This document shows positions 1 to 64,000 of a stretch of DNA of 64,000 bases, piece by piece. Under the pieces are notes generated by a model that saw only the letters and a program-made list of their open reading frames with translations, ran no database searches and was not told where the DNA came from. The stretch comes from Stenomitos frigidus ULC18. Its GTDB lineage: Bacteria; Cyanobacteriota; Cyanobacteriia; Leptolyngbyales; Leptolyngbyaceae. Numbering within the stretch: the stretch's first letter is position 1; the number at the start of each line of letters is the position of its first letter. The translations under genes and the position numbers were made by a program. The stretch spans positions 1 through 64,000 of the forward strand of contig NZ_PVWK01000083.1 of assembly GCF_003003795.1 (NCBI RefSeq), in the 5' to 3' direction.

Positions 1-19
1 CACGACGGATTTCCAAGGG

Positions 20-1015
20 CTAGGAGACTAATCTAGAGTCATCACATTTCCTGCTCTCTGTCAATGCGTAACTTCTAACAGTTTTCCAGGCTCGATTTCT
101 AAAGTCCTGATCATGAATATGACCACCTTTAGGCGCAGGGAAGACCAAATCTTCTGGCATCGGGTTGTTGGGTTTGCGTTTGAGAAATAAGCGTTTGAGG
201 GACTGACTGAGAAGAACCGTCCCGGTCTTTGTGTTTTTTGTTTCTTTGCGCATCCCACGATAGTAAGCTTCGCCAATCCAGACGGATGAGCAATCGTCGG
301 CAACGTGCTTCCACTTCAGAGCGATCGCTTCCCCTGGACGACAACCCGTTCCCAGCATAAATTCAACATAATCAGCGTAATAGGCATAGTAGCGATCGGT
401 CCGAAACCCCTGAATAATTTGCGCAATCTCCTGCGGATTAAAGGGTTTTGGGGCTTGTGTTTTGCGTACTTTGATGCGGCGCGCTAGCGCTTGCCACGGA
501 TTCGTCGGCAGCAAACTTTCTTCTATAGCCCAGTCCCAGCACGCGGCGATCAACGTGATGCGTTCTTTCACCGTTGTGGGTGAATTCGGTTGCTGAGTCG
601 AAGGATTGATCCGAGCCGCAAACCATGCTCTAAACGCTTCGGCTTGCTCCAGCGTCACTGCAGCGGCGGCTCCTTCCTTAAAAAACTCGCGGAGACGTCT
701 TAACGTCGCGTCGTATTTGATCAGCGTTTGAGGATAGACTTCACTTGCCTTATGCCTCATAAACTTTTGAAACAACCCTGCGACAGATAGTCCAGAGGGT
801 TGTGAAGGCTGTTCCGGGCGATACTTATTCAATGTCGCGTCGAAAGTTGCGGTCGTGATATCGATTTCAATCTCGGTTGCTTTGCGTTCGGCTATTTTGC
901 GATTGAGGGCTCCATCTGGCAAACCCAGGGCGAGATCATAGCGTCTCCCTTGATGGGACCAGCGTAACTTAAGCCAGCCATTACGCACTTCAATATGGAC
1001 TCTTTTTCTTTTCAT
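20..1015 (-). pseudogene. C-terminally truncated tyrosine recombinase (phage/GI integrase)
   Basis: Remnant of a site-specific integrase (331 aa from the ATG at 1015; the frame is open further upstream but that part overlaps an inverted repeat). It has an N-terminal arm-type DNA-binding segment (about 1-60), a SAM-like core-binding domain (about 80-175) and the first half of the catalytic domain, with the first catalytic Arg in GTGCRPGEA (R226) and a Lys in KNTKTG. Family resemblance stops after RNRAWKTV (about residue 313). The last 18 residues are unrelated, and the HxxR box and nucleophilic Tyr are absent in all three minus-strand frames down to base 1. It cannot be catalytically active as it stands. 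It lies downstream of tRNA-Pro on the same strand, as expected of a decayed tRNA-targeted element extending to the left of the window. Confidence 0.75.
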
Positions 1016-1018
1016 AAA

Positions 1019-1068
1019 ATTGGTGCATGAGCGGTTAGGCGAACGATACCCTGATCTCATGCACCAAT
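1019..1068. repeat. 13-bp perfect inverted repeat upstream of integrase
   Basis: Arms 1019-1031 and 1056-1068 are exact reverse complements (ATTGGTGCATGAG), separated by 24 bp, and start 4 bp before the integrase ATG. A further GCACCA half-motif follows at 1072-1077. The position suits an operator or arm-type recombinase site; the function is inferred. Confidence 0.5.
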
Positions 1069-1163
1069 TTTGCACCAGTTTTGTAGGCTATTCCGGGTTT
1101 TTCTGGTCGATTCCGAGATGCTAATTGAAAATAGGGAAGCTCTAGAACCCTTGGCTGAAAACG

Positions 1164-1192
1164 ACAAAAGCCAGTCATTGACTGGCTTTTGT
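1164..1192 (-). terminator. Intrinsic terminator of tRNA-Pro
   Basis: A perfect 14-bp inverted repeat around one central base (arms 1164-1177 and 1179-1192). It begins 4 nt after the tRNA 3' end on the minus strand, and its descending arm ends in TTTTGT. Confidence 0.75.
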
Positions 1193-1195
1193 GCA

Positions 1196-1269
1196 TCGGA
1201 GCGGCGAGATTCGAACTCACGACCCCTACTACCCCAAAGTAGTGCGCTACCAAGCTGCGCTACGCCCCG
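1196..1269 (-). tRNA. tRNA-Pro (anticodon GGG)
   Basis: A complete cloverleaf can be drawn on the minus strand. The acceptor arm CGGGGCG pairs with CGCTCCG (one G-U) with discriminator A. The D-stem GCGC pairs with GCGC, the anticodon stem CTACT with AGTAG around loop TTGGGGT, and the T-loop is TTCGAAT. Reading the 7-nt loop gives anticodon GGG; the alternative TGG register would break two stem pairs. CCA is not encoded. It is a typical integration target for the recombinase just downstream. Confidence 0.93.
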
Positions 1270-1315
1270 ATGTGCTTGCTCAGTATAGCATAAGGGCCCA
1301 TTAGTCTGCAGCCCT

Positions 1316-2032
1316 TTACATGACTTCCTTAACAGCAGCTTGTGCCTCTCGACGTAACCCAGCAGCAATACGAAAGAGTTCTTGCCCAGTATGTAGGTAG
1401 TAGTCATCGTAATTGAGCGTGAAAAACTCTAACTGCTCAATGCCATCATCCACCTGATTAAGGCAGTAATAGAGGTGTGCTGCGACACCAGCCATGGTTT
1501 TAGGGTTAGGGAGTGAGTGAAAAATAGTTTCAGCCCGACTGAGGCGATCGCGGCAGTCCTCCAGATACTCTTGAAAATCTGCCATTAGTTGATCGTCAAA
1601 GGGATCAGCTGCGAGAGCGTCAATCTGCTCTTTCAACGGTTTGAGAATTCGCACTACTAGCTGACTCACGGGCGTATAGACCTGAGTTAGCCACTGTTTC
1701 AGGTGCTCATCCGCCTTTGGTATAGTCTGCTGCTGTTTGTAGTGACGCGCTTGGGCGGCAGCCGTTCGTTGCTGCCGATTGCCCCGTCCCGCTGAAAAAC
1801 CAGCCTCTTCAAGCTGTGTCAGATACTGTAGCTGCTGATCGTAAGATTTACGATTTTCAGGATCGCCCAGTACTTCGTAGGCGGCATTGACCTTGGCAAT
1901 TTGCTCGTGGTTAGCAGTTTCCCGGTTGCTGTCAGGATGAAACTGTTTGGCTAACTGACGGTATGCCTGTTTGATCTCTGCCTGTGTCGCTGTTGGAGTA
2001 ACGTTTAGAGTGCGATAGTGGTCAGACCTCAT
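1316..2032 (-). CDS. J-domain (DnaJ-like) co-chaperone
   Basis: A 238-aa protein with an N-terminal J-domain (about residues 5-68) carrying the HPD tripeptide in KQFHPDSN, which stimulates DnaK ATPase in this family. It lacks the Gly/Phe region, zinc fingers and C-terminal substrate domains of full DnaJ, so it is a class III J-protein. The remainder is alpha-helical with no domain I recognise. It starts 15 nt after cysK on the same strand, so it is probably the last gene of the Rrf2-cysK operon. Its client is unknown. Confidence 0.85.
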   Translation of the reverse strand: MRSDHYRTLNVTPTATQAEIKQAYRQLAKQFHPDSNRETANHEQIAKVNAAYEVLGDPENRKSYDQQLQYLTQLEEAGFSAGRGNRQQRTAAAQARHYKQQQTIPKADEHLKQWLTQVYTPVSQLVVRILKPLKEQIDALAADPFDDQLMADFQEYLEDCRDRLSRAETIFHSLPNPKTMAGVAAHLYYCLNQVDDGIEQLEFFTLNYDDYYLHTGQELFRIAAGLRREAQAAVKEVM

Positions 2033-2047
2033 GCTTCTTCTTCAGCC

Positions 2048-3013
2048 TTATCCTCCAAGCATGGCTGGCATATTAAGCTCAGAGTCCTGAAAGAGAGGGG
2101 TAGTGAGGTAGCGTTCACCAAAGCTGGGCTGAATCATCACAATGATCTTCCCTTCATAATCGGGGCGGCGACCCACCTGAATCGCTGCATAGAGCGCAGC
2201 ACCACTAGAGATACCAGAGAGTAAGCCTTCTTCGCGAGCCAAACGCCGTCCATAGGCGATCGCATCATCATCTGAGACAGTGATGACTTCGTCGATTAGA
2301 TTGACATTCAGCACAGGAGGCACAAAGCCAGCACCAATTCCCTGAATTTTGTGAGCACCTGGGCGACCACCCGATAGCACAGGACTGTTCGCAGGTTCAA
2401 CCGCGATCGCCTTGAATGTCGGTTTGCGCGACTTGATCACGTCCGCAACACCGGTAATGGTTCCGCCTGTGCCGACCCCAGCAATCACGGCATCAATCTG
2501 ACCATCGGTATCAGCCCAGAGCTCTTCTGCTGTCGTTTGGCGATGGATTTGAGGATTCGCTGGGTTACGAAACTGTTGAAGCATATACGCATTGGGCAAC
2601 GTTTCAACAATTTGCTGTGCCCGCTGAATACAACCGCTCATACCTTCGATGCCTGGCGTCAACTCCAGCTGCGCACCGTAAGCACGTAGCATGGCTCGCC
2701 GTTCAGAACTCATTGTCTCTGGCATCGTCAAAATGAGGCTATAACCCTTTGCGGCTGCGGCCATTGCCAGGGCAATGCCTGTGTTTCCAGAGGTCGGCTC
2801 TACTAGCACCGTTTTACCGGGAGTTATGAGTCCCTCTTTTTCGGCCGCATCAATCATGCTAATGCCAATACGGTCTTTGACTGAAGCAGAAGGATTCATG
2901 CCTTCGAGTTTCACTAAAATTTGCGCGACACACCCATCTGCTTGAGGAATCCGATTTAACTGCACCAGGGGCGTACGTCCAATGAGTTCGGTGATGTTTT
3001 GAGCTACACGCAT
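2048..3013 (-). CDS. cysK: Cysteine synthase A (O-acetylserine sulfhydrylase)
   Basis: A PLP enzyme that makes L-cysteine from O-acetyl-L-serine and sulfide in the cytoplasm. The PLP lysine is K46 in NPSASVKDR. The substrate loop PTSGNTGIA and the phosphate-binding loop [10 protein letters not shown] are intact. The ATG at 3013 gives 321 aa with the standard N-terminus [16 protein letters not shown]; the open frame runs further upstream but that part overlaps the Rrf2 gene. Four nt separate it from the upstream regulator, so they are co-transcribed. The C-terminal block reads [10 protein letters not shown] where many homologues have PDSGERYL, a modest variation. Confidence 0.93.
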
Positions 3014-3017
3014 AAGT

Positions 3018-3464
3018 CTAGATATAGTACATAATGTCGAGCTGTCGTCTAGCGTTGCACTTTTCGCAGAGGTCTTGCAAGGTACATCGCTGCAAGACCG
3101 TGTTCGCAGCCTGGTGCGCTTCTTGCCAAGCATCCCAAATGACAGCACTTTCTACAGTTTTAGGCACAACATGGGACTCAGCCGATTGAGCCTCGGCACC
3201 CTCTAAACAATTCAGTACTTCTAAGAGATTAATTTTCCAGGGTTCACGCGCCAAGATGTAGCCTCCTTTTGCCCCTCGCTGCGATCGCACCAAGCCACAC
3301 CGTCTGAGTGTAGCCAATAATTGTTCCAGGTAGCGATCGGGAATTTGCTGTTGGGCAGCAATTTGACGGATCTGTAGCGGTTCGCCACTGGTATAGTGCG
3401 CGGTTAACTCAATGAGTGCCAGAATCGCGTACTCATTTTTACTAGAAATTTCCACGGTTAACAC
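3018..3464 (-). CDS. Rrf2-family transcriptional regulator (CymR/IscR-like)
   Basis: A 148-aa protein with an N-terminal winged helix-turn-helix: [20 protein letters not shown] is the recognition region and [12 protein letters not shown] the wing. Three C-terminal cysteines, C127, C133 and C136, are arranged C-x5-C-x2-C. This resembles but does not match the IscR C-x5-C-x5-C cluster-binding pattern. The gene is 4 nt upstream of cysK, so a role in sulfur or Fe-S responsive control of cysteine synthesis is likely. In Bacillus, CymR works in complex with CysK. Whether this protein binds a cluster cannot be told from sequence. Confidence 0.88.
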
Positions 3465-3762
3465 TTAATGAACAGCAACGCGACTAATCACGCTCACACT
3501 ATTATACTACGGTTCTTCACTAGGGTTTTGAGGAGACGAGAAAAATCCCCGAAGCACTCTGCGATCGCAGAGTGCTTCGGGGATTCATACACCCTAGTCA
3601 GTGGTTTAAAAACCTTCGGTTCTTCCCAACTCTCCTTAAATAGGAGAGAGCCGAACGGTCCAAAGTTCTTTTTAAGGGGGAAGGAGAGGGGTCACCATCA
3701 GACGATGAACCGAACAGAAGATTTTAAAGCACGCCTTAGAGGTGCTGTTCCTTTAGCAGCGC
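3465..3762. other. Intergenic region between rrf2 and porin 1
   Basis: A 298-bp gap holding the Rrf2 promoter region, the 42-bp palindrome, and near 3629-3695 purine/pyrimidine-rich sequence. A weak hairpin at 3738-3762 (arms with one G-U pair, no T-run) directly follows the porin stop on the minus strand. The + strand frame here shows no coding character. Confidence 0.5.
3544..3585. repeat. 42-bp perfect palindrome centred on HIP1
   Basis: A perfect inverted repeat with no loop, symmetric about 3564/3565, with GCGATCGC (3561-3568) at its centre. It lies between the Rrf2 gene start and the 3' end of the first porin, about 180 bp past the porin stop. It could end porin transcription or be a cruciform-prone repeat; there is no clear T-tract. 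Confidence 0.8.
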
Positions 3763-5625
3763 CTAAAACGTAAAGGTTGTCCGTAAAACACCAATGAAAA
3801 CATCGTCATTAGAGTTATTGCCGGGAATGCCTGCATTTTGATTCACACTGGGCAAATAAATCACACCTGGAGTGATGGAAATGTTGTCTGTGAGCTGGTA
3901 CTTGTAGAACACCTCGAAGTGATAAGCAAAATCTTGGCTTCTACTGGCAAAGGCTGGGCTTAAGTTAGCACCCGCAAAATCAGTGCCTCGCAAAGTTGGC
4001 TCTGCACCCGCTACGAGACCCAATAAGTTACCTTTTTTACCCAGATCTGGGAAGCCAACTGCAACCGCAAAATTCCAGATGTCTGCGCTACCCAAACCAA
4101 TGATATTCGCATCACTGTAGCCAACCCAGCCGTTGACGATGAAACCAGGGGTCGGACGCAGCGACGCTTCAACACCGAAGGAATTGCTTTCGACTGGGAA
4201 CGAGCGTCCCCGCAACAGGGAGTTGTTGTTCAAGTTCGCAAACGTTGAACCCGTACCACCCAGGTTGAAGTTGTTGCCAGCCGAGAGCGCAGCATTGTTT
4301 CGTTCGTAGCCACGCACGTAAGTAAAGCCCAGTTTGAAGCCGCCAGAGCTAAAGACTAACTGCGCCAAGGCTGAGTAGTTACCATTAAACACACCACCAT
4401 CTGCTCCAGGGTTACTGGCAGTATTAGAAAGGTAACCAAGGTCAAGCTTAAAGTTGTTGCTGAACTTATAGTTAATGCCAACCCCAGCGCCCAGCGGTCC
4501 AATGCGATAGATTGGGTTGCGTTCGGCAAAGCGAGAGATTGCGTTCTGACCACCACCGTTACCCTCAAAGAGAGGATTAATGGTATCAGCGTAGTAATGA
4601 TGCAGGGCACCATTGGCAAAAATGGTAGCGGTCAAGTTGCTGCCGATGGGAAAGCGGTAATCCAACACGTCTAGAAAGACACTATTACCACCGTTGTTTG
4701 AATCCGTAATTGTGCCGTCAGCCGCAGGGTTGCCACCGTCATAAGGAAGGTTCCCTTCATTGGTGCGCTGGTAGTTATTCTGCGCATTGGGAATGCTGGG
4801 ATTGCTCAGCAGCCGAGTGGCATTACCAGCCTGAAGACGCACTCTCAAACGATCCTTGCCTGTAAAGCTCGTGAGCAAGTTGAGTCGAATGCGATCGTTG
4901 AAAACAGTGTTTGTGCCGCCTTGTCTGGGGTAATCACCAAACGCATCAGCGATCGTGAAAATAACTTCACCGGAGAGCTTAGTGGTCGTGGAGAATTGTT
5001 GTTTCTCCAGGGTTGCCGTGCGTGACTCTAGCGCATCAACTCGTCCGCGCAAGGTTGCCAACTCAGCCGCAAATTCTTCCTGCAGCTTTTGCAGCGCCAC
5101 GAGGTCTTCTTTTTTAACCAAATCAGCAGTGCCTGCGGCAATCAGCTCGTTGATCCGATCCATGCAGGCGTTTAAGCCGGCAGCGAACTCGTACCGAGTA
5201 GTGGCGCGGTTACCGCGGTAGGTTTTATCGGGATAACCCACAATGCAACCGTAGCGTTCAACCAGCGACTGCAAAGCTTGAAACGCCCAATCAGTAGGCT
5301 TTACATCTGACAACTGTGAAACAGACGTCACCTGATTTGCTGCCGTTGCAGGCACTGTCCCTTCCGTGCCGTAAATCAAAACCTGATTTAGAGGAGCGGT
5401 TGGTGAGACGGACGTAGGCGCAGCCTCTGCCAAAAGCACTGGACTGGCGGGAAGCGCTGACAAGCTCTTGTCTGGCTGTCTTTCTATCAGGGGGTGAGCC
5501 ACAGCATCCGTAGCAGTCGTCGCTTTTGCAGTCGAAGCTGTAACCACGATCGCAGACATAGCAACGGTAGCGCCCAGAAGCGCTGGAGCCGCTAATAAAG
5601 ACTTCCAGATTGTTTTTGACATCAT
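3763..5625 (-). CDS. SLH-domain OprB-type outer-membrane porin, copy 1
   Basis: Cyanobacterial Som/iron-uptake-type porin, about 620 aa from the ATG at 5625; a GTG at 5640 is possible but sits too close to AAGG. In order: signal peptide (about 1-35), Pro/Ala-rich linker (36-98), SLH domain (about 100-163) that in this family anchors the barrel to periplasmic pyruvylated cell-wall polymer, coiled coil (about 172-210), and a beta-barrel to the C-terminal Phe in LRTTFTF. The final Phe is the usual BAM-recognition residue. It is the first of three tandem paralogues, all minus strand with wide gaps, so each probably has its own promoter. The substrate (small solutes or iron) cannot be determined from sequence. 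Confidence 0.88.
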   Translation of the reverse strand: MMSKTIWKSLLAAPALLGATVAMSAIVVTASTAKATTATDAVAHPLIERQPDKSLSALPASPVLLAEAAPTSVSPTAPLNQVLIYGTEGTVPATAANQVTSVSQLSDVKPTDWAFQALQSLVERYGCIVGYPDKTYRGNRATTRYEFAAGLNACMDRINELIAAGTADLVKKEDLVALQKLQEEFAAELATLRGRVDALESRTATLEKQQFSTTTKLSGEVIFTIADAFGDYPRQGGTNTVFNDRIRLNLLTSFTGKDRLRVRLQAGNATRLLSNPSIPNAQNNYQRTNEGNLPYDGGNPAADGTITDSNNGGNSVFLDVLDYRFPIGSNLTATIFANGALHHYYADTINPLFEGNGGGQNAISRFAERNPIYRIGPLGAGVGINYKFSNNFKLDLGYLSNTASNPGADGGVFNGNYSALAQLVFSSGGFKLGFTYVRGYERNNAALSAGNNFNLGGTGSTFANLNNNSLLRGRSFPVESNSFGVEASLRPTPGFIVNGWVGYSDANIIGLGSADIWNFAVAVGFPDLGKKGNLLGLVAGAEPTLRGTDFAGANLSPAFASRSQDFAYHFEVFYKYQLTDNISITPGVIYLPSVNQNAGIPGNNSNDDVFIGVLRTTFTF

Positions 5626-5876
5626 TACTTTCACACTCACACCTTAAAGACCCAAAAGCGATATACATACTGTTAAAAGCATTCCCAAAGGAACCTTTAA
5701 CTAAAATAAAATCCTACACTTAATTTGTCGATAACTTTCAAAAACTCATGTGAGGATCATTTCGGCAAGCACAATATGAGCTTTTAACCCATGCTAGAGC
5801 GTAGCTAATCGGCTCTAGAGGGCTATCGCGCAGTGGCTCTAGCAGAAACATAGTTAATTCGTAAACGTTCTTATGT

Positions 5877-5907
5877 AAAAAAAAGCCCCGTGTGAACGGG
5901 GCTTTTT
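5877..5907 (-). terminator. Intrinsic terminator of porin 2
   Basis: A 7-bp GC-rich stem (5885-5891 with 5896-5902) and GTGA/TCAC loop, flanked by A8 and T5, so on the minus strand the stem is followed by a run of eight T. It lies about 30 bp past the stop of the second porin. Confidence 0.88.
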
Positions 5908-5934
5908 AGTTTGTCAGCTTAAGGATTGAGCTAA

Positions 5935-7728
5935 CTAGAAGGTGAAGGTAGTGCGAAGTACGCCAACATATTGCGTTGCGTTGTTGTTGTTTCCTTCTGG
6001 ATTGAAGATCACAATGAGACCTGGTGTAATCGCAATGTTGTTACTAAGTTGATAACGGTACAGGGCTTCCACATGGAACGTCGTGTCATCATCAAAGCGG
6101 CGAACGCCCGCGGTACGGAAATCGTTGCCAGTCACCTTCGCTGGGATACCCACGATAATGCCACCCAAGTTACCTTTCTTACCCAAGTCAGGGAACGCCA
6201 GGTAGACAGAACCGGTGTAGATTTCAGCTTCGTTGCTGCTCCGACCCTGATAGGCTTTGTAGTAGCCAAACCAGCCACCGACAATAAACTGAGGACTCAG
6301 ACGGAAGTTTACTTGAGCACCAAAGGTGTCAACTGAGGTCGGGTTAGCTTGAAACGGAGTTGAAGCATAGGCGCTACCAGTGCTTGCAGTCACGTTAACG
6401 TTGCCGCCGGGGTAGTAAGAGCGGACGTAGGATAACGCAATTTCAAGTGGCTTGGCAGGTCTAAGGACAACTTGCCCAATGGCTGAGTAAGCACCGTTGA
6501 ACAGACCGTTTTTAGGACTTGGGTCGTTGCTATCGGTATCAGTTATAACCCCACCTTGCAGACTTAAGGCAGAACCGAATTTGTAATCAAAGGTTAGACC
6601 AGCACCCGCTGCACCACTCCGAAGTGTCGAGTTGAACCGTCCAAAACGAGAGATCGCACCTGAGCCGCTGCTTGTAAAGGGGCTTAAGCTGCTAACCAGA
6701 CCATCGTAAAACTCGTTCTTGGTTGCATCAATCTGCACGCGTAGATTGTCACCCAGTGGGAAACGGTAGTACAACTCATCGATCGTAAATGCATTACCGC
6801 CGCCATCATCAAAAGCGAGGCGAGTTTCGTTCGTGCCGGTGAATGCACCACTGAAAGAAGTAAAGTTAGCCGCTTGTAGACGCGTGCGCAGTCGATCCTT
6901 ACCAGTAAAGCTCGTATCAAAGTTAAGACGAACACGATTAGCGAAGATGGTCTGGGTTTGATCGTCTCTCAAGCGACCTTCGTTAGCAGCGTTAACGCCT
7001 CCGAGGAAGCGATTATTACCTGTGCGGGTGGCGCGATCGCCAAAGGTATCGGCAACGGCGAAGATTACTTCAGCATTTAGCTTGGTAGTAGTCGAAAACT
7101 GCTGCTTCTCCAGGGTGGCTGTCCGGGCTTCTAGTGCATCCACACGTCCACGCAGAGTAGCCAATTCAGCCGCAAATTCTTCTTGCAACTGTTGCACAGC
7201 CAGCAAGTCTTCTTTCTTCACCAAGTCAGCGGTGCCTGCTGCAATCAACTCGTTGATCCGATCCATGCAGGCGTTCAAACCAGCCGCAAACTCGTAGCGA
7301 GACAGCGCTCGGTTACCGCGGTAGGTCTTGTCGGGATAGCCGACGATACAGCCATAGCGCTCGACCAGCGATTGTAGTGCTTGGAAGGCCCAATCGGTAG
7401 GCTTGACATCCGAAAGCTGCGAAACAGAGGTGACTTGACCGACGATGCCAGTAGAAGGTGTTCCTTCTGTGCTGTAAACAGTCATCTGGCTGAGATTTGA
7501 AGGTGTTGCTTGCGTTGCGGTCGTCGAAGCATCCGCAACAACAACAGGTTTGACTGGCAGAGATGGTGCTGCACTGACTGCACTGTCTACAGTCGGCACT
7601 TTAGCTGCAGCATCAGTCGCCTCAGCCGCATTCACAGCTGCCGTATTCACGATCGCAGACATAGCAACCGTAGCGCCCAGAAGCGCCGGAGCCGCTAATA
7701 AAGACTTCCAGATTGTTTTTGACATCAT
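5935..7728 (-). CDS. SLH-domain OprB-type outer-membrane porin, copy 2
   Basis: Paralogue of the preceding porin, about 597 aa from the ATG at 7728. It has the same architecture: signal peptide beginning MMSKTIWKSLL, linker, SLH domain with VKPTDWAFQALQ and YRGNRALSRYEFAAG, coiled coil LEKQQFSTTTKL, then a beta-barrel ending LRTTFTF. The SLH and coiled-coil parts are nearly identical in protein sequence to copies 1 and 3, while the barrel differs widely, which suggests different pore selectivity. The signal-peptide region and the leader AAGGTGTGAG match copy 1 almost base for base. A strong terminator follows. Confidence 0.88.
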   Translation of the reverse strand: MMSKTIWKSLLAAPALLGATVAMSAIVNTAAVNAAEATDAAAKVPTVDSAVSAAPSLPVKPVVVADASTTATQATPSNLSQMTVYSTEGTPSTGIVGQVTSVSQLSDVKPTDWAFQALQSLVERYGCIVGYPDKTYRGNRALSRYEFAAGLNACMDRINELIAAGTADLVKKEDLLAVQQLQEEFAAELATLRGRVDALEARTATLEKQQFSTTTKLNAEVIFAVADTFGDRATRTGNNRFLGGVNAANEGRLRDDQTQTIFANRVRLNFDTSFTGKDRLRTRLQAANFTSFSGAFTGTNETRLAFDDGGGNAFTIDELYYRFPLGDNLRVQIDATKNEFYDGLVSSLSPFTSSGSGAISRFGRFNSTLRSGAAGAGLTFDYKFGSALSLQGGVITDTDSNDPSPKNGLFNGAYSAIGQVVLRPAKPLEIALSYVRSYYPGGNVNVTASTGSAYASTPFQANPTSVDTFGAQVNFRLSPQFIVGGWFGYYKAYQGRSSNEAEIYTGSVYLAFPDLGKKGNLGGIIVGIPAKVTGNDFRTAGVRRFDDDTTFHVEALYRYQLSNNIAITPGLIVIFNPEGNNNNATQYVGVLRTTFTF

Positions 7729-7743
7729 TGTTTTTACACTCAC

Positions 7744-8180
7744 ACCTTAGTACGAACGGATCGATGTACAGATAGCCCCTAGATTTCCATAGGAAGAGCC
7801 TTATCTGCTAATCCAACACATATACCGGAGACTCTTGAAGTTCGAAAACGTCCAGAATGCTTCCATATAGTACCCCAAAGACTTTCCTTTGAGGTATTAC
7901 ACTGTCCAGTTATCAGAGCTTGGAAACTACCTCCACCTAATTATCAGAGACAATGGTTAACAAGACTTTAAAGGAAGGCGCATTTTCTGGGGCTATTTCT
8001 AGCCTTCGCAGTCTAAAGGCAGCAAAATTTGAGTTCTTTGGCATCAAGAGTAATGTTTTGCATGACGCAACGATCGCAGAATCACTAGTAAAGATCACAA
8101 AAAAGCGCCCTCCGTTTAATGGAGAGCGCTTATGGTATCAAACGTGCTTTTTACACCTCGAAGACATTGTTCACAAATAA
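7744..8180. other. Intergenic region between porins 2 and 3
   Basis: 437 bp. It contains the porin 2 promoter and leader, and the porin 3 terminator near 8099. A + strand frame at 7953-8180 runs through the terminator and lacks a ribosome site, so it is not called. No Fur-box-like sequence was recognised by eye. Confidence 0.5.
8099..8130 (-). terminator. Intrinsic terminator of porin 3
   Basis: A 10-bp stem with one mismatch (8104-8113 with 8121-8130) and a 7-nt loop. The minus strand then runs into T6 (A8099-8104 on plus). It lies 50 bp after the porin 3 stop. Confidence 0.82.
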
Positions 8181-10061
8181 CTAGAACGTGAAGGTCGTTC
8201 TCAGAGTACCGATGAAGATATCCTCAGTGGCGTTAGACTGACCATTGTTAATCACATAAATTACACCAGGTGTAATCGAGATGTTGTCACTCAGTTGATA
8301 GCGGTAAAACGCTTCAAAATGAATTGGTAGACCGTTTGAACCTTGACCAAACTTCTTTGCGTTGCCGAGGTAGGGTTCAACACCAGCGGTCAAACCTAGC
8401 AAGTTGCCTTTCTTGAGGAAGTCAGCAAACGCAACACCAACGCCATAGGTCCAGATTTCGCCTCTACCAACACCGTCGCCTGGTTTGTTCGCTTCGATGT
8501 ACGTACCAAACGCATTAATCGAAATGGTTTTACCCAGATTTAACGAACCCGAAAGACCATAAGCGTTCAGGCTGGTAGACGTAAACTGTCTAGCTTTGCC
8601 GCCTGCTGCGTTGACGAACGCGAAGTTACCCGCAGCCGTACCCACAACTGCACCGCCACTTCCAGTGTCAAAGATGGCACCACGAGCGTAAGCGTTGACG
8701 TAGGTTGCACCAATGGAGAAGAAATCTGTCTTGTAGGCAATCTGGGCAAGCGCAGAATAACTACCGTTAAACAAACCTGCCTTGTCAGCGGGGTTGTTCG
8801 CGCCAAAGAAAGCCTGAGGAGCGTTTAGCTGTCCGCCAGTTGCACTCAAACTAGAGTTGTTCGCCAGGTACCCAAGGCTAAGCTTGAAACTGTTTGTGAC
8901 ATCAAAGTTTAGACCAATACCCGAACCACCACCAATGTTGTAAATGGGGTTACGTTGAGCAAAGATGGTGAGAGGACCATTACCACCATCAAAGCCCTCT
9001 AAAAGACCTGCTTGAGTGGGGGCATAGTCATATTGCAAACCAGCGAAGGCTGGGATGTAAACGCTAATTTTCTCGCCCAGTGGGAAGTAATAAGCAACCC
9101 AGTCAGCAAAGACCGAATTTCCACCAGTGCTTCCAAACTGGAACGATTGAAGACCGATACCACCAACGGAATCTTGGAACCTAAAGGGAACAAAGTTACC
9201 AGCCGCAAGACGAGTAATCAGCAAGTCTTTACCAGTAAAGCTGGTGTTGAACGCTAAACGAACCCGGTCTTGGAAGACGGTTTCATTTCTAAATGGCTGT
9301 CCAAATTCATCAGTAATGGCAAAGATAACTTCACCTGCCAATTTGGTGGTGGTGGAGAATTGCTGCTTCTCTAAAGTCGCAGTGCGAGCTTCCAAGGAAT
9401 CAACACGTCCACGCAAGGTTGCCAGCTCAGCAGCAAACTCTTCTTGCAGCTTTTGCAGCACTGCCAGGTCTTCTTTCTTGACCAAATCAGCAGTACCAGC
9501 AGCGATCAGTTCGTTGACGCGATCAAGGCAAGCATTTAAACCAGCAGCAAATTCGTAGCGAGTGGTAGCGCGATTACCTCTGTAGGTTCTGTCAGGATAG
9601 CCAGCGATACAACCGTAGCGCTCGACCAACGATTGCAAGGCTTGAAACGCCCAGTCAGTTGGCTTAACGTCAGACAGTTGAGAGACAGATGTGACCTGGC
9701 TGGAATTTTGTGAGCGACCTTCACGGGTGTACCGATTGATCTGGCTCAAAGAACTATCGGCTGCTTCAGGTGCAGCTGGGGTTGCTTGCTCCGCTGGTGT
9801 AGAAGCGACTTGTACAGGCAGGCTCTTTTCCAGGCTGGCAGGACGAACGGCTGTCGTCGGTGCATTCGCTAACGCAGAAACTTCAGGAGAAGAAATCTGT
9901 GGAACAGCAGCCAGGGATAGAGGCTGTAAAGCTGATGCTTGAGGCTGAGCAACTTCGTTTGTTGCTTTAGCTTCGGCTGCAATTGCAGAGGCGGAAACCG
10001 TCAAAGCAGCAGCAAGAATTGCAGGGCTGACTAGCAGCGATTTCAAAAAAACGTTGGACAT
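8181..10061 (-). CDS. SLH-domain OprB-type outer-membrane porin, copy 3
   Basis: A 626-aa third paralogue, more diverged. The ATG at 10061 (MSNVFLKSLLVSP) is a clear signal-peptide start. GAGGAG lies about 15 nt upstream, and the GGTGTGAG leader motif shared with the other two porins is present. After a long Ala/Pro linker come the SLH domain (about 125-187), the coiled coil (about 195-235) and a beta-barrel ending LRTTFTF. The barrel contains Gly/Asn-rich loops unlike copies 1 and 2. All three likely serve passive uptake across the outer membrane while tethering it to the wall. Ion or sugar specificity is not visible. Confidence 0.88.
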   Translation of the reverse strand: MSNVFLKSLLVSPAILAAALTVSASAIAAEAKATNEVAQPQASALQPLSLAAVPQISSPEVSALANAPTTAVRPASLEKSLPVQVASTPAEQATPAAPEAADSSLSQINRYTREGRSQNSSQVTSVSQLSDVKPTDWAFQALQSLVERYGCIAGYPDRTYRGNRATTRYEFAAGLNACLDRVNELIAAGTADLVKKEDLAVLQKLQEEFAAELATLRGRVDSLEARTATLEKQQFSTTTKLAGEVIFAITDEFGQPFRNETVFQDRVRLAFNTSFTGKDLLITRLAAGNFVPFRFQDSVGGIGLQSFQFGSTGGNSVFADWVAYYFPLGEKISVYIPAFAGLQYDYAPTQAGLLEGFDGGNGPLTIFAQRNPIYNIGGGSGIGLNFDVTNSFKLSLGYLANNSSLSATGGQLNAPQAFFGANNPADKAGLFNGSYSALAQIAYKTDFFSIGATYVNAYARGAIFDTGSGGAVVGTAAGNFAFVNAAGGKARQFTSTSLNAYGLSGSLNLGKTISINAFGTYIEANKPGDGVGRGEIWTYGVGVAFADFLKKGNLLGLTAGVEPYLGNAKKFGQGSNGLPIHFEAFYRYQLSDNISITPGVIYVINNGQSNATEDIFIGTLRTTFTF

Positions 10062-10397
10062 GGCTTTAATTTATTCTCCTCACACCGATATAGAACGACT
10101 GTTGGGGTCTTCTATCATTACACTCAGATCGTTGACAAGCTGACGCACTCAAGCGTAATCCAGATTAGTTGCTGACGCAAGCGTGTTTTTGTGTTTGTCA
10201 CTACACTTGTAGAACATCATATCGAATCTTGGGTTTCCTGTCTCTAGCTTGCGAATTTTTATGGCTTGAGCATCAAGCGACTCCAGTAAAGCACCTAGAA
10301 GACTGGGAGTAGGTCGTAGGAACTGACAGTGACTGATAACGATTGGATCAGCTAACTGCGTCAATTCTCAAGGTAAACCAGTCTTTGAGTTGCCAGC
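10062..10397. other. Intergenic region upstream of porin 3
   Basis: 336 bp between the amidase 3' end and the porin 3 start, expected to hold the porin 3 promoter. A 71-aa minus frame at 10149-10364 has no ribosome site or recognisable motif and is not called. I see no stable hairpin. Confidence 0.5.
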
Positions 10398-11822
10398 TTA
10401 TTTTTGTTGTGAGGTTTCCGTAGCAAGGGTTGGCCGATACTGGCTCCAGGGTTTTGCCGCTTCGATTTGGGCTGCCAGCGCAATGAGAGTAGCTTCGGCG
10501 GCTGGTTTACCAATCAACTGGACGCCGATCGGCAGACCGTGAGGATCGAAGCCCGCAGGAATCGTAATAACAGGTTGGCCAGTGGCGTTGAAAGGTGGAC
10601 AAGGAGCAACCCAACCGATAATTTTTTCTAACGTTTTGGCCGGTCGGAGATTAGCCCACTCTCCCACACGAATGGGGGAGTGCAGATAGGTTGGCAGCAC
10701 TAATACATCGACATCATCAAAGAAAGCCACAATGCGACGGGCAATGATTTGCATTTTACTGACCGCACGTAGGTATTTACCACTGGAGTGAAAGCGCGAT
10801 CGATTCAGCAACCAGCGATTCATCTTGCCCAGGAAAACGAACGGGATGCCAACTTCACTCAAAACAGACTGCCAAATGATGGTAAACGGCTCAATTAAAT
10901 CGCCAACGTCGGGACAACCTGGTTCCACTGTATGCCCCAGTGCCTGGAGTAGCTGCACCGTGTCTAAAACGGCTTGCTTGCAGCTAGAATCGGCTACCCC
11001 GATCGGTTCAATGGCAGTCGCAAAGGCAATGCGTAGATGACCGGGAGAGGTTTGAGCCGCTGAGAGAAAAGAAGCGGCGGGCTTCGGTAGCCAATAGGGA
11101 TCACCTGTCACATAGCCGGACATCACATCCAATAAAGCGGCCGCATCGGCAACGGTACGACCGATCGGCCCACTGGTTGCAATGCCACTCAGGCGATCCC
11201 CATAGGGTGCCTGGCTCACCCGTCCCCGTGCTGGCTTGATCCCAACCAGGCCGCAGCAGGACGCGGGGCCGCGAATGGAACCACCACCGTCTGAGCCGTG
11301 AGCGATCGCGCAGAGTCCTGCTGCCAGTGCTGCGGCAGCCCCGCCACTAGACCCACCCGGCGTATAAGCGGGATTCCAGGGGTTGCGGGCAGGGGGAAAG
11401 CCATTGGGTTCGGTGTAGGGCAGTGTACCGATCTCTGACGTGGCCGTCTTACCCAAAATAATGAAGCCCGCTTGCTTAATACGGGTGACAACACCATCAT
11501 CTTCGGTCGGGATGCGGTTTTTCAAAATTTTGACGCCATACGAACAGGGCAAGCCAGCCACCGCGTTCAGGTCTTTAATTGAGATGGGCACGCCAAAAAA
11601 GGGGGGCAAGTCATCAGTATTACTGCCGAGCGCCTCTGTTTTAGCTGTTGCGTCAGCGATCGCTTGTTCTGCTGCCACTGTAACGTAGCTGCCCAAGTGC
11701 CCATTCAGTTGTTCAATGCGCTGTAGGTAAAGCTCGACCAGTTCTAGCGGCGAGATTTCCCGCTGGCGCACTAACTGTGCTTGCTCCAAGGCCGGAGCGA
11801 ATGCTAGATCAGTCTGGTTCAT
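10398..11822 (-). CDS. Amidase (amidase-signature family)
   Basis: A 474-aa amidase of the GatA/AmiE-like signature family, which hydrolyses carboxamides with a Ser-cisSer-Lys triad. The Lys is in VPISIKDLNAV. The Gly/Ser signature GGSSGGAAAAL supplies the cis-Ser, and GSDGGGSIRGPAS the nucleophilic Ser. It is not gatA of the Glu-tRNA amidotransferase on context: there is no gatB or gatC nearby, and the C-terminal part (PAGFDPHGLPIGVQLIG) is generic to free amidases. It starts one base after the glycosyltransferase stop, so the two are co-transcribed. The natural substrate is unknown. Confidence 0.88.
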   Translation of the reverse strand: MNQTDLAFAPALEQAQLVRQREISPLELVELYLQRIEQLNGHLGSYVTVAAEQAIADATAKTEALGSNTDDLPPFFGVPISIKDLNAVAGLPCSYGVKILKNRIPTEDDGVVTRIKQAGFIILGKTATSEIGTLPYTEPNGFPPARNPWNPAYTPGGSSGGAAAALAAGLCAIAHGSDGGGSIRGPASCCGLVGIKPARGRVSQAPYGDRLSGIATSGPIGRTVADAAALLDVMSGYVTGDPYWLPKPAASFLSAAQTSPGHLRIAFATAIEPIGVADSSCKQAVLDTVQLLQALGHTVEPGCPDVGDLIEPFTIIWQSVLSEVGIPFVFLGKMNRWLLNRSRFHSSGKYLRAVSKMQIIARRIVAFFDDVDVLVLPTYLHSPIRVGEWANLRPAKTLEKIIGWVAPCPPFNATGQPVITIPAGFDPHGLPIGVQLIGKPAAEATLIALAAQIEAAKPWSQYRPTLATETSQQK

Positions 11823-11823
11823 G

Positions 11824-12975
11824 TTACGAAACCTGCCGCAATGGTGCAGGCTGATGTCTCAGAACCTCCTCGTAGAGGCTCTCCAGATGTGTAATATTGT
11901 CGGTCAACGTGTAACGCTCCTTGACGCGTTGTCGGGCGTTTTGTCCGAGCAGCGTTGTCCAACCCGTATGTTCGCACAGTTGGGGCAGCAAGGTCTTGAG
12001 CTGAGTCGCTACACTCTGCGTCTTTAAAATGACGCCCGCTTCATCCTCCAGGACTTCGCCATCGGCGCCAGCATCCGTCGCAATGCAGGCTAGCCCACAG
12101 GCCATCGCTTCGAGGAGAGAGAGAGACAACCCTTCTACCAACGATGGCAGCACAAAAACATCGGAACCCCGCAAGATGTTGATGCGTTGCGCCTCATCAG
12201 CGATAAAACCTAGCCAGACGATGCCATGTTCAGGCCCATAGAATGGCATCAAAGAGGCTGCTAAAGAGCCGTGGTTGCCAACAATGACCAGCTTAGTACG
12301 ATCGTCCAGACGACAATGCTTCCATGCTTTGAGCAGCGATTCAATGTTTTTCTCTGGCGCAATGCGTCCCTGGTAAACAAAGATACGATCGGCATCTAGC
12401 TCTGCCTTTAGGCTAGAAGGACCAGGGGAATATTTTTGAACATCGACGCCATTAGGAATCACTGCCAGCTTAGATGCTGGTACACCAAGGCGGATAAGCA
12501 GCTCTTCCTGAATGTGGGAGAAAATGATGACGCGATCGTACTTTGCCAGGAACGGAGCGTATAGCTGATACATCAGGTGTTGTGTGCCCGAGGTCAGATT
12601 ACGCGGCTTGCGATCGAACGGGGGATGAAACGTCGCCACAAGCGGTATGCCTAGATCAAGACAGATTTCTGGTAACAAAAAATCTAGCGGTGACAGCGTC
12701 AGCGAAGCGTGCACTACATCAGGGTTTAGCTTATAAAGCGCCTGCGCCAGAATTTTGCTCGATTTGAAGGTTGGAATGGTGTAGATTTGCGATTTGTAGA
12801 GAAACGGAATCGAAATCTCCTGGAAGTCAGGCCAGTTATCGGGGGGCGGCTCTGCCTGAGCAAAATGAAAAAAGCTGACCTGATGACCTCGATCCAGCAG
12901 TGCATTGGTCACTTCTCGACCATAAGTGACGTTGCCGCAGAAAGGCGACTTTTTTCCGAGCCAGGCGATATGCAT
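11824..12975 (-). CDS. Glycosyltransferase family 4 (GT-B fold)
   Basis: A 383-aa protein with an N-terminal Rossmann domain (Gly-rich start MHIAWLGKKSPFCGNVTYG) and a C-terminal nucleotide-sugar domain. The latter contains VYQGRIAPEKNIESLL and the GT4 E-x7-E motif in EGLSLSLLEAMACG, which contacts the nucleotide-sugar donor. Such enzymes build extracellular or envelope polysaccharides, or glycolipids, at the cytoplasmic membrane. It is the first gene of a two-gene unit with the amidase (1 nt spacing). Donor and acceptor cannot be predicted. Confidence 0.88.
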   Translation of the reverse strand: MHIAWLGKKSPFCGNVTYGREVTNALLDRGHQVSFFHFAQAEPPPDNWPDFQEISIPFLYKSQIYTIPTFKSSKILAQALYKLNPDVVHASLTLSPLDFLLPEICLDLGIPLVATFHPPFDRKPRNLTSGTQHLMYQLYAPFLAKYDRVIIFSHIQEELLIRLGVPASKLAVIPNGVDVQKYSPGPSSLKAELDADRIFVYQGRIAPEKNIESLLKAWKHCRLDDRTKLVIVGNHGSLAASLMPFYGPEHGIVWLGFIADEAQRINILRGSDVFVLPSLVEGLSLSLLEAMACGLACIATDAGADGEVLEDEAGVILKTQSVATQLKTLLPQLCEHTGWTTLLGQNARQRVKERYTLTDNITHLESLYEEVLRHQPAPLRQVS

Positions 12976-13072
12976 TCAGGGTCTCAAACGAAAGGGAAGG
13001 GGTAGGGTGATTAACGGTCAGTCGTTAGGGAGCCACTGGCATCAGTCCACCAAACCGCAACCGTACAGCCTA

Positions 13073-14809
13073 CTAACGCTGGTTTAAACCTGTACGGGAA
13101 ATATACCAGGTTAAGACCCCTCCTGCGACGACCAAAACCGCAAGACTAAGAAAAACGATGCGCAAGCCAAAGAACGTCTCGGCGACACCCGCCAGCGCCA
13201 GAGGCAAACTGAGCGCAATATTGATCGCATTATTTTGTAGCCCAAACACCTTACCTCGCATCGCTTCCGGCGTTTCTTCTTGAATGGCGGTTTGCATGGG
13301 TACACCCACGATCGCCGCAAAACCACCAAGCGCCGCAATGAGCAGTAGTGTTGGCACTAGCCGCGTCACCGAGAGGGAAATTCCAACCAGGGAAGCTGCC
13401 ATACCCAGGGAACCAAACAGGCTAAGTTGCGCATGTTGAAACCGTTGCCCAAACTGCCCAATCAGCGTTGCCCCGATCGCCATGCCGACCCCACCCATCG
13501 CCAGCAAAAAGCCGAACTGAGAGGATTTAATCTCTGGCGTCACCTCTGCCAGTCGTACCGAAAGTACAGCCAGCGCCGCGAAGACCGAGAAGAGAATGAC
13601 CAGTTGAATCAGGGCACTTCGCACCCGACCCTGCTCTGCCAGAAACCGTAAGCCGTCGCGGATGTCTTGCCAAACATGCGGCGTTTCAACGGTAGACTCT
13701 ACGCCTTCAGCATTGACGGCTGCTACCGTACGGCTTTTTTCACCCGTTTTGAGCAACAGCAGAATGATTCCCGCGATCGTATAACCACTGGCAACAACCA
13801 ATTCTTTACCCAACCCGATCGCCGTCAAACCGAACTGACTGATCAAGGTGTCTGCCAGAGCGAGTAGCGGTTCACCCACCGCGAACCCAATAATCACCGA
13901 TGCCATCATGGTGGTGGTGTAAAGAGAATTCGCAGAGAGCAGATGTCGCCGTTCAACCACTAGCGGTAAGGTGGATTGTTCTGCTGGCGCAAAAAACTGG
14001 GTCAGCGTCGAAACGAAAAAGGTGATGCCAAGAAGCACACAGAACCCGACTGGCAAGCCTGCCAGTGGTGACCAACCCTTGGACAACCAGAGCAACGGTG
14101 GCAGCGCAAAAACCAGCCCGCCGCGCAAGAGATTGGTCAGTACAAGCACTGTTTTTTTAGACCAGCGGTCAACAAACACACCCGCGATCGAGCCAAACAA
14201 CACGGCTGGAATCGTAAAGGCAATCATGATGGATGACACCCAGCCGCTGATGGACTGGTCACCGCTCTGGAAACGGCTGGCAATGAGTGCAATCATCAGC
14301 ACCAGATAAACCTTGTCTGCCAGTTGCGAAAAAACCTGACCGCTCCACAAGGTTAAAAAATTGCGATTCTTCAGAACCGGAAAGAAACCCCGCTCTGGTT
14401 CAGGCTCCTGACCATTAGCCTGACCGTTGGTTTGAGCAAGATTGACTGCTTTTGATTCATCTATGGTCATGACGACCGGACTCTGACCATGCCCATTTTG
14501 ATGTAGTGACTCTAAAGCTGATGATGGTAAGGCTTTAGCATCTGGCTGGTCAGACACACCTTGCTCCACTGCGGGCATTGGTGAGGGAGCCGCCTCACTA
14601 TTAAAAATATCCTCTGCCAATCTCGGTCGATAAGCATCCTGGCTGTTCGTTGGTTCCATCGAAGCGTCTGACGGAGGGAACCCCCGCTTTGTTTTCAAGG
14701 CGTCAGCTTCTACCTTACGCGACTTGTCGTTGATATTTTCACCTGTGTTGGTCGGATTCAAAGACAACATCACCGTTGCTTCCAGGTCAGAGTTGGACAA
14801 TCGCATCAT
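13073..14809 (-). CDS. MFS transporter with long disordered N-terminal tail
   Basis: A 578-aa major facilitator. Residues 1-140 are polar and low-complexity with no membrane segment. From about 145 (FFPVLKNRNFLTLWSGQVFSQ) there are twelve predicted hydrophobic helices typical of MFS_3-type exporters. The cytoplasmic loop 2-3 motif appears as GVFVDRWSKKTV. In cyanobacteria this subgroup often lies beside recO and deoC, as here (recO is 33 nt upstream on the same strand). The substrate is unknown; efflux of a small molecule is plausible. The initiation point is uncertain (two Met at 1-2, another at 14) because the tail is poorly conserved. Confidence 0.85.
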   Translation of the reverse strand: MMRLSNSDLEATVMLSLNPTNTGENINDKSRKVEADALKTKRGFPPSDASMEPTNSQDAYRPRLAEDIFNSEAAPSPMPAVEQGVSDQPDAKALPSSALESLHQNGHGQSPVVMTIDESKAVNLAQTNGQANGQEPEPERGFFPVLKNRNFLTLWSGQVFSQLADKVYLVLMIALIASRFQSGDQSISGWVSSIMIAFTIPAVLFGSIAGVFVDRWSKKTVLVLTNLLRGGLVFALPPLLWLSKGWSPLAGLPVGFCVLLGITFFVSTLTQFFAPAEQSTLPLVVERRHLLSANSLYTTTMMASVIIGFAVGEPLLALADTLISQFGLTAIGLGKELVVASGYTIAGIILLLLKTGEKSRTVAAVNAEGVESTVETPHVWQDIRDGLRFLAEQGRVRSALIQLVILFSVFAALAVLSVRLAEVTPEIKSSQFGFLLAMGGVGMAIGATLIGQFGQRFQHAQLSLFGSLGMAASLVGISLSVTRLVPTLLLIAALGGFAAIVGVPMQTAIQEETPEAMRGKVFGLQNNAINIALSLPLALAGVAETFFGLRIVFLSLAVLVVAGGVLTWYISRTGLNQR

Positions 14810-14842
14810 AGCTTGAAGAGGTGTTTGAAGAGCTTGAAGACA

Positions 14843-15811
14843 TTAGGCCGATTCGGGAGTCGCAAAGCAGGCATCAATGAGACTAGCAGAGCGGATTGGG
14901 CGATCGAGGTAATACTGAGCATACGATCGCAGCGCCTGTTCAACCGATTGCCACAGGCGATCAAGCGTGCGCTGAGAACACTCGCCTGGCTGGATGCGGG
15001 CCAGCAAGGCCTCTGGTTCAGGCAATTCTGCGTCAGCAAGGTATTGCAAAAGCATCAGTTCAGGAGCAGACAGCCGCCGATGCAACCCTGCACTTGAGCT
15101 GCTTGAAAACGCAGATGCGTTGGCTTGCCTCTCATCTTCTATAGTCATTGTGGCGTCTCCCGCCTGTACTGGAGGCAGTGCTGCTGCTGAGGCTTCCGAA
15201 ACTCGATGCCGACGCAACGGTCGTTTTTCAGCAAGCAACCGCTCCAGCGTTGCCGGAGTAACAGTTCCGCCCGCTGGAATACTAAAGCCGACGCGCCAAT
15301 TGCGATCGGTCAAATCGGGGGGCAACAGCTGGCGCGTCACGCAGCAAAGATGCACTTGGGGTGCGACCCCTGCCAATACCAGCAGTTGAAAAACCGCGTG
15401 GGTTAAATGAGCCAGCACTTGTGAAGTCGGCGATCGCTCCAGTCGTGCTAGATGTTCGTTAAGCAAGCAAAACAGTTCTTCCTGCGGTTGTTCGCTCAAG
15501 GCTTGATGAAGGCACAGTTCTGCAAGATACTGGCTCGCAATCAGCTTCTTTAAATCCTGCCCCAACCGTGGATAAGACTCTAGCGTTTCTGCCTGTGTAA
15601 TTTTGTCGAGCGATCGTCCTTTGGCAATCAGCAGCTCATTCACCACAAACAGTTCGCTGCGTCCACCCAGTCGTGAGTTGTGCTTCCGCGACCCCATGGC
15701 GATCGCCCGTACCAAGCCAAATTCGCGCGTCAAAATGGTTAGCAGCCGATCAGACTCACCCATGGGCATGCTTTTGAGATTGATTCCAGTAGCTTTGTAA
15801 GTGCGGCTCAT
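14843..15811 (-). CDS. recO: DNA repair protein RecO
   Basis: A 322-aa RecFOR-pathway mediator that helps load RecA on SSB-coated single strands and anneals complementary strands. The N-terminal OB fold starts [19 protein letters not shown], followed by [21 protein letters not shown], the diagnostic recO block. The ATG at 15811 was chosen: the frame continues upstream through repeat-like sequence that homologues lack. A Ser/Ala-rich stretch (about 235-265) interrupts the C-terminal helical part, which lacks an obvious four-Cys zinc site. It lies between deoC and the MFS gene on the same strand. Confidence 0.9.
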
Positions 15812-15897
15812 GAAAAAGAAGTGAGGGAATGGGGAGGCAGAGAATGAGGGGAAGAGTTTTAAGTTGATGTTGGCCACTGACTGCTGACGCCTGCTGT

Positions 15898-16578
15898 CTA
15901 ACGTATTGCGAGACCTTCTCGCTCTCGGATCAACTCGGGGCCACGAGATGTTCCCAACCGAGTAGCTCCAGCCATAATCAACTCTAACGCTTGCTCCACC
16001 GTGCGGATGCCTCCAGAAGCCTTAATACCCACTCTGTCTTTGGTTACTTCTTTCAGTAAGCGGACATCGGCAACCGTCGCGCCTCCATACAAGCCTGTAC
16101 TTGTCTTCAAGAACGCAGCACCTGCCTCCATGCACACTTCAGCCGCTTGCCGCTTTTCGCCATCAGTCAGCAAAGCGGTTTCTAAAATGGCTTTGATGGT
16201 CTGGCCCGTCGCATCATAGATTTCAGCGATTTCGCGATGCACCGCATCCATTTGCCCCGCTTTCAACCAGCCAAGGTTAATCACAACATCTAATTCTGTT
16301 GCGCCATGCTCGACTGCCTCTTGGGCTTCATAGAGTTTTACAGCTGAGGTGGTAGCACCATAAGGGAAGCCAATCACAGTACAGACCTTAGGTTTCTTAC
16401 CATGCAGCGCAGCGGCAGCTTGCCGTACGTAGGTTGGATGGATGCAAACAGCCGCAAAGTTAAATTGGTCTGCATCCGCGCACCATTGCTCGACCTGCTC
16501 TAGCGTAGCCGTTGGGCTTAGCAACGCATGATCAATAAAGGGAGCAAGATCAATGTCTGAACTCGATCGCTTTGCCAT
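15898..16578 (-). CDS. deoC: Deoxyribose-phosphate aldolase
   Basis: A 226-aa class I aldolase that converts 2-deoxy-D-ribose 5-phosphate to acetaldehyde and glyceraldehyde 3-phosphate in deoxynucleoside catabolism. The Schiff-base lysine is K158 in FLKTSTG. The proton-relay lysine is K186 in GIKASGGIR and the acidic partner D97 in ELDVVINLG. Length and motifs are complete. The leading codons [11 protein letters not shown] precede the conserved [10 protein letters not shown]. It is about 85 nt upstream of recO on the same strand. Confidence 0.94.
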
Positions 16579-16613
16579 AAGAACCTCTCGAAACGCGTTA
16601 ATGATTTTGCAGT

Positions 16614-17039
16614 TTATTTGATTGTCAGCAAGCTCAAACCAAAAAGTGTCGTAATGCTCAATGAGCCAGTGAGAAACATCAGCGATCGCCCAATAGGCAC
16701 ATTCAGGATGTAAAAAACAGGGTAGAGCAGTCGAGCAATGACGTAGGCGATCGCAGCCCAGCCTGCCAGCGCTGATTGTTGCCCAGTGATATACGCCATT
16801 AGCGCCGCAGCGGCAAACAGCACAAAGGACTCAAAGGCATTTGCATGTGCCCACGTAGCTCTCTGAGCATAGGCAGGCAGCTTGTCAAAGAGCGATCGCG
16901 GCGCTGCCATGTCATACCCAGCCTTGAGGCGACCATAGCCGACCACCAGAAACGGTAGATAAACTAGTGCGGCCGCCGCCGCAATGGCATACAGCAGGAG
17001 GGTTTGGGAAGGAATTGGTAAAAGTGGCAATGAGATCAT
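16614..17039 (-). CDS. MAPEG-family membrane protein
   Basis: About 141 aa with four hydrophobic helices and the MAPEG core [20 protein letters not shown]. This is the glutathione-contacting region in eicosanoid/glutathione metabolism proteins, although bacterial members are mostly uncharacterised. The ATG at 17039 was preferred to an in-frame TTG at 17072 because it begins the first hydrophobic segment. It is monocistronic or co-transcribed with deoC 35 nt downstream. The enzymatic role is not determined. Confidence 0.85.
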
Positions 17040-17252
17040 ACGCGGCTCGTAATGATTGCTGCGCCAGTTCAAGGTGCTTGTTCAACGGATGGATCATTCC
17101 AGACGCGATCGCATCACACGTGGCAATCTCCATTATCGCGTTACCCGCACGCAGAAGAACCTAAATCCAGCCTGACTCTTTGAGATTAATGTTGCTTGTT
17201 GAACGCTTTGAGTAAAATCTAGAGAGATGGTGGTTCATGACCTGGGAATGGT

Positions 17253-18005
17253 ATGGAAAGGCAGCAACATCAGCACAGGGCAAAGCAGCCGCGACCATCG
17301 CTATCAACGCGATCGCGCCAGCCGGTACAAACCTCAAAAGCCGCATTCAGCCTCAGTTGGTCTGGGTGGGCTCTAGCGTTAGTGATATTAGGCAGCGTAT
17401 GGGTTGTTGTGGTTATCATCGCCGTCACAGCTGTCAGTGGTTTGCTGAGTCCGAATGCATCTAGTCCCAATGCATCTAATGGCAATCAAGTCTCAGGGGC
17501 CGCAACGATTCGGGAGACCACTCAAACAGCGACAAACAGTCATGCTCGTATTCCACTGTGGCTCTTCGGGGCGATCGCACTCAGCTGTGCAGCAGGTTCG
17601 CTGCTTGTCTCCAAGCAAGCCAATCGTCCGCCGCGTCCTCGCAAGAGCATCAAGATCAAGCCGTTAACGTCTTATCCTGTAACGACAGCAATACAACCAA
17701 CGATAGCCATACAGCCACCATCGCCTTCCACATCGCGACCCCAGCCACAGCCTGGAGTAGTACCATCGTTTGTACTGAATCCACGGCAGGTACAACATCC
17801 TGCTAAGACTGCTAGGCCGTCTATAGCTCCTCCTACTCTTATGCAATTGGCGCATCAAGAGTTTCAGTCGGCTACTGGGCAAGCGACTGATGTGCCAGTC
17901 ACCGTCGTCCCCTCTGAAGACAAGCATCCCCTCGATTGGGGCGAAGCCAGCCTGGCAGATCAGCTGGATATCCGTAAGCGGCGATCGATTTCGTCGTTGC
18001 TCTAA
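17253..18005 (+). CDS. Two-TM cyanobacterial protein of unknown function
   Basis: A 250-aa protein with no recognised domain. A basic Gln/Arg/Pro N-terminus is followed by TM 1 (about 39-62, WALALVILGSVWVVVVIIAV), a Ser/Asn loop and TM 2 (about 102-118, IPLWLFGAIALSCAAGSLLV). A long basic, Pro/Ser/Thr-rich tail (120-210) follows, and then an acidic-then-basic C-terminus DWGEASLADQLDIRKRR that looks like a conserved docking motif. Such a tail suggests a membrane scaffold, which is inference only. A GGGA-type ribosome site precedes the ATG. It is convergent with the CHAT gene. Confidence 0.7.
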   Translation: MERQQHQHRAKQPRPSLSTRSRQPVQTSKAAFSLSWSGWALALVILGSVWVVVVIIAVTAVSGLLSPNASSPNASNGNQVSGAATIRETTQTATNSHARIPLWLFGAIALSCAAGSLLVSKQANRPPRPRKSIKIKPLTSYPVTTAIQPTIAIQPPSPSTSRPQPQPGVVPSFVLNPRQVQHPAKTARPSIAPPTLMQLAHQEFQSATGQATDVPVTVVPSEDKHPLDWGEASLADQLDIRKRRSISSLL

Positions 18006-18114
18006 TCTTTTTTGGCTTTTAGGAATTTGCAGACTAGTAGTCTCACAGCTTAGGGACTATTGCAGTGCAATGCCCCTACCAGAATTCGTGATTGACGAGT
18101 GCTGTAACCACCCC

Positions 18115-21072
18115 TTACTTGAGCGCCAGCGTCGATCGCCAATCCCGAATTGCCGCCTCAGACCACAGCCAATTTTTTGCGAGTTCTTCGGGCTGAAAGT
18201 TGACCGGGTCATCAGCCAATACTTTTTGGCGGAGCTTAATCGCTTCGTTTTGCAACTTAGCCTGTTGAGTGGGTGGTTGGTTGGCAGCCGACTTTGCTGC
18301 TACCAGAGCGAGCCCAGCATAAGCAGTCAGAGCTTGTGACGGTGAAGGCGTGTTTGCCTGTACTGCAGTGACCTGGTTGCTCTGAGCACCTTCCGACCTC
18401 AGTGCCTGCAGCCATGTGCGACTGGCACGATCGACATTCCCTTCGGTGTAGTAAGCAAAGCCCAATGCAGTCTGATGTTCAGCACTAGGGTTTTGCTTGA
18501 CAGCCGTTTCCCAATATCGACGCGCATCACCAACGCTGTAATCCTTGTTGCCGACCTTGATGAACTCCCACACAAGACGACCCATCAGGAAGTTAACGGT
18601 TGAGTTATCCGACCGGCGACTGAGAACAGGGGTGAGGACTGCGGCAGTCTGCGTGAGTGCGCCGCGATCAAGCAGGGTTTCGATCGCCGCTTGAGCATCC
18701 GTAATTTTGCCCTGATTGAGTTGCTCTGCTGCCAAAGCAGCAACCACATTAGTACTGACCCGCTTCAAATCACCAGCCGTGTTGACTTTGTCAAAGGCCG
18801 ACTCAGATGGCGGTAACTGAGGTGTGCTGGGCAACCAGCGATCGCGGAAAACCCAGGTGCCAAACATCAGCGTTGCGACCAAGCCAACGCCAACCCACAG
18901 GAACGGCTGGCGGTGCCAAAGAGGCTTGCCACGAGCAATAGACTGCACAGAGGCACCAGAGGCCGCTAGTCGAAGACTGTTATCGGCATAATCAAGCGCT
19001 GCGACTTGTCCGCCACCCCGACGGTAAGCTGGTGCACCCTCTAACAGGGCTTGCTTTGCTTCCCCCAAATTGCCCTGGCGCAGGAGCGTAGCTTCTAAGT
19101 TTCGCTTGGCGCTAGTGAGGCTAGGGTCAAGCTGAATGGCATAGTCGTAAGCGCGCGCAGCCTCGCTGAGATTGCCCTGTTGGTAGAGAGCCAACCCCAG
19201 CTGGTTGTGCGCCTCGGCTAAAGTCGGATCGATTCGTAAGGCTTGATGGTAGGCGGCAACGGCTTCTGCAACATAGCCTTGCTGGTTTAACGCCACGCCT
19301 AAACTGTAGTAGGCGTGGGCGTCATTGGGGTTGTCTCGTACGGCTTGATGGCAGTTGGCGATCGCCTCCGTGAGCTTACCCGTATCGGCCAGCATCCTTG
19401 CAAGGTCTGCATACACCTCAACTTCGCTAGCCTCAACTGCCGTAGATGTCAGCGCGCCTCCAGGCTGTACAGGCTCTGCCTCAGAAACATCAGAGGTAGT
19501 TTCAGAAGCAGCAAATTCGTTTGGATAGTCAGGCAGAATCAAATAATCGTCTGCCTTGAAGGTGTATTCAGCTTCGGGCAGGAGGTTTTCTGAGGGGGAT
19601 GCTGGTAGAAGATGCTCGTCATCGGCAACATCAGCCGTTGTCCCATGTGATAGCTGATTCACCAGATGGGCAACGGTCTCCATATCGCTTTGGTACTCTG
19701 GATCGTCAAATTCCAAGGCTTCTAAAGCATTAGACTCATCGACATCCTTACCCTCACGTAGGTTCACCAGCGTTTTCGTTTCGGTGAAAGGAATTTCAGG
19801 TTCAGTGGACTCGATCGGTTGAGCATCTGTCTCGTTTGCTGACTCACTTAAACCATCCAGCGACTGAAGATTGCCATCAAACTCTGGATGGAGATAAAGG
19901 ATCGGCAGTGCCCAGTACAGCTGATTCGAACTGTAAGAGGACACCAAGCCCTGACGAGCGCGGTTTAAACTGAGGTCAACCGGGTAGGCTTGCTTCAAAT
20001 TGCGGTAGAACAAGCGACTCAAATTCAGCGCTACGTCATCCGGGATACGCTCTGCCATTGCCAGCACGGCCGGGATACCACGTTTGACCAATGCTTCCGC
20101 CAGATTGCCATCGCCTGTCTCACTGAGAACCTCGGTCGTGGCGGTGTAGACGCCTCGACAGGAATTAAAGACCGCCATGCGAATCCCATTATTGACTAGA
20201 AGACCCGCCAGATCATCACCACTCAAGGTCTCAGTCAGCCCCGTTTTGCTGCTCACCAAGTAGAGCTTGCCGCCAGCGGTTCCCAGGTTGCTATGGCCTG
20301 CATAGTGCAGCACATGGTAATGATTGTGTTCGAGGGCTTGCGTGAGCTGCTCGCGTCCAGGTTGCTCTAAAATCGTCAGCTGAACGTCTGAGTTGCGCCC
20401 CTTACTGCCCTTACTGCCATTGCGGTTGCCATTTTGCACAGTGTCTTGCAGTTCTTGCTGGAGATGCAGGGCTTCCTGTTTGAGCGCCAGCATCTCCTGA
20501 TCAGTGGGTGCTGCCAACACCATGAGAATTTTCAGCGGCTGATGGGCATCGATCGCACTGGTGGCTTGAAATTGCAGCAGCGATGCCATCGCTGCAAAAC
20601 TGGAGTGATAGCGTGAAAAGACCACATCGGTGCCTGTGGCAATCGGGCGATCGCCAGCATGTAACACTTCCCACGGTAGGCGCGGCAGGCGCGTATCTTT
20701 CAGCCCCAAGCGCAAACGCAGCACTTCCTGGCGGTGCTGGGCGATACCCTGGGCAGTCATCCAACTGTCGCGAATGGTGCCTTGAAACAACGCATTATAA
20801 AGCTGTTGACCAAGCGCCACCAGGGTTCCTTGCGCTTCGGGTGGTTGCTCAGAAGGCGATGTTGATGTTTCTGCAAACGAATGGAGAATGTCACCCCGCA
20901 GAAGCCCTTGCAGAGGGTCATTCATGAGGAAACTTGCCTGAGTCAGCCACTCGTCAACGGGCCAGGTAACCTGCTCTTCCGCCAAAGGCACGCCTGGCGC
21001 TACCCGTTCAGTACGTACAAGGTAGTCGTCTTCCCCTATCGGAGTCACAGAAATATGAAATTCCTGGGTCAC
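18115..21072 (-). CDS. CHAT-domain TPR membrane protein (caspase-like)
   Basis: A 985-aa protein. An N-terminal CHAT domain (about 80-400) of the caspase/separase-like clan CD keeps the expected His-Cys pair, H260 in HYAGHS and C305 in FNSCRG. An acidic linker (about 410-555) is followed by at least four TPRs (about 560-700; repeats containing AYYSLGVALNQQG and AHNQLGLALYQQG). Then come one TM helix (about 745-765, FLWVGVGLVATLMFGTW) and a second TPR-like C-terminal region. The layout implies a cytoplasmic protease-like head anchored to the membrane with a periplasmic scaffold. CHAT-TPR proteins include HetF and gasdermin-activating proteases; no gasdermin or bGSDM partner is visible here. 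The target is unknown. Confidence 0.85.
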   Translation of the reverse strand: MTQEFHISVTPIGEDDYLVRTERVAPGVPLAEEQVTWPVDEWLTQASFLMNDPLQGLLRGDILHSFAETSTSPSEQPPEAQGTLVALGQQLYNALFQGTIRDSWMTAQGIAQHRQEVLRLRLGLKDTRLPRLPWEVLHAGDRPIATGTDVVFSRYHSSFAAMASLLQFQATSAIDAHQPLKILMVLAAPTDQEMLALKQEALHLQQELQDTVQNGNRNGSKGSKGRNSDVQLTILEQPGREQLTQALEHNHYHVLHYAGHSNLGTAGGKLYLVSSKTGLTETLSGDDLAGLLVNNGIRMAVFNSCRGVYTATTEVLSETGDGNLAEALVKRGIPAVLAMAERIPDDVALNLSRLFYRNLKQAYPVDLSLNRARQGLVSSYSSNQLYWALPILYLHPEFDGNLQSLDGLSESANETDAQPIESTEPEIPFTETKTLVNLREGKDVDESNALEALEFDDPEYQSDMETVAHLVNQLSHGTTADVADDEHLLPASPSENLLPEAEYTFKADDYLILPDYPNEFAASETTSDVSEAEPVQPGGALTSTAVEASEVEVYADLARMLADTGKLTEAIANCHQAVRDNPNDAHAYYSLGVALNQQGYVAEAVAAYHQALRIDPTLAEAHNQLGLALYQQGNLSEAARAYDYAIQLDPSLTSAKRNLEATLLRQGNLGEAKQALLEGAPAYRRGGGQVAALDYADNSLRLAASGASVQSIARGKPLWHRQPFLWVGVGLVATLMFGTWVFRDRWLPSTPQLPPSESAFDKVNTAGDLKRVSTNVVAALAAEQLNQGKITDAQAAIETLLDRGALTQTAAVLTPVLSRRSDNSTVNFLMGRLVWEFIKVGNKDYSVGDARRYWETAVKQNPSAEHQTALGFAYYTEGNVDRASRTWLQALRSEGAQSNQVTAVQANTPSPSQALTAYAGLALVAAKSAANQPPTQQAKLQNEAIKLRQKVLADDPVNFQPEELAKNWLWSEAAIRDWRSTLALK

Positions 21073-21736
21073 AGCTATTCTCCAGAAGACTATAGATGCA
21101 ATCCCCTGGTTGTCTAAATTACGATCGCATGGGTGCTACCCTTCTTAATCAACGATCGAACGTCGGCATCAGGGGAAATAATTGTGATCTTGATCATGTT
21201 CACTCGTGTTTAGGTTGCCCGACTAAGACAGTGGCAACGCTATCGCTTCAGTTTTTGATGAGAAGTGACTTGATGAGAAGTGACTTGATAACGATTAGCT
21301 TCAGGAACCGGACTAACAATTTCGGTAAATGCACTGAGTGAGTAAACTCGACTTTATTAAGTCTTATTGATCATGACATGGGCTACTCATGCGGACGTGC
21401 CGCAGTAGAAAAAGTTACCGAAACTTCAAACAGTTTCCGAATCTCTTTAAGGAATCAGCGTAAAGTGATCTAGAACCGTGATTGTGCACCCAAAAGTAAC
21501 GCTCGTGCCTGTGTACCGGCTTCGCATACCGAAGGCAGCGTTCTCGGTTCAGACCATCGCGTTGATCGGATTAGTCTCATTCTAGGGATTTTGAGCCCAA
21601 TCATGGGGAGGTGACACCCCCCTCGACAAGATTTGCAACACTCTGAACGAAATGTCACTCAGCATTCCAACGTAAAATGTAGGTATGGTTTACAGCGGCT
21701 GCTGGCGATCGCTCACGTGTTGGAGAGGCTGGTTCT
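21073..21736. other. Non-coding region between CHAT gene and thioredoxin-like gene
   Basis: 664 bp between divergently transcribed genes, presumably holding both promoters. It contains a 15-bp direct repeat in tandem (21256-21270 and 21271-21285, unit TGATGAGAAGTGACT). The two short frames here (21096-21341 plus, 21470-21658 minus) have no ribosome site or recognisable motif. No RNA gene was recognised. Confidence 0.45.
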
Positions 21737-22051
21737 ATGACTCGGGCTGTCATCAAATTTTCTTCCGAAGACTGCGGCGTGTGCCACAAAATGTCGTTTT
21801 ATGACCAGAAGGTGGTCGAAGAACTGGGGTTGGAGTTCGTCAGCGTGAAGATGCAGGACACGGCAACCTATCGCAAATACCGCAAGATTTTGCTGGCGCA
21901 GTATCCTGACAAAGCAGATATGGGTTGGCCCACCTACCTGATTTGCGATAACCCCGACAGTGACTTTAAAATTCTGGGCGAAGTCAAAGGTGGACATCCC
22001 AAAGGAGAATTTCGCAGTCGCTTGCAAGAAGTGATGGCAGCGACGAATTAG
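21737..22051 (+). CDS. Small thioredoxin-fold protein
   Basis: A 104-aa protein with a redox-active CGVC motif at residues 13-16 in SSEDCGVCHKM and the cis-Pro loop near GWPTYLI, as in thioredoxins. It is shorter and more divergent than TrxA (WCGPC). It probably reduces or isomerises protein thiols in the cytoplasm: there is no signal peptide. GGAG lies about 11 nt before the ATG. It is convergent with the small gene at 22131, with a hairpin between them. Confidence 0.82.
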   Translation: MTRAVIKFSSEDCGVCHKMSFYDQKVVEELGLEFVSVKMQDTATYRKYRKILLAQYPDKADMGWPTYLICDNPDSDFKILGEVKGGHPKGEFRSRLQEVMAATN

Positions 22052-22089
22052 ACAAGGGAACTAGACAAGAAATGCTGTAGGTTTCGCGT

Positions 22090-22121
22090 TTGTAGGGACG
22101 TTACAGGTAGCGTCCCTACAA
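22090..22121. terminator. Hairpin between convergent genes
   Basis: An 11-bp perfect inverted repeat (22090-22100 with 22111-22121, core TGTAGGGACG) with a 10-nt loop, located between two convergent stops. It has no T-run, so it may be a Rho-independent-like block or a member of the common GTAGGGACG repeat family of cyanobacteria. Confidence 0.55.
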
Positions 22122-22130
22122 GAAGAAAGT

Positions 22131-22361
22131 TTAGCCCTTGATCTTATAGTGATTGACTTCCAGGACGGAACCAATCATCGCGATCGTCATGACATCCTTG
22201 CGGATCTGACCTTCAACGCTGACCTTTAATCCTGCGTGTTGGAGTTCTTTAGGGGCTTTGTGCAGTTCATAGGTTTCGCCACTGGTACTGACGAGTGCCC
22301 AGGTGCCAGTACCAAAGCCCTTACGCTCGATCGTGCCTTCTACTTTGATGGTATCGCTCAT
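22131..22361 (-). CDS. Small beta-rich protein coupled to subtilase
   Basis: A 76-aa protein, cytoplasmic by sequence: KVEGTIERKGFGTGTWALVS, then ELHKAPKEL and KVSVEGQIRKDVMTIAMIGS. The pattern of short beta strands and Gly turns resembles OB-fold-like (DUF5818-type) small proteins; this is a fold guess, not a match. Its ATG overlaps the subtilase stop as ATGA, so its translation is coupled to that gene. The role is unknown; modulating the protease is one possibility. Confidence 0.7.
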   Translation of the reverse strand: MSDTIKVEGTIERKGFGTGTWALVSTSGETYELHKAPKELQHAGLKVSVEGQIRKDVMTIAMIGSVLEVNHYKIKG

Positions 22362-24142
22362 GTCGATTGAACTCCTGGTTTAACAGCAAGACGCGCCAGG
22401 GCAAAGCAAAGCAACGCGTTCATAATGAGGAACCCACGGGCGATCGTGCCATCGCCTAACCACATGACGGACGGGGATGTGACGGCACTGACGCCAAGGC
22501 AAGCAGCGACGCCAATCGTTGTCCCGATCGCAAACCATTTCCACTGCGCGTGCCCCAACAGCAGCACAATCAACCCTAGCGGAATCAACACACTGGCAAA
22601 CAGCGGATTCAAGGCGCTGCTTCCTTGCAACGCACTGCCTAATTCTGGAATCGAGCTACCGAGAGCGCGGAACGGCCATTGAGGCGCATCAAACAGATAA
22701 AAGCCTTTGAGGAAGAACAAACCAGAACTGCCTGCGACTAAGCCCGTGGAGAGCGACCATCCCCAGGCAAACGGGAAGTAATTCCGCAAGAACCACGCTA
22801 AGAGATAAGAGCCAAGCACCATCGCCATCTTAGGCCATAGTGCAATGACGCCACCGTCAATCCAGAAGCGAGGATTGAGGTAGCCGTTATCGCGCAACCA
22901 GCGGAAGAAATCGCGGAACGTGATTTGTCCACGAGCTGCAAGCTTCACTGCTGCTGCTGCATCCAACTTGCCTGCACCGTAGTGGTTCAGTGCATCATCT
23001 TTAATCTGCAGCGCCGATTGCTTCAGCACGTTTTCAATTGCGTCAGGCTCTTTAATGCCTGCTGCTTTCACCAATGCGGCAACACCAGCCACATGAGGCG
23101 CTGCCATGCTGGTACCTTGATAGGACTCAAACACCGACTCGCCTGTTGCAGGGTCGATCGTGTTTTGCAAAATACCACCCGTAGGGTCTTCACCTTCTTT
23201 CATGCCACCGGGTGCGGCAAGATCAATGCCAGCACCAAAGTTAGAGTAAGGCGCTTTCGTACCCGCTGGGCTCAAGGCAGAAACCCCAATCACATGGGGA
23301 TAGCGCGCGGGATAGGAGGCTGCATTCTCACCCGCGTTACCTGCTGCTGCGATCACCACGACTCCTTTCTGATGGGCGTAGTCGATCGCCTCTTGCATTA
23401 ACTGGCTTTCGCCGCCACCACCCAGGCTCATATTGATGACATCAGCCCCGTTGTCTGCAGCAAAGCGAATCGATTCTGCAATGTCTGCTACTGTACCCCC
23501 GCCGCCACCTGACAGCACTTTCAGCGGCATGAGGTTGGCTTTATAAGCAATGCCTGCGACCCCAAACCCATTGTTGGTCGATTGCGCGATCGTGCCTGCA
23601 ACATGGGTGCCATGACCGTTATCATCGTTGGCTTCTGACTGGTCGTTAACGAAGTCGTAGCCTTTGACGAACTTGGTTTCTTTTAAATCGGGCACTTGAC
23701 TGACGCCAGTATCAATCACCGCTACCGTAATGCCTTCGCCCTGCGTATCGTCCCAGGCTGCTTCAACATTGATGCTACGCAAGTTCCACTGCTTGCCATA
23801 GTCAGGGTCATTAGGCGCCGTGAACGCACTGTATATATAATCAGGCTCAATAAATTCTGTATATTTCTTGACCTCAGACTTTTTCAAGGAGTCCAGTGTG
23901 GCGCGATCGCCCTTCACAATAAAAATATGATCCGCGAAGGAAAAGGCGCTATTCAACCGGGGCGTGACGTTATATTTTTGGGCGATCGACTGAACCTGGC
24001 TCTCAATCTGAGCGGCTCCAATATCTTCGCGGAAATCTAAAACAATCGAGTCGTAGGTGCCGCGAGCCGCTAAGCCGCTAAAGTTGGAAAGTGCCCAGCC
24101 CAGCCCGATTAAGAACAAACCCAGCAGCAAAAGTTTTCTCAT
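22358..24142 (-). CDS. S8 (subtilisin-family) serine protease with C-terminal membrane domain
   Basis: 594 aa from the ATG at 24142 (MRKLLLLGLFLIG, signal or anchor). An I9-like propeptide (about 28-105) is followed by a peptidase S8 domain with D144 in AVIDTGVS, H177 in NGHGTHVAGT, oxyanion N269 in AAAGNAG and S345 in GTSMAAPH. After about residue 395 come roughly five hydrophobic helices (for example WPKMAMVLGSYLLAWFL and PLFASVLIPLGLIVLLLG). The catalytic domain should therefore face the periplasm or lumen while held in a membrane, an unusual layout for S8 enzymes. The substrate is unknown. It is coupled to the 76-aa gene at 22131 by a 4-nt overlap. Confidence 0.9.
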   Translation of the reverse strand: MRKLLLLGLFLIGLGWALSNFSGLAARGTYDSIVLDFREDIGAAQIESQVQSIAQKYNVTPRLNSAFSFADHIFIVKGDRATLDSLKKSEVKKYTEFIEPDYIYSAFTAPNDPDYGKQWNLRSINVEAAWDDTQGEGITVAVIDTGVSQVPDLKETKFVKGYDFVNDQSEANDDNGHGTHVAGTIAQSTNNGFGVAGIAYKANLMPLKVLSGGGGGTVADIAESIRFAADNGADVINMSLGGGGESQLMQEAIDYAHQKGVVVIAAAGNAGENAASYPARYPHVIGVSALSPAGTKAPYSNFGAGIDLAAPGGMKEGEDPTGGILQNTIDPATGESVFESYQGTSMAAPHVAGVAALVKAAGIKEPDAIENVLKQSALQIKDDALNHYGAGKLDAAAAVKLAARGQITFRDFFRWLRDNGYLNPRFWIDGGVIALWPKMAMVLGSYLLAWFLRNYFPFAWGWSLSTGLVAGSSGLFFLKGFYLFDAPQWPFRALGSSIPELGSALQGSSALNPLFASVLIPLGLIVLLLGHAQWKWFAIGTTIGVAACLGVSAVTSPSVMWLGDGTIARGFLIMNALLCFALARLAVKPGVQST

Positions 24143-24308
24143 AACGTCCCAGCAGGGGTCAAGTTTGACTACTACCATAGCTCACGCTCGTCTTGAATGT
24201 GCCGTTCGGAGTATTGCAGATGGTTAAGGAAGGAGTGGAGCTTAGGGAGTGGGGAGTGGGGTAAGCAAGGGAAGCAATTCAAGATTCAAAATTCAAAACT
24301 CAAAACTT

Positions 24309-25082
24309 TTAGCCTTCAGCCTTCACCTCTTCCGGTGTCACCATAATCTGCCCCTGACAGCGAATTTGTCCCGGTTCCAGACTGAGCCTTTGCAGCGAGA
24401 CATCAGCACCCAGATCGAATGCAAAGCCGTCCAGGTCACGAAGGGGCATGCCTTGGCGAGCCTTGGCGTGAGGGAGCCAATGTGGGCGATCGAGATGAAG
24501 CTGATTCCCCTTGCTTAAACGCAAGCCAGTGCGAATAATCACAGTCGTTGGCTGTTTGCTGACTGTTACCAGGGTAGCGGCCAACGTGACGTAGCCCTCT
24601 CCCAGTAACACCTGCGGATCTTTCAGTTGAATGTCTTGCGGAGTGTGCTGCATTAGATCATCGCCTTCGACGGTTGTGTCGCCTTGCGCTGGCTCATCCG
24701 ATCGCAGCAGTGTCAACAGAAATTCAATGACACCCTGCGCTAGTAACGGTGCCTGCAAGGACTGGTTCAAATCAGCTTCGTACACCAGCACATCACCCGC
24801 GATCGGGAAGGCTTGGGTCAAGCGCAACGGTTTACCACGCAAAACCTGAGCAAAGTTTGTGCAGATCTGCTCCCCGATGAGGCTCACCTGACTGAGGTGC
24901 AAGCCTCGATAAACCGCATTGCGGGCAGAGACAGAGACTCCACTGATGCGACCCGATAAGATCTGTCGATCGCCCGCCTCAATGGTGAGTTGGAGGTCGT
25001 CTACGTGCTCAAGTTGCGATCGCAGCCAAAGCCGGACGGCTGGAGACAGAACCGTGCTGATCAGACGGCTTTGGTTAGCCAT
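24309..25082 (-). CDS. DUF2993 (LmeA-like) protein
   Basis: About 257 aa from MANQSRLISTVLSPAVRLWL. It matches the DUF2993 pattern: an N-terminal amphipathic or hydrophobic segment, then a beta-rich lipid-binding-like domain with LSGRISGVSVSARNAVYRGL and a QALL-like stretch. The family is common in cyanobacteria and actinobacteria; mycobacterial LmeA acts in mannan-lipid maturation and binds phospholipids. The ATG at 25082 was chosen over an upstream in-frame ATG at 25151, because the extra 23 residues are Cys-rich and unlike the family. It is monocistronic. Confidence 0.78.
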   Translation of the reverse strand: MANQSRLISTVLSPAVRLWLRSQLEHVDDLQLTIEAGDRQILSGRISGVSVSARNAVYRGLHLSQVSLIGEQICTNFAQVLRGKPLRLTQAFPIAGDVLVYEADLNQSLQAPLLAQGVIEFLLTLLRSDEPAQGDTTVEGDDLMQHTPQDIQLKDPQVLLGEGYVTLAATLVTVSKQPTTVIIRTGLRLSKGNQLHLDRPHWLPHAKARQGMPLRDLDGFAFDLGADVSLQRLSLEPGQIRCQGQIMVTPEEVKAEG

Positions 25083-25637
25083 AGAAAACGTTAAGCCTTT
25101 AGCGAACAGGATGGTGCAAGCGATGCACCTCAAGCAAGGTGCAGAACGCATTGTTCAGTTATGTAGCAGCAAACGATACAGTCGCTGCCAGCCTTACGAG
25201 TATACCGACAGGGCATAACTGACAGAAAACATCTCCCAAAAATCGCCCCTAGCAGGTGGTTGCAACCGCAGAGTACCGCAAACGTTTTAAACGCCAAGGG
25301 CTTTGTGCTTCTGAATCTGCGATCGCGACAACCAAGTTCCAAGAACACCTACCAAGTCAAGAGAGGGATCAATTGTCAGCGAATCACGATCGTGCGATCC
25401 CGGTATTGAGCAAATGTCATGATTTTGTGACATTACGATCCCCGACACACCCGAGAACACGTATAAATGCCTAAAATTTACGTTCTGCCCCCTTGACCCA
25501 ACTTTTAAGTTGCCGCAACATAAGCCTAGAAATGTGATCCCCGTACGCCTGCCTGCGCGACCCCAAAACGTATCAGAAGTAACTGTTTAAAGCAGAAATG
25601 ACCATCAACAAAGACTTAAATCGGAGACGCATCGATC
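25083..25637. other. Intergenic region between DUF2993 and DUF4912 genes
   Basis: 555 bp between divergent genes, carrying both promoters and the DUF4912 leader. ORFs here (24919-25218 plus, 25130-25348 minus) overlap each other without codon character. GGAG lies 11 nt before the DUF4912 ATG. I see no strong hairpin or RNA motif. Confidence 0.45.
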
Positions 25638-26885
25638 ATGACAAAAGAACGTCCGCCGCTTGAGGACATGACGCTACGGCAGCTTCGTCGAGTTGCCAGT
25701 GAATACGGTGTTTCGCGCTATAGCCGTATGCGTAAAGAGCAGCTCCTGGACTCGATTCAGGAAATTCAGCGTAGTCAAGGTTCATCTACCCCAGGCAGAC
25801 CATTGGAGACCCAAGCAGAAGTGGAAGCAGCAAAATTTGATCTCGGGCAAGACGATCGTGTCGGTGGTTCGCTAGCAGCCGTTGATGAAGGCTTGGCAGA
25901 TCTTCCGGCGGGCTATGGCGAAAGCCGTATCGTCCTCATGCCCCGTGATCCACAGTGGGCTTACACATACTGGGACATCCCCAATGAACATAAAGAAGCT
26001 TTACGTCGCCAGGGTGGGTTACAGATTGCCCTGCGCATCTATGATGTGACGGCTGTTAATTTGGCGTATCAGTCGCCGCACAGCATTCAAGAGTATCCTG
26101 CAGATGAGCTATCGCGGGAGTGGTATTTGCCCATCCCAGTGAGCGATCGTGATTACGTCGTGGATATTGGTTATCGGTGTGCGGATGGACGTTGGCTGGT
26201 TCTCGCCCGTTCTGCCCCGGTTCGCGTACCTCCTGTGTATCCTTCTGACTGGATTGAAGACCAATTCATCACCGTTGGTTGGGAGGAACCATTGGCTGGC
26301 AAGACCTTCCTGGAGCTTGTGCCACCCAGTCATCGCGCGGTTGGCACTGGTGTTGGTGTAGGGACGGGGACAGGTAATGCTATCTATGACCAGATTTTTG
26401 GTTTGGCAGAAACCACTGAAGCTCAGCGGGTTGCAGGTTCGCTCTATGGCTCCATGCAGCAGGTGCCTGTGCACGAGCAGGCAATCAGTTCCTACGTTTT
26501 CCCGTCTGGTGTTGGTATGTGGGCAGTCCCCACAACCTCGGGGCTGACAGCATCGGGCATCGGGATGTCTGGGGTTGGGTTCTCCGCCTCTGCGCCACCG
26601 ATTCGTCCTCGCCAATTTTGGCTCGTTGCGGATGCTGAACTCATCGTTTACGGCGCAACGGAACCGGATGCAACAGTAACGATCGGTGGTCGCCCCATCA
26701 AGCTCAACTCTGACGGCACCTTCCGCTTCCAAATGTCCTTCCAGGATGGCTTGATCGACTATCCCATTCTGGCCGTTGCGGCGGATGGGGAGCAGAACCG
26801 CGCGATCCACATGAAGTTCACCCGCGAAACCCCTGAGCGGAGAACCAATACGAAAGCAGAAGCCGTTCAAGAGTGGCTTGCATAG
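25638..26885 (+). CDS. DUF4912 protein with N-terminal Rho-N/SAP-like helix pair
   Basis: 415 aa. Residues 10-48 (LRQLRRVASEYGVSRYSRM, then KEQLLDSIQ) resemble the Rho N-terminal/SAP-like nucleic-acid-binding motif. The DUF4912 core follows (about 90-210) with VLMPRDPQWAYTYWDIP, a carbohydrate-binding-like beta fold. A Gly/Ser-rich linker (about 235-320) precedes a second beta domain (about 330-400) with GATEPDATVTIGGRPI, Ig-like as in adhesion proteins. A strong terminator follows. The function is unknown. The mix of a nucleic-acid-like N-terminus and extracellular-like modules is typical of cyanobacterial DUF4912 proteins. Confidence 0.85.
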   Translation: MTKERPPLEDMTLRQLRRVASEYGVSRYSRMRKEQLLDSIQEIQRSQGSSTPGRPLETQAEVEAAKFDLGQDDRVGGSLAAVDEGLADLPAGYGESRIVLMPRDPQWAYTYWDIPNEHKEALRRQGGLQIALRIYDVTAVNLAYQSPHSIQEYPADELSREWYLPIPVSDRDYVVDIGYRCADGRWLVLARSAPVRVPPVYPSDWIEDQFITVGWEEPLAGKTFLELVPPSHRAVGTGVGVGTGTGNAIYDQIFGLAETTEAQRVAGSLYGSMQQVPVHEQAISSYVFPSGVGMWAVPTTSGLTASGIGMSGVGFSASAPPIRPRQFWLVADAELIVYGATEPDATVTIGGRPIKLNSDGTFRFQMSFQDGLIDYPILAVAADGEQNRAIHMKFTRETPERRTNTKAEAVQEWLA

Positions 26886-26916
26886 CCTAGCGAAATTGAA
26901 TGTTTCGTACCCCCTT

Positions 26917-26946
26917 GCCCCCGATCGCGCGATCGGGGGCTTTTTT
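26917..26946 (+). terminator. Intrinsic terminator of DUF4912 gene
   Basis: A 24-bp perfect palindrome (26917-26940) whose centre contains overlapping GATCGCGCGATC, followed immediately by six T. Confidence 0.92.
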
Positions 26947-26999
26947 GAGGCTTGTATGAACAGACAACCTTTGAGTCAGAATGAGTTTTAAGCAAAGCT

Positions 27000-27058
27000 A
27001 TTAGCTATCAGCCCATTAGCTTTCAGTCTGACCGCTGACCGCTGACCGCTAATCGCTA
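27000..27058. repeat. Heptanucleotide STRR (TGACCGC type)
   Basis: Three exact tandem copies of TGACCGC (27029-27049), then degenerate copies (TAATCGC), preceded by related ATTAGCT/CAGCCCA heptamers. It lies just upstream of the hydrolase gene. The same family occurs inside mutS at 50428-50514. Confidence 0.75.
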
Positions 27059-27091
27059 CAAGGTATGAGATTTTCCTTTATAGCTACTTAA

Positions 27092-28324
27092 ATGCCTTAC
27101 CTGCTAAACGCCTTGCTGAGAGGGCTAACCCTACTGATCAGTGGCGTTACCTGCTTTCTCACTGCCTGGATTGTTGTGCCTGCACCAACCTTTGCGCTGC
27201 TGCCGTTGGGTGTCGGTGCGCCAGAAATCAGCCCCTGGTTGATAGTGGCAAATGCGATCGCGGCCCTACTGGCATTACGGTACGTTCGTAAAAGTTGGCT
27301 GTTTCGCTTTGTGCTCGCCTGTAGCCTTTTTAGCTTGACCATCAGCACGTTACCCTTAAGCCAGTTTGCAGCTGCTAATCAACGAGCTGAAACCAGCATT
27401 GGAACTGCATTAGGAACCGACTACCTGACACAAATTGCTCCTGCTGTACAGGGACAAATGCGTGCTAAGCCGTTCGTTCTCATGGATGCATTGCGGGGTA
27501 TTCCCGAACAACTAGTACGTACGACCGTCGGGATACCTGTTGCAGCGCCTGATGGAGTGCCTTTAACGCTGACGGTTTATCGTGCACCACAGACAGGCAA
27601 GCATCCGACGATAGTGGTCATTTACGGTGGCGCATGGCAACGTGGTAACCCGAATGATGATGCGCCGTTCAGTCGCTACATGGCAGCCCGGGGCTATACG
27701 GTGGTGGCGATCGACTACCGTCATGCACCTCGCTACCAATTTCCAGCACAGCTTGAGGATGTAAAAACGGCGCTGACTTATATTCAGCAGCACGCAGATG
27801 ATTTAGAGGTTGACACGCAACGACTGGCTCTTATGGGGCGATCGGCAGGCGCACATCTAGCCATGCTGGCAGCGTATCAAACCAGTCCCATCTCAATCCG
27901 AGCCGTGGTAAATTACTACGGCCCCGTTGACCTGACGAAGGGCTACTATGATTTGCCCAGCCCTGACCCCATCAATAGTCGGGCTGTACTGAATGCGTTC
28001 TTAGGTGGATCGCCAGAACAGTTTCCTGAGCTTTATCGGCAGGCTTCTCCCTACAATTATGTTTCTTCTGGTGAGCTTTTTTACGGAAATCATCCTGTCA
28101 TTCCGCGACTACCGCCTTCACTGCTCATCTATGGTGGGCGTGACCATTTGGTGCAGGCTAAGTTTGGGCGATCGCTCTACGATCGGCTACAGGCAACAGG
28201 TACTCGTGCCGTCTGGCTCGAAATTCCCTGGGCGGAACATGCCTTTGACAAAGTGTTCAACGGTGTGAGTAACCAGTTGGCGCTTTACTACACGGAACGT
28301 TTTCTAGCGTGGACGTTGCGGTAG
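27092..28324 (+). CDS. Alpha/beta hydrolase (HSL/BD-FAE-like esterase) with membrane N-terminus
   Basis: 410 aa. The N-terminus carries about three hydrophobic segments (to about 105). The hydrolase domain has the oxyanion motif VIYGGAWQRGN, the nucleophile elbow GRSAGAHLA, an Asp near YGGRDHLVQ and a catalytic His in EHAFDKV. This architecture fits membrane-bound carboxylesterases and lipid-modifying acylhydrolases. The substrate is unknown. The ATG has no clear ribosome site. Its TAG stop abuts the stop of the convergent anti-sigma gene with no intergenic base. Confidence 0.87.
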   Translation: MPYLLNALLRGLTLLISGVTCFLTAWIVVPAPTFALLPLGVGAPEISPWLIVANAIAALLALRYVRKSWLFRFVLACSLFSLTISTLPLSQFAAANQRAETSIGTALGTDYLTQIAPAVQGQMRAKPFVLMDALRGIPEQLVRTTVGIPVAAPDGVPLTLTVYRAPQTGKHPTIVVIYGGAWQRGNPNDDAPFSRYMAARGYTVVAIDYRHAPRYQFPAQLEDVKTALTYIQQHADDLEVDTQRLALMGRSAGAHLAMLAAYQTSPISIRAVVNYYGPVDLTKGYYDLPSPDPINSRAVLNAFLGGSPEQFPELYRQASPYNYVSSGELFYGNHPVIPRLPPSLLIYGGRDHLVQAKFGRSLYDRLQATGTRAVWLEIPWAEHAFDKVFNGVSNQLALYYTERFLAWTLR

Positions 28325-29158
28325 CTACAGCACGCTCTTCATCACCAACGGTCCCGCTGGCACGGGAGGAGCTGTCGCAGATTCAGCGGTGATGAGCATT
28401 TGTGGAGCGCTGGCACTGCAGACGGCTTCTGGTAACGACCATTGCACGGTGCCTGTACGATTGTTATTGAACTGGCCGCAATACGTGGGTTTGCTTGCCC
28501 CTTTGGCGATCGCCCAGAGGCGATAGGCTTTTCCTGCAGGCAATGCAGGTAAATTTTGCACCAACGCCACAGCGGTTTTATGGCTTGAGTTGACCACCAG
28601 GCTACCAGCGGCAGTCGCAGCTTTATCAGTGCCTCTCAGCGTATAAACAACGCTGTCGGGTTGCTGGAGCGTAGCGACAATCGCCTGGTCAGCCTGTACG
28701 CTCTGACGAAGACGATGGTTGTCTACCAGGAGAGCGATCGCTGCCAGTGCCGCAATGGCTCCAGCTGCCTGTAACCAAAGCCCACGGTGACGGAACGGTA
28801 TTACACGTGACTGAGCAACGTCTTGAGAGCCACTGATCGGCAATGAACTAGAGTTGGGGGGCAGTAGTTGGTTCTCAAGCGATCGACCGGGTAAGGTTGG
28901 AAGGGTTGCGAGCGGTGGTCTCTCTGCTGGTTCCGCTGCTAACCGTTGAAACAGTCGGTCTTTTAAATCCACTGCCATCGGCACCATAGGCGCACTGTAA
29001 GGCAGGGTATTCACCGTGATTTGATGTTCTGCTAGCTCAGCTGCCAATTCTGGATTTTCGATCGCTTGCGCCTCAACCCAGCGACGCTCATCGTCGTCCA
29101 GCAGGTTGAGTGCATACAGCGGAGCCAGTTCACAAAAACAGCGGTCTTCAGCGTTCAT
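28325..29158 (-). CDS. Anti-sigma factor (RskA-like)
   Basis: A 277-aa single-pass membrane protein. A cytosolic anti-sigma head (CELAPLYALNLLDDDERRWV) is followed by one TM helix (about 155-173, LWLQAAGAIAALAAIALL). An extracytoplasmic RskA domain follows, with the family signature AYRLWAIAKGASKPTYCGQF. Such proteins hold an ECF sigma factor until cleaved by proteases. The gene sits 27 nt after the sigma gene on the same strand, so it is its cognate partner. No zinc-binding HxxxCxxC is present in the head. Confidence 0.88.
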   Translation of the reverse strand: MNAEDRCFCELAPLYALNLLDDDERRWVEAQAIENPELAAELAEHQITVNTLPYSAPMVPMAVDLKDRLFQRLAAEPAERPPLATLPTLPGRSLENQLLPPNSSSLPISGSQDVAQSRVIPFRHRGLWLQAAGAIAALAAIALLVDNHRLRQSVQADQAIVATLQQPDSVVYTLRGTDKAATAAGSLVVNSSHKTAVALVQNLPALPAGKAYRLWAIAKGASKPTYCGQFNNNRTGTVQWSLPEAVCSASAPQMLITAESATAPPVPAGPLVMKSVL

Positions 29159-29185
29159 TACATTCTAATGGTCTAGATTCTTATC

Positions 29186-29761
29186 CTAGCTTGGCTCCCA
29201 GTTACCGAGAGCCACTCGCAATTTACTCAAACCCAATCGAACGCGCGTTTTAACCGTACCCAGAGAAAGGTTCGTTTGCGCGGCAATTTCTACCTGGGTG
29301 AGCCCCTTGTAATAGGCCAACTCGATCACCTGGCGTTGCTCTTCAGGCAGTTGGCTGAGGGCTGCTAGCACCCGATCGCGTCGTTCTAAAATCAAGACGT
29401 TCTCAACAGGATCTACGCCAGGAGTACTTGCTTGGATCTCTGCTAAATTCTCTGACGCAAGTGTAACCTTGGTAACTCGCTGAAAACTGCGGAGCCGATC
29501 CAAAACGCGACTGCGAGTCATCATAAACAGCCAGCTATCAACCCGACCCTTAGCAACGTCATAGCGGGCGGCGGTGCGCCACACCTGAGCAAATACATCT
29601 AAAACAACTTCTTCGCTTTCTTCAGCCGATCGCAAACTTTTGAAAGCAACGGCATATAGCACTCGCGCATAGCGATCGTACAGTGCTGACAAAGCTGCCT
29701 GATCGTGCTGGGCAACTCGGATCAGGAGATCGGCTTCATCTGAGGGTGGTTCGGTCGCCAT
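29186..29761 (-). CDS. ECF sigma-70 family RNA polymerase sigma factor
   Basis: 191 aa. Sigma region 2 (LYDRYARVLYAVAFKSLRSAEESEE and on to SWLFMMTRSR) is followed by region 4 with a helix-turn-helix (QVIELAYYKGLTQVEIAAQT, then LGTVKTRVRLGLSKLR). Region 3 is absent, as in extracytoplasmic-function factors. It is paired with the membrane anti-sigma gene, so it probably reports an envelope signal. The regulon is unknown. The Ser/Thr kinase is about 110 nt upstream. Confidence 0.92.
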   Translation of the reverse strand: MATEPPSDEADLLIRVAQHDQAALSALYDRYARVLYAVAFKSLRSAEESEEVVLDVFAQVWRTAARYDVAKGRVDSWLFMMTRSRVLDRLRSFQRVTKVTLASENLAEIQASTPGVDPVENVLILERRDRVLAALSQLPEEQRQVIELAYYKGLTQVEIAAQTNLSLGTVKTRVRLGLSKLRVALGNWEPS

Positions 29762-29870
29762 TCAGGGGTAATGACATCCTACATCGCTTGCAGTTTGGGA
29801 TGTTCCGCTTTATGCAAGAACAGGCATGATGCCATTTAACCACAAGACGGCAAAGCGAAAGCCAGCCTGC

Positions 29871-30980
29871 TTAGCGAAAATAGCTTGAGCCACTGTGGGT
29901 AATTCTGGGCTGATACAGGCGATCGCGCATCCGTCTGGCCTTCAGTTTGGCCTGCCAATCTCGGATCGCCATTGCAGTCCGTGCGACCGGAGGCACATAG
30001 CTGTCAGCAGTCGCTTCATCTGCGGTGGCAGGATGTAGAAAAGGCTTAGGTTTAATATTCATACAATGCACAAGATTGTCAAAATAAGGCTCTAGCTCTA
30101 GCGCTCGAATAACCTCATCGACCGACTGAAACCGCTCTTGTGGCGACACTTTCAACATCTTGCTCAAGACTGTGCCGAAGTGTTCGCTGACCGAAACATA
30201 CTCACTCCAACGCACATCGCCCGTCAAAAATTCGTAGTCAAACTCTAGCGGCGGTTTACCTGATAACAGATAAAGACAGGTCACGCCCAGAGCGTAGATA
30301 TCACTAGAGTAAATCGGGCGAGACGCCAGTTGCTCTGGTGGCGCGAACCCAAGTGTACCCACAAACTGCGTCGTGGTTGGTTTAGCACCCGAATCGCTAA
30401 TTTTTGCAATCTGCTCTTTCACCGCACCAAAATCAATGAGCACCAACCTGCCATCATCGCGGCAACGGATCAAATTGGGCGGTTTGATATCTCGATGAAT
30501 GACACGATTGTTGTGGACGTACTGTAATAAGGGTAAAAACTCACGCAAAAATTGTTTCACGCCCGCTTCAGAAAACGGTCCGTAGCGCTTCACGGTTTTG
30601 GTGAGCGTGAACCCGCGAACGTATTCTTGCACCAGATAAAATTCGCCTGCTGTCTCGAAGTAATTCAGCAATTGTGGAATCTGCGCATGACTACCAAGCT
30701 TGCTGAGGGTTGCAGCTTCCTTTTCAAAGCGCTTACGGGCCTGCTGCAGCGCAACGGCATCATTCACTTTGGGGCAAAGCTGCTTAATCACGCAGAGAGG
30801 CTGTCCAGGAAGCGCCGCATCCCTTGCCAAGAAAGTAATGCCAAAGCCACCCCGACCGAGAATCTTCAAAATTTCGTAGCGATCGAGAAAACGCTGTCCC
30901 GATCCACACAGCTTACCCAGATGAGTCTGGTCGAGTAGATCGGCACGAAAGTCAAATAGATCAGTCACCGAACGATTCAT
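29871..30980 (-). CDS. Ser/Thr protein kinase (Hanks type)
   Basis: A 369-aa soluble eukaryotic-like kinase. It has a Gly-rich loop LGRGGFGITFLA, ATP lysine K66 (VIKQL), catalytic loop HRDIKPPN with D164 and N169, DFG (D183 in LIDFGAVKEQ), and the P+1 substrate region TLGFAPPEQLA. There is no TM or PASTA region. The roughly 70-residue C-terminal tail is basic with no recognised domain. It stands just upstream of the ECF sigma/anti-sigma pair on the same strand, though 109 nt apart, so a regulatory link is plausible but unproven. Confidence 0.93.
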   Translation of the reverse strand: MNRSVTDLFDFRADLLDQTHLGKLCGSGQRFLDRYEILKILGRGGFGITFLARDAALPGQPLCVIKQLCPKVNDAVALQQARKRFEKEAATLSKLGSHAQIPQLLNYFETAGEFYLVQEYVRGFTLTKTVKRYGPFSEAGVKQFLREFLPLLQYVHNNRVIHRDIKPPNLIRCRDDGRLVLIDFGAVKEQIAKISDSGAKPTTTQFVGTLGFAPPEQLASRPIYSSDIYALGVTCLYLLSGKPPLEFDYEFLTGDVRWSEYVSVSEHFGTVLSKMLKVSPQERFQSVDEVIRALELEPYFDNLVHCMNIKPKPFLHPATADEATADSYVPPVARTAMAIRDWQAKLKARRMRDRLYQPRITHSGSSYFR

Positions 30981-31214
30981 TCAGAGAGCCCGGTAGTTGC
31001 GAACACGTCGGTCAGAGCCCGGAGGCTACCAAATGAGCCGACTACGGCATCAGTCATGACAGTGGGACAACGACCTAGCATGTAAAGGTTTGCCGCTTTA
31101 GTGCCAACCAAGTCTTAGTCTAAGTTCCATCTGCTCCCAGTTTAGGAACAAACCAGAGGCTGTGGACAAAATCTTTAAAGTTCATCGTCTGTAGAACCGC
31201 TAGAGGCGATGGTG

Positions 31215-31841
31215 CTATGCACCTGTTGACCACGCATCTGTCAAGCTATAGCCAAGCTCTCCCAGCATTTGTCGCAACAGTGGCAAACTAAGACCAATGA
31301 CGTTGCTGTGACAGCCTTCCAGCTTTTCGACAAACGAACCGCCTTTCCCTTCTAACGCAAAGCCTCCGGCGCAGTTGAGTGGTTCCCCAGTCGCAACATA
31401 GGCGGCAATCTGACGATCGCTCACTGAGGCAAAGTGAACATGGGTGATCTGGCAGCGGACAAGTGGGGCACGGGAGGAGGATGGAGGAAAGACCAGCAGT
31501 GCATGTCCCGTATAGAGGCTACCGACCTGACCGCGCATTTGCTGCCAACGAGCGATCGCTTCCTCTGCATTGGCTGGCTTGCCGTGGATGTCGCCATTCA
31601 CGGCTAAGACAGAATCACACCCCAAGATCAGCCTTTCTGCGGAACGGCTGCTATTCAATTGTTCTGCGATGGCTGCTGCCTTGCTGAGTGCTAGCGTCTC
31701 AACGAGCGCAACTGGATCAGTTGTTTGCACTTGAGACTCATCAAAGTGACTGGGGCGAACGATCGGTTCAATGCCAACACTTTGCAGTAACCTGAGCCGC
31801 GCAGGCGATGCAGACGCAAGAATGAACTGTGGAAAACCCAT
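31215..31841 (-). CDS. maf: Maf-family nucleoside triphosphate pyrophosphatase
   Basis: A 208-aa house-cleaning phosphatase. The Maf N-terminal motif is [17 protein letters not shown], the active-site acid is in [15 protein letters not shown], and the pyrophosphate-binding region is in [12 protein letters not shown]. The family hydrolyses dTTP, UTP and modified NTPs to monophosphates. It follows psbP by 2 nt, a cyanobacterial arrangement that implies one transcript. No signal peptide; cytoplasmic. Confidence 0.9.
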
Positions 31842-31843
31842 GC

Positions 31844-32386
31844 TTAATCCACTTTGAAAGACTTCACAGTTTTCTCCAACAACGTCTGCATTTTTCCCCA
31901 GCGTTTTTCTGAGGTAGAGGCATTAAAGGTGTAAAGTTTACCCCGGCTAACGGCGACACTTGCCAAATTATGACGTTCGCGATCGCCCACTTTGACGGCA
32001 TACTCAAGCAGGTAATAGAGCTTGTCTCCAACCGTACGCGACTCAGCATTCACTAATTCGGCTGTGCGCCCAGAGTTGGGTGGGGCGATCGCACTTTTGC
32101 CCAACTGATAACCCACTTCACCGGGACTGCCCAATTCGGTCAGCGTTTTGTTGCCAGTCACGGGGTTGATGACCACGCTCACATTCTCTGTTTGCTCAAT
32201 AATGTCGTGAAAGACTACATCGGGGCCACTCGTAACGCTGACGGGCAGCCAACCGTTAGGATAAAGAAACTTGTAACCATCAATGCTGTCCACGTAGGGC
32301 TTCAAGCCACCAGTTGGGGTAACACAGCCTTGAAGGCTCAGGCTGATGACCACTAACATCACTGCCAATATTCGTTTGAGCATCAA
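31844..32386 (-). CDS. psbP: CyanoP (PsbP-family photosystem II lipoprotein)
   Basis: 180 aa with an N-terminal lipoprotein signal (SLSLQGC, acylated Cys21). The PsbP fold follows: [19 protein letters not shown] at the start, then [17 protein letters not shown] and the C-terminal [17 protein letters not shown]. CyanoP is a thylakoid-lumen lipoprotein that helps photosystem II assembly. It differs from plant PsbP in lacking the N-terminal Mn-retaining extension. It is the upstream gene of the psbP-maf unit; two adjacent start codons are possible. Confidence 0.93.
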
Positions 32387-32799
32387 TTCAATTTCCCCTC
32401 AGCCATCTTTGCAAGCAGCAAACACGAATCGTCCTGTGCCAGCCTTGCCTCATTCTCTCATTACTATGACGTGTTATGACTACAGCCTCACCCTTGCTTG
32501 CGGCTGGGAACTTTCGACCAATTTCGAGCGTAGTGTAATAAAACGGCGAGAAATCGTACACTATAAGGTTGCACGGTTCCAGCGCGATCGCGGCTTCAAA
32601 CGCTCGCTCGCTGCACGACAAAAACTTGTCTACATGAGAATCGTTCGTCTTGTCAATCCTGATTTCGCTAAAATCCTGCTGGATACTAAACCAGTGAGTT
32701 AAGAGTCATGAAGCGTGTCAGAGCTAGAACTGGAGTAACCATGTTGAGCGATCGCCAAACTCGGTTATTGCGTTCAGTTCACTATCTAAGCCAGTTGGA
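32387..32799. other. Intergenic region between psbP and the DUF3038 gene
   Basis: 413 bp between divergent genes. An ORF on plus at 32346-32702 overlaps psbP antisense and lacks a ribosome site, so it is not called. I recognise no clear hairpin or RNA. Confidence 0.45.
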
Positions 32800-33426
32800 A
32801 TGGATGTTCCCGTGAGTGTAATGCAGTTAAATAGTCCACCCGTTCAGTCAACACCTTTAATTCTTGATAGTCTGCCCAACCCCTCGCTTGTGGATGAGAA
32901 CTGCCCTCGCCGAGCAAGACTGGAAATTGATTTGCTACTGCTAGCGATCGAGGCGCTGGACTTGAGCGGGTCAGAAGCCATTCTGATCATGGCAAATGAG
33001 TTAGAGCTTCAGAGCATGATCAAAAATCGGGTTTCGTTGTGGCGTTTACGCAGCACGAACCCGCTGCGGCGCTACAGTCAGCGTCGTCCCCTGACCCTAA
33101 CAGAAGCAAAAGCCCTGGTAATTGTCGGTTGCTATCTGGCACGCCGCTTGACTGTACTGCTTCGACAACTTTTGCTAGCGTCCCAACAACTCAGTGACAA
33201 GCAGCTATCCATGGAACACCACTTTCGGCTGAGTGAGTATCTGGAGCGGTTCCGCGCCCATTTCCGTTCGCGGATGAACCCCAAACGTGCACTCGTCGCC
33301 GCTTATAACTCTGACGAAAAGCTGGATGAACTGGCGCTAAATCTACTGACACAGCTGCTGTTCTGTACCGGTACTTACGGCATGCAGCGATTTTGGGCCA
33401 GCCTGTTCGACGGAGAAGTGGCATGA
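32800..33426 (+). CDS. DUF3038 cyanobacterial protein
   Basis: A 208-aa, largely helical, cytoplasmic protein: RARLEIDLLLLAIEALDLSG, RRYSQRRPLTLTEAKALVIV, and a basic middle that may bind a nucleic acid or another protein. An internal ATG at 32821 is a second possible start. It is adjacent to the DUF4335 gene across cyanobacteria and overlaps it here by ATGA (33423-33426), so the two products are translationally coupled and likely work together. Function unknown. Confidence 0.82.
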   Translation: MDVPVSVMQLNSPPVQSTPLILDSLPNPSLVDENCPRRARLEIDLLLLAIEALDLSGSEAILIMANELELQSMIKNRVSLWRLRSTNPLRRYSQRRPLTLTEAKALVIVGCYLARRLTVLLRQLLLASQQLSDKQLSMEHHFRLSEYLERFRAHFRSRMNPKRALVAAYNSDEKLDELALNLLTQLLFCTGTYGMQRFWASLFDGEVA

Positions 33427-34883
33427 GCATTCAGCGTCAATACAGCTTACCAAACTGCAGCCTGGTTCTGGAAGGATGGGGTGATACGGTTGTGACGAAC
33501 CAGTCAGAGGCGCGTCCTTTGATGTCTCAACTAATGAGCGTTGAGTGTCATCTCGTGGGCGAAGAAAAACCGCTGTCGGGTGGACGTGAGTTTCTTGAAA
33601 GCTTGACTACGGCTGTGAGCCTTTACGCTCAGGAACTGCTGAGTGGGATTCGTACTTTTAAAAAAGGGTCTCAAACACCCACACAGCTAGTGCAGTTGGA
33701 GCGGTTGGGGCATCACTACCATCGGTTAAGTGTGCTGCCGCCCGATGCCGATCCTGGCTCTGGTATTGCGACTCATCTTACCCGACAGGTTGACTTGACG
33801 ACCGTGCAGTTGTTTGACCTGGTAGAAGCGATCGATCAATTTTTTGCAGATACTCAAACCTTGCCGGATTTGGCTCTCCACGTCGTACCGCTTGCGAAAC
33901 GCTCTGTTCGTAGTAGTGAACCCGTTGCGCAACAAGCAGTGCCGGCTGCGATCGGAGCCTCAGGATTGGCCTTAGCCGCGCTTGCGTTCTTTTTCATTCC
34001 CACCCCCCAGGTACGCCAGCCAGAGGATCTGGTGCCCAAAGCCAGCACGACTTCTAGCACAACTGGTACGCCCTCTCCTAGCACTAGTCCACCGACGCCG
34101 ATCGCCAGTGGCTCGCCAAAACCCAGCCCGACCAGTACGCCAACGACCACTCCTAGCCCAACTCCAACGACGACGCAGCCCGATCTGACCCAGCTAGAGG
34201 CAACGCTGACCGCTGCTCCCGAAATCACTGATTCGGCGCAAATCCAAACCTTGCAGAAGCAGTTAGCGACCCAGCTTGATCAAGCGTGGAAAAATCGTAC
34301 AGCTCTTAAGCAAGACCTCGTTTACCGGGTTGGCGTTGTGAAGGACGGTGCCATTGTTGGCTACAAGCCCATCACCCCAGGTACCCCAGCGGATGCGCAG
34401 CAAACACCTTTACCCAATCTGCTGTACATTCCGTCTAATGGTTCGCAGTCAACCAAAGAGCCGATCGCGCAGTATAAGGTGGTTTTCACCTCAAGGGGTG
34501 TTGTTGACGTAGCGCCCTGGAAGAGCACGATTGCTAGTCCACTGACTGGGATTACAGAAATCACTGATGCTGCTCAGATTACGGCTCTTCAACCCAAGCT
34601 CTACGACCAAATCGACAAAAATTGGCAAAGCAAACCGAGCTTCAAAAAAGATCTAGTTTTCCGAGTACGGGTGACCCAGGACGGCACGATCGTAGACTAC
34701 AAGCCAAATACTCAGCCCGCTGCTGATTACGACAAAGAAACACCACTGCCCCAACTGGGTAAACTTGCAGCTGACGGCGATGCTGGCACGGCTCAGGTGC
34801 CCCTTGCTCTGTTCAAAGTTGTCTTTAAGCCAGACGGTAAGCTCGAAGTTAGCCCGTGGCGTGGTCGGAGAGATTCGCAGTAG
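33423..34883 (+). CDS. DUF4335 membrane protein with tandem C-terminal repeats
   Basis: 486 aa. An N-terminal DUF4335 domain (1-165) with RQYSLPNCSLVLEGWGD is followed by one TM (about 175-193, GASGLALAALAFFFIP) and a Pro/Ser/Thr-rich stalk (about 200-255). Two homologous repeats of about 95 residues follow; each carries a KDLV(Y/F)RV strand, a D-G-x-I-V-x-YKP turn, PLPxL and (Y/F)KVVF ending at VxPW. The layout is an N-domain in the cytoplasm with periplasmic repeats. It is coupled to the DUF3038 gene by 4-nt overlap. The function of the pair is unknown. Confidence 0.82.
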   Translation: MSIQRQYSLPNCSLVLEGWGDTVVTNQSEARPLMSQLMSVECHLVGEEKPLSGGREFLESLTTAVSLYAQELLSGIRTFKKGSQTPTQLVQLERLGHHYHRLSVLPPDADPGSGIATHLTRQVDLTTVQLFDLVEAIDQFFADTQTLPDLALHVVPLAKRSVRSSEPVAQQAVPAAIGASGLALAALAFFFIPTPQVRQPEDLVPKASTTSSTTGTPSPSTSPPTPIASGSPKPSPTSTPTTTPSPTPTTTQPDLTQLEATLTAAPEITDSAQIQTLQKQLATQLDQAWKNRTALKQDLVYRVGVVKDGAIVGYKPITPGTPADAQQTPLPNLLYIPSNGSQSTKEPIAQYKVVFTSRGVVDVAPWKSTIASPLTGITEITDAAQITALQPKLYDQIDKNWQSKPSFKKDLVFRVRVTQDGTIVDYKPNTQPAADYDKETPLPQLGKLAADGDAGTAQVPLALFKVVFKPDGKLEVSPWRGRRDSQ

Positions 34884-34934
34884 GGAAGACAGAGATAGGG
34901 AAGCTCATTCTTCCCTCGCGCAGCACCAATAGTT

Positions 34935-35933
34935 ATGAATATTATCTTCTTCGGTACGCCTGCCTTTGCCGTCCCTAGCTTAGAGCGCTTGTTGTCACAC
35001 CCGGACTTCACCGTCCTGGGTGTAGTGACTCAGCCTGATAAGCGACGGGGTCGAGGCAACCAACTCACCCCCTCACCGATCAAAGCGATCGCGCAGGCGC
35101 ACAACCTGCCTTTATATCAGCCCAAGAGCGTCAAAAAAGATGAAGAGACCTTAGACAAGCTGCGTCTAGCGCAAGCAGATGCGTTTGTGGTGGTCGCCTA
35201 TGGGCAAATCCTCTCGCAGGCCATTCTCGACATGCCACGTCTGGGCTGTATCAATGCCCACGGCTCCATTTTGCCGTGCTATCGCGGTGCAGCTCCCATC
35301 CAGTGGAGTTTATATCACGGTGAGGCGGAGACGGGTATTACCACCATGCTGATGAACGCTGGCATGGATACAGGGCCAATGTTGCTGACAGTGCGTACGC
35401 CAATCGCGCTGCTGGAAAACTTCGATGATCTGGCGGCACGCTTGGCACCGATCGGAGCCGATCTGCTTATTGAAACGCTGCAGAAGCTAAGCCAGCAAAC
35501 TATTCAGCCGCTACTGCAGGATGACACGCAAGCAACCTACGCACCACTCATCAAAAAAGAGGCTTACTGGCTGGATTGGTCACGGAGCGCGATCGCGCTG
35601 CATAACCAGATCCGTGGCTTTTACCCTGCCTGTAGCGCCACGTTTCGAGGCGATGCCCTCAAAATCGTGGCAACCGCTCCTCTAGCGTCTGCATACTGGT
35701 CTCAATTGCCCCCAGCGCTCAGCGTGATCGCCCAAGCCTGGTCACCAGTGGCAACGGCAAAACCTGGCGAAGTAGTCGGGTTGCTGAAAGGGGAAGGCGC
35801 GATCGTGCAGACTGGCGAAGGGGTGCTGCTACTACGTACCGTGCAATTGCCTGGTAAACGTCCCCAATCTGGCTGGGACTTTTCTAATGGCACTCGACTA
35901 GCATTGGGTGACGTGCTGGGGAATGGCGGATGA
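34935..35933 (+). CDS. fmt: Methionyl-tRNA formyltransferase
   Basis: A 332-aa cytoplasmic enzyme that formylates initiator Met-tRNA using 10-formyl-THF. The N-terminal Rossmann domain begins MNIIFFGTPAFAVPSLERLL. The catalytic block is INAHGSILPCYRGAAPIQWS, including the Asn, His and the SLLP-like loop, with the conserved Asp in the AGMDTGPMLL loop. The C-terminal OB domain ends with LLRTVQLPGKRP. No deformylase (def) gene is adjacent. Confidence 0.95.
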   Translation: MNIIFFGTPAFAVPSLERLLSHPDFTVLGVVTQPDKRRGRGNQLTPSPIKAIAQAHNLPLYQPKSVKKDEETLDKLRLAQADAFVVVAYGQILSQAILDMPRLGCINAHGSILPCYRGAAPIQWSLYHGEAETGITTMLMNAGMDTGPMLLTVRTPIALLENFDDLAARLAPIGADLLIETLQKLSQQTIQPLLQDDTQATYAPLIKKEAYWLDWSRSAIALHNQIRGFYPACSATFRGDALKIVATAPLASAYWSQLPPALSVIAQAWSPVATAKPGEVVGLLKGEGAIVQTGEGVLLLRTVQLPGKRPQSGWDFSNGTRLALGDVLGNGG

Positions 35934-36290
35934 GGGAAAGTGCCGGCAAGGAATGTTCTTTGAAGCTCATTCTGACTCTGGGTAGTAAGGCTGCCAAACA
36001 CCAGAAAATTTAGCCCTACAAGGATCATAACGAGGCAAACAGCGTGGGGATCACTGCAGGTTAGCGGACGATTACGGTGGGCATACTGAGCGATGGGTAT
36101 GATATAAATGTTGAGGTTTGTTACTAAATCATTCCTTAGCTAGATGCACCTTGCGATCGCACTTTCGTCTCGTTCCGACAATTCATTATTGGATTTGTCA
36201 TAACTTGCAACCTGCTCACTGCTCTTGCACAGCAGGTTTTTTAATGTGCGTTTGCTCAAGCGACCTACACCTGGAGAGAACAATCGATTC
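35934..36290. other. fmt-desA intergenic region and desA leader
   Basis: 357 bp with AT-rich segments (for example 36071-36140) that could hold the desA promoter, and the hairpin-T structure at 36209-36242. No gene-like frame is present. Confidence 0.45.
36209..36242 (+). terminator. Terminator-like hairpin in desA leader
   Basis: An 8-bp stem AACCTGCT/AGCAGGTT (36209-36216 with 36231-36238) closing a 14-nt loop and running into six T (36237-36242). It ends 48 bp before the desA ATG, about 275 bp after fmt. Either fmt read-through stops here, or it acts as an attenuator for desA. Confidence 0.6.
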
Positions 36291-37340
36291 ATGACTGCGA
36301 CAGTAAGCCCCAATAACCTAACATTCACACCACTGAGCCCTGATCTGCGTCTGAAAGACATTCTGAAAACATTGCCTAAAGAATGCTTTCAGAAAGATAT
36401 GAGAAAAGCCTGGACATCAGTTTTAACCAACATCCTGATGGTTGGCTTAGGCTATGTCAGTATTGCGATCGCACCCTGGTTTTTGTTACCGATCGCCTGG
36501 ATTTTTACCGGAACGGCACTCACAGGCTTTTTTGTGATTGCTCATGACTGTGGGCATCGATCGTTTGCCAAACAGCGTTGGGTGAATGATTGGGTGGGGC
36601 ATTTGTTCATGCTGCCGCTGCTTTACCCCTTTCATAGCTGGCGTCTTTTGCATAACAAACACCACGACTACACCAACAAAATGGATGTAGATAATGCTTG
36701 GCAACCGTTTCGACCTGAGCTCTACGCTTCATTACCCAAGACGATCCAGCTGGCTTACCAGGGCATGCGGGGTCGTTTGTGGTGGCTGGCTTCGATCGTT
36801 CATTGGGCGATCATGCACTTTGACCCGTCTAGAGTAGACGCTAAAGATCAAAACAAAATCAGGCTGTCTGTTGCAGTTGTCATCGGCTTCGCGGCGATCG
36901 CGTTTCCAGTGCTCTTTGTCACACTTGGCGTCAGTGGCTTCATTAAATTCTGGCTGATGCCCTGGCTGGTTTACCATTTCTGGATGAGCACGTTTACGTT
37001 GGTTCACCATACGGCTCCTGATATTGCGTTCCAAGAGCCAGAACAGTGGAACGCGGCTAAAGCGCAACTCACCGGAACCGTTCACTGCGACTATCCGATG
37101 TGGGTGGAACGCTTGTGCCATCACATTAATGTTCATATCCCACACCATCTGTCCACCTCTATCCCGTCGTACAACTTGCGGGCTGCGCATCAGAGCCTGC
37201 GGGAAAATTGGGGGCCTTACCTCTACGAATGCCGCTTTTCCTGGCCGCTCATGAAGGCGATCACCGATCAGTGCCACTTGTACCACCCGACAGAGTGCTA
37301 TCAGTCATTCCAGGCTTACAAGCGCCAGACATTAAGTTAG
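36291..37340 (+). CDS. desA: Acyl-lipid (n-6/delta-12) fatty acid desaturase, DesA type
   Basis: A 349-aa integral-membrane di-iron enzyme that introduces a cis double bond in glycerolipid acyl chains. The three His boxes are HDCGH in [18 protein letters not shown] in [13 protein letters not shown], and HINVHIPHH near the C-terminus. It has about four to five TM helices. The N-terminus [16 protein letters not shown] starts at 36291 with GGAGAG upstream; the open frame goes further back but that part is not homologous. The sequence [16 protein letters not shown] is characteristic of cyanobacterial delta-12 enzymes, but regioselectivity is inferred. The product matters for cold acclimation. Confidence 0.88.
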
Positions 37341-37366
37341 TCGACAGGTATTCTGTCAAGCATTCG

Positions 37367-37390
37367 TTTCGGGGTTTTTCAACCCCGAAA
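37367..37390 (+). terminator. Hairpin after desA
   Basis: A 10-bp stem TTTCGGGGTT/AACCCCGAAA (37367-37376 with 37381-37390) and TTTC loop, 26 bp past the desA stop. There is no long T-run, so termination efficiency is uncertain. Confidence 0.65.
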
Positions 37391-37493
37391 TAGACTACCG
37401 CCATCATCTTTGCTTTTTTCTTTCAGCAAGATGAATCATTTATGTGAAGTGGCGTTATCCTGAGGCTAGTCTCAGCCAGAGGGAATGTCAGGC

Positions 37494-38189
37494 ATGCATG
37501 CACGATCGCTCGTCAGTTTCAGTTTCCTATTGCTGCTAGCGGCTTGCTCCAGTACTCCTAACAATGAACAAGCTGCTGTGTCATCGCCTTCTGAGGATGG
37601 TGCTCTGAAACCTGTTGTCACCGCCCAAAATTTTCCGAAGCCCGTAGTGAGTCCAACGGCACTGCTGCCAGTACCGACGATGCCCGGACTCATTACGCCG
37701 ACGAATGCTCGGATGCGCGTACCGACAATCGTGACAGGGCGAGCCGACCCCTTTGCGGCAGTCGCTACGGCACCGATTAAACTCTCTGCTACCACTCGTA
37801 AGCCAGCGGTCACCCTTCCCAGTCCTTTGCCCGCATCCAACCAAGGGCGGCTGCCAGCATTTAATGCGCCACCGATCGCGCAGGGTACCCTCAACACTCC
37901 GCTACCGCCTACACTGTTGCCATCTGCCCCTGTCTCTCGTACTGCAGCGGCCGATGCCATTGAAGTGAGTGGCGTGATCAAAGTTGGCGGCAAGTGGAGC
38001 GTAATTATTAAAGAGCCAGACGCTGAAAGCAGCCGCTATGTAAACGCTGGCAGCTATCTAGCCAACGGTCAGGTCTTAGTGAAACGCATTGTGGCGGGTG
38101 CAGGCTCTGACCCAATCGTGATTTTGCAGCAGAATGGAGTTGAGGTGACACGATCGATTGGTGGCAGTGCTCGTCTTGCCAGCAAATAG
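37494..38189 (+). CDS. Lipoprotein with C-terminal PilP/GspC-like domain
   Basis: 231 aa from the ATG at 37494 (GAGGG 10 nt upstream); an in-frame ATG lies at 37485. Lipobox LLAACSS places the acylated Cys near residue 19. A long Pro/Thr-rich region with GRADPFAAV follows. The last 75 residues (VSGVIKVGGKWSVIIK, then NAGSYLANGQVLVKRI and NGVEVTRSIGG) follow the beta pattern of PilP/GspC homology regions, which dock secretin complexes in type IV pili or type II secretion. That similarity is by eye. A DPF motif is also typical of PilP. A role in pilus or secretion assembly is inferred. Confidence 0.65.
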   Translation: MHARSLVSFSFLLLLAACSSTPNNEQAAVSSPSEDGALKPVVTAQNFPKPVVSPTALLPVPTMPGLITPTNARMRVPTIVTGRADPFAAVATAPIKLSATTRKPAVTLPSPLPASNQGRLPAFNAPPIAQGTLNTPLPPTLLPSAPVSRTAAADAIEVSGVIKVGGKWSVIIKEPDAESSRYVNAGSYLANGQVLVKRIVAGAGSDPIVILQQNGVEVTRSIGGSARLASK

Positions 38190-38296
38190 CGAGTCGTGAT
38201 CCAAACCAGCGGTAGGCGGAAGGCAAAGGTTTAGCGGCTAATTTTGATGTCGCTCACCGCTATTGTCCGCTTCTTTTCTTAGAGTGGAGCACTTCT

Positions 38297-38851
38297 ATGC
38301 CAGGATCTAGTCCTCATCACAATGACTCGGATTGGACTGAACCCGCAACGGTCTCTAAGCGAAAAGCGAAACAGGCGATCGAGTGGCGTGATCTCAACTA
38401 TCAGGAAACCTACATTTGTCCCGTTTGTCGGCATGGGCAAATTGCGGCGCTGACCTTAATGGACGCCTTTGCGTGTGCTTTTTGTCGCCATATTTTTACC
38501 AGCAATTTGCAGGAACAGTTGATCCACGTAGAAGACAGCTCCCAGCCGATGACCTGGCGCTGGAACGGGCACAACTGGAAGGCTGCTAATCAATTGGATG
38601 TGGATCTCACCATTGTCGTTTGGCTGGTTGGCTTGGCGCTTGTGCTGCTCCCACCAGCGCTCATCTGGCTGTCTTCTCATACCTTCCCGCCCATGCGAGG
38701 CAGCACCTGGGCGTGGTTTCCTACGGTGTGGATTAGTTTGACCTTTGGGGCTCATTTCACCTTTGTCGCTTGGCTGTTAGCAGAACATTACCAGGTGCCC
38801 GTTTACATTACGTCTAAGATCTGGTTGCGTGAGGCGTTGGGTAGACGTTGA
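38297..38851 (+). CDS. Zinc-ribbon two-TM protein
   Basis: 184 aa. A cytoplasmic zinc ribbon has two CxxC pairs, CPVC in YICPVCRHG and CAFC in AFACAFCRHIF, 19-20 residues apart. Two TM helices follow (about 112-134, LTIVVWLVGLALVLLPPALI, and about 142-165). GGAG lies 7 nt before the ATG. The conserved pattern is common in cyanobacteria without an assigned function. It is separate from the lipoprotein upstream (107 nt) and may be monocistronic. Confidence 0.72.
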   Translation: MPGSSPHHNDSDWTEPATVSKRKAKQAIEWRDLNYQETYICPVCRHGQIAALTLMDAFACAFCRHIFTSNLQEQLIHVEDSSQPMTWRWNGHNWKAANQLDVDLTIVVWLVGLALVLLPPALIWLSSHTFPPMRGSTWAWFPTVWISLTFGAHFTFVAWLLAEHYQVPVYITSKIWLREALGRR

Positions 38852-38900
38852 GGGGAAGGATGAAGTGAAAGGAATAGGGGCAGAGGGAGCGTGGGGAGAA

Positions 38901-38916
38901 ACTCAAAACTCAAAAC
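38901..38916. repeat. Heptamer repeat (CTCAAAA type), short
   Basis: Two to three copies of ACTCAAA directly between the zinc-ribbon gene and the convergent 808-aa gene. Same family as in mutS and ligA. Confidence 0.6.
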
Positions 38917-38948
38917 TTTCTAGTGCAACTAACAACCATCTAGCTTTT

Positions 38949-41375
38949 TTATTCAAAGCGTTTGCGTTTGGCTGACCAGCGTAGAAAGCGGTAGTTCTCA
39001 GAACTACTGGCAACGATCGCGCTACCTCCTTCATTGCCCAAATTGGCGATCGCTAAATACGTGAGCCCTGACTCAGTAGAGCATTCGCTATAAAGCAAAG
39101 TACCAGTCGCTGAAAAAAGCAGGGTGCGCGATCGGTTAGCAAGACGTTTGGCTGCTTTGGGGGTAGTTTGCCCATGTTGTGGCTCAAGATCAATCGTTAC
39201 GATCACGTCAGGTTGGTTGTTACCGGTCAAGGTTGCTAGCTGCACTGGGCTGCTGCCAATACCTGACGACTCTAGTTCATTCCACGTTAGCGCTCTTCCA
39301 AATGGCAGTTTGCCGATGTGCTTTAACTCTTGTATGAGCGTTGGTAAGGCGTAAGCTGCCCATTCAGGCTGTTGCTCTAGCCAATCAGACAGTTGAGTGG
39401 TTTCTGGCGTTTGCCAGTGCAAGGCAGACTCAGTGAATGCCAGTGGCCGTAGAGTGTTGTCTGTTTGGGCGATCGCTCTGGGTACAACCTCACCCGCAGC
39501 CAGTAGCTCTAGTTTGCCAGCATTGATGCGCACGGCTTTAATACTGGCAGATACCGTTTGCTGCTGTCCATCTGACTGCCAGAGCACGATCGAGAGGGAT
39601 GGATCGGCGGTCAACCCCAGTTGTTGCCAGAGGCGATCCGCAGAGGCATTAGTTGGCAGCCCCAACGAAGCACCCGAAAAGCGCCAGCTTTTGCCATCTT
39701 GAAAGCCAGCCAATTGGACTCGATACCATGCTTGCTGTTCGCCTAGCTTGAGCACTGGATGCTGCTTTGGCTTCAACCATGTGGCGGCGTTGATGGCAGT
39801 CAGAGCCTCAGCAGTCCCCACCAGTTGACCAGGAGGCAGAGTAGCTAAGGCGGTCTCGTCTACAGATGGTGCAGTGAGACGTGTGATGAGAGCAGTGACA
39901 CGAGCAATCTCTGTGCTGGTAGTGCGGGGCTGCTTTTTTAACCAGACGATCGCAGCCTTACGCCCTTGTTGTGCCGCCACTAACAAGGCTCCCCAAGTTC
40001 TAACATCCGTTTGCAGTGGGCTCACGCGCAGTGCGGCATCAACCCGATTTTGCAAGCGGCCAGCATCTGACTTCAGCAGCGTGGCAGTTTCTAGACTGTT
40101 TTCGGTATTGGCAGTAAAGACGGTTAAAGCTCGCCCCCACCGCCCATCACTCAGGTTTGCTAGCACCTGCTGGCTGGGGCTTGCCCAGGCTTTATCGGCT
40201 TGCCTCTGAGTCGCTTGCGCGTGCAGTTGAATGAGCACTTTTTGCGCCTGAGCCGCTGCTGGCCATTGCCCCTTGCGATCGCGCTGCTGCACTGATTGTA
40301 GCCACTGTAGGCCAGTTGACCATAACCCGCTACGAGCCAGCAACAACCCATTGCTGTAGGTGCCGTCGTCGATCGCAGTCTCCAGCAACAAGATTGGCTC
40401 TAACTGCAGCGGGCTGGCGAGAAACTTTCGTGGTTTCACCTGATAGATCTGGAATTGAGGCTCCATCCCGATAGTCTGGTCGACAATCAGTTCAGGCACA
40501 CTATCGCCCGTCACGTTCTGCCAGAGTGGATCTTGCCCAACCGGGCTACTCCACTCCAACATCGGGTGTAGATGCATCCGGCTGGAGTTGTAGTGCAGCA
40601 CCTGCCCGTAGGCGATCGTGTTGTCTCCCCGCAGCCAGCGTCCACTCAAATTCAACCAAACGCCCTGCGCGGGCACCTTGCCCTCAAACCGATTGAGCAT
40701 CATCAACGGCAACGATCGCGTCGATCCCTGATGGGTATCACCCGCATTGATCAGCGGTGCCAGCACGAACGATTCATCAGGCCCCACGATCGCCAGTTGA
40801 TCCAATAATTGGAGGCGTTGCTCACGCTGACGGGTGGGGATCGTCTGGTACACTCGCAGCTCGACAATTTGTTCGCAGTCGCTCTGGCAATTTGCTCGCT
40901 GTGCCAATACGGGCAGCAAGATATCTGATACCGTCGTCTTGTGATCCAGAGCGCTAATATTTTTCCCCAACGGAAGCGGTTCACCCAGACTGCGCCCTGC
41001 CTGAGTGAGTTCGTTGCGCACCTCATCCAGTGTCTGAGGTGGCTTCAGCCCTGTTACAGGAATCGGAATCCAATTGGGCAGCAGACGATTCATCCACAGC
41101 AGGGTTTGTGGATTCACCATGAGCTGAATACCTAGCCAGCCAGCGCCAGCCAGCCCACTGCCCGCCAGAAAAAGAACCACGATCGCCGACCAAGAAAATG
41201 TTCTTGGCCAATGCCCTTTCAAGCGATCTCGCCTTGTCAGTGGAGCAGTTGGCGAGACTGTAGAAAGCTGAGACGCTTTCTTAAGCTTTGCGCTTGTCTG
41301 TGAACGATTGGGCGTGCGATCGTGACGACCAGTTGCCATGCTAAAACGGGGTGAAACACCGTTGGCAGTTGACAT
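38949..41375 (-). CDS. Large membrane-anchored protein of unknown function
   Basis: 808 aa with no recognised family. A basic disordered N-terminus (1-50) is followed by one TM (about 56-78, TFSWSAIVVLFLAGSGLAG); the rest is predicted extracytoplasmic. At least three short stretches resemble FG-GAP/VCBS strands: VTGDSVPELIVDQTI, LTGNNQPDVIVTIDL, and ANLGNEGGSAIVASS. These may belong to a beta-propeller-like fold, with a helical mid-part in between; the reading is speculative. The start could also be the Met at 41339. The unknown 137-aa membrane gene is upstream on the same strand (91 nt). An envelope-facing adhesion or assembly role is possible. Confidence 0.7.
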   Translation of the reverse strand: MSTANGVSPRFSMATGRHDRTPNRSQTSAKLKKASQLSTVSPTAPLTRRDRLKGHWPRTFSWSAIVVLFLAGSGLAGAGWLGIQLMVNPQTLLWMNRLLPNWIPIPVTGLKPPQTLDEVRNELTQAGRSLGEPLPLGKNISALDHKTTVSDILLPVLAQRANCQSDCEQIVELRVYQTIPTRQREQRLQLLDQLAIVGPDESFVLAPLINAGDTHQGSTRSLPLMMLNRFEGKVPAQGVWLNLSGRWLRGDNTIAYGQVLHYNSSRMHLHPMLEWSSPVGQDPLWQNVTGDSVPELIVDQTIGMEPQFQIYQVKPRKFLASPLQLEPILLLETAIDDGTYSNGLLLARSGLWSTGLQWLQSVQQRDRKGQWPAAAQAQKVLIQLHAQATQRQADKAWASPSQQVLANLSDGRWGRALTVFTANTENSLETATLLKSDAGRLQNRVDAALRVSPLQTDVRTWGALLVAAQQGRKAAIVWLKKQPRTTSTEIARVTALITRLTAPSVDETALATLPPGQLVGTAEALTAINAATWLKPKQHPVLKLGEQQAWYRVQLAGFQDGKSWRFSGASLGLPTNASADRLWQQLGLTADPSLSIVLWQSDGQQQTVSASIKAVRINAGKLELLAAGEVVPRAIAQTDNTLRPLAFTESALHWQTPETTQLSDWLEQQPEWAAYALPTLIQELKHIGKLPFGRALTWNELESSGIGSSPVQLATLTGNNQPDVIVTIDLEPQHGQTTPKAAKRLANRSRTLLFSATGTLLYSECSTESGLTYLAIANLGNEGGSAIVASSSENYRFLRWSAKRKRFE

Positions 41376-41466
41376 GCATCACTGTAACCGCAATCGCCAC
41401 CAGCGTCACGCAATCTTTGGTTGAGCGTTTACGACCCGTTACAACGCACAGACGAACACCAGGGCT

Positions 41467-41880
41467 TTACTGCAATGATAAGTTTGCTTGCAAATACTCC
41501 CCCCACTTGGCCGCCAGCGGTACTTCTGTAAACGGAATACGGATCGGTGCAGCGCGATCGGCACAGGTCAACTCCAGAATCGCCTTGCCTTGATTGGGAG
41601 CCGCTTCTAGCGCCGCTGGTTGCTCATTCACCAAAAGACGAATCGACTGTACATCATTCAAGGAAACCGTTTCCAGACTCACTGGTCCCTTTCGGGTCGG
41701 TAAACCCCAAGTCAGTTCACGACCCTTCTGGCCCAACACTGCATAAATGTCATATTTTGCCCGTTCAAACTGTGCTGCCCATGTTTTATACGCCTCCAGC
41801 TTTTGGTACTCGTTCCAACCAGCCCACGTGAGCCAGACGAAGATTGCCAGTAGAGGAAGCCAGAAAAGACCGCGTGACAT
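41467..41880 (-). CDS. Small single-TM protein of unknown function
   Basis: 137 aa. One N-terminal TM (about 5-21, LFWLPLLAIFVWLTWAG) is followed by a mixed alpha/beta domain with KGPVSLETVSLNDVQSIRLL. No family is recognised. It is upstream of the 808-aa gene on the same strand, spaced by 91 nt, and may share a transcript. Function unknown. Confidence 0.65.
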   Translation of the reverse strand: MSRGLFWLPLLAIFVWLTWAGWNEYQKLEAYKTWAAQFERAKYDIYAVLGQKGRELTWGLPTRKGPVSLETVSLNDVQSIRLLVNEQPAALEAAPNQGKAILELTCADRAAPIRIPFTEVPLAAKWGEYLQANLSLQ

Positions 41881-41907
41881 AAGAGAAAGGTGAGGGGGAC
41901 GTCAGGG

Positions 41908-41945
41908 GAGTTTTGAGTTTTGAGTTTTGAGTTTTGAGTTAGTTT
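41908..41945. repeat. Heptamer STRR (GAGTTTT)4
   Basis: Four exact GAGTTTT units and a degenerate fifth, beginning 27 bp upstream of the 137-aa membrane gene. Same unit as in mutS. Confidence 0.85.
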
Positions 41946-42109
41946 TGCTCACTAACCATTAATTTACTGACTCCTAAGGAGATTTCCAAAAAGAAATTTA
42001 CCGTTGGGTGCGGACAGGTTTTGCACAGTCTTATGATCTAGCCGTTAAGCTTGTGGTCAAACCTGCTCCTACGGGTCTTTTGTTTACTAGACTCCTGACT
42101 CCTAACGAC

Positions 42110-43042
42110 TCACTGGGGCAGTAGCGGCAAAACCAAAAGCACAAAATAGTACACTAGCGGAGCCGTAAACACGTAGCTGTCGGCGCGATCGAGAATGCCG
42201 CCGTGACCAGGAATGAGTTGCCCAGAGTCTTTAACGCCGGCATCACGTTTCATCATCGATTCAGTCAGGTCGCCCAGCAGACTGGCAATGCCGATCAGCA
42301 AACCGAGAGCGGCACCTGTGATGGGCCATCCCGACCAGTTCAGGTACCAGGAGCCGACGATCGCGACCACAATACTACCCGTCACGCCAAACACAGCACC
42401 CTCGACGGTTTTTTTAGGGCTAATGTTTGAAAGCCGTGTCCGTCCAAAGATTTTGCCAAACGCATACGCACCAATATCCGCTGCCCAAATACAGCCAAAC
42501 GCCAGTAGGGTGCTGGTTAAGCCTTGCGGCATACTGTGTAAGTCTGTCCAAGCGTGGGGCAAGTAGCCATCTAGAGGCAGGTTGCTTACATCAGCCTGTC
42601 CTAGCGATCGCAGCCTGACCCAGTAACTGGGCAGGTAGCCCCCGTAAAATAAGCCGAGAATGGAGGTTGAGATGTCGGCGATCGTCGCAAGTTTAGGCTG
42701 AAACAGTAAATAAAAGCAGATAAACGTGCCTGCTACCGGAAAGACCGCATCTGCTAGCGTCGGCGAAACGGTAGAGATGAGCAGCAACGCTTGACTGACT
42801 ACTAACGTGGTTTTGGCTGCAGGTACAATGCCTTTCGCATGGACAAGCTCAAAGTATTCCAGTTGCCCCAGATAGATGATGATGCCAAAGCCAACCGTAA
42901 AGTACCAGCCACCCAACACAATCATGCCGAGTGCGAGGGCGATCGCAACAACTCCACTTAAAACACGGGGAAAAGGCATGTAACTGGTTTCTTGTGACCT
43001 GCTCTCTTTTGGTAACGATTCGGTTGAGCGATCCAACGTCAT
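42110..43042 (-). CDS. cdsA: Phosphatidate cytidylyltransferase
   Basis: A 310-aa integral-membrane enzyme that makes CDP-diacylglycerol from CTP and phosphatidate for phosphatidylglycerol synthesis. It has about eight TM helices. The C-terminal family signature is KRDAGVKDSGQLIPGHGG followed by ILDRADSY, the Mg/CTP-binding region. The N-terminal 20 residues are hydrophilic. No transcriptional partner is obvious: the small membrane gene is 229 nt downstream. Confidence 0.94.
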   Translation of the reverse strand: MTLDRSTESLPKESRSQETSYMPFPRVLSGVVAIALALGMIVLGGWYFTVGFGIIIYLGQLEYFELVHAKGIVPAAKTTLVVSQALLLISTVSPTLADAVFPVAGTFICFYLLFQPKLATIADISTSILGLFYGGYLPSYWVRLRSLGQADVSNLPLDGYLPHAWTDLHSMPQGLTSTLLAFGCIWAADIGAYAFGKIFGRTRLSNISPKKTVEGAVFGVTGSIVVAIVGSWYLNWSGWPITGAALGLLIGIASLLGDLTESMMKRDAGVKDSGQLIPGHGGILDRADSYVFTAPLVYYFVLLVLPLLPQ

Positions 43043-43412
43043 TTACGGACCCCACTTCACAGTGACGAAATGAACTTCTGTCAGGGTTAACTGCTCAGGC
43101 TGGCGTTTTCTTAATTAATCTGCTGAGCAATACTGAAAGCCTCACTAGAAAGACTTAGGGTATTGTTGAACGCCACCTTATCGGGAAGCTAGCAGCAGCC
43201 ATTGAGGTTAGCTCAAGATTAAGAAGGTTAAGAATCCTTTGGAACACTTTAACTGAATCTCGGTAGCTCTCCCAGTAATTCTTTACGGTTGCTTGCCAAT
43301 TCCTGAAAAAGCTTGATTTTAGCGTTTACGTTCTCTTAACGTTCGTAGCACAACGTCCAAGATTTCTCGTCAAAGCAGTCTTCACAATGGGGTTAGCCAC
43401 TCGCTCACCCTT
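43043..43412. other. Intergenic region between cbiT and cdsA
   Basis: 370 bp upstream of the cdsA start and downstream of the cbiT stop (both minus). It should contain the cdsA promoter. No reading frame, hairpin with T-run or RNA motif was recognised; no cobalamin riboswitch was seen. Confidence 0.45.
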
Positions 43413-44015
43413 CTAGTCTAATTTTTCTCCGCTAAGAACAAAGATTGGATCGATCGCGGCAAAGGTCTGGTTTATGCCTCGCTTTTCTAGTCGGTTGACT
43501 GCCGATTGCACGACTTCAATGTTACGAACTTGCAGTTCAGCAAAGCTCTCCGAAACCTGGTAAAGACCTTCCAACGTTGCCGCTGTAGCAACGATGCGTC
43601 CTCGAGGCTGCAGACGCTGCCAGACTTCATTCAAAATCGCTTTGATTGAACGCCCCCCTTCAACACAGACGCGATGCGGCGCTTGAGATAGTTCCGTTAA
43701 GCACTCAGGTGCACTGCCCTCAAGGACTTCGACATTACTCACACCAAAGCGATCGCAGTTTCGCCGAATCAGATTAGCAACATCTTCGTCACGTTCGATC
43801 GCCACGATCTGCCCCTTTGGACAGAGCAAACCTGCCTCTACTGAGATGGTGCCCGTACCAGCGCCAATATCCCACAAGATCGAATCGTCCTTAAGCCTCA
43901 AGGAAGACAGAATGAGCAACCGGACTTCACGCGGACTCATAGGAATGCCCGGCAAGCGCTCGAACATCTCGTCAGGGATACCAGGAGTAACATAAGACCA
44001 AAGGGGAGAAGGCAT
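43413..44015 (-). CDS. cbiT: Precorrin-8-forming C15-methyltransferase/decarboxylase, CbiT type
   Basis: A 200-aa SAM-dependent enzyme of corrin synthesis, corresponding to the C-terminal half of CobL, that methylates C15 and decarboxylates C12. The N-terminal MPSPLWSYVTPGIPDEMF is followed by PMSPREVRLL. The SAM loop WDIGAGTGTISVE is intact, with VEGGRSIKAIL later. A separate CbiE/CobL N-half is not visible here. The start codon abuts a heptamer array, so no Shine-Dalgarno site is seen and the true start may be affected. Confidence 0.88.
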   Translation of the reverse strand: MPSPLWSYVTPGIPDEMFERLPGIPMSPREVRLLILSSLRLKDDSILWDIGAGTGTISVEAGLLCPKGQIVAIERDEDVANLIRRNCDRFGVSNVEVLEGSAPECLTELSQAPHRVCVEGGRSIKAILNEVWQRLQPRGRIVATAATLEGLYQVSESFAELQVRNIEVVQSAVNRLEKRGINQTFAAIDPIFVLSGEKLD

Positions 44016-44076
44016 GAAGGCTAAAAGCTGAAGGATGAAGGCTAAAAGCTGAAAGCTGAAGGCTGAAGGCTGAAGG
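44016..44076. repeat. Heptamer array abutting the cbiT start
   Basis: Tandem heptamers of the type CTGAAGG and CTAAAAG (alternating) run directly up to the cbiT ATG, so the cbiT leader is repeat-derived. Confidence 0.75.
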
Positions 44077-44136
44077 GTCTTGGTTGCGCTTCAAGCCTAA
44101 TCTATTCGTCAAACTACAGTTGGTTCTGAAACCATA

Positions 44137-45651
44137 TCAAATCTCTCTGCTGCTAGCTGACGCTTTCACCACTCGGAGCGTCTCAAGACTGGGATCGGCA
44201 CAACCGCTAATCAGCCCACCGATCGCAAGCACTGTTTGCAGGGAGGCGATCGCGTTCTCCGAAATCACCTCTCCTGGCATCAAGACTGGAATGCCCGGTG
44301 GATAGGGGCAAATTAGCTCGGCACTGATGCGGTTAATTGATTGCGCGATCGGTATGGTTTCAGTGGCAGCCAAGAAGGCAGCGCGAGGGGTAAGAGGTGA
44401 GGAGTGAGGAGTGAGGCATGAAGGATACTGCTTTTCTCTATGTCTCTGCATTGTGGATTCTCTTTGCGGTGTCGCTAGTGTCTGGAACGCCTGCACTAAT
44501 GCCTCCAGATCGGCTCTAGTATTGCCGATGCTCACAATGAATGTCAGATGCTGCAGCGATGGGAGTTCTGCTGTGACACCCAGTTGCTCATTGAGGATCT
44601 GATCCGCTGTGAATCCATCCAGGCCCAACCCAGTCACGGTGACGGTCAGACGGGTACGATCGAGCGTCATAAAGCCAGCCGTTTGTCCTGCTTGCTCAGG
44701 TTTCAGCGTTGAAAGTCTAGGAATTTGCTCAAGGCGCGATCGGGCTTCGTCTGCCAGTTGCAGCGTTTGTGACAGTAGTTGCTTTCCCTGGGTAGCCATT
44801 TGGTGCCGTGCCGCATCCAGAGACGCCAGCAGCAGATAGCTAGGACTCGTGGATTGCAACAGTTGGAGTGCTTTGCTAACGCGATCGCCTTGCACACGAT
44901 CGCCCCTAGTATGCAGCATTGCCGCCTGCGTCATCGCTGACAGCGTTTTATGAGTGGACTGTACCGCTAAATCGGCTCCGGCTGCCAGTGCGGCGATCGG
45001 CAACTCTGGGTGAAAAGCAAAATGGGCACCATGCGCTTCATCGACCAGCAAGGGAATGTTGTGCTGATGGGCGATGTAGGCGATCGCTGCCACATCGCCA
45101 CACACGCCGTAGTAGGTGGGGTAGACCATCATCACTGCTTTAGCGTCAGGATGCTGTGTCAACGCTTCAGCGACCGCAGCAGGTGTCAGGCTATGGGCAA
45201 GATCCAGTATCGGGTCATAATCTGGCTGGATGAAAATCGGTACCGCACCTGAAAGAATGAGCCCCGAAATGGCGGACTGATGAACATTACGAGGCAGAAT
45301 GATTTTGTCTCCCGGATCGCAGGTTGCCACTATGGCAGCGATGACGCCTACTGTAGAGCCATTGGTCAAGAACCAGGTACGATCGGCTCCAAAGGCTGCT
45401 GCTGCAAGCTCCTGAGCCGCTTGAATCACTCCGTCTGGTGCAAAAAGATTATCTAGCTCCGGCAGTTCCGGCAAATCGGCTCGAAAAACGGCTGTGCCTA
45501 GCAGTGCTGCCAAGCGATCGGGCGTTCCCTGCCCGCGCTTGTGTCCTGGGGCATAAAATGGTGCGTGCGCTTTGTGAGCGCAAGCCCATAGTGCATCCAA
45601 CAGTGGCGTCTTAGCTTGAAGCGCTAGAAAGGTATTGGCAGCAGGTGACAT
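44137..45651 (-). CDS. Orn/Lys/Arg decarboxylase-family PLP enzyme
   Basis: 504 aa from the ATG at 45651 (MSPAANTFLALQAKTPLLDAL); the frame runs further upstream but that part is non-homologous. The PLP lysine is in VQSTHKTLSAMTQAA, and the N-terminal signature is HAPFYAPGHKRGQGTP. The class III fold is kept, with VDEAHGAHF as the PLP Asp region. The product is a biodegradative-type basic amino-acid decarboxylase or a closely related aminotransferase; the substrate (Arg, Lys or Orn) is not resolved. A 25-30 residue low-complexity insert (about 397-426, with LTPHSSPLTP) is made of heptamer DNA. Confidence 0.88.
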   Translation of the reverse strand: MSPAANTFLALQAKTPLLDALWACAHKAHAPFYAPGHKRGQGTPDRLAALLGTAVFRADLPELPELDNLFAPDGVIQAAQELAAAAFGADRTWFLTNGSTVGVIAAIVATCDPGDKIILPRNVHQSAISGLILSGAVPIFIQPDYDPILDLAHSLTPAAVAEALTQHPDAKAVMMVYPTYYGVCGDVAAIAYIAHQHNIPLLVDEAHGAHFAFHPELPIAALAAGADLAVQSTHKTLSAMTQAAMLHTRGDRVQGDRVSKALQLLQSTSPSYLLLASLDAARHQMATQGKQLLSQTLQLADEARSRLEQIPRLSTLKPEQAGQTAGFMTLDRTRLTVTVTGLGLDGFTADQILNEQLGVTAELPSLQHLTFIVSIGNTRADLEALVQAFQTLATPQRESTMQRHREKQYPSCLTPHSSPLTPRAAFLAATETIPIAQSINRISAELICPYPPGIPVLMPGEVISENAIASLQTVLAIGGLISGCADPSLETLRVVKASASSREI

Positions 45652-45827
45652 AGAACAGGCATGAAATAGATAGTGGTTATGTCGTTCTCCTACCATCGCA
45701 CTAAGCTAACCAACCGATAACACTGGCGAACCAGCCCTCCGTACCAAAGGTGATGCCTAGTTAGGAAGATGCAATCTCGTTCGCCGCTTTCTACGGTAGA
45801 GAGGTGCCACGCTTTGAGTAGCATCAC

Positions 45828-46016
45828 ATGATTTATACACCTGACATACCACTTCCCATGCCTGAGCCACCCAGCCCTGGTCCAGGCCCCATCCCTGAGC
45901 CGATTCCTGGACCTGTCCCTGAACCAATTCCTGGACCTGTCCCTGAACCTGTGCCGGGAACGATTCCACAAACCGTACCTGGGACAATTCCACAGACGAT
46001 TCCAGAGCCGGTTTAA
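45828..46016 (+). CDS. Proline-rich small repeat protein
   Basis: 62 aa, almost entirely Pro/Glu/Ile/Gly/Val: a short MIYTPDIPLPMPEPP start followed by 8-residue repeats PEPIPGPV and PEPVPGTI, ending IPEPV. The DNA repeats are 24 bp long. No signal peptide or TM. The divergence among units at the third position suggests a translated gene, but no homologue is identified. It is divergent from the decarboxylase (176-bp gap) and upstream of ychF. Could be structural or spurious; a ribosome site is weak (GAG 9 nt before the ATG). Confidence 0.5.
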   Translation: MIYTPDIPLPMPEPPSPGPGPIPEPIPGPVPEPIPGPVPEPVPGTIPQTVPGTIPQTIPEPV

Positions 46017-46169
46017 TCAGGGTGCTTGAGTTTCAAATCTAGGGGGCGAAGATTTTAGATTGGGGTAATCGATCGGAAAAATTGACCGAAAACCTACAAT
46101 GATGATTAGTGCTGATTTGACTCAGCAAACTGTTTCCTCTGAAATCACCCAATCTAACTTCTAAAATCG

Positions 46170-47261
46170 ATGCTGAGAGCCGGGATTGTTGGACTGCCCA
46201 ACGTCGGAAAATCTACTTTGTTCAACGCGCTGGTTGCCAATGCTAAAGCGCAAGCTGCCAACTTTCCCTTTTGTACGATCGAGCCGAATGTGGGGGTGGT
46301 TTCTGTTCCTGATGAGCGGCTGCAAGTGTTGGCAAAAATATCGAGTTCGGCGGAAATCGTGCCCACACGCGTCGAGTTTGTCGATATTGCTGGCCTGGTG
46401 AAAGGAGCCAGCCAGGGCGAAGGCTTAGGCAACCAGTTTTTGGCAAATATCCGTGAAGTGGATGCGATCGTTCACGTGGTTCGCTGCTTTGACGATGACG
46501 ATATTATTCACGTGTCTGGATCTGTAGACCCGGCACGTGATATTGAGGTGATTAACCTGGAGCTGGCTCTTGCAGACTTGGGGCAAATTGAAAAACGGAT
46601 CGATCGCGCCCGTAAGCAAGCGCGTGGCAACAAAGACTTGCAGGTCGAAGTCGATGCGTTGGAAAAACTAACGGCAGTCCTCAACGAAGGCAAGCCTGCC
46701 CGTCAGGTAAGCCTTAACGAAGACGAAGAAGCTGCCATCAAAGCGCTGGGGCTGCTAACCCGCAAGCCCATTATCTATGCCACGAACGTCTCGGAAGATG
46801 ACCTGGCGACGGGCAACGCCTGGGTCGAGGAAGTGCGCACGATCGCTGCTGCCGAAAACGCCCAGGTCGTGATTATTTCTGCACAGGTCGAATCTGAGCT
46901 GGTCGATATTCCCGAAGTCGATCGCGCCGATTTTCTCGAATCCCTCGGTGTTCAGGAAGGTGGGCTCAAATCGCTCATTCGCGCGACTTACGAGTTGCTT
47001 GGGCTCCGTACCTACTTCACAACGGGGCCCAAAGAAACGCGTGCCTGGACGATTCACGCGGGAATGCTTGCGCCTCAAGCCGCAGGCGTCATTCACACAG
47101 ATTTTGAACGTGGCTTTATTCGTGCTGAAACGGTTGCCTATAAAGACCTGACAACCACTGGCTCGATGAGCGCTGCCAAAGAAAAAGGGCTGGTGCGCAG
47201 CGAAGGCAAAGAATACGTTGTGCAGGAAGGTGACGTATTGCTGTTCCGCTTTAATGTATAG
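46170..47261 (+). CDS. ychF: Redox-regulated ATPase/GTPase YchF (Obg family)
   Basis: 363 aa. G1 is GLPNVGKS and G3 is DIAGLVKGASQG. The nucleotide specificity loop G4 reads ATNVSED, where ordinary GTPases have NKxD, as expected of the ATP-preferring YchF/OLA1 group. A coiled-coil insert (about 130-200) is followed by a C-terminal TGS-like domain ending VLLFRFNV. It binds ribosomes and functions in stress responses. Standard length; highly confident. Confidence 0.95.
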   Translation: MLRAGIVGLPNVGKSTLFNALVANAKAQAANFPFCTIEPNVGVVSVPDERLQVLAKISSSAEIVPTRVEFVDIAGLVKGASQGEGLGNQFLANIREVDAIVHVVRCFDDDDIIHVSGSVDPARDIEVINLELALADLGQIEKRIDRARKQARGNKDLQVEVDALEKLTAVLNEGKPARQVSLNEDEEAAIKALGLLTRKPIIYATNVSEDDLATGNAWVEEVRTIAAAENAQVVIISAQVESELVDIPEVDRADFLESLGVQEGGLKSLIRATYELLGLRTYFTTGPKETRAWTIHAGMLAPQAAGVIHTDFERGFIRAETVAYKDLTTTGSMSAAKEKGLVRSEGKEYVVQEGDVLLFRFNV

Positions 47262-47632
47262 AGAATGCGATCACCCTTCCACAGGGTGAGAGTTGGGCGT
47301 GAGCTGGTTGAGCCATCTTTTTGGGTCAACCCAGGTTTTGTGCTACATCTAGAGGCTGTTTGGGCATGCTATACCTGTTGCGGCTCAAGACATTGGGATC
47401 AAAGGGAAGATGCCGTCATTGACCGGGGTTCCAGCCGTCCATTCCGTTCTGGTCCATACGGTGATTGAGATAGCGCAAGACAGCCGCTTTGCACCGTATT
47501 GCTTTGATGAACAACTCATGGATGCCAGCGTGACGAGTACGTAGCTTCTGGATTTGGTGGAACGACTGGTTGCTCAACCAGTATTCCTCAAGAGGTGCTA
47601 AGCCCTTCTCATGAACAACAGACACGTTAGAC
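47262..47632. other. Intergenic region between ychF and the c-di-GMP gene
   Basis: 371 bp. A + frame at 47265-47468 contains a CxxCGSRH-like zinc ribbon and RFRSGPYG-like text that could be a decayed transposase N-terminus, but it is short and unsupported. The promoter of the next gene is expected near its 3' end. Confidence 0.4.
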
Positions 47633-49438
47633 ATGACTAAAGCAGATATTCTTGTGGTTGACGATACGCCTGTCAACCTGCGACTCCTTTCGTCTATGTT
47701 GACTAAAGAAGGATATGAGGTACGTCAGGCGCTTAGTGGCAAAATGGCGCTAACAGCCGTTCGAGTTGTGCCGCCAGACTTAATTCTGCTCGACATTATG
47801 ATGCCCGAAATGGATGGCTATGTGGTCTGTGAGGCGTTGAAAGCAAACCCAGACACTGCCAGTATTCCAGTCATTTTTTTAAGCGCTCTCAGTGAGGGTT
47901 TGGACAAAGCAAAGGCTTTTATAGTGGGCGGGGCAGACTACATCATGAAGCCTTTTCAGTTAGAAGAGGTGCTGTCGCGGGTGCAAAACCAGCTGGCCTT
48001 AAGGGCTGCCGCAATCAGCAATGAACAGTTCAGTGCGCAGCTAGAGGAACGTGTTAAAGAGCGGACTCACCAACTCGAACTGGCTAATCGTGAACTCCAG
48101 CGTGAAATGATCGAGCGCAAAGTGCTTCAAGCTCAACTGTTAGAGATGGCGCACCACGATGCACTCACAGGCCTACCGAATCGTGCATTGTTTATTGAGC
48201 GCACAAAACAAGCGCTTGCTGCCAACAAAGCAGAAGCAACCGCCTGCTTTGCCGTACTGTTTCTGGATTGCGATCGCTTCAAAGTGGTCAATGATTCTCT
48301 GGGTCACTTCATCGGCGATCAGCTTTTAATAGCGATAGCCCATCGTCTCGAAGCAGCCCTACCCCTTTATGCCACCCTTGCGCGCCTTGGCGGCGATGAG
48401 TTTACGGTGCTGTTGACGGAGTTTGCCCATTTGGACAGTCTGATACAGACGGTTCATCAAATTCTGGATGCGTTTACCAAACCGTTTCAGTTGAAAAGTC
48501 ACGAGGTTTTTATTACCGCGAGCATTGGCATTGCGATCGGCAACGCAGACTATAGCCAGCCAGAACATATTTTGCGTGATGCAGATATGGCAATGTATCG
48601 TGCTAAAGCGTCTGGAAACACGTCTTATCAGATTTTTGACCCCACGCTGCACCATCTTGCATTACAGCGGCTACAGCTCGAAATCGACTTGCGCAAAGCG
48701 CTACAGCAGCAGGAATTCATCGTTCACTACCAGCCGATTGTGGCGATCGCAACGGGCAACATCGTTGGCTTTGAAGCACTCGTGCGCTGGCTCCATCCTC
48801 AGCAAGGGTTAATTTCGCCAGCCACCTTTATTCCCATTGCTGAAGAAACGGGTTTAATCTCACAAATTGGGCATTGGGTATTGCACCAGGCCTGTCAACA
48901 ATTGCAACAATGGCAAGATGAAAAATTGACTACTTTTCCACTCACCATGAGTGTGAATGTATCGGCACACCAATTTGCACAAGCTGATTTAGTAGAGCAA
49001 ATTGATCACATACTTGCCGCAACTCAGCTTACACCGCAACAGCTGAAGCTAGAAATCACCGAAAGCGCCATTATGGAAAATGCTCAAGCCGCAGGGAGCA
49101 TCCTACAAGCATTGCGAAAACAGCAGATTCAACTCAGTATTGATGATTTTGGCACTGGCTATTCATCGCTGAGCTATTTACATTCCTTTCCCGTAGATAC
49201 GCTTAAGATCGATCGCTCCTTTATTAAACAAATGGGCGAACATTCAGATAGCTTAGGCCTGGTTCCTTTAATCATCAACATTGCCCAAAAAATGGGAATG
49301 ACGGTTGTGGCAGAAGGTATTGAAACCCAAACGCAGCTTGATCATCTTAAGGCTTTAAACTGTGATTTTGGGCAAGGCTTTCTCTTTTTCAAACCGCTAG
49401 AGCCAGACAAAGTCAGTGCTTTATTCTCCTCAAAGTGA
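47633..49438 (+). CDS. Response regulator with GGDEF and EAL domains
   Basis: 601 aa. A receiver domain (about 6-120, phospho-Asp in LILLDIMMPEMDG, Lys in YIMKPF) is followed by a coiled-coil linker (about 135-170) and a GGDEF domain with the active ARLGGDEF motif. An EAL domain (about 345-595) follows, with FEALVRW, ITESAIMENA, DDFGTGYSSL and LKIDRSF, all phosphodiesterase residues retained. No RxxD inhibitory site precedes GGDEF (PLYATLARL instead). The protein can probably both make and degrade c-di-GMP, controlled by an unknown sensor kinase. No kinase gene is adjacent. Confidence 0.93.
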   Translation: MTKADILVVDDTPVNLRLLSSMLTKEGYEVRQALSGKMALTAVRVVPPDLILLDIMMPEMDGYVVCEALKANPDTASIPVIFLSALSEGLDKAKAFIVGGADYIMKPFQLEEVLSRVQNQLALRAAAISNEQFSAQLEERVKERTHQLELANRELQREMIERKVLQAQLLEMAHHDALTGLPNRALFIERTKQALAANKAEATACFAVLFLDCDRFKVVNDSLGHFIGDQLLIAIAHRLEAALPLYATLARLGGDEFTVLLTEFAHLDSLIQTVHQILDAFTKPFQLKSHEVFITASIGIAIGNADYSQPEHILRDADMAMYRAKASGNTSYQIFDPTLHHLALQRLQLEIDLRKALQQQEFIVHYQPIVAIATGNIVGFEALVRWLHPQQGLISPATFIPIAEETGLISQIGHWVLHQACQQLQQWQDEKLTTFPLTMSVNVSAHQFAQADLVEQIDHILAATQLTPQQLKLEITESAIMENAQAAGSILQALRKQQIQLSIDDFGTGYSSLSYLHSFPVDTLKIDRSFIKQMGEHSDSLGLVPLIINIAQKMGMTVVAEGIETQTQLDHLKALNCDFGQGFLFFKPLEPDKVSALFSSK

Positions 49439-49601
49439 CACTGATTGCAAAGTGGCTGCGTCTTCAGTAAAGCTCACTAGATAGGGATACATGCTATTGA
49501 TTAATGAAGACTATAAGGCACCATTGGATACAACTAGCAATCATTGAGCGATCGGTTTCTAGCGCTGTGTCTACCCGCACTCACGTAATGCTTATGTTGA
49601 A

Positions 49602-52600
49602 TTACCCTTCACCAAAAATATCTAACTGTTCGATCGGTTGATCTATTGGATAGGCCTGACCATTCTTTTCACGGGTTGAATGACTCGTCTGGCCGCCTTT
49701 GCGTAACCCGATCGCAATCTTGCTGTGCTTTTCAATTTGTCCCATCACCTGCCGTGCCCGTTGGATGACGGATGCAGGCAAACCTGCTAACCGTCCAGCT
49801 TCGATGCCGTAGGAGCGATCGGCTCCACCAGGCTGTACCTTATGCAGAAAAATAATTTGGTCGGGTAATTCTTTGACGACCACCTGATAGTTCGCAACAT
49901 TCGGCAGAATCGACGCTAGCTCGTTGAGTTCGTGGTAATGAGTCGCAAAGATCGTGCGCGCACGAATTTCGGTTGCCAGATGTTCAGCAACCGCCCACGC
50001 GATCGACAGCCCATCAAACGTTGCTGTGCCACGACCAATCTCATCCAAGAGCACCAGCGATCGTGGTGTGGCGTGATTCAAAATATTGGCCGTTTCGTTC
50101 ATTTCTACCATGAAGGTAGACTGCCCCGTTGCCAGGTCATCGACTGCGCCAACACGGGTAAAAATGCGATCGCAAAGACCCAGTTTTGCAGTCTGTGCAG
50201 GCACGAAGCTACCCACCTGCGCCATGAGTTGAATCAACCCGACCTGACGGAGGTAGCAGCTTTTGCCACTGGCGTTGGGGCCGGTGAGGACGATGAGGTC
50301 GGGTGGGGGGAGAGGATTGAAGGGTGGGGAAGGAGAGTTTTGAGTTTTGAGTTTTGAGTTTTGAGTTTTGAGTTTTGAGTTTTGAGTTTTGAGTTCGGAG
50401 TTCGGAGTTTCACTCTCTGTTTCTCCGGCTAACCGCTGACGGCTGACGGCTGACGGCTGATTGCTGACTACTGACCGCTGACGGCTGACCGCTGACGGCT
50501 GACCGCTGATTGCTCCCTCTCCACTACCCAACGCCGTGTCATTCGGTACAAAGAAACCTGCTGGCAACGATTGCTCGACTACTGGATGACGGCCTTCAAG
50601 GAGACAAACCTCGCGGCTAGGGGCGATCGCAGGCCGGCAGTAACCTTGATAGACAGCCACTTCTGCTAAACCGCAAAGCACATCGATCGCAGCGATCGAC
50701 CGTGCCACCGTACGAATCAGTTCGGCTTGTTCACCCACCTGCGATCGCAACTCAGCGAAAATTTCGTATTCCAGATGGTTCAGGCTGTCTTGTGCCAGTT
50801 GGATGCGGTTTTCTCGCTCTTTCAGGTCTTGGGTGATATAACGCTCTTCATTGGTTAGAGTCTGTTTACGGGTATAACCATCGGGCACCTGCTGTCCTGC
50901 TTTGGCACGGGAAATGCTGATGTAGTAGCCAAAGGTTTTGTTGTAGCCTACCTTTAGTGTGGAAACGCCTGTGCGCTCGCGTTCCACCGCTTCCAGGTTT
51001 TTAATCCAGTGTTGATCTGCTTCCACCTGCTGTCGCAATTCGTCTAATTGGGCGTTAATCCCCGATCGAATCAGGTTGCCGTCCGTCAGGTAAAGCGGTG
51101 GTGTCTCGACCAGATGAGCGTGGAGATGTTGACCCAGATGTTCCAGAATCGGCGGCACGGTCTGGAGATCTTGCAAGTAGCGCGATCGCGTTTTCTCCAC
51201 CAAGCGCCCCAAATCAGGAAGCTTGTCGAGCGAATCTGCCAGCGCCACCAGATCACGCGCATTGGCAGTGCCCGATCCCGCACGACCAGCCAACCGCTCT
51301 AGATCGTAGATTTGCTTGAGCAGGCGCTGTAGGGTCTGGCGCAAGGAACCGTTTTCGACCAGTTCCGCGATCGTGTCCTGGCGATCGTGAATCGGTGTCA
51401 ACTGAAGCAACGGCTGCAGGAGCCATCGCCTGAGTGCCCGACTGCCCATTGCCGTTACGGTTTTGTCGAGTGCCCACAAGAGCGACCCGTGATAGGTGCC
51501 ATCCCTTGCCGTCTGGGTAATTTCCAGGTTACGGCGCGTCTGATGGTCAATCACCAAATACTCCGTCAGCGTGTAGGTACACAGTGGCTGCAAAGGAAAC
51601 GTCTTAAGCGCAGAAGGATGGATAAGAGACGATGTTTTACCGTCACGCTGATCATCAGCTTCTTTCTTTTTATCCTTTCCCCTTTCCCCTTCCTCCTTTC
51701 CCCCTTCGCCCTTACCCTTTCCCATGTCTTTTTCGGTGCTGGTTTCGACATACTCCAACAGCCCGCCTGCGGCTCGCACGGCTAACGGCAAATGCTCGCA
51801 GCCCATACCTTCCAGCGATCGCACCCGAAAGCGTTGCAGCAGCCGATACCGCGCCTCGGAGAGGACAAAGGGAGCCTGCGATCGCAGCGTGTAGCAGAAC
51901 TGAGACGGCAGGCACTCAGGCAAATGGTCTGATTTTTCTCCGGGGCGTAGCAGGCTGACCAGATCGGGAGCGTTGGTGGGGAACAGCACTTCTGAGGGCT
52001 GTAGCCGCATTAATTCTTGAGTGAGCTGCTCTAAATCTTGTGACTGCGTGGTCAAAAATTCGCCGGTGGAGACATCGGCATACGCTAAGCCCCAATGATT
52101 CCCGGCAAGTACGACTGCTGCTAGGAAGTTATTGCGACGGGCATTCAGCATCCCTTCTTCCAGGATGGTGCCGGGCGTGATCACGCGAGTGATTTCGCGT
52201 CGCACCAGTTGTCCTTGCGCATCGGCAGCGTCTTCCATCTGATCGCACACGGCGATCGCAAAGCCCTTCTCCACTAACAAGGCGCAGTAGCGATCGAGCG
52301 CGTGATGAGGAATGCCTGCCAGGGGTACTTTACCGACATCCTTACCCGCATCCTTTGCCGTCAAAATCAGCTCTAGCTCGCGGGCAATCGCGATCGCATC
52401 CTGAAAAAACGTCTCAAAAAAGTCTCCGACGCGATACAGGAGCAACGCATGAGGGTGCTGGTCTTTCAGCTCCACATAGTGCCGGATCATCGGCGTGAGC
52501 AAGGCACGATCGACCGATCGATGATCGGCGTAGCGCACCGCATGTTTCACTAAGCGTTCTGGCAACCCATCAGTGAGTTCGGAGGTAGAGGCAGCATCCG

Positions 52601-52604
52601 TCAT
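49602..52604 (-). CDS. mutS: DNA mismatch repair protein MutS with repeat-derived inserts
   Basis: 1000 aa, against about 870-890 usual. The N-terminal mismatch-reading domain has the GDFFETF (FxE) motif, with connector, lever and clamp domains following. The C-terminal ATPase has Walker [16 protein letters not shown], a Walker B at [11 protein letters not shown] and ATHYHEL. Two inserts are unlike homologues. Insert 1 (about residues 287-325) is Lys/Glu/Gly-rich. Insert 2 (about 690-769), just before Walker A, is made of heptamer DNA with a repeated LKTQNSK septapeptide and SAVSRQR-like units. MutS recognises mismatches and recruits MutL. No mutL neighbour. See the finding on frame-shifting risk. 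Confidence 0.93.
50335..50410. repeat. Heptamer STRR inside mutS, (GAGTTTT)8
   Basis: Eight exact tandem GAGTTTT units at 50335-50390, then two GAGTTCG variants and a GAGTTT. Read on the minus strand as coding DNA it gives a seven-residue repeat LKTQNSK (three heptamers = 21 nt). Confidence 0.95.
50428..50514. repeat. Heptamer STRR inside mutS (GCTGACG/GCTGACC)
   Basis: A second tandem heptamer array of GCTGACG, GCTGACC and GCTGATT types, next to the GAGTTTT array and in the same insert. It codes for SAVSRQR and SVVSNQP repeats. Same family as 27029-27049. Confidence 0.9.
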
Positions 52605-52939
52605 GAATCAACGCCAAGGCACAGGTCTTCCATAGACTCTATCGCAAGAGTCGTAAGAGTTTCCGTTCGTTCGTGCCAAGTAACGATGTCAGCGATGAAA
52701 CCGCTATGAATGCATCCAGCCTGGATCAGAACCGTGTTTCCCCCCAAGCGACGTTTCTATAGTTTTTTAACACTTGATCGAAAAAACAGGCCTTTCCTCA
52801 GTCTGCTGCTAGAGTGAATCATTCTGCAAACCAGCAGGCGATCGCGGCATCTACGTTGAATGGCTCCAAATTAGTTGATCCCAAATGATTGGTATCTTCT
52901 ATACTGCTTTCGTGTCTTAAACTCCTCAACGAGCAAACT
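52605..52939. other. Intergenic region between mutS and the GspC-like gene
   Basis: 335 bp between divergent genes. A possible promoter is TTGATC (52875-52880) and TATACT (52900-52905) separated by 19 bp, about 35 bp before the next ATG; the spacing is longer than ideal. No other feature was recognised. Confidence 0.4.
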
Positions 52940-54016
52940 ATGTCTCAGGATGTCAGCACCAGTCAGCGGCTGCTCAAGTCAGCTGATGCGCCACCGTTTT
53001 CAGTCGGGTCCTTTGGCTCCGATGTGCCAGAGGTCGGTAGCTTTCCAGTCGAGTCCTACGCCGATCGTTTAATGGACGATCTGTTTGGCGATGTGGAGCG
53101 GCTGTTAGATAGCGGTGCGAAACTGACCACTGACCCTGTACCGTCAGATGAGCCAACACCCACCTCAAAAGCACCCAAGTTTAATGGGTTTGTTGATCTG
53201 GTGTCGCCGTTGATGCGGCGATCGGAGCTTGATGCCTCGCTAGCGCCAGACGATCAAGACGACGATGCGCTGCTGGCACAGGATACGAGTGAGCGATCGC
53301 TCACTCGAAAGCCCTTGATCCAGAGCGTGCGTGAGTCTGTACGCTCTTACGATCGACTGCTGCTGGGTCTGGGCGCTTTTTCGCTGCTAGCTGTTCTGGC
53401 TACCTGGCTGTTAAGTCAACAGGCACAGCGTCAGGTCGCGCCTATAACAATGGCTCCGCAAACCACCACCAGCAATCCAGCGGCCGCAAACTCTGCAACC
53501 GACAATCAATTTGTCAGCTATCTGCAACAGGCACTTAAGGCGATCGATCAGCAGCAACCCTCTGGTGCGCCATCGCTTGGGGTCAATGGTTTGCCCTCAT
53601 TACCTGCCATACAGCTACCCGGTAGCCCTACCATTCAAACGGCTCCGGGTACAAAGCCAAATAGTGCGACCCGTCCGTCCACAGGCTTATCACGGCTGTA
53701 TGTGCCGATCTATCAAGTCCCACAACCGCAGTCTGGCAGTCTGTCGGTGTCACCCTTGCCTTCTGCTAATACGCCAACCGCCGTTCGCCCACCCATTCCG
53801 CTCTCAATGCCTGGTATTCCGAAGAAACTGGTTGGGGTGCTGGAGTTGGGCGATCGCTCTGCTGCCTTAATCGAAATCAATGGTGTTGCCCAACGCTATC
53901 GTATTGGCGAAAGCATTGCCACCAGCGGTTGGACGTTGGTTGAAGTTTCTAAAGACCAGGCCGTCATTCGTCGTAACGGTGAAGTGCGATCGGTCTTTAT
54001 TGGTCAGAACTTTTAG
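52940..54016 (+). CDS. Single-TM protein with C-terminal GspC/PilP-like domain
   Basis: 358 aa from MSQDVSTSQRLLKSAD at 52940; the frame begins earlier at 52889 with no family support. A cytoplasmic N-terminus (1-140) is followed by one TM (about 152-170, LLLGLGAFSLLAVLATWLL), a Pro/Ser/Thr-rich linker, and a C-terminal domain (about 285-358) with KKLVGVLELGDRSAALIEIN then YRIGESIATSGWTLVEVSK. This layout (short cytosolic part, TM, linker, HR-like domain) is that of GspC and PilP-like secretin partners. By-eye similarity only. The coiled-coil gene follows. The type IV pilin-like gene is 650 bp away. Confidence 0.68.
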   Translation: MSQDVSTSQRLLKSADAPPFSVGSFGSDVPEVGSFPVESYADRLMDDLFGDVERLLDSGAKLTTDPVPSDEPTPTSKAPKFNGFVDLVSPLMRRSELDASLAPDDQDDDALLAQDTSERSLTRKPLIQSVRESVRSYDRLLLGLGAFSLLAVLATWLLSQQAQRQVAPITMAPQTTTSNPAAANSATDNQFVSYLQQALKAIDQQQPSGAPSLGVNGLPSLPAIQLPGSPTIQTAPGTKPNSATRPSTGLSRLYVPIYQVPQPQSGSLSVSPLPSANTPTAVRPPIPLSMPGIPKKLVGVLELGDRSAALIEINGVAQRYRIGESIATSGWTLVEVSKDQAVIRRNGEVRSVFIGQNF

Positions 54017-54023
54017 GAGTTGT

Positions 54024-54066
54024 TAGTTTTGAGTGGTTAGTCGGTTTCTCTAACCACTCAAAACTA
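54024..54066. repeat. 17-bp inverted repeat between genes
   Basis: Arms 54024-54040 and 54050-54066 are perfect reverse complements with a 9-nt loop. They contain the TTTTGAG/CTCAAAA heptamer core, so this looks like a repeat-derived stem. It lies in the gap before the 54086 gene and could terminate the upstream gene. Confidence 0.7.
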
Positions 54067-54085
54067 CTCTTTAGGAGTTTCCCTC

Positions 54086-54661
54086 ATGGGTCTGTTTGAC
54101 GATTTCAGCAAGTTTCTCGAAACGCGGCTTGAGGAGTTCTTGCGCGACAATCCGCAATTGGAATTGCTCGTTTTAGAAGAAAAGCTGCGCGACCAGGAAG
54201 AAGAAACCCTGAAACTGATGACGGATTTGCGGCGAGAAGAGAAAGGGCTTCAGGATGAGATTCTGGCGATCGCTCGCGAAATTCAGCTTTGGCACACCCG
54301 TATCGAAAAAGCCAAAGCGTCTGGACGGCTCGATCTAGCAGAACCCGCTCAGGAGCATGAAGCCAGCCTCTTGCGGCAGGGCAACCAGCGCTGGGGACAG
54401 ATGGAAGTGTTGAAAGAACGCCTTAAGCAGACCCAGCAGTTGCAGCAACAAATCCAGCAGCGCCGCAAAGAAGTACAGGCAAAGGTTGCTCAGGCTCAAG
54501 CCACTCGCGCAACGGCTGCGACAACAGAACAAAAGTGGAACAGTGCTGGCTGGAACCAGATTCCCAACTCATCCAGCAGCGTTGGCGACTTAGAACATCA
54601 GTTTCGCCGCTGGGAAGCTGAAGAAGAGCTACAGGAACTCAAACGTAAAATGGGACGATAG
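54086..54661 (+). CDS. Coiled-coil cyanobacterial protein (TIGR04376-like)
   Basis: 191 aa, almost wholly helical: MGLFDDFSKFLETRLEEFL opens, then long heptad-rich segments such as EEKLRDQEEETLKLMTDLR and LKERLKQTQQLQQQIQQRR. It ends with WEAEEELQELKRKMGR. No TM or signal peptide. I believe it belongs to the conserved TIGR04376 family of cyanobacteria, but have no alignment. GGAG precedes the ATG. It follows the GspC-like gene on the same strand. Function unknown. Confidence 0.78.
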   Translation: MGLFDDFSKFLETRLEEFLRDNPQLELLVLEEKLRDQEEETLKLMTDLRREEKGLQDEILAIAREIQLWHTRIEKAKASGRLDLAEPAQEHEASLLRQGNQRWGQMEVLKERLKQTQQLQQQIQQRRKEVQAKVAQAQATRATAATTEQKWNSAGWNQIPNSSSSVGDLEHQFRRWEAEEELQELKRKMGR

Positions 54662-54670
54662 GCGATCGCC

Positions 54671-55354
54671 TTACTCCAAATACTTCGCGAGATTCTTCGC
54701 GTCATCCCCACAATCAGCGATGCCATTACGATACGTCAGATTGAGTTGAACGGTTCCGGACGCTTTCGCTTCACACAGCACTGTTTTTGTGGTGATTTCA
54801 TCTGCAATCCGCTGGGTGTAAACGACCCCGGCATAGCTTTGAGATTTGCAATGAACAGATCTTAAACAGGGACCACTATGACAGCTCGCTTGCAAGAAGG
54901 GTAGCCAGTCATACAGAGAACCCGTACAAAGGCGGCAGTCTGGACGAGTGGTGCCGTACTGAAAAGCAGCATCGGTTGTCGCCCGAACTGAATAGACAAA
55001 CTGTTCACTTGTGGGTTGAAGACCCAGCCCTAGCTTCTGCAAAGAGTCGCTAAATTTACCGTTCTCTAGATAATACGCTTGTTGCGCTCGATTCATTGAG
55101 CCAACCCTCTGCTTCGCTGTCAGGTGAATAACGGCGGCATCCTTCGTATTGGAACAGTTCCATACTCCTGCCCATACCCATAGCCCCAGTATCAGTAGAA
55201 CAAATCCCAACATACGTGATCGCTTGCTGCTTGTGCGGTTAACGAGCAGCACCAGGGTGGTGATGAGCAGCGCTAGGGCAATGATGAGCAACAATAAGGC
55301 AAGCATTGGCAGACTCCAGGAAGGCAGAGGGTGCTGAAAGTCCACCCAGATCAA
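54671..55354 (-). CDS. Type IV pilin-like protein (GH family), two-TM variant
   Basis: 227 aa. It has two adjacent N-terminal hydrophobic segments (about 17-38 and 48-66), not one pilin-type helix. The pilin-like GH signature follows: VGSMNRAQQAYYLENGKF, DSLQKLGLGL, and EQFVYSVRAT. It is rich in Cys (nine in the C-terminal domain), with likely disulfides on the periplasmic side. A classical class III signal (G/A-F-T-x4-E) is missing, so it may be anchored permanently. It is 9 nt after the small gene at 55364 on the same strand. Confidence 0.72.
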   Translation of the reverse strand: MIWVDFQHPLPSWSLPMLALLLLIIALALLITTLVLLVNRTSSKRSRMLGFVLLILGLWVWAGVWNCSNTKDAAVIHLTAKQRVGSMNRAQQAYYLENGKFSDSLQKLGLGLQPTSEQFVYSVRATTDAAFQYGTTRPDCRLCTGSLYDWLPFLQASCHSGPCLRSVHCKSQSYAGVVYTQRIADEITTKTVLCEAKASGTVQLNLTYRNGIADCGDDAKNLAKYLE

Positions 55355-55363
55355 TCGCGTCGG

Positions 55364-55690
55364 TTAACCTTCTGGCTGCTGGGGCTTGCGAATGGTGAAG
55401 GAGATGGGTCGCTGACCGGAATGATCGCGCAATGAATCGCGTACTGTCTTCTGTAGTGGCGCTTGTGGCACATTGAGCGATCGCGCCACCGGAGGTTCTT
55501 CTTTCAGCGTTTCTGGTTTCTCGTAGTCCAGATGAAACGGTAGATGGGTAAGTTTGTCATAGTTGGATGCGATTGCCAAAAACGCACCACCCAAAATAAA
55601 AATCGGCAGCGGCAACGAGAAGTGCTGCACCCATTGCAGTGCCTCTGTTGCACCAAATAACAAAACAAAGCAGGTAATCCAAACCTTCAT
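55364..55690 (-). CDS. Small two-TM protein of unknown function
   Basis: 108 aa from the ATG at 55690 (MKVWITCFVLLFGATEAL); the upstream frame is Cys-rich and unlikely. Two hydrophobic stretches (about 1-18 and 26-43, LPLPIFILGGAFLAIASNY) are followed by a basic, Pro-rich tail. It is upstream of the pilin-like gene by 9 nt, so one transcript is likely. No known domain. Confidence 0.65.
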   Translation of the reverse strand: MKVWITCFVLLFGATEALQWVQHFSLPLPIFILGGAFLAIASNYDKLTHLPFHLDYEKPETLKEEPPVARSLNVPQAPLQKTVRDSLRDHSGQRPISFTIRKPQQPEG

Positions 55691-55818
55691 CGCCGAACCC
55701 AGGCTATCCAAAGGGTACACATTACATCGCAGCATACCCGAATTTTTTGTTTTTGACCGCTCAGTCACCGTACCGTGGCACCAAACGCACAGACTCGTCC
55801 TTCGCAACGCTACACTAG

Positions 55819-58044
<2,226 letters not shown>

Positions 58045-58233
58045 GGATGAGGGGAGGGAGGGGAGAGTGGGAAGAGCTTGTGGCTCAGGAGGCTGAGTTT
58101 TGAGTTCGGCGTGGCTTTCACCCCCGCATCCCGCATCCCCCGCAGTTCCTGCCACCGACCTCCTACGTTCGTGTTCGTCGGTGCCTTGATTGGGAACACT
58201 AGAGGCACCGATCGGCATTCCTTGCGGTAATTC

Positions 58234-59031
58234 ATGAGCAAGCGCACAGGTAAAAAAGCAGCTCCATCCGAGTCGTCAAGCGCTGAAAGTATTCTCTCGA
58301 TGCTTCCTCCAGAAGCACAGCAATGGGCAGAGAGCTTGCCCTGGAAACAGCGTCGCTTTGTGTTATCACTCTGTCATCTGATGTGTGCCGCTTCGCCTGA
58401 AATGCAAGCTGGCTTTTTGGATGATTACACCGCTGATGGCTTAATCTCAAAAGTCCTGGAAGATCGAGATACCAAACAAAAAGTTAGCCGTTACCTAGAA
58501 GAATTTAACGTCAACACAGAGCTGGATACGATCGCGCTTAGAAGCTACATTCGACAGTTTTATATTCACTCTGCTCAAGATGTGAGGGGTCAACCTGACC
58601 TTTATCTAGAATCGGCACTAAAGCTAGTGATGAGCAATACAGAGCGCAATAATGTGTTCAACTACATCCTGGGTTTTGAGCTGATCAAAATGATGTTTCG
58701 GATGAGCTGGTTTCAGCATGAGAAGCTTTACCGCTTGCAACGCAACCAGGATGAATTTATCAATACCTACATTCGCCCCATTCAACATACGCATAAAATC
58801 AACCGCATCATCGTGCCAAAAGACGAACGGCTGTTTTTTGCGCGACGCGATTATTTTGTGCAAAAACCCGTCATTGGCGAAAAAAAGTTAGTTGAGCTGG
58901 CGATCGCCACATTTACAACCGAAACCACCACCAATTTTGGTTTCTCCATCATTCGACATTCTCAATCGCTGGTTTTCGACTACGACTACATCTTTGGAGC
59001 CGAGCAAGAAGTGTTGTCTTACACCGAATAA
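58234..59031 (+). CDS. Cyanobacterial conserved protein of unknown function
   Basis: 265 aa with no recognised domain, no TM and no signal peptide. An N-terminal basic Ser-rich stretch (1-25) precedes a helical body, with WKQRRFVLSLCHLMCAASPE, LDTIALRSYIRQFYIHSAQD and NVFNYILGFELIKMMFRMSW. The C-terminal beta-rich part is IATFTTETTTNFGFSIIRHS then FDYDYIFGAEQ. It looks like a soluble two-domain protein. Start at 58234. It is 189 bp after ligA and 148 bp before the DUF4333-like gene, with a long hairpin between. Role unknown. Confidence 0.72.
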   Translation: MSKRTGKKAAPSESSSAESILSMLPPEAQQWAESLPWKQRRFVLSLCHLMCAASPEMQAGFLDDYTADGLISKVLEDRDTKQKVSRYLEEFNVNTELDTIALRSYIRQFYIHSAQDVRGQPDLYLESALKLVMSNTERNNVFNYILGFELIKMMFRMSWFQHEKLYRLQRNQDEFINTYIRPIQHTHKINRIIVPKDERLFFARRDYFVQKPVIGEKKLVELAIATFTTETTTNFGFSIIRHSQSLVFDYDYIFGAEQEVLSYTE

Positions 59032-59114
59032 GACCCAACCGTCAGCCATTGGCTTTTCTCTGTTGGCTGATCTCTATCCTTCAGGCCGTGAAAAGGCTGA
59101 CCGCTAGTAGCTGA

Positions 59115-59162
59115 GCACTGCCTATCGTAGCGCTCTTTAAAAAGCGCTACGATAGGCAGTGC
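59115..59162. repeat. Long perfect hairpin with 20-bp arms
   Basis: Arms 59115-59134 and 59143-59162 are exact reverse complements with an 8-nt AT-rich loop (CTTTAAAA). It falls between the 58234 gene and the 59179 gene, ending 16 bp before the latter's ATG, so it likely forms in the leader. There is no T-run after it. Confidence 0.85.
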
Positions 59163-59178
59163 ACCAGAGAGCGTATTC

Positions 59179-59811
59179 ATGAGTCAGCCTTACAGTTCCG
59201 AAACGGGAGCGCGATCGCACCCCCTTCGCGTTAGTAGCAGTCAGCGGTGGGTGAGTTTGACAGTGGTGCTCTCCACCATCACCCTTTTAGCAAGCTGTAC
59301 CAATCAACCGCAGGCAACTAATGGGAACGTTTCGCCCAGCCCATCGGCGTCCCCAGCGCTAACCCCTAGCCCTGCAGCCACCAGCAAATCGCCAGCAACA
59401 AAAGACCTAGAGAGTCGCTTGAGTAAGGCGTTTACAGATACGACCAAGGTGCCTCTGGACTCCGTTGATTGTCCGGTACAGTTTGATGTCAAGGCGGGGA
59501 ATCGCTTTAACTGTCAGGCCACGTCTGAGGGGCAGAACTTCGCGATCGCGGTGGAATTGACGAATCCAGACGGTCAGTTTCAGTGGAATACCAAAAGCTT
59601 ATTAGTCCTGTCAAAACTCGAGCAGTTTATCCAGACTCGCATTCGTGATAAAGGTGGGCCAGACGTTACAGCCAATTGTGGCGGTAAGATTCGCGTTGCT
59701 CAACCAGGAGACACCTTTGAGTGCAAAGTAACAGGCGCTCAAGCGCAATCGCGATCGGCTCAAGTAAAGGTTAAGGATGAACAGGGCAGCGTCGATATTT
59801 CCTTGCGTTAA
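59179..59811 (+). CDS. Lipoprotein with two DUF4333-like repeats
   Basis: 210 aa. A long N-region and lipobox in STITLLASCTNQ (acylated Cys near residue 40) is followed by a Ser/Pro/Ala/Thr stalk (about 50-80). Two tandem repeats come next, each with a Cys pair: DSVDCPVQFDVKAGNRFNCQ and TANCGGKIRVAQPGDTFECK, followed by AVELTNPDGQF or VKVKDEQGS. This matches the DUF4333 pattern found in actinobacterial and cyanobacterial exported proteins; function unknown. Each Cys pair probably forms a disulfide. Confidence 0.75.
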   Translation: MSQPYSSETGARSHPLRVSSSQRWVSLTVVLSTITLLASCTNQPQATNGNVSPSPSASPALTPSPAATSKSPATKDLESRLSKAFTDTTKVPLDSVDCPVQFDVKAGNRFNCQATSEGQNFAIAVELTNPDGQFQWNTKSLLVLSKLEQFIQTRIRDKGGPDVTANCGGKIRVAQPGDTFECKVTGAQAQSRSAQVKVKDEQGSVDISLR

Positions 59812-59928
59812 GAACGTGAGATTCCTTCACAGTATGGTAAGTAGCGGTTGCGGATCTTGATCCTGTGTTAATCTAGTTTCCAGAGTTTGATTCGGTTGCG
59901 GTGTTTGTTCTTGGTTTCAGCAGGCTTC

Positions 59929-59968
59929 TCTCCGGATTTAAACCTCCATACTTATCACTCTCCGGAGA
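59929..59968 (+). promoter_or_regulatory. rbp leader, possible SD-sequestering pair
   Basis: TCTCCGG at 59929-59935 is the reverse complement of CCGGAGA at 59962-59968, which contains the Shine-Dalgarno GGAG (59964-59967). The start codon follows at 59975. A stem between them would mask the ribosome site. CTCTCCGG also recurs in tandem form near 59958-59965. The regulatory role is inferred. Confidence 0.45.
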
Positions 59969-59974
59969 TACTCC

Positions 59975-60295
59975 ATGTCAATCTATGTAGGCAACCTTTC
60001 CTACGCCGTTACGCAAGAAGACCTTAGCGCCATCTTTGCAGAGTATGGCACTGTAAAGCGTGTCCAACTCCCCACTGATCGCGAAACGGGTCGCCCTCGT
60101 GGCTTTGGTTTTGTCGAGATGGAAACCGACGCTGAAGAGACCGCTGCGATCGAAGCCTTGGACGGTGCAGAATGGATGGGTCGTGATCTCAAAGTGAACA
60201 AGGCTCGTCCACGCGAAGATCGGAAACCATCCGGTGGCGGCACGGGTAGCAGAGGCTATTCCAGCAGCAGAGGCGGCGGCTACTCAGATCACTAA
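59975..60295 (+). CDS. RNA-binding protein with one RRM (cyanobacterial Rbp)
   Basis: A 106-aa single RRM (about 1-82), RNP2 IYVGNLSY and RNP1 RGFGFVEM, followed by a Gly/Ser-rich tail ending SSRGGGYSDH. Typical of the cold-inducible rbp genes of cyanobacteria. It is followed by rpsU, an arrangement seen in other cyanobacteria. The leader has a possible masked ribosome site. Tail-containing Rbps bind RNA non-specifically and accumulate at low temperature. Confidence 0.94.
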   Translation: MSIYVGNLSYAVTQEDLSAIFAEYGTVKRVQLPTDRETGRPRGFGFVEMETDAEETAAIEALDGAEWMGRDLKVNKARPREDRKPSGGGTGSRGYSSSRGGGYSDH

Positions 60296-60320
60296 GTTAC
60301 GTTTAAAAACACTGTACTTG

Positions 60321-60364
60321 CTCCAGCGAGACTCCCTTGTTTGGTGAGTTGTGCTGGAGTCTTT
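60321..60364 (+). terminator. Hairpin between rbp and rpsU
   Basis: CTCCAGC (60321-60327) pairs with GCTGGAG (60353-60359), with an inner ACTC/GAGT stem, followed by TCTTTT. This is a terminator or attenuator shape, between rbp and rpsU. Confidence 0.68.
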
Positions 60365-60390
60365 TATGGAGCTAAGGCTCAGAGGATTGA

Positions 60391-60567
60391 ATGACTCAGG
60401 TAGTTTTAGGTGAGAACGAAGGCATTGAGTCGGCTTTACGTCGATTCAAACGCCAGGTGTCCAAAGCGGGCATCTTTGCAGATATCAAGCGCTTGCGGCA
60501 ATTTGAAACCCCGATCGAAAAGCGTAAGCGTAAAGCGATTGCTAAGCGCAAGCGTCGCTTTAAGTAA
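60391..60567 (+). CDS. rpsU: 30S ribosomal protein S21
   Basis: A 58-aa frame too short for automatic calling. [20 protein letters not shown] matches the S21 N-terminus, then [19 protein letters not shown], and a basic tail [21 protein letters not shown] 5' of ATG supplies a Shine-Dalgarno site. S21 binds 16S rRNA near the platform and assists initiation. It is downstream of rbp, an arrangement known from Anabaena. Confidence 0.95.
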
Positions 60568-60724
60568 GGGCAATAAAAAATAAGCTCAAGCTTTGTGGGG
60601 CCTGCTTAACAGTATCGTTGCGTCACTAGTAATGGTGCTGCTTAACCTATTGGCGCATTTGGAATTTTTATTCACTGTTCTCAGTAGAAGTGTTGAGAAA
60701 AGTATAAGTATCTGGAAACGATGC

Positions 60725-61552
60725 TTAGCTGAGCCGCTTTTGTTCACTCCGATAGCGAACGAACTCTGCAACAAAGAAAATTAAGCCAGAGGCCAGGATC
60801 AGAACGACGCTAAGAGCATTGATATCTGGTTTGACGCCTGTGCGAATACGGCTGAAGATTTCCATGGGCAATGTGTTGGTGCCACCACCCGCCGTAAAGC
60901 TGGCAATGAGAAAATCATCCATGCTGAGCACAAAGGCTAACAGGCAACCAGAGACGATCGCTGGCATCAACTCTGGTAGAAGTACTTGCATGAATGCTTG
61001 CCCTGGAGTTGCGCCCAAATCGAGCGCGGCTTCTTCTAAATGTGGATTCAGGTTCGTGAGGCGTGTGGACACCACTAACGCGACGTAAGCCAAGCAAAAA
61101 ACGACGTGTGCCGCTACAACAGTCCATAAGCTCAGTTGAATCATGCCCCCACTAAACGGGATCGCCACTGCTGCCAGAAAGACCAGTGTCGAAACGGCGA
61201 TCGCAATATCTGGAATAATCAGCGGTAGGTAAGACACCCCTCGATACAGGCTCTTACCTGGGAAATGGTAGCGTGCCAAGCCTACTGCCATCAGCGTGCC
61301 AATCACTGCTGCAATGCCAACCGCAAAAAAGGCCACGGTCAGGCTATCTCCCAAAGCTGAGAGAATGCGACTGTCGTTGAAGAACTTGTGATACCACTCC
61401 AGCGTAAACCCCTGCCAACCAGCACTGTAAGGTGATTGGTTAAAGCTGTAAACCGTCAGCACCAGAATGGGCAGATACATAAAGCCAAACATCATCAGTG
61501 AGAAGACTGCCTGCCAGGTGAGGGGAGATTTAGGCTTAGGGGTAGCTGTCAT
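60725..61552 (-). CDS. potC: Polyamine ABC transporter permease PotC
   Basis: A 275-aa inner-membrane permease with six TM helices and the EAA loop (HLEEAALDLGATPGQAFMQV) that contacts the ATPase. It is the last gene of the potA-D-B-C operon. The family imports spermidine/putrescine; specificity is not visible. It starts about 88 nt after potB, past a short linker of pyrimidine-rich DNA. Confidence 0.9.
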   Translation of the reverse strand: MTATPKPKSPLTWQAVFSLMMFGFMYLPILVLTVYSFNQSPYSAGWQGFTLEWYHKFFNDSRILSALGDSLTVAFFAVGIAAVIGTLMAVGLARYHFPGKSLYRGVSYLPLIIPDIAIAVSTLVFLAAVAIPFSGGMIQLSLWTVVAAHVVFCLAYVALVVSTRLTNLNPHLEEAALDLGATPGQAFMQVLLPELMPAIVSGCLLAFVLSMDDFLIASFTAGGGTNTLPMEIFSRIRTGVKPDINALSVVLILASGLIFFVAEFVRYRSEQKRLS

Positions 61553-61639
61553 GAAGGAAGAGGGGTAGATGAGTGGGAGAAGACAAGTTTTGTTTTGAGG
61601 CGTTCCAGATTGAAATTGATTCTGACTACTGACTCCACC

Positions 61640-62536
61640 TTAAACATTACTCGCACTGCGATCACCGTACTTCAACAGAAGTGCGATCGCCAGGCTGACT
61701 GCCAGAATCAGTAAGCTGCTCAGAGCTGAACCAAAGCCCCAGTTTTGGGTTGCGCCGAGAAATTGATTGTAAATCAGGCGCGCCGCCGTCATACTGGACG
61801 CACCGCCTAAGAGCTCTGGATCAACAAAGTCGCCCAAACCAGTAATAAACACCAGTAGGGCACCAGCGGTAATGCCTGGTAGGGTTTGTGGCACTGTTAC
61901 TCGCCAAAAGACTTGTGACGGTGCTGCGCCCAGATCAGCCGCCGCTTCGAGCAGTTGTCGATCGAGTTTTTCCAGCGACGCATACAGAATCAGCACCATA
62001 TAGGGCAACAAACTGTAGCTCATGCCAACGAGCACAGCGGGACTGCGATTGAGAATGTCGAACGAGGGCAGTCCCACCCCATTCAGCAGTGAGTTAATGA
62101 CACCTGTTGGCCGCAGAATGGTGATCCAGGCATAGGAGCGCAGGAGTGAGGATGTCCACAGCGGCAAGACAAAGCCAACAAGGAGTAGATTTTGCCAGCG
62201 TTTTGGCACCATGACTGCAATCCAGTACGCGACAGGAAACCCCAGCAGCAAACAAATGATTGTCGTACCCAGCGCAAAAAACAGCGATCGCCCCAGCACC
62301 TGCAGGTAAATTGGCTGAAAAATCAACGCGTAATTGTCTAATCCCGAAGGGTTGACGACCTGTCCGGGTCGGATTCCAGGCACTAGACTGAGTTCCAGAA
62401 TGAGCAGGGTCGGAATCACTAACAGCAAACCCAGCCAGATGCCTGTTGGTCCCAGCAGCAGCAGTGGTTCCGCCCATTTTGGCAGTGCGCGATCGGGAGG
62501 AGCGTTGGATGCAGTAGAGGACGATGCTGGGGACAT
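61640..62536 (-). CDS. potB: Polyamine ABC transporter permease PotB
   Basis: 298 aa from MSPASSSTASNAPP at 62536; an earlier in-frame ATG at 62587 would add residues made from heptamer DNA (KTQNSKLKT). Six TM helices; the EAA loop is in LLEAAADLGAAPSQVFWRV. It partners PotC. The upstream 130 bp between potD and potB is the interspersed repeat and heptamers. The extra residues may be an artefact of repeat insertion. Confidence 0.9.
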   Translation of the reverse strand: MSPASSSTASNAPPDRALPKWAEPLLLLGPTGIWLGLLLVIPTLLILELSLVPGIRPGQVVNPSGLDNYALIFQPIYLQVLGRSLFFALGTTIICLLLGFPVAYWIAVMVPKRWQNLLLVGFVLPLWTSSLLRSYAWITILRPTGVINSLLNGVGLPSFDILNRSPAVLVGMSYSLLPYMVLILYASLEKLDRQLLEAAADLGAAPSQVFWRVTVPQTLPGITAGALLVFITGLGDFVDPELLGGASSMTAARLIYNQFLGATQNWGFGSALSSLLILAVSLAIALLLKYGDRSASNV

Positions 62537-62550
62537 GAGAAGTAAGGGGT

Positions 62551-62619
62551 GAGTTTTGAGTTTTGAGTTTTGAGTTTTGAGTAGCACTTCGTGCCGCTAC
62601 GCTAGAGAGTTTTGAGTTT
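62551..62619. repeat. Interspersed repeat element between potD and potB
   Basis: Four exact GAGTTTT heptamers (62551-62578), a hairpin-forming core GTAGCACTTCGTGCCGCTAC (62581-62600), then GCTAGAGAGTTTTGAGTTT (62601-62619). The same element, reversed, is in ligA at 56670-56725. Confidence 0.85.
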
Positions 62620-62664
62620 GCCTCCTGTCTCCTGACTCTAACGACCAACCACTAAAAACTACTT

Positions 62665-63807
62665 TTAGCTGCTAGTCAACTGAGTCCAATATTTTTCATA
62701 CAGTGCTGCGATCGGCTCCTTCAGAGGCATTAATCCTTCACACTTAGTGAGCAAGCTTTCTGGCGGAAACAGAATCTCGTTATCGCGCAGTGGAGCAGGC
62801 AACTGATCATGAGCCGATTGATTTGGGGGTGCAAAGTTGAGCCGTTCGGTCATCTGAACAGCAACAGACGGTTGCAGAACGTAGTTGATCCAGGCATAGG
62901 CCACATCGGGGTTGGGGGCACTTCTGGGAATCACCATTGTGTCGCTCCAGAGCGAGGTGCCACTGCTAGGAATCGCATACTTCAAAGCGGGATTGGCGCG
63001 CGTAACAGCCATAGCATCTGCTGAGTAGCCCATCGCCAGCAGCAAATCACCAGCAATGAGTTGATCGCGCCATGCATCGGTGGTGAACGACGCGATCGCG
63101 GGTTTCAAAAGTGTGAGTTTGTCGTATGCCTGCTTAATTTCTTGAGGATTGCTGGAATTATAGGAGTAGCCGAGCGATCGCAACGTTGCACCCATCACCT
63201 CTCGCGTATCGTTAATCAGCGTCATCCGGCGCGACAAGGTTTGCTGATGTGTCCATAAATAGCTCCAGTCGGTTGGTGCCGGGTTGAGTTTTGCACTGTT
63301 GTAGATAAGGCCTGTTGTGCCCCAGCTAATCGGCACATGATAACGATTGCCTGGGTCATAAGCTGATGACTGAAACTTAGGCAGAATGTTCTCTAAACCC
63401 TGGATACGGCTCAGGTCAAGCTGTTGCAGCAGCTTGAGTTCGATCATCTTTGCCACTGTATAGTCTGACGGATAGATGATGCTGTAAGCCGCGCCCTTGC
63501 CTGCCTGAAACGCCGCCAGCATGGTTTCATTGGAGTCGAACGTATCGGCGACAACCGTTACACCTGTCTGTGCCTTAAACCCTTCTAACAGGGCATCGTC
63601 GATATAGCTTGACCAGGTATAGATGTGTAACTCGTTCGTTGCTTGAGCCTTTGTCTCCGAAGGACGGACCTCTGCCAGCGTCCAGCCACAGCTCGAAAGA
63701 GTCAGCCCAGACAAAACCCCAGTCGCTCCTTGCAAAAACTCTCGCCGCGTCGGGTTAGCTCTGGCGGGGGATGAGGAGGAAGTAGGAGTAGGGAGAGGGT
63801 GACACAC
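62665..63807 (-). CDS. potD: Polyamine-binding periplasmic protein PotD (Tat, lipoprotein)
   Basis: 380 aa. A twin-arginine signal, TRREFLQG (R21-R22), is followed by lipobox LSSC (Cys40), so it is probably exported folded and lipid-anchored. The mature domain is typical of PotD/PotF: LHIYTWSSYIDDALLEGFKA, TGVTVVADTFDSNETMLA and AYAWINYVLQP. It delivers polyamine to PotBC. Its N-terminal Ser-rich tract is repeat-like. Confidence 0.9.
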   Translation of the reverse strand: MCHPLPTPTSSSSPARANPTRREFLQGATGVLSGLTLSSCGWTLAEVRPSETKAQATNELHIYTWSSYIDDALLEGFKAQTGVTVVADTFDSNETMLAAFQAGKGAAYSIIYPSDYTVAKMIELKLLQQLDLSRIQGLENILPKFQSSAYDPGNRYHVPISWGTTGLIYNSAKLNPAPTDWSYLWTHQQTLSRRMTLINDTREVMGATLRSLGYSYNSSNPQEIKQAYDKLTLLKPAIASFTTDAWRDQLIAGDLLLAMGYSADAMAVTRANPALKYAIPSSGTSLWSDTMVIPRSAPNPDVAYAWINYVLQPSVAVQMTERLNFAPPNQSAHDQLPAPLRDNEILFPPESLLTKCEGLMPLKEPIAALYEKYWTQLTSS

Positions 63808-63832
63808 GATGGGAAGAGGGGAAGCAGAGGGT

Positions 63833-63851
63833 GAGTTTTGAGTTTTGAGTT
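63833..63851. repeat. Heptamer STRR, short
   Basis: Two to three GAGTTTT units between potA and potD (63832-63850), the same family as in mutS. Confidence 0.7.
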
Positions 63852-63879
63852 CAGCCTTTAACCTTTCTAACGACTGCCC

Positions 63880-64000
63880 CTAACTCACTGTTGGAATGGC
63901 GAGACAATCGCTCGGTGCCCACTGAACATAAATGGGTGTATCGGCACTGGGGAGTTCGCCGATCGTGCTCGGCTGCATGACGGTGAGGCGATCGCCTGAA
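63880..64000 (-). CDS. potA: Polyamine ABC transporter ATP-binding protein PotA (C-terminal part)
   Basis: Only the last 39-40 codons fall in the window: GDRLTVMQPSTIGEL, then TPIYVQWAPSDCLAIPTVS and TAG at 63880-63882. It is the TOBE-like beta-rich tail of a CysA/PotA-type ATPase. Its Walker motifs lie to the right of the window, so the call rests on the tail plus gene order. It begins the potA-D-B-C operon; the stop is 72 bp upstream of potD. Confidence 0.75.
   Translation of the reverse strand, partial: SGDRLTVMQPSTIGELPSADTPIYVQWAPSDCLAIPTVS

Follow-up and report, generated by a model that had tools for sequence, protein, structure and literature searches.

Gene conversion very probably copied the 5' end of one porin gene, with a predicted Yfr1 target site, into its tandem neighbour in Stenomitos frigidus ULC18

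In reporter assays described for Nostoc PCC 7120, the small RNA Yfr1 represses alr4550 (an OprB-like porin), alr0834 (a porin) and murC among other targets, and its target sites lie mostly just upstream of the start codon (PMC6974561). Yfr1 control of porin mRNAs also is reported for Prochlorococcus MED4 (PMC6778093), and the Yfr1 undecanucleotide, ACUCCUCACAC, has been termed ultraconserved (PMC2190773). Intragenomic exchange between outer-membrane protein paralogues, which produces chimeric genes, is described for babA/babB and sabA/sabB of Helicobacter (PMC3960876), and long-lasting concerted evolution is reported for the cyanobacterial psbA and psbD genes (PMC6053082). Conversion among outer-membrane paralogues and Yfr1 control of porins are both already known from such reports. 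The combination of Yfr1 with gene conversion was not found in the literature searched, outside of which most subscription journals lie; judged by title and the start of the abstract, the same literature held nothing relevant on gene conversion together with a small-RNA target site and the outer membrane.

The window, a stretch of 64,000 nucleotides, comes from the S. frigidus ULC18 genome (G000), which was compared with genomes of the same genus (G001 to G006). It holds three tandem porin genes, p1, p2 and p3, each encoding SLH and OprB parts, and two near-identical 5' patches.

3763 to 5625, minus strand: porin p1, SLH and OprB barrel, putative recipient of the converted leader (Pfam SLH, OprB; from codon 28 onward groups with p1 orthologues, 100/100)
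5935 to 7728, minus strand: porin p2, SLH and OprB barrel, putative donor lineage of the leader (Pfam; orthologues in G001, G002, G005 and G006 share the 5' UTR)
8181 to 10061, minus strand: porin p3, SLH and OprB barrel, first of the tandem, with a different leader (Pfam; leader identity to p1 0.50)
5545 to 5646, minus strand: putative converted tract in p1, comprising 21 nt of 5' UTR, ATG ATG and the signal peptide through codon 27 (97/102 identical to 7648-7749; sibling p1 genes differ)
7648 to 7749, minus strand: matching tract in p2, the putative donor (genome search, segment test, direct comparison)

SLH (PF00395) and OprB (PF04966) scored above cut-off in all three proteins. Translation of p1 and p2 most likely starts at the ATG ATG at 5625 and 7728, respectively, rather than at the upstream GTG listed for the open reading frame. 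Judged by related sequences, the genome is that of a Leptolyngbyaceae-type cyanobacterium. The closest named records for the p1 protein (80-88% protein identity) were those of Tildeniella nuda, Stenomitos rutilans, Lyngbya sp. HA4199-MV5, Leptolyngbya sp. FACHB-321 and ES-bin-22. Three siblings (L050, L052 and L053) have a further gene, p4, placed between p2 and p1; in G000 it is absent there and a p4-like gene is found on another contig, C19 (L036/L155), so the porin cluster has been rearranged.

Compared with what is reported for Yfr1 in Nostoc and Prochlorococcus, this system has the same conserved loop, a site just upstream of the start, predicted porin targets and a Cyano-1 RNA. Unlike the sites in those reports, the sites here were recognised from sequence alone and precede about two-thirds of a large set of porin paralogues, and the p2-type site adds a second pairing block. 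The proposed exchange resembles that of the Helicobacter genes in making a chimeric gene from outer-membrane paralogues of one genome; it differs in being confined to about 100 bp that hold the translation start and signal peptide, and in belonging to a cyanobacterium. As with psbA and psbD, paralogues are homogenised within a genome, but one short tract is affected, with little homogenisation across the family, whereas the psb reports concern whole genes and long times.

The original prediction was that 5545-5646 and 7648-7749 differ at about five of some 100 bases, with many synonymous differences in the SLH part. Direct comparison bore this out: the patches agree at 97 of 102 positions, the mismatches being at -7, -3 and -2 in the UTR and at the synonymous sites +42 and +60, and pS across SLH/coil codons 100-235 is 0.71. 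Scanned in 27-codon windows, p1-p2 pS rose from 0.10 in the first (codons 1-27) to 0.51-1.05 in the 22 later ones, so that the identity stops before the SLH region. The tract ends in a TCTGCGATCG block common to the paralogues. When the genome was searched with the p2 patch, only the two known places were recovered at E ≤ 0.001 (95% over 100 nt), and no third copy was present in the whole G000 genome at that threshold. In the p1-p2 coding alignment, nt 1-81 formed the top-scoring segment (79/81), with a score reached in none of 2000 permutations of codon columns; since the same test also flagged SLH sequence in G005 (0/2000) and G006 (1/2000), it was regarded as uncalibrated for protein-conserved regions, and the sibling comparison was weighted instead.

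The 5' UTR pattern was found in six of 42 genomes of the family: twice in G000 and once each in G001, G002, G004, G005 and G006, with the remaining 36 genomes lacking it. The gene behind it was p2 in four of these five siblings; in G004, where a leader fragment is all that is visible of p2, the contig ends after about 100 nt. The start of p1 was visible in G001, G002, G005 and G006 (in G004 it lies off the contig, and G003 has no such cluster), and all four orthologues had another UTR and a protein beginning MSKQFWK or MSNQFWKP. The patch is therefore not kept with p1 across species. Similarity of G000 p1 to these orthologues picks up directly after GCGATCGTG, that is, after codon 27. Weak matches to the p2 patch were seen in p1 of G001 and G002 (74%) and in p4 of G004 (77%), and G002 p1 likewise starts ATGATGTC.

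Within the tract, the two paralogues of G000 were more alike (pS 0.10, pN 0) than either was to its orthologues, as expected of a bounded gene-conversion tract. The p1 leader differed from those of the four siblings with pS 0.27-0.46 and pN 0.18-0.21, and the p2 leader from its four counterparts with pS 0.29-0.71; between p1 and p2 leaders inside the siblings, pS was 0.51-0.69 in all four. Tract and rest-of-gene phylogenies were in conflict. In the leader tree (101 columns) G000 p1 fell among the p2 leaders with support of 96/95, although the node pairing both G000 leaders had support of only 53/81; in the rest-of-gene tree it lay inside the p1 clade (100/100), and its placement with p2 was rejected (p-AU = 3e-37). 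On the short leader alone, the AU test left a grouping of all p1 genes unrejected (p = 0.107).

Given that the identity stops before the SLH region and that p1 carries another leader in all four siblings where its start is visible, the patch is best read as gene conversion, and the near-identity of the two leaders is no old feature kept in each species. We consider it very probable that, in a conversion specific to this lineage, about 100 bp from the 5' end of p2 replaced their counterpart in p1, in a tract that carries a predicted Yfr1 target site. The event looks younger than the split of G000 from G001, since pS is 0.10 in the tract and 0.29 between the p2 leaders of those genomes (0.53-0.69 over the rest of p2). 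The three UTR differences could be polarised against the p2 UTR of the siblings, which does not vary among the five: two had changed on p2 and one on p1.

The donor and the recipient flanks appear to have been kept, the p2 leader being intact and p1-like sequence resuming past codon 27; the upstream side is weaker and relies mainly on one sibling. The identity of p1 and p2 stops 21 nt upstream of the ATG, and the region beyond gave a similarity z of 5.3 to G001 p1, 1.3-2.6 to the other three p1 genes, 3.9 to G000 p4 and 3.0 to G001 p2.

The prediction also had pointed to a conserved leader motif just before the start, and sites of predicted pairing with Yfr1 were located before all three genes.

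5636 to 5643, minus strand: GGTGTGAG, predicted Yfr1 target preceding the p1 start; a second pairing block, GTGA, comes after the target (predicted duplex -19.4 kcal/mol; motif enriched before porin starts)
7739 to 7746, minus strand: GGTGTGAG, predicted Yfr1 target before the p2 start, the second block changed to GTAA in G000 (predicted duplex -14.8, compared with -19.3 in five sibling p2 leaders)
10076 to 10086, minus strand: GGTGTGAGGAG, predicted Yfr1 target before the p3 start, an 11-nt perfect complement (predicted duplex -22.7, z -5.7 against shuffles)

In p1 and p2, GGTGTGAG occupies -18 to -11 relative to the start and is the complement of the conserved Yfr1 loop; AAGGTGTGAG is complementary to the CUCACAC part of the undecanucleotide and the neighbouring C. 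Selection seems to act on the region before the p2 start, since its 20 nt do not vary among the p2 leaders of five siblings, whereas mean identity is 0.59 immediately upstream and 0.74 in the coding part of the leader. The AAGGTGTGAG motif in the patch is a conserved element, most likely a target site of the Yfr1 small RNA. Localised conversion and selection on an RNA or regulatory element had been offered as alternatives; both appear to be present, conversion best explaining the patch and selection the motif.

With porins recognised by an HMM, exact Yfr1-complement 7-mers occurred within 45 nt before the start of 46 of 73 porins of the genus and none of 77 other ORFs. In wider cyanobacterial loci, counted without L087 and L090 (G003, same genus), they preceded 50 of 70 porins and 8 of 502 other ORFs; the control ORFs, of at least 150 aa and taken at the first ATG, came from the compared loci rather than whole genomes. 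The exact 11-mer site also occurred elsewhere, 11 times in G000. The reversed motif matched 8 of 73 genus porins (GTGTGAGTGTG contains it) and 0 of 70 wider porins. Scrambled motifs matched 66 genus porins 3.75 times on average and up to 40 times, the latter because some scrambles nearly rebuild the motif.

It is unlikely that GGTGTGAG is merely an extended Shine-Dalgarno sequence and no small-RNA site. The motif is purine-rich, lies 11-18 nt before the start and has GAGG/AGGA cores that overlap the Yfr1 complement, and such cores were commoner before porins than before controls in the genus (45/66 versus 20/80) and in the wider loci (42/69 versus 185/615), in counts where sorting by a loose text pattern left some porins among the controls. 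However, 7-mers that lack a Shine-Dalgarno core (GTGTGAG, GGTGTGA, TGGTGTG) preceded 37 of 73 genus porins and 0 of 77 other ORFs, and 29 of 70 porins and 4 of 502 ORFs in the wider loci. Furthermore, the exact 11-mer complement stands before MurC-like genes as well, and murC is a validated Yfr1 target in Nostoc according to PMC6974561.

A yfr1 gene is present in G000 (L246), where RF01116 scored 59.7 bits against a gathering score of 38 and the flanking ORFs, recognised by eye, are GuaB-like and TrxA-like, which makes this a guaB-yfr1-trxA locus. A Cyano-1 RNA with GTGTGAGGAGT also is present in that genome; we take this family to correspond to Yfr2. The guaB-yfr1-trxA locus type is among those tabulated in PMC2190773, and Yfr2 is reported to sequester Yfr1 (PMC6974561; PMC6778093). 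Between positions 3000 and 11000 of the window, no Rfam family scored above its gathering score.

Predicted duplexes with Yfr1 were scored for 75 of 77 porins (two had no rule-based start, and several of the starts so chosen are doubtful, for example those of p1 in G001 and G006), and the energies shift slightly with the stretch of leader used. The four sibling p1 leaders gave -16.8 to -24.7. Cofolding with the whole of Yfr1 gave -13.6 for p1 and -11.9 for p2 of G000, -15.3 to -18.0 for sibling p2 and -12.2 to -19.7 for sibling p1. Against composition shuffles, the duplex z was -2.3 for both p1 and p2 of G000 and -2.0 to -3.1 for seven p2-type leaders. On the basis of the duplex and cofold energies, predicted pairing of p1 is of about sibling strength and that of p2 is weaker than in its orthologues; the new p1 leader is predicted to bind Yfr1 neither clearly better nor clearly worse than the sibling p1 leaders do.

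We infer Yfr1 control of the G000 porins, in which the RNA would pair in the cell with GGUGUGAG (plus GUGA in a p2-type leader), would cover the start region and most likely would block initiation of translation of the porin mRNAs. Judging from the motif counts, most of the large set of SLH-porin paralogues in these cyanobacteria may be under one small RNA, Yfr1; a porin regulon of this kind, if true, would explain a leader motif that resembles an odd ribosome site.

The patch might alternatively have arisen by unequal crossing-over or a deletion in the tandem, in which p4 was lost and the 5' end of p2 was fused to p1. This reading accounts for the p4 gap between p2 and p1 in G000 and for the p4-like gene on contig C19, yet p2 is intact, and a fusion would have carried p2 upstream sequence beyond the 21 nt at which the identity stops. 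The p1 upstream region is most like that of G001 p1, and a fusion would need a double event. G002 also has no p4 at this place, yet carries the leader pattern only once; crossing-over with p4 loss was rejected on this ground and is considered very improbable. Least credible, by a small step, is purifying selection alone on an RNA, translation-start or signal-peptide element, with no conversion: it would suit the invariant 20 nt before the ATG, but the p2 leader varies among the siblings in its coding part (mean identity 0.74, minimum 0.62), and such selection would be expected to produce the same p1-p2 likeness in the siblings, an expectation contradicted by their four different p1 leaders and by the p1-p2 values given above.

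Under gene conversion, a short non-reciprocal recombination in the G000 lineage would have overwritten the 5' end of p1 from its upstream tandem neighbour, p2; we infer a recombination machinery for this step. The transferred module would consist of the ribosome-binding and small-RNA target region, ATG ATG and the signal peptide. The SLH and barrel parts of p1 would have been kept, most likely along with the upstream region, and the p1 promoter probably was retained. The event would thus have given p1 the start region and signal peptide of p2 and left it its own barrel. With donor, recipient, borders and siblings at hand, this is a clean case in which a short conversion would have exchanged a module of start, small-RNA target and signal peptide and left the pore untouched; taken together, conversion and small-RNA site illustrate how a regulatory handle can pass from one gene to another by copying. 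A fuller regulatory swap is conceivable but rather doubtful: conversion would have moved a strong Yfr1 site and the signal peptide onto p1, after which the p2 site decayed (from -19.3 in the siblings to -14.8), small-RNA control passing between porins with unchanged pores. Any functional importance of the weakened p2 pairing is a guess.

Conversion elsewhere in the porin family was assessed in seven genomes. In a region covering 40 nt upstream of each open frame and the first 290 nt within it, 37 within-genome porin pairs had any BLAST match, and only p1/p2 of G000 exceeded 90% over at least 100 nt. No second tract like that of the G000 leader was found, and there is no special hot spot. Outside the genus, four of seven loci hold at least two complete porins, the best leader match being 72% over 75 nt. 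In a codon scan of 417 within-genome porin pairs, the G000 leader tract was joint 13th by score, and almost all tracts with higher scores fell in the SLH part, led by L173-L176 of G003 (92/102 same-residue codons identical) and p1-p2 of G002 (94/123). Codon identity within versus between genomes was 0.448/0.440 for the SLH part (398 pairs, p = 0.001), 0.398/0.393 for the barrel (p = 0.045) and 0.486/0.488 for the leader (17 pairs, p = 0.96), in a grouping that merges p2 with p4 and so mixes the p2 controls. As these values are nearly equal, concerted evolution across the family is slight or none.

L173 and L176, which share the strongest tract of the scan in their SLH part, are otherwise different porins. 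A separate conversion-like tract of 350/386 nt was seen in the SLH/coil part of G002 p2 and p1 (L051:4601-8610); in the tree of this SLH tract, G002 p1 fell on the p2 side, with support of 100/99 for the pair. The exact 11-mer complement GTGTGAGGAGT adjoins the start of a MurC-like gene, named by eye, in L226, L227, L254 and L257, from four genomes. It also directly precedes a conserved ORF of 174-176 aa, a possible further Yfr1 target, in L232, L240 and L245. In G004 (L056:2969-4925), a transposase-like ORF that by eye looks IS110-like lies directly against the truncated 3' end of a porin beside p4.
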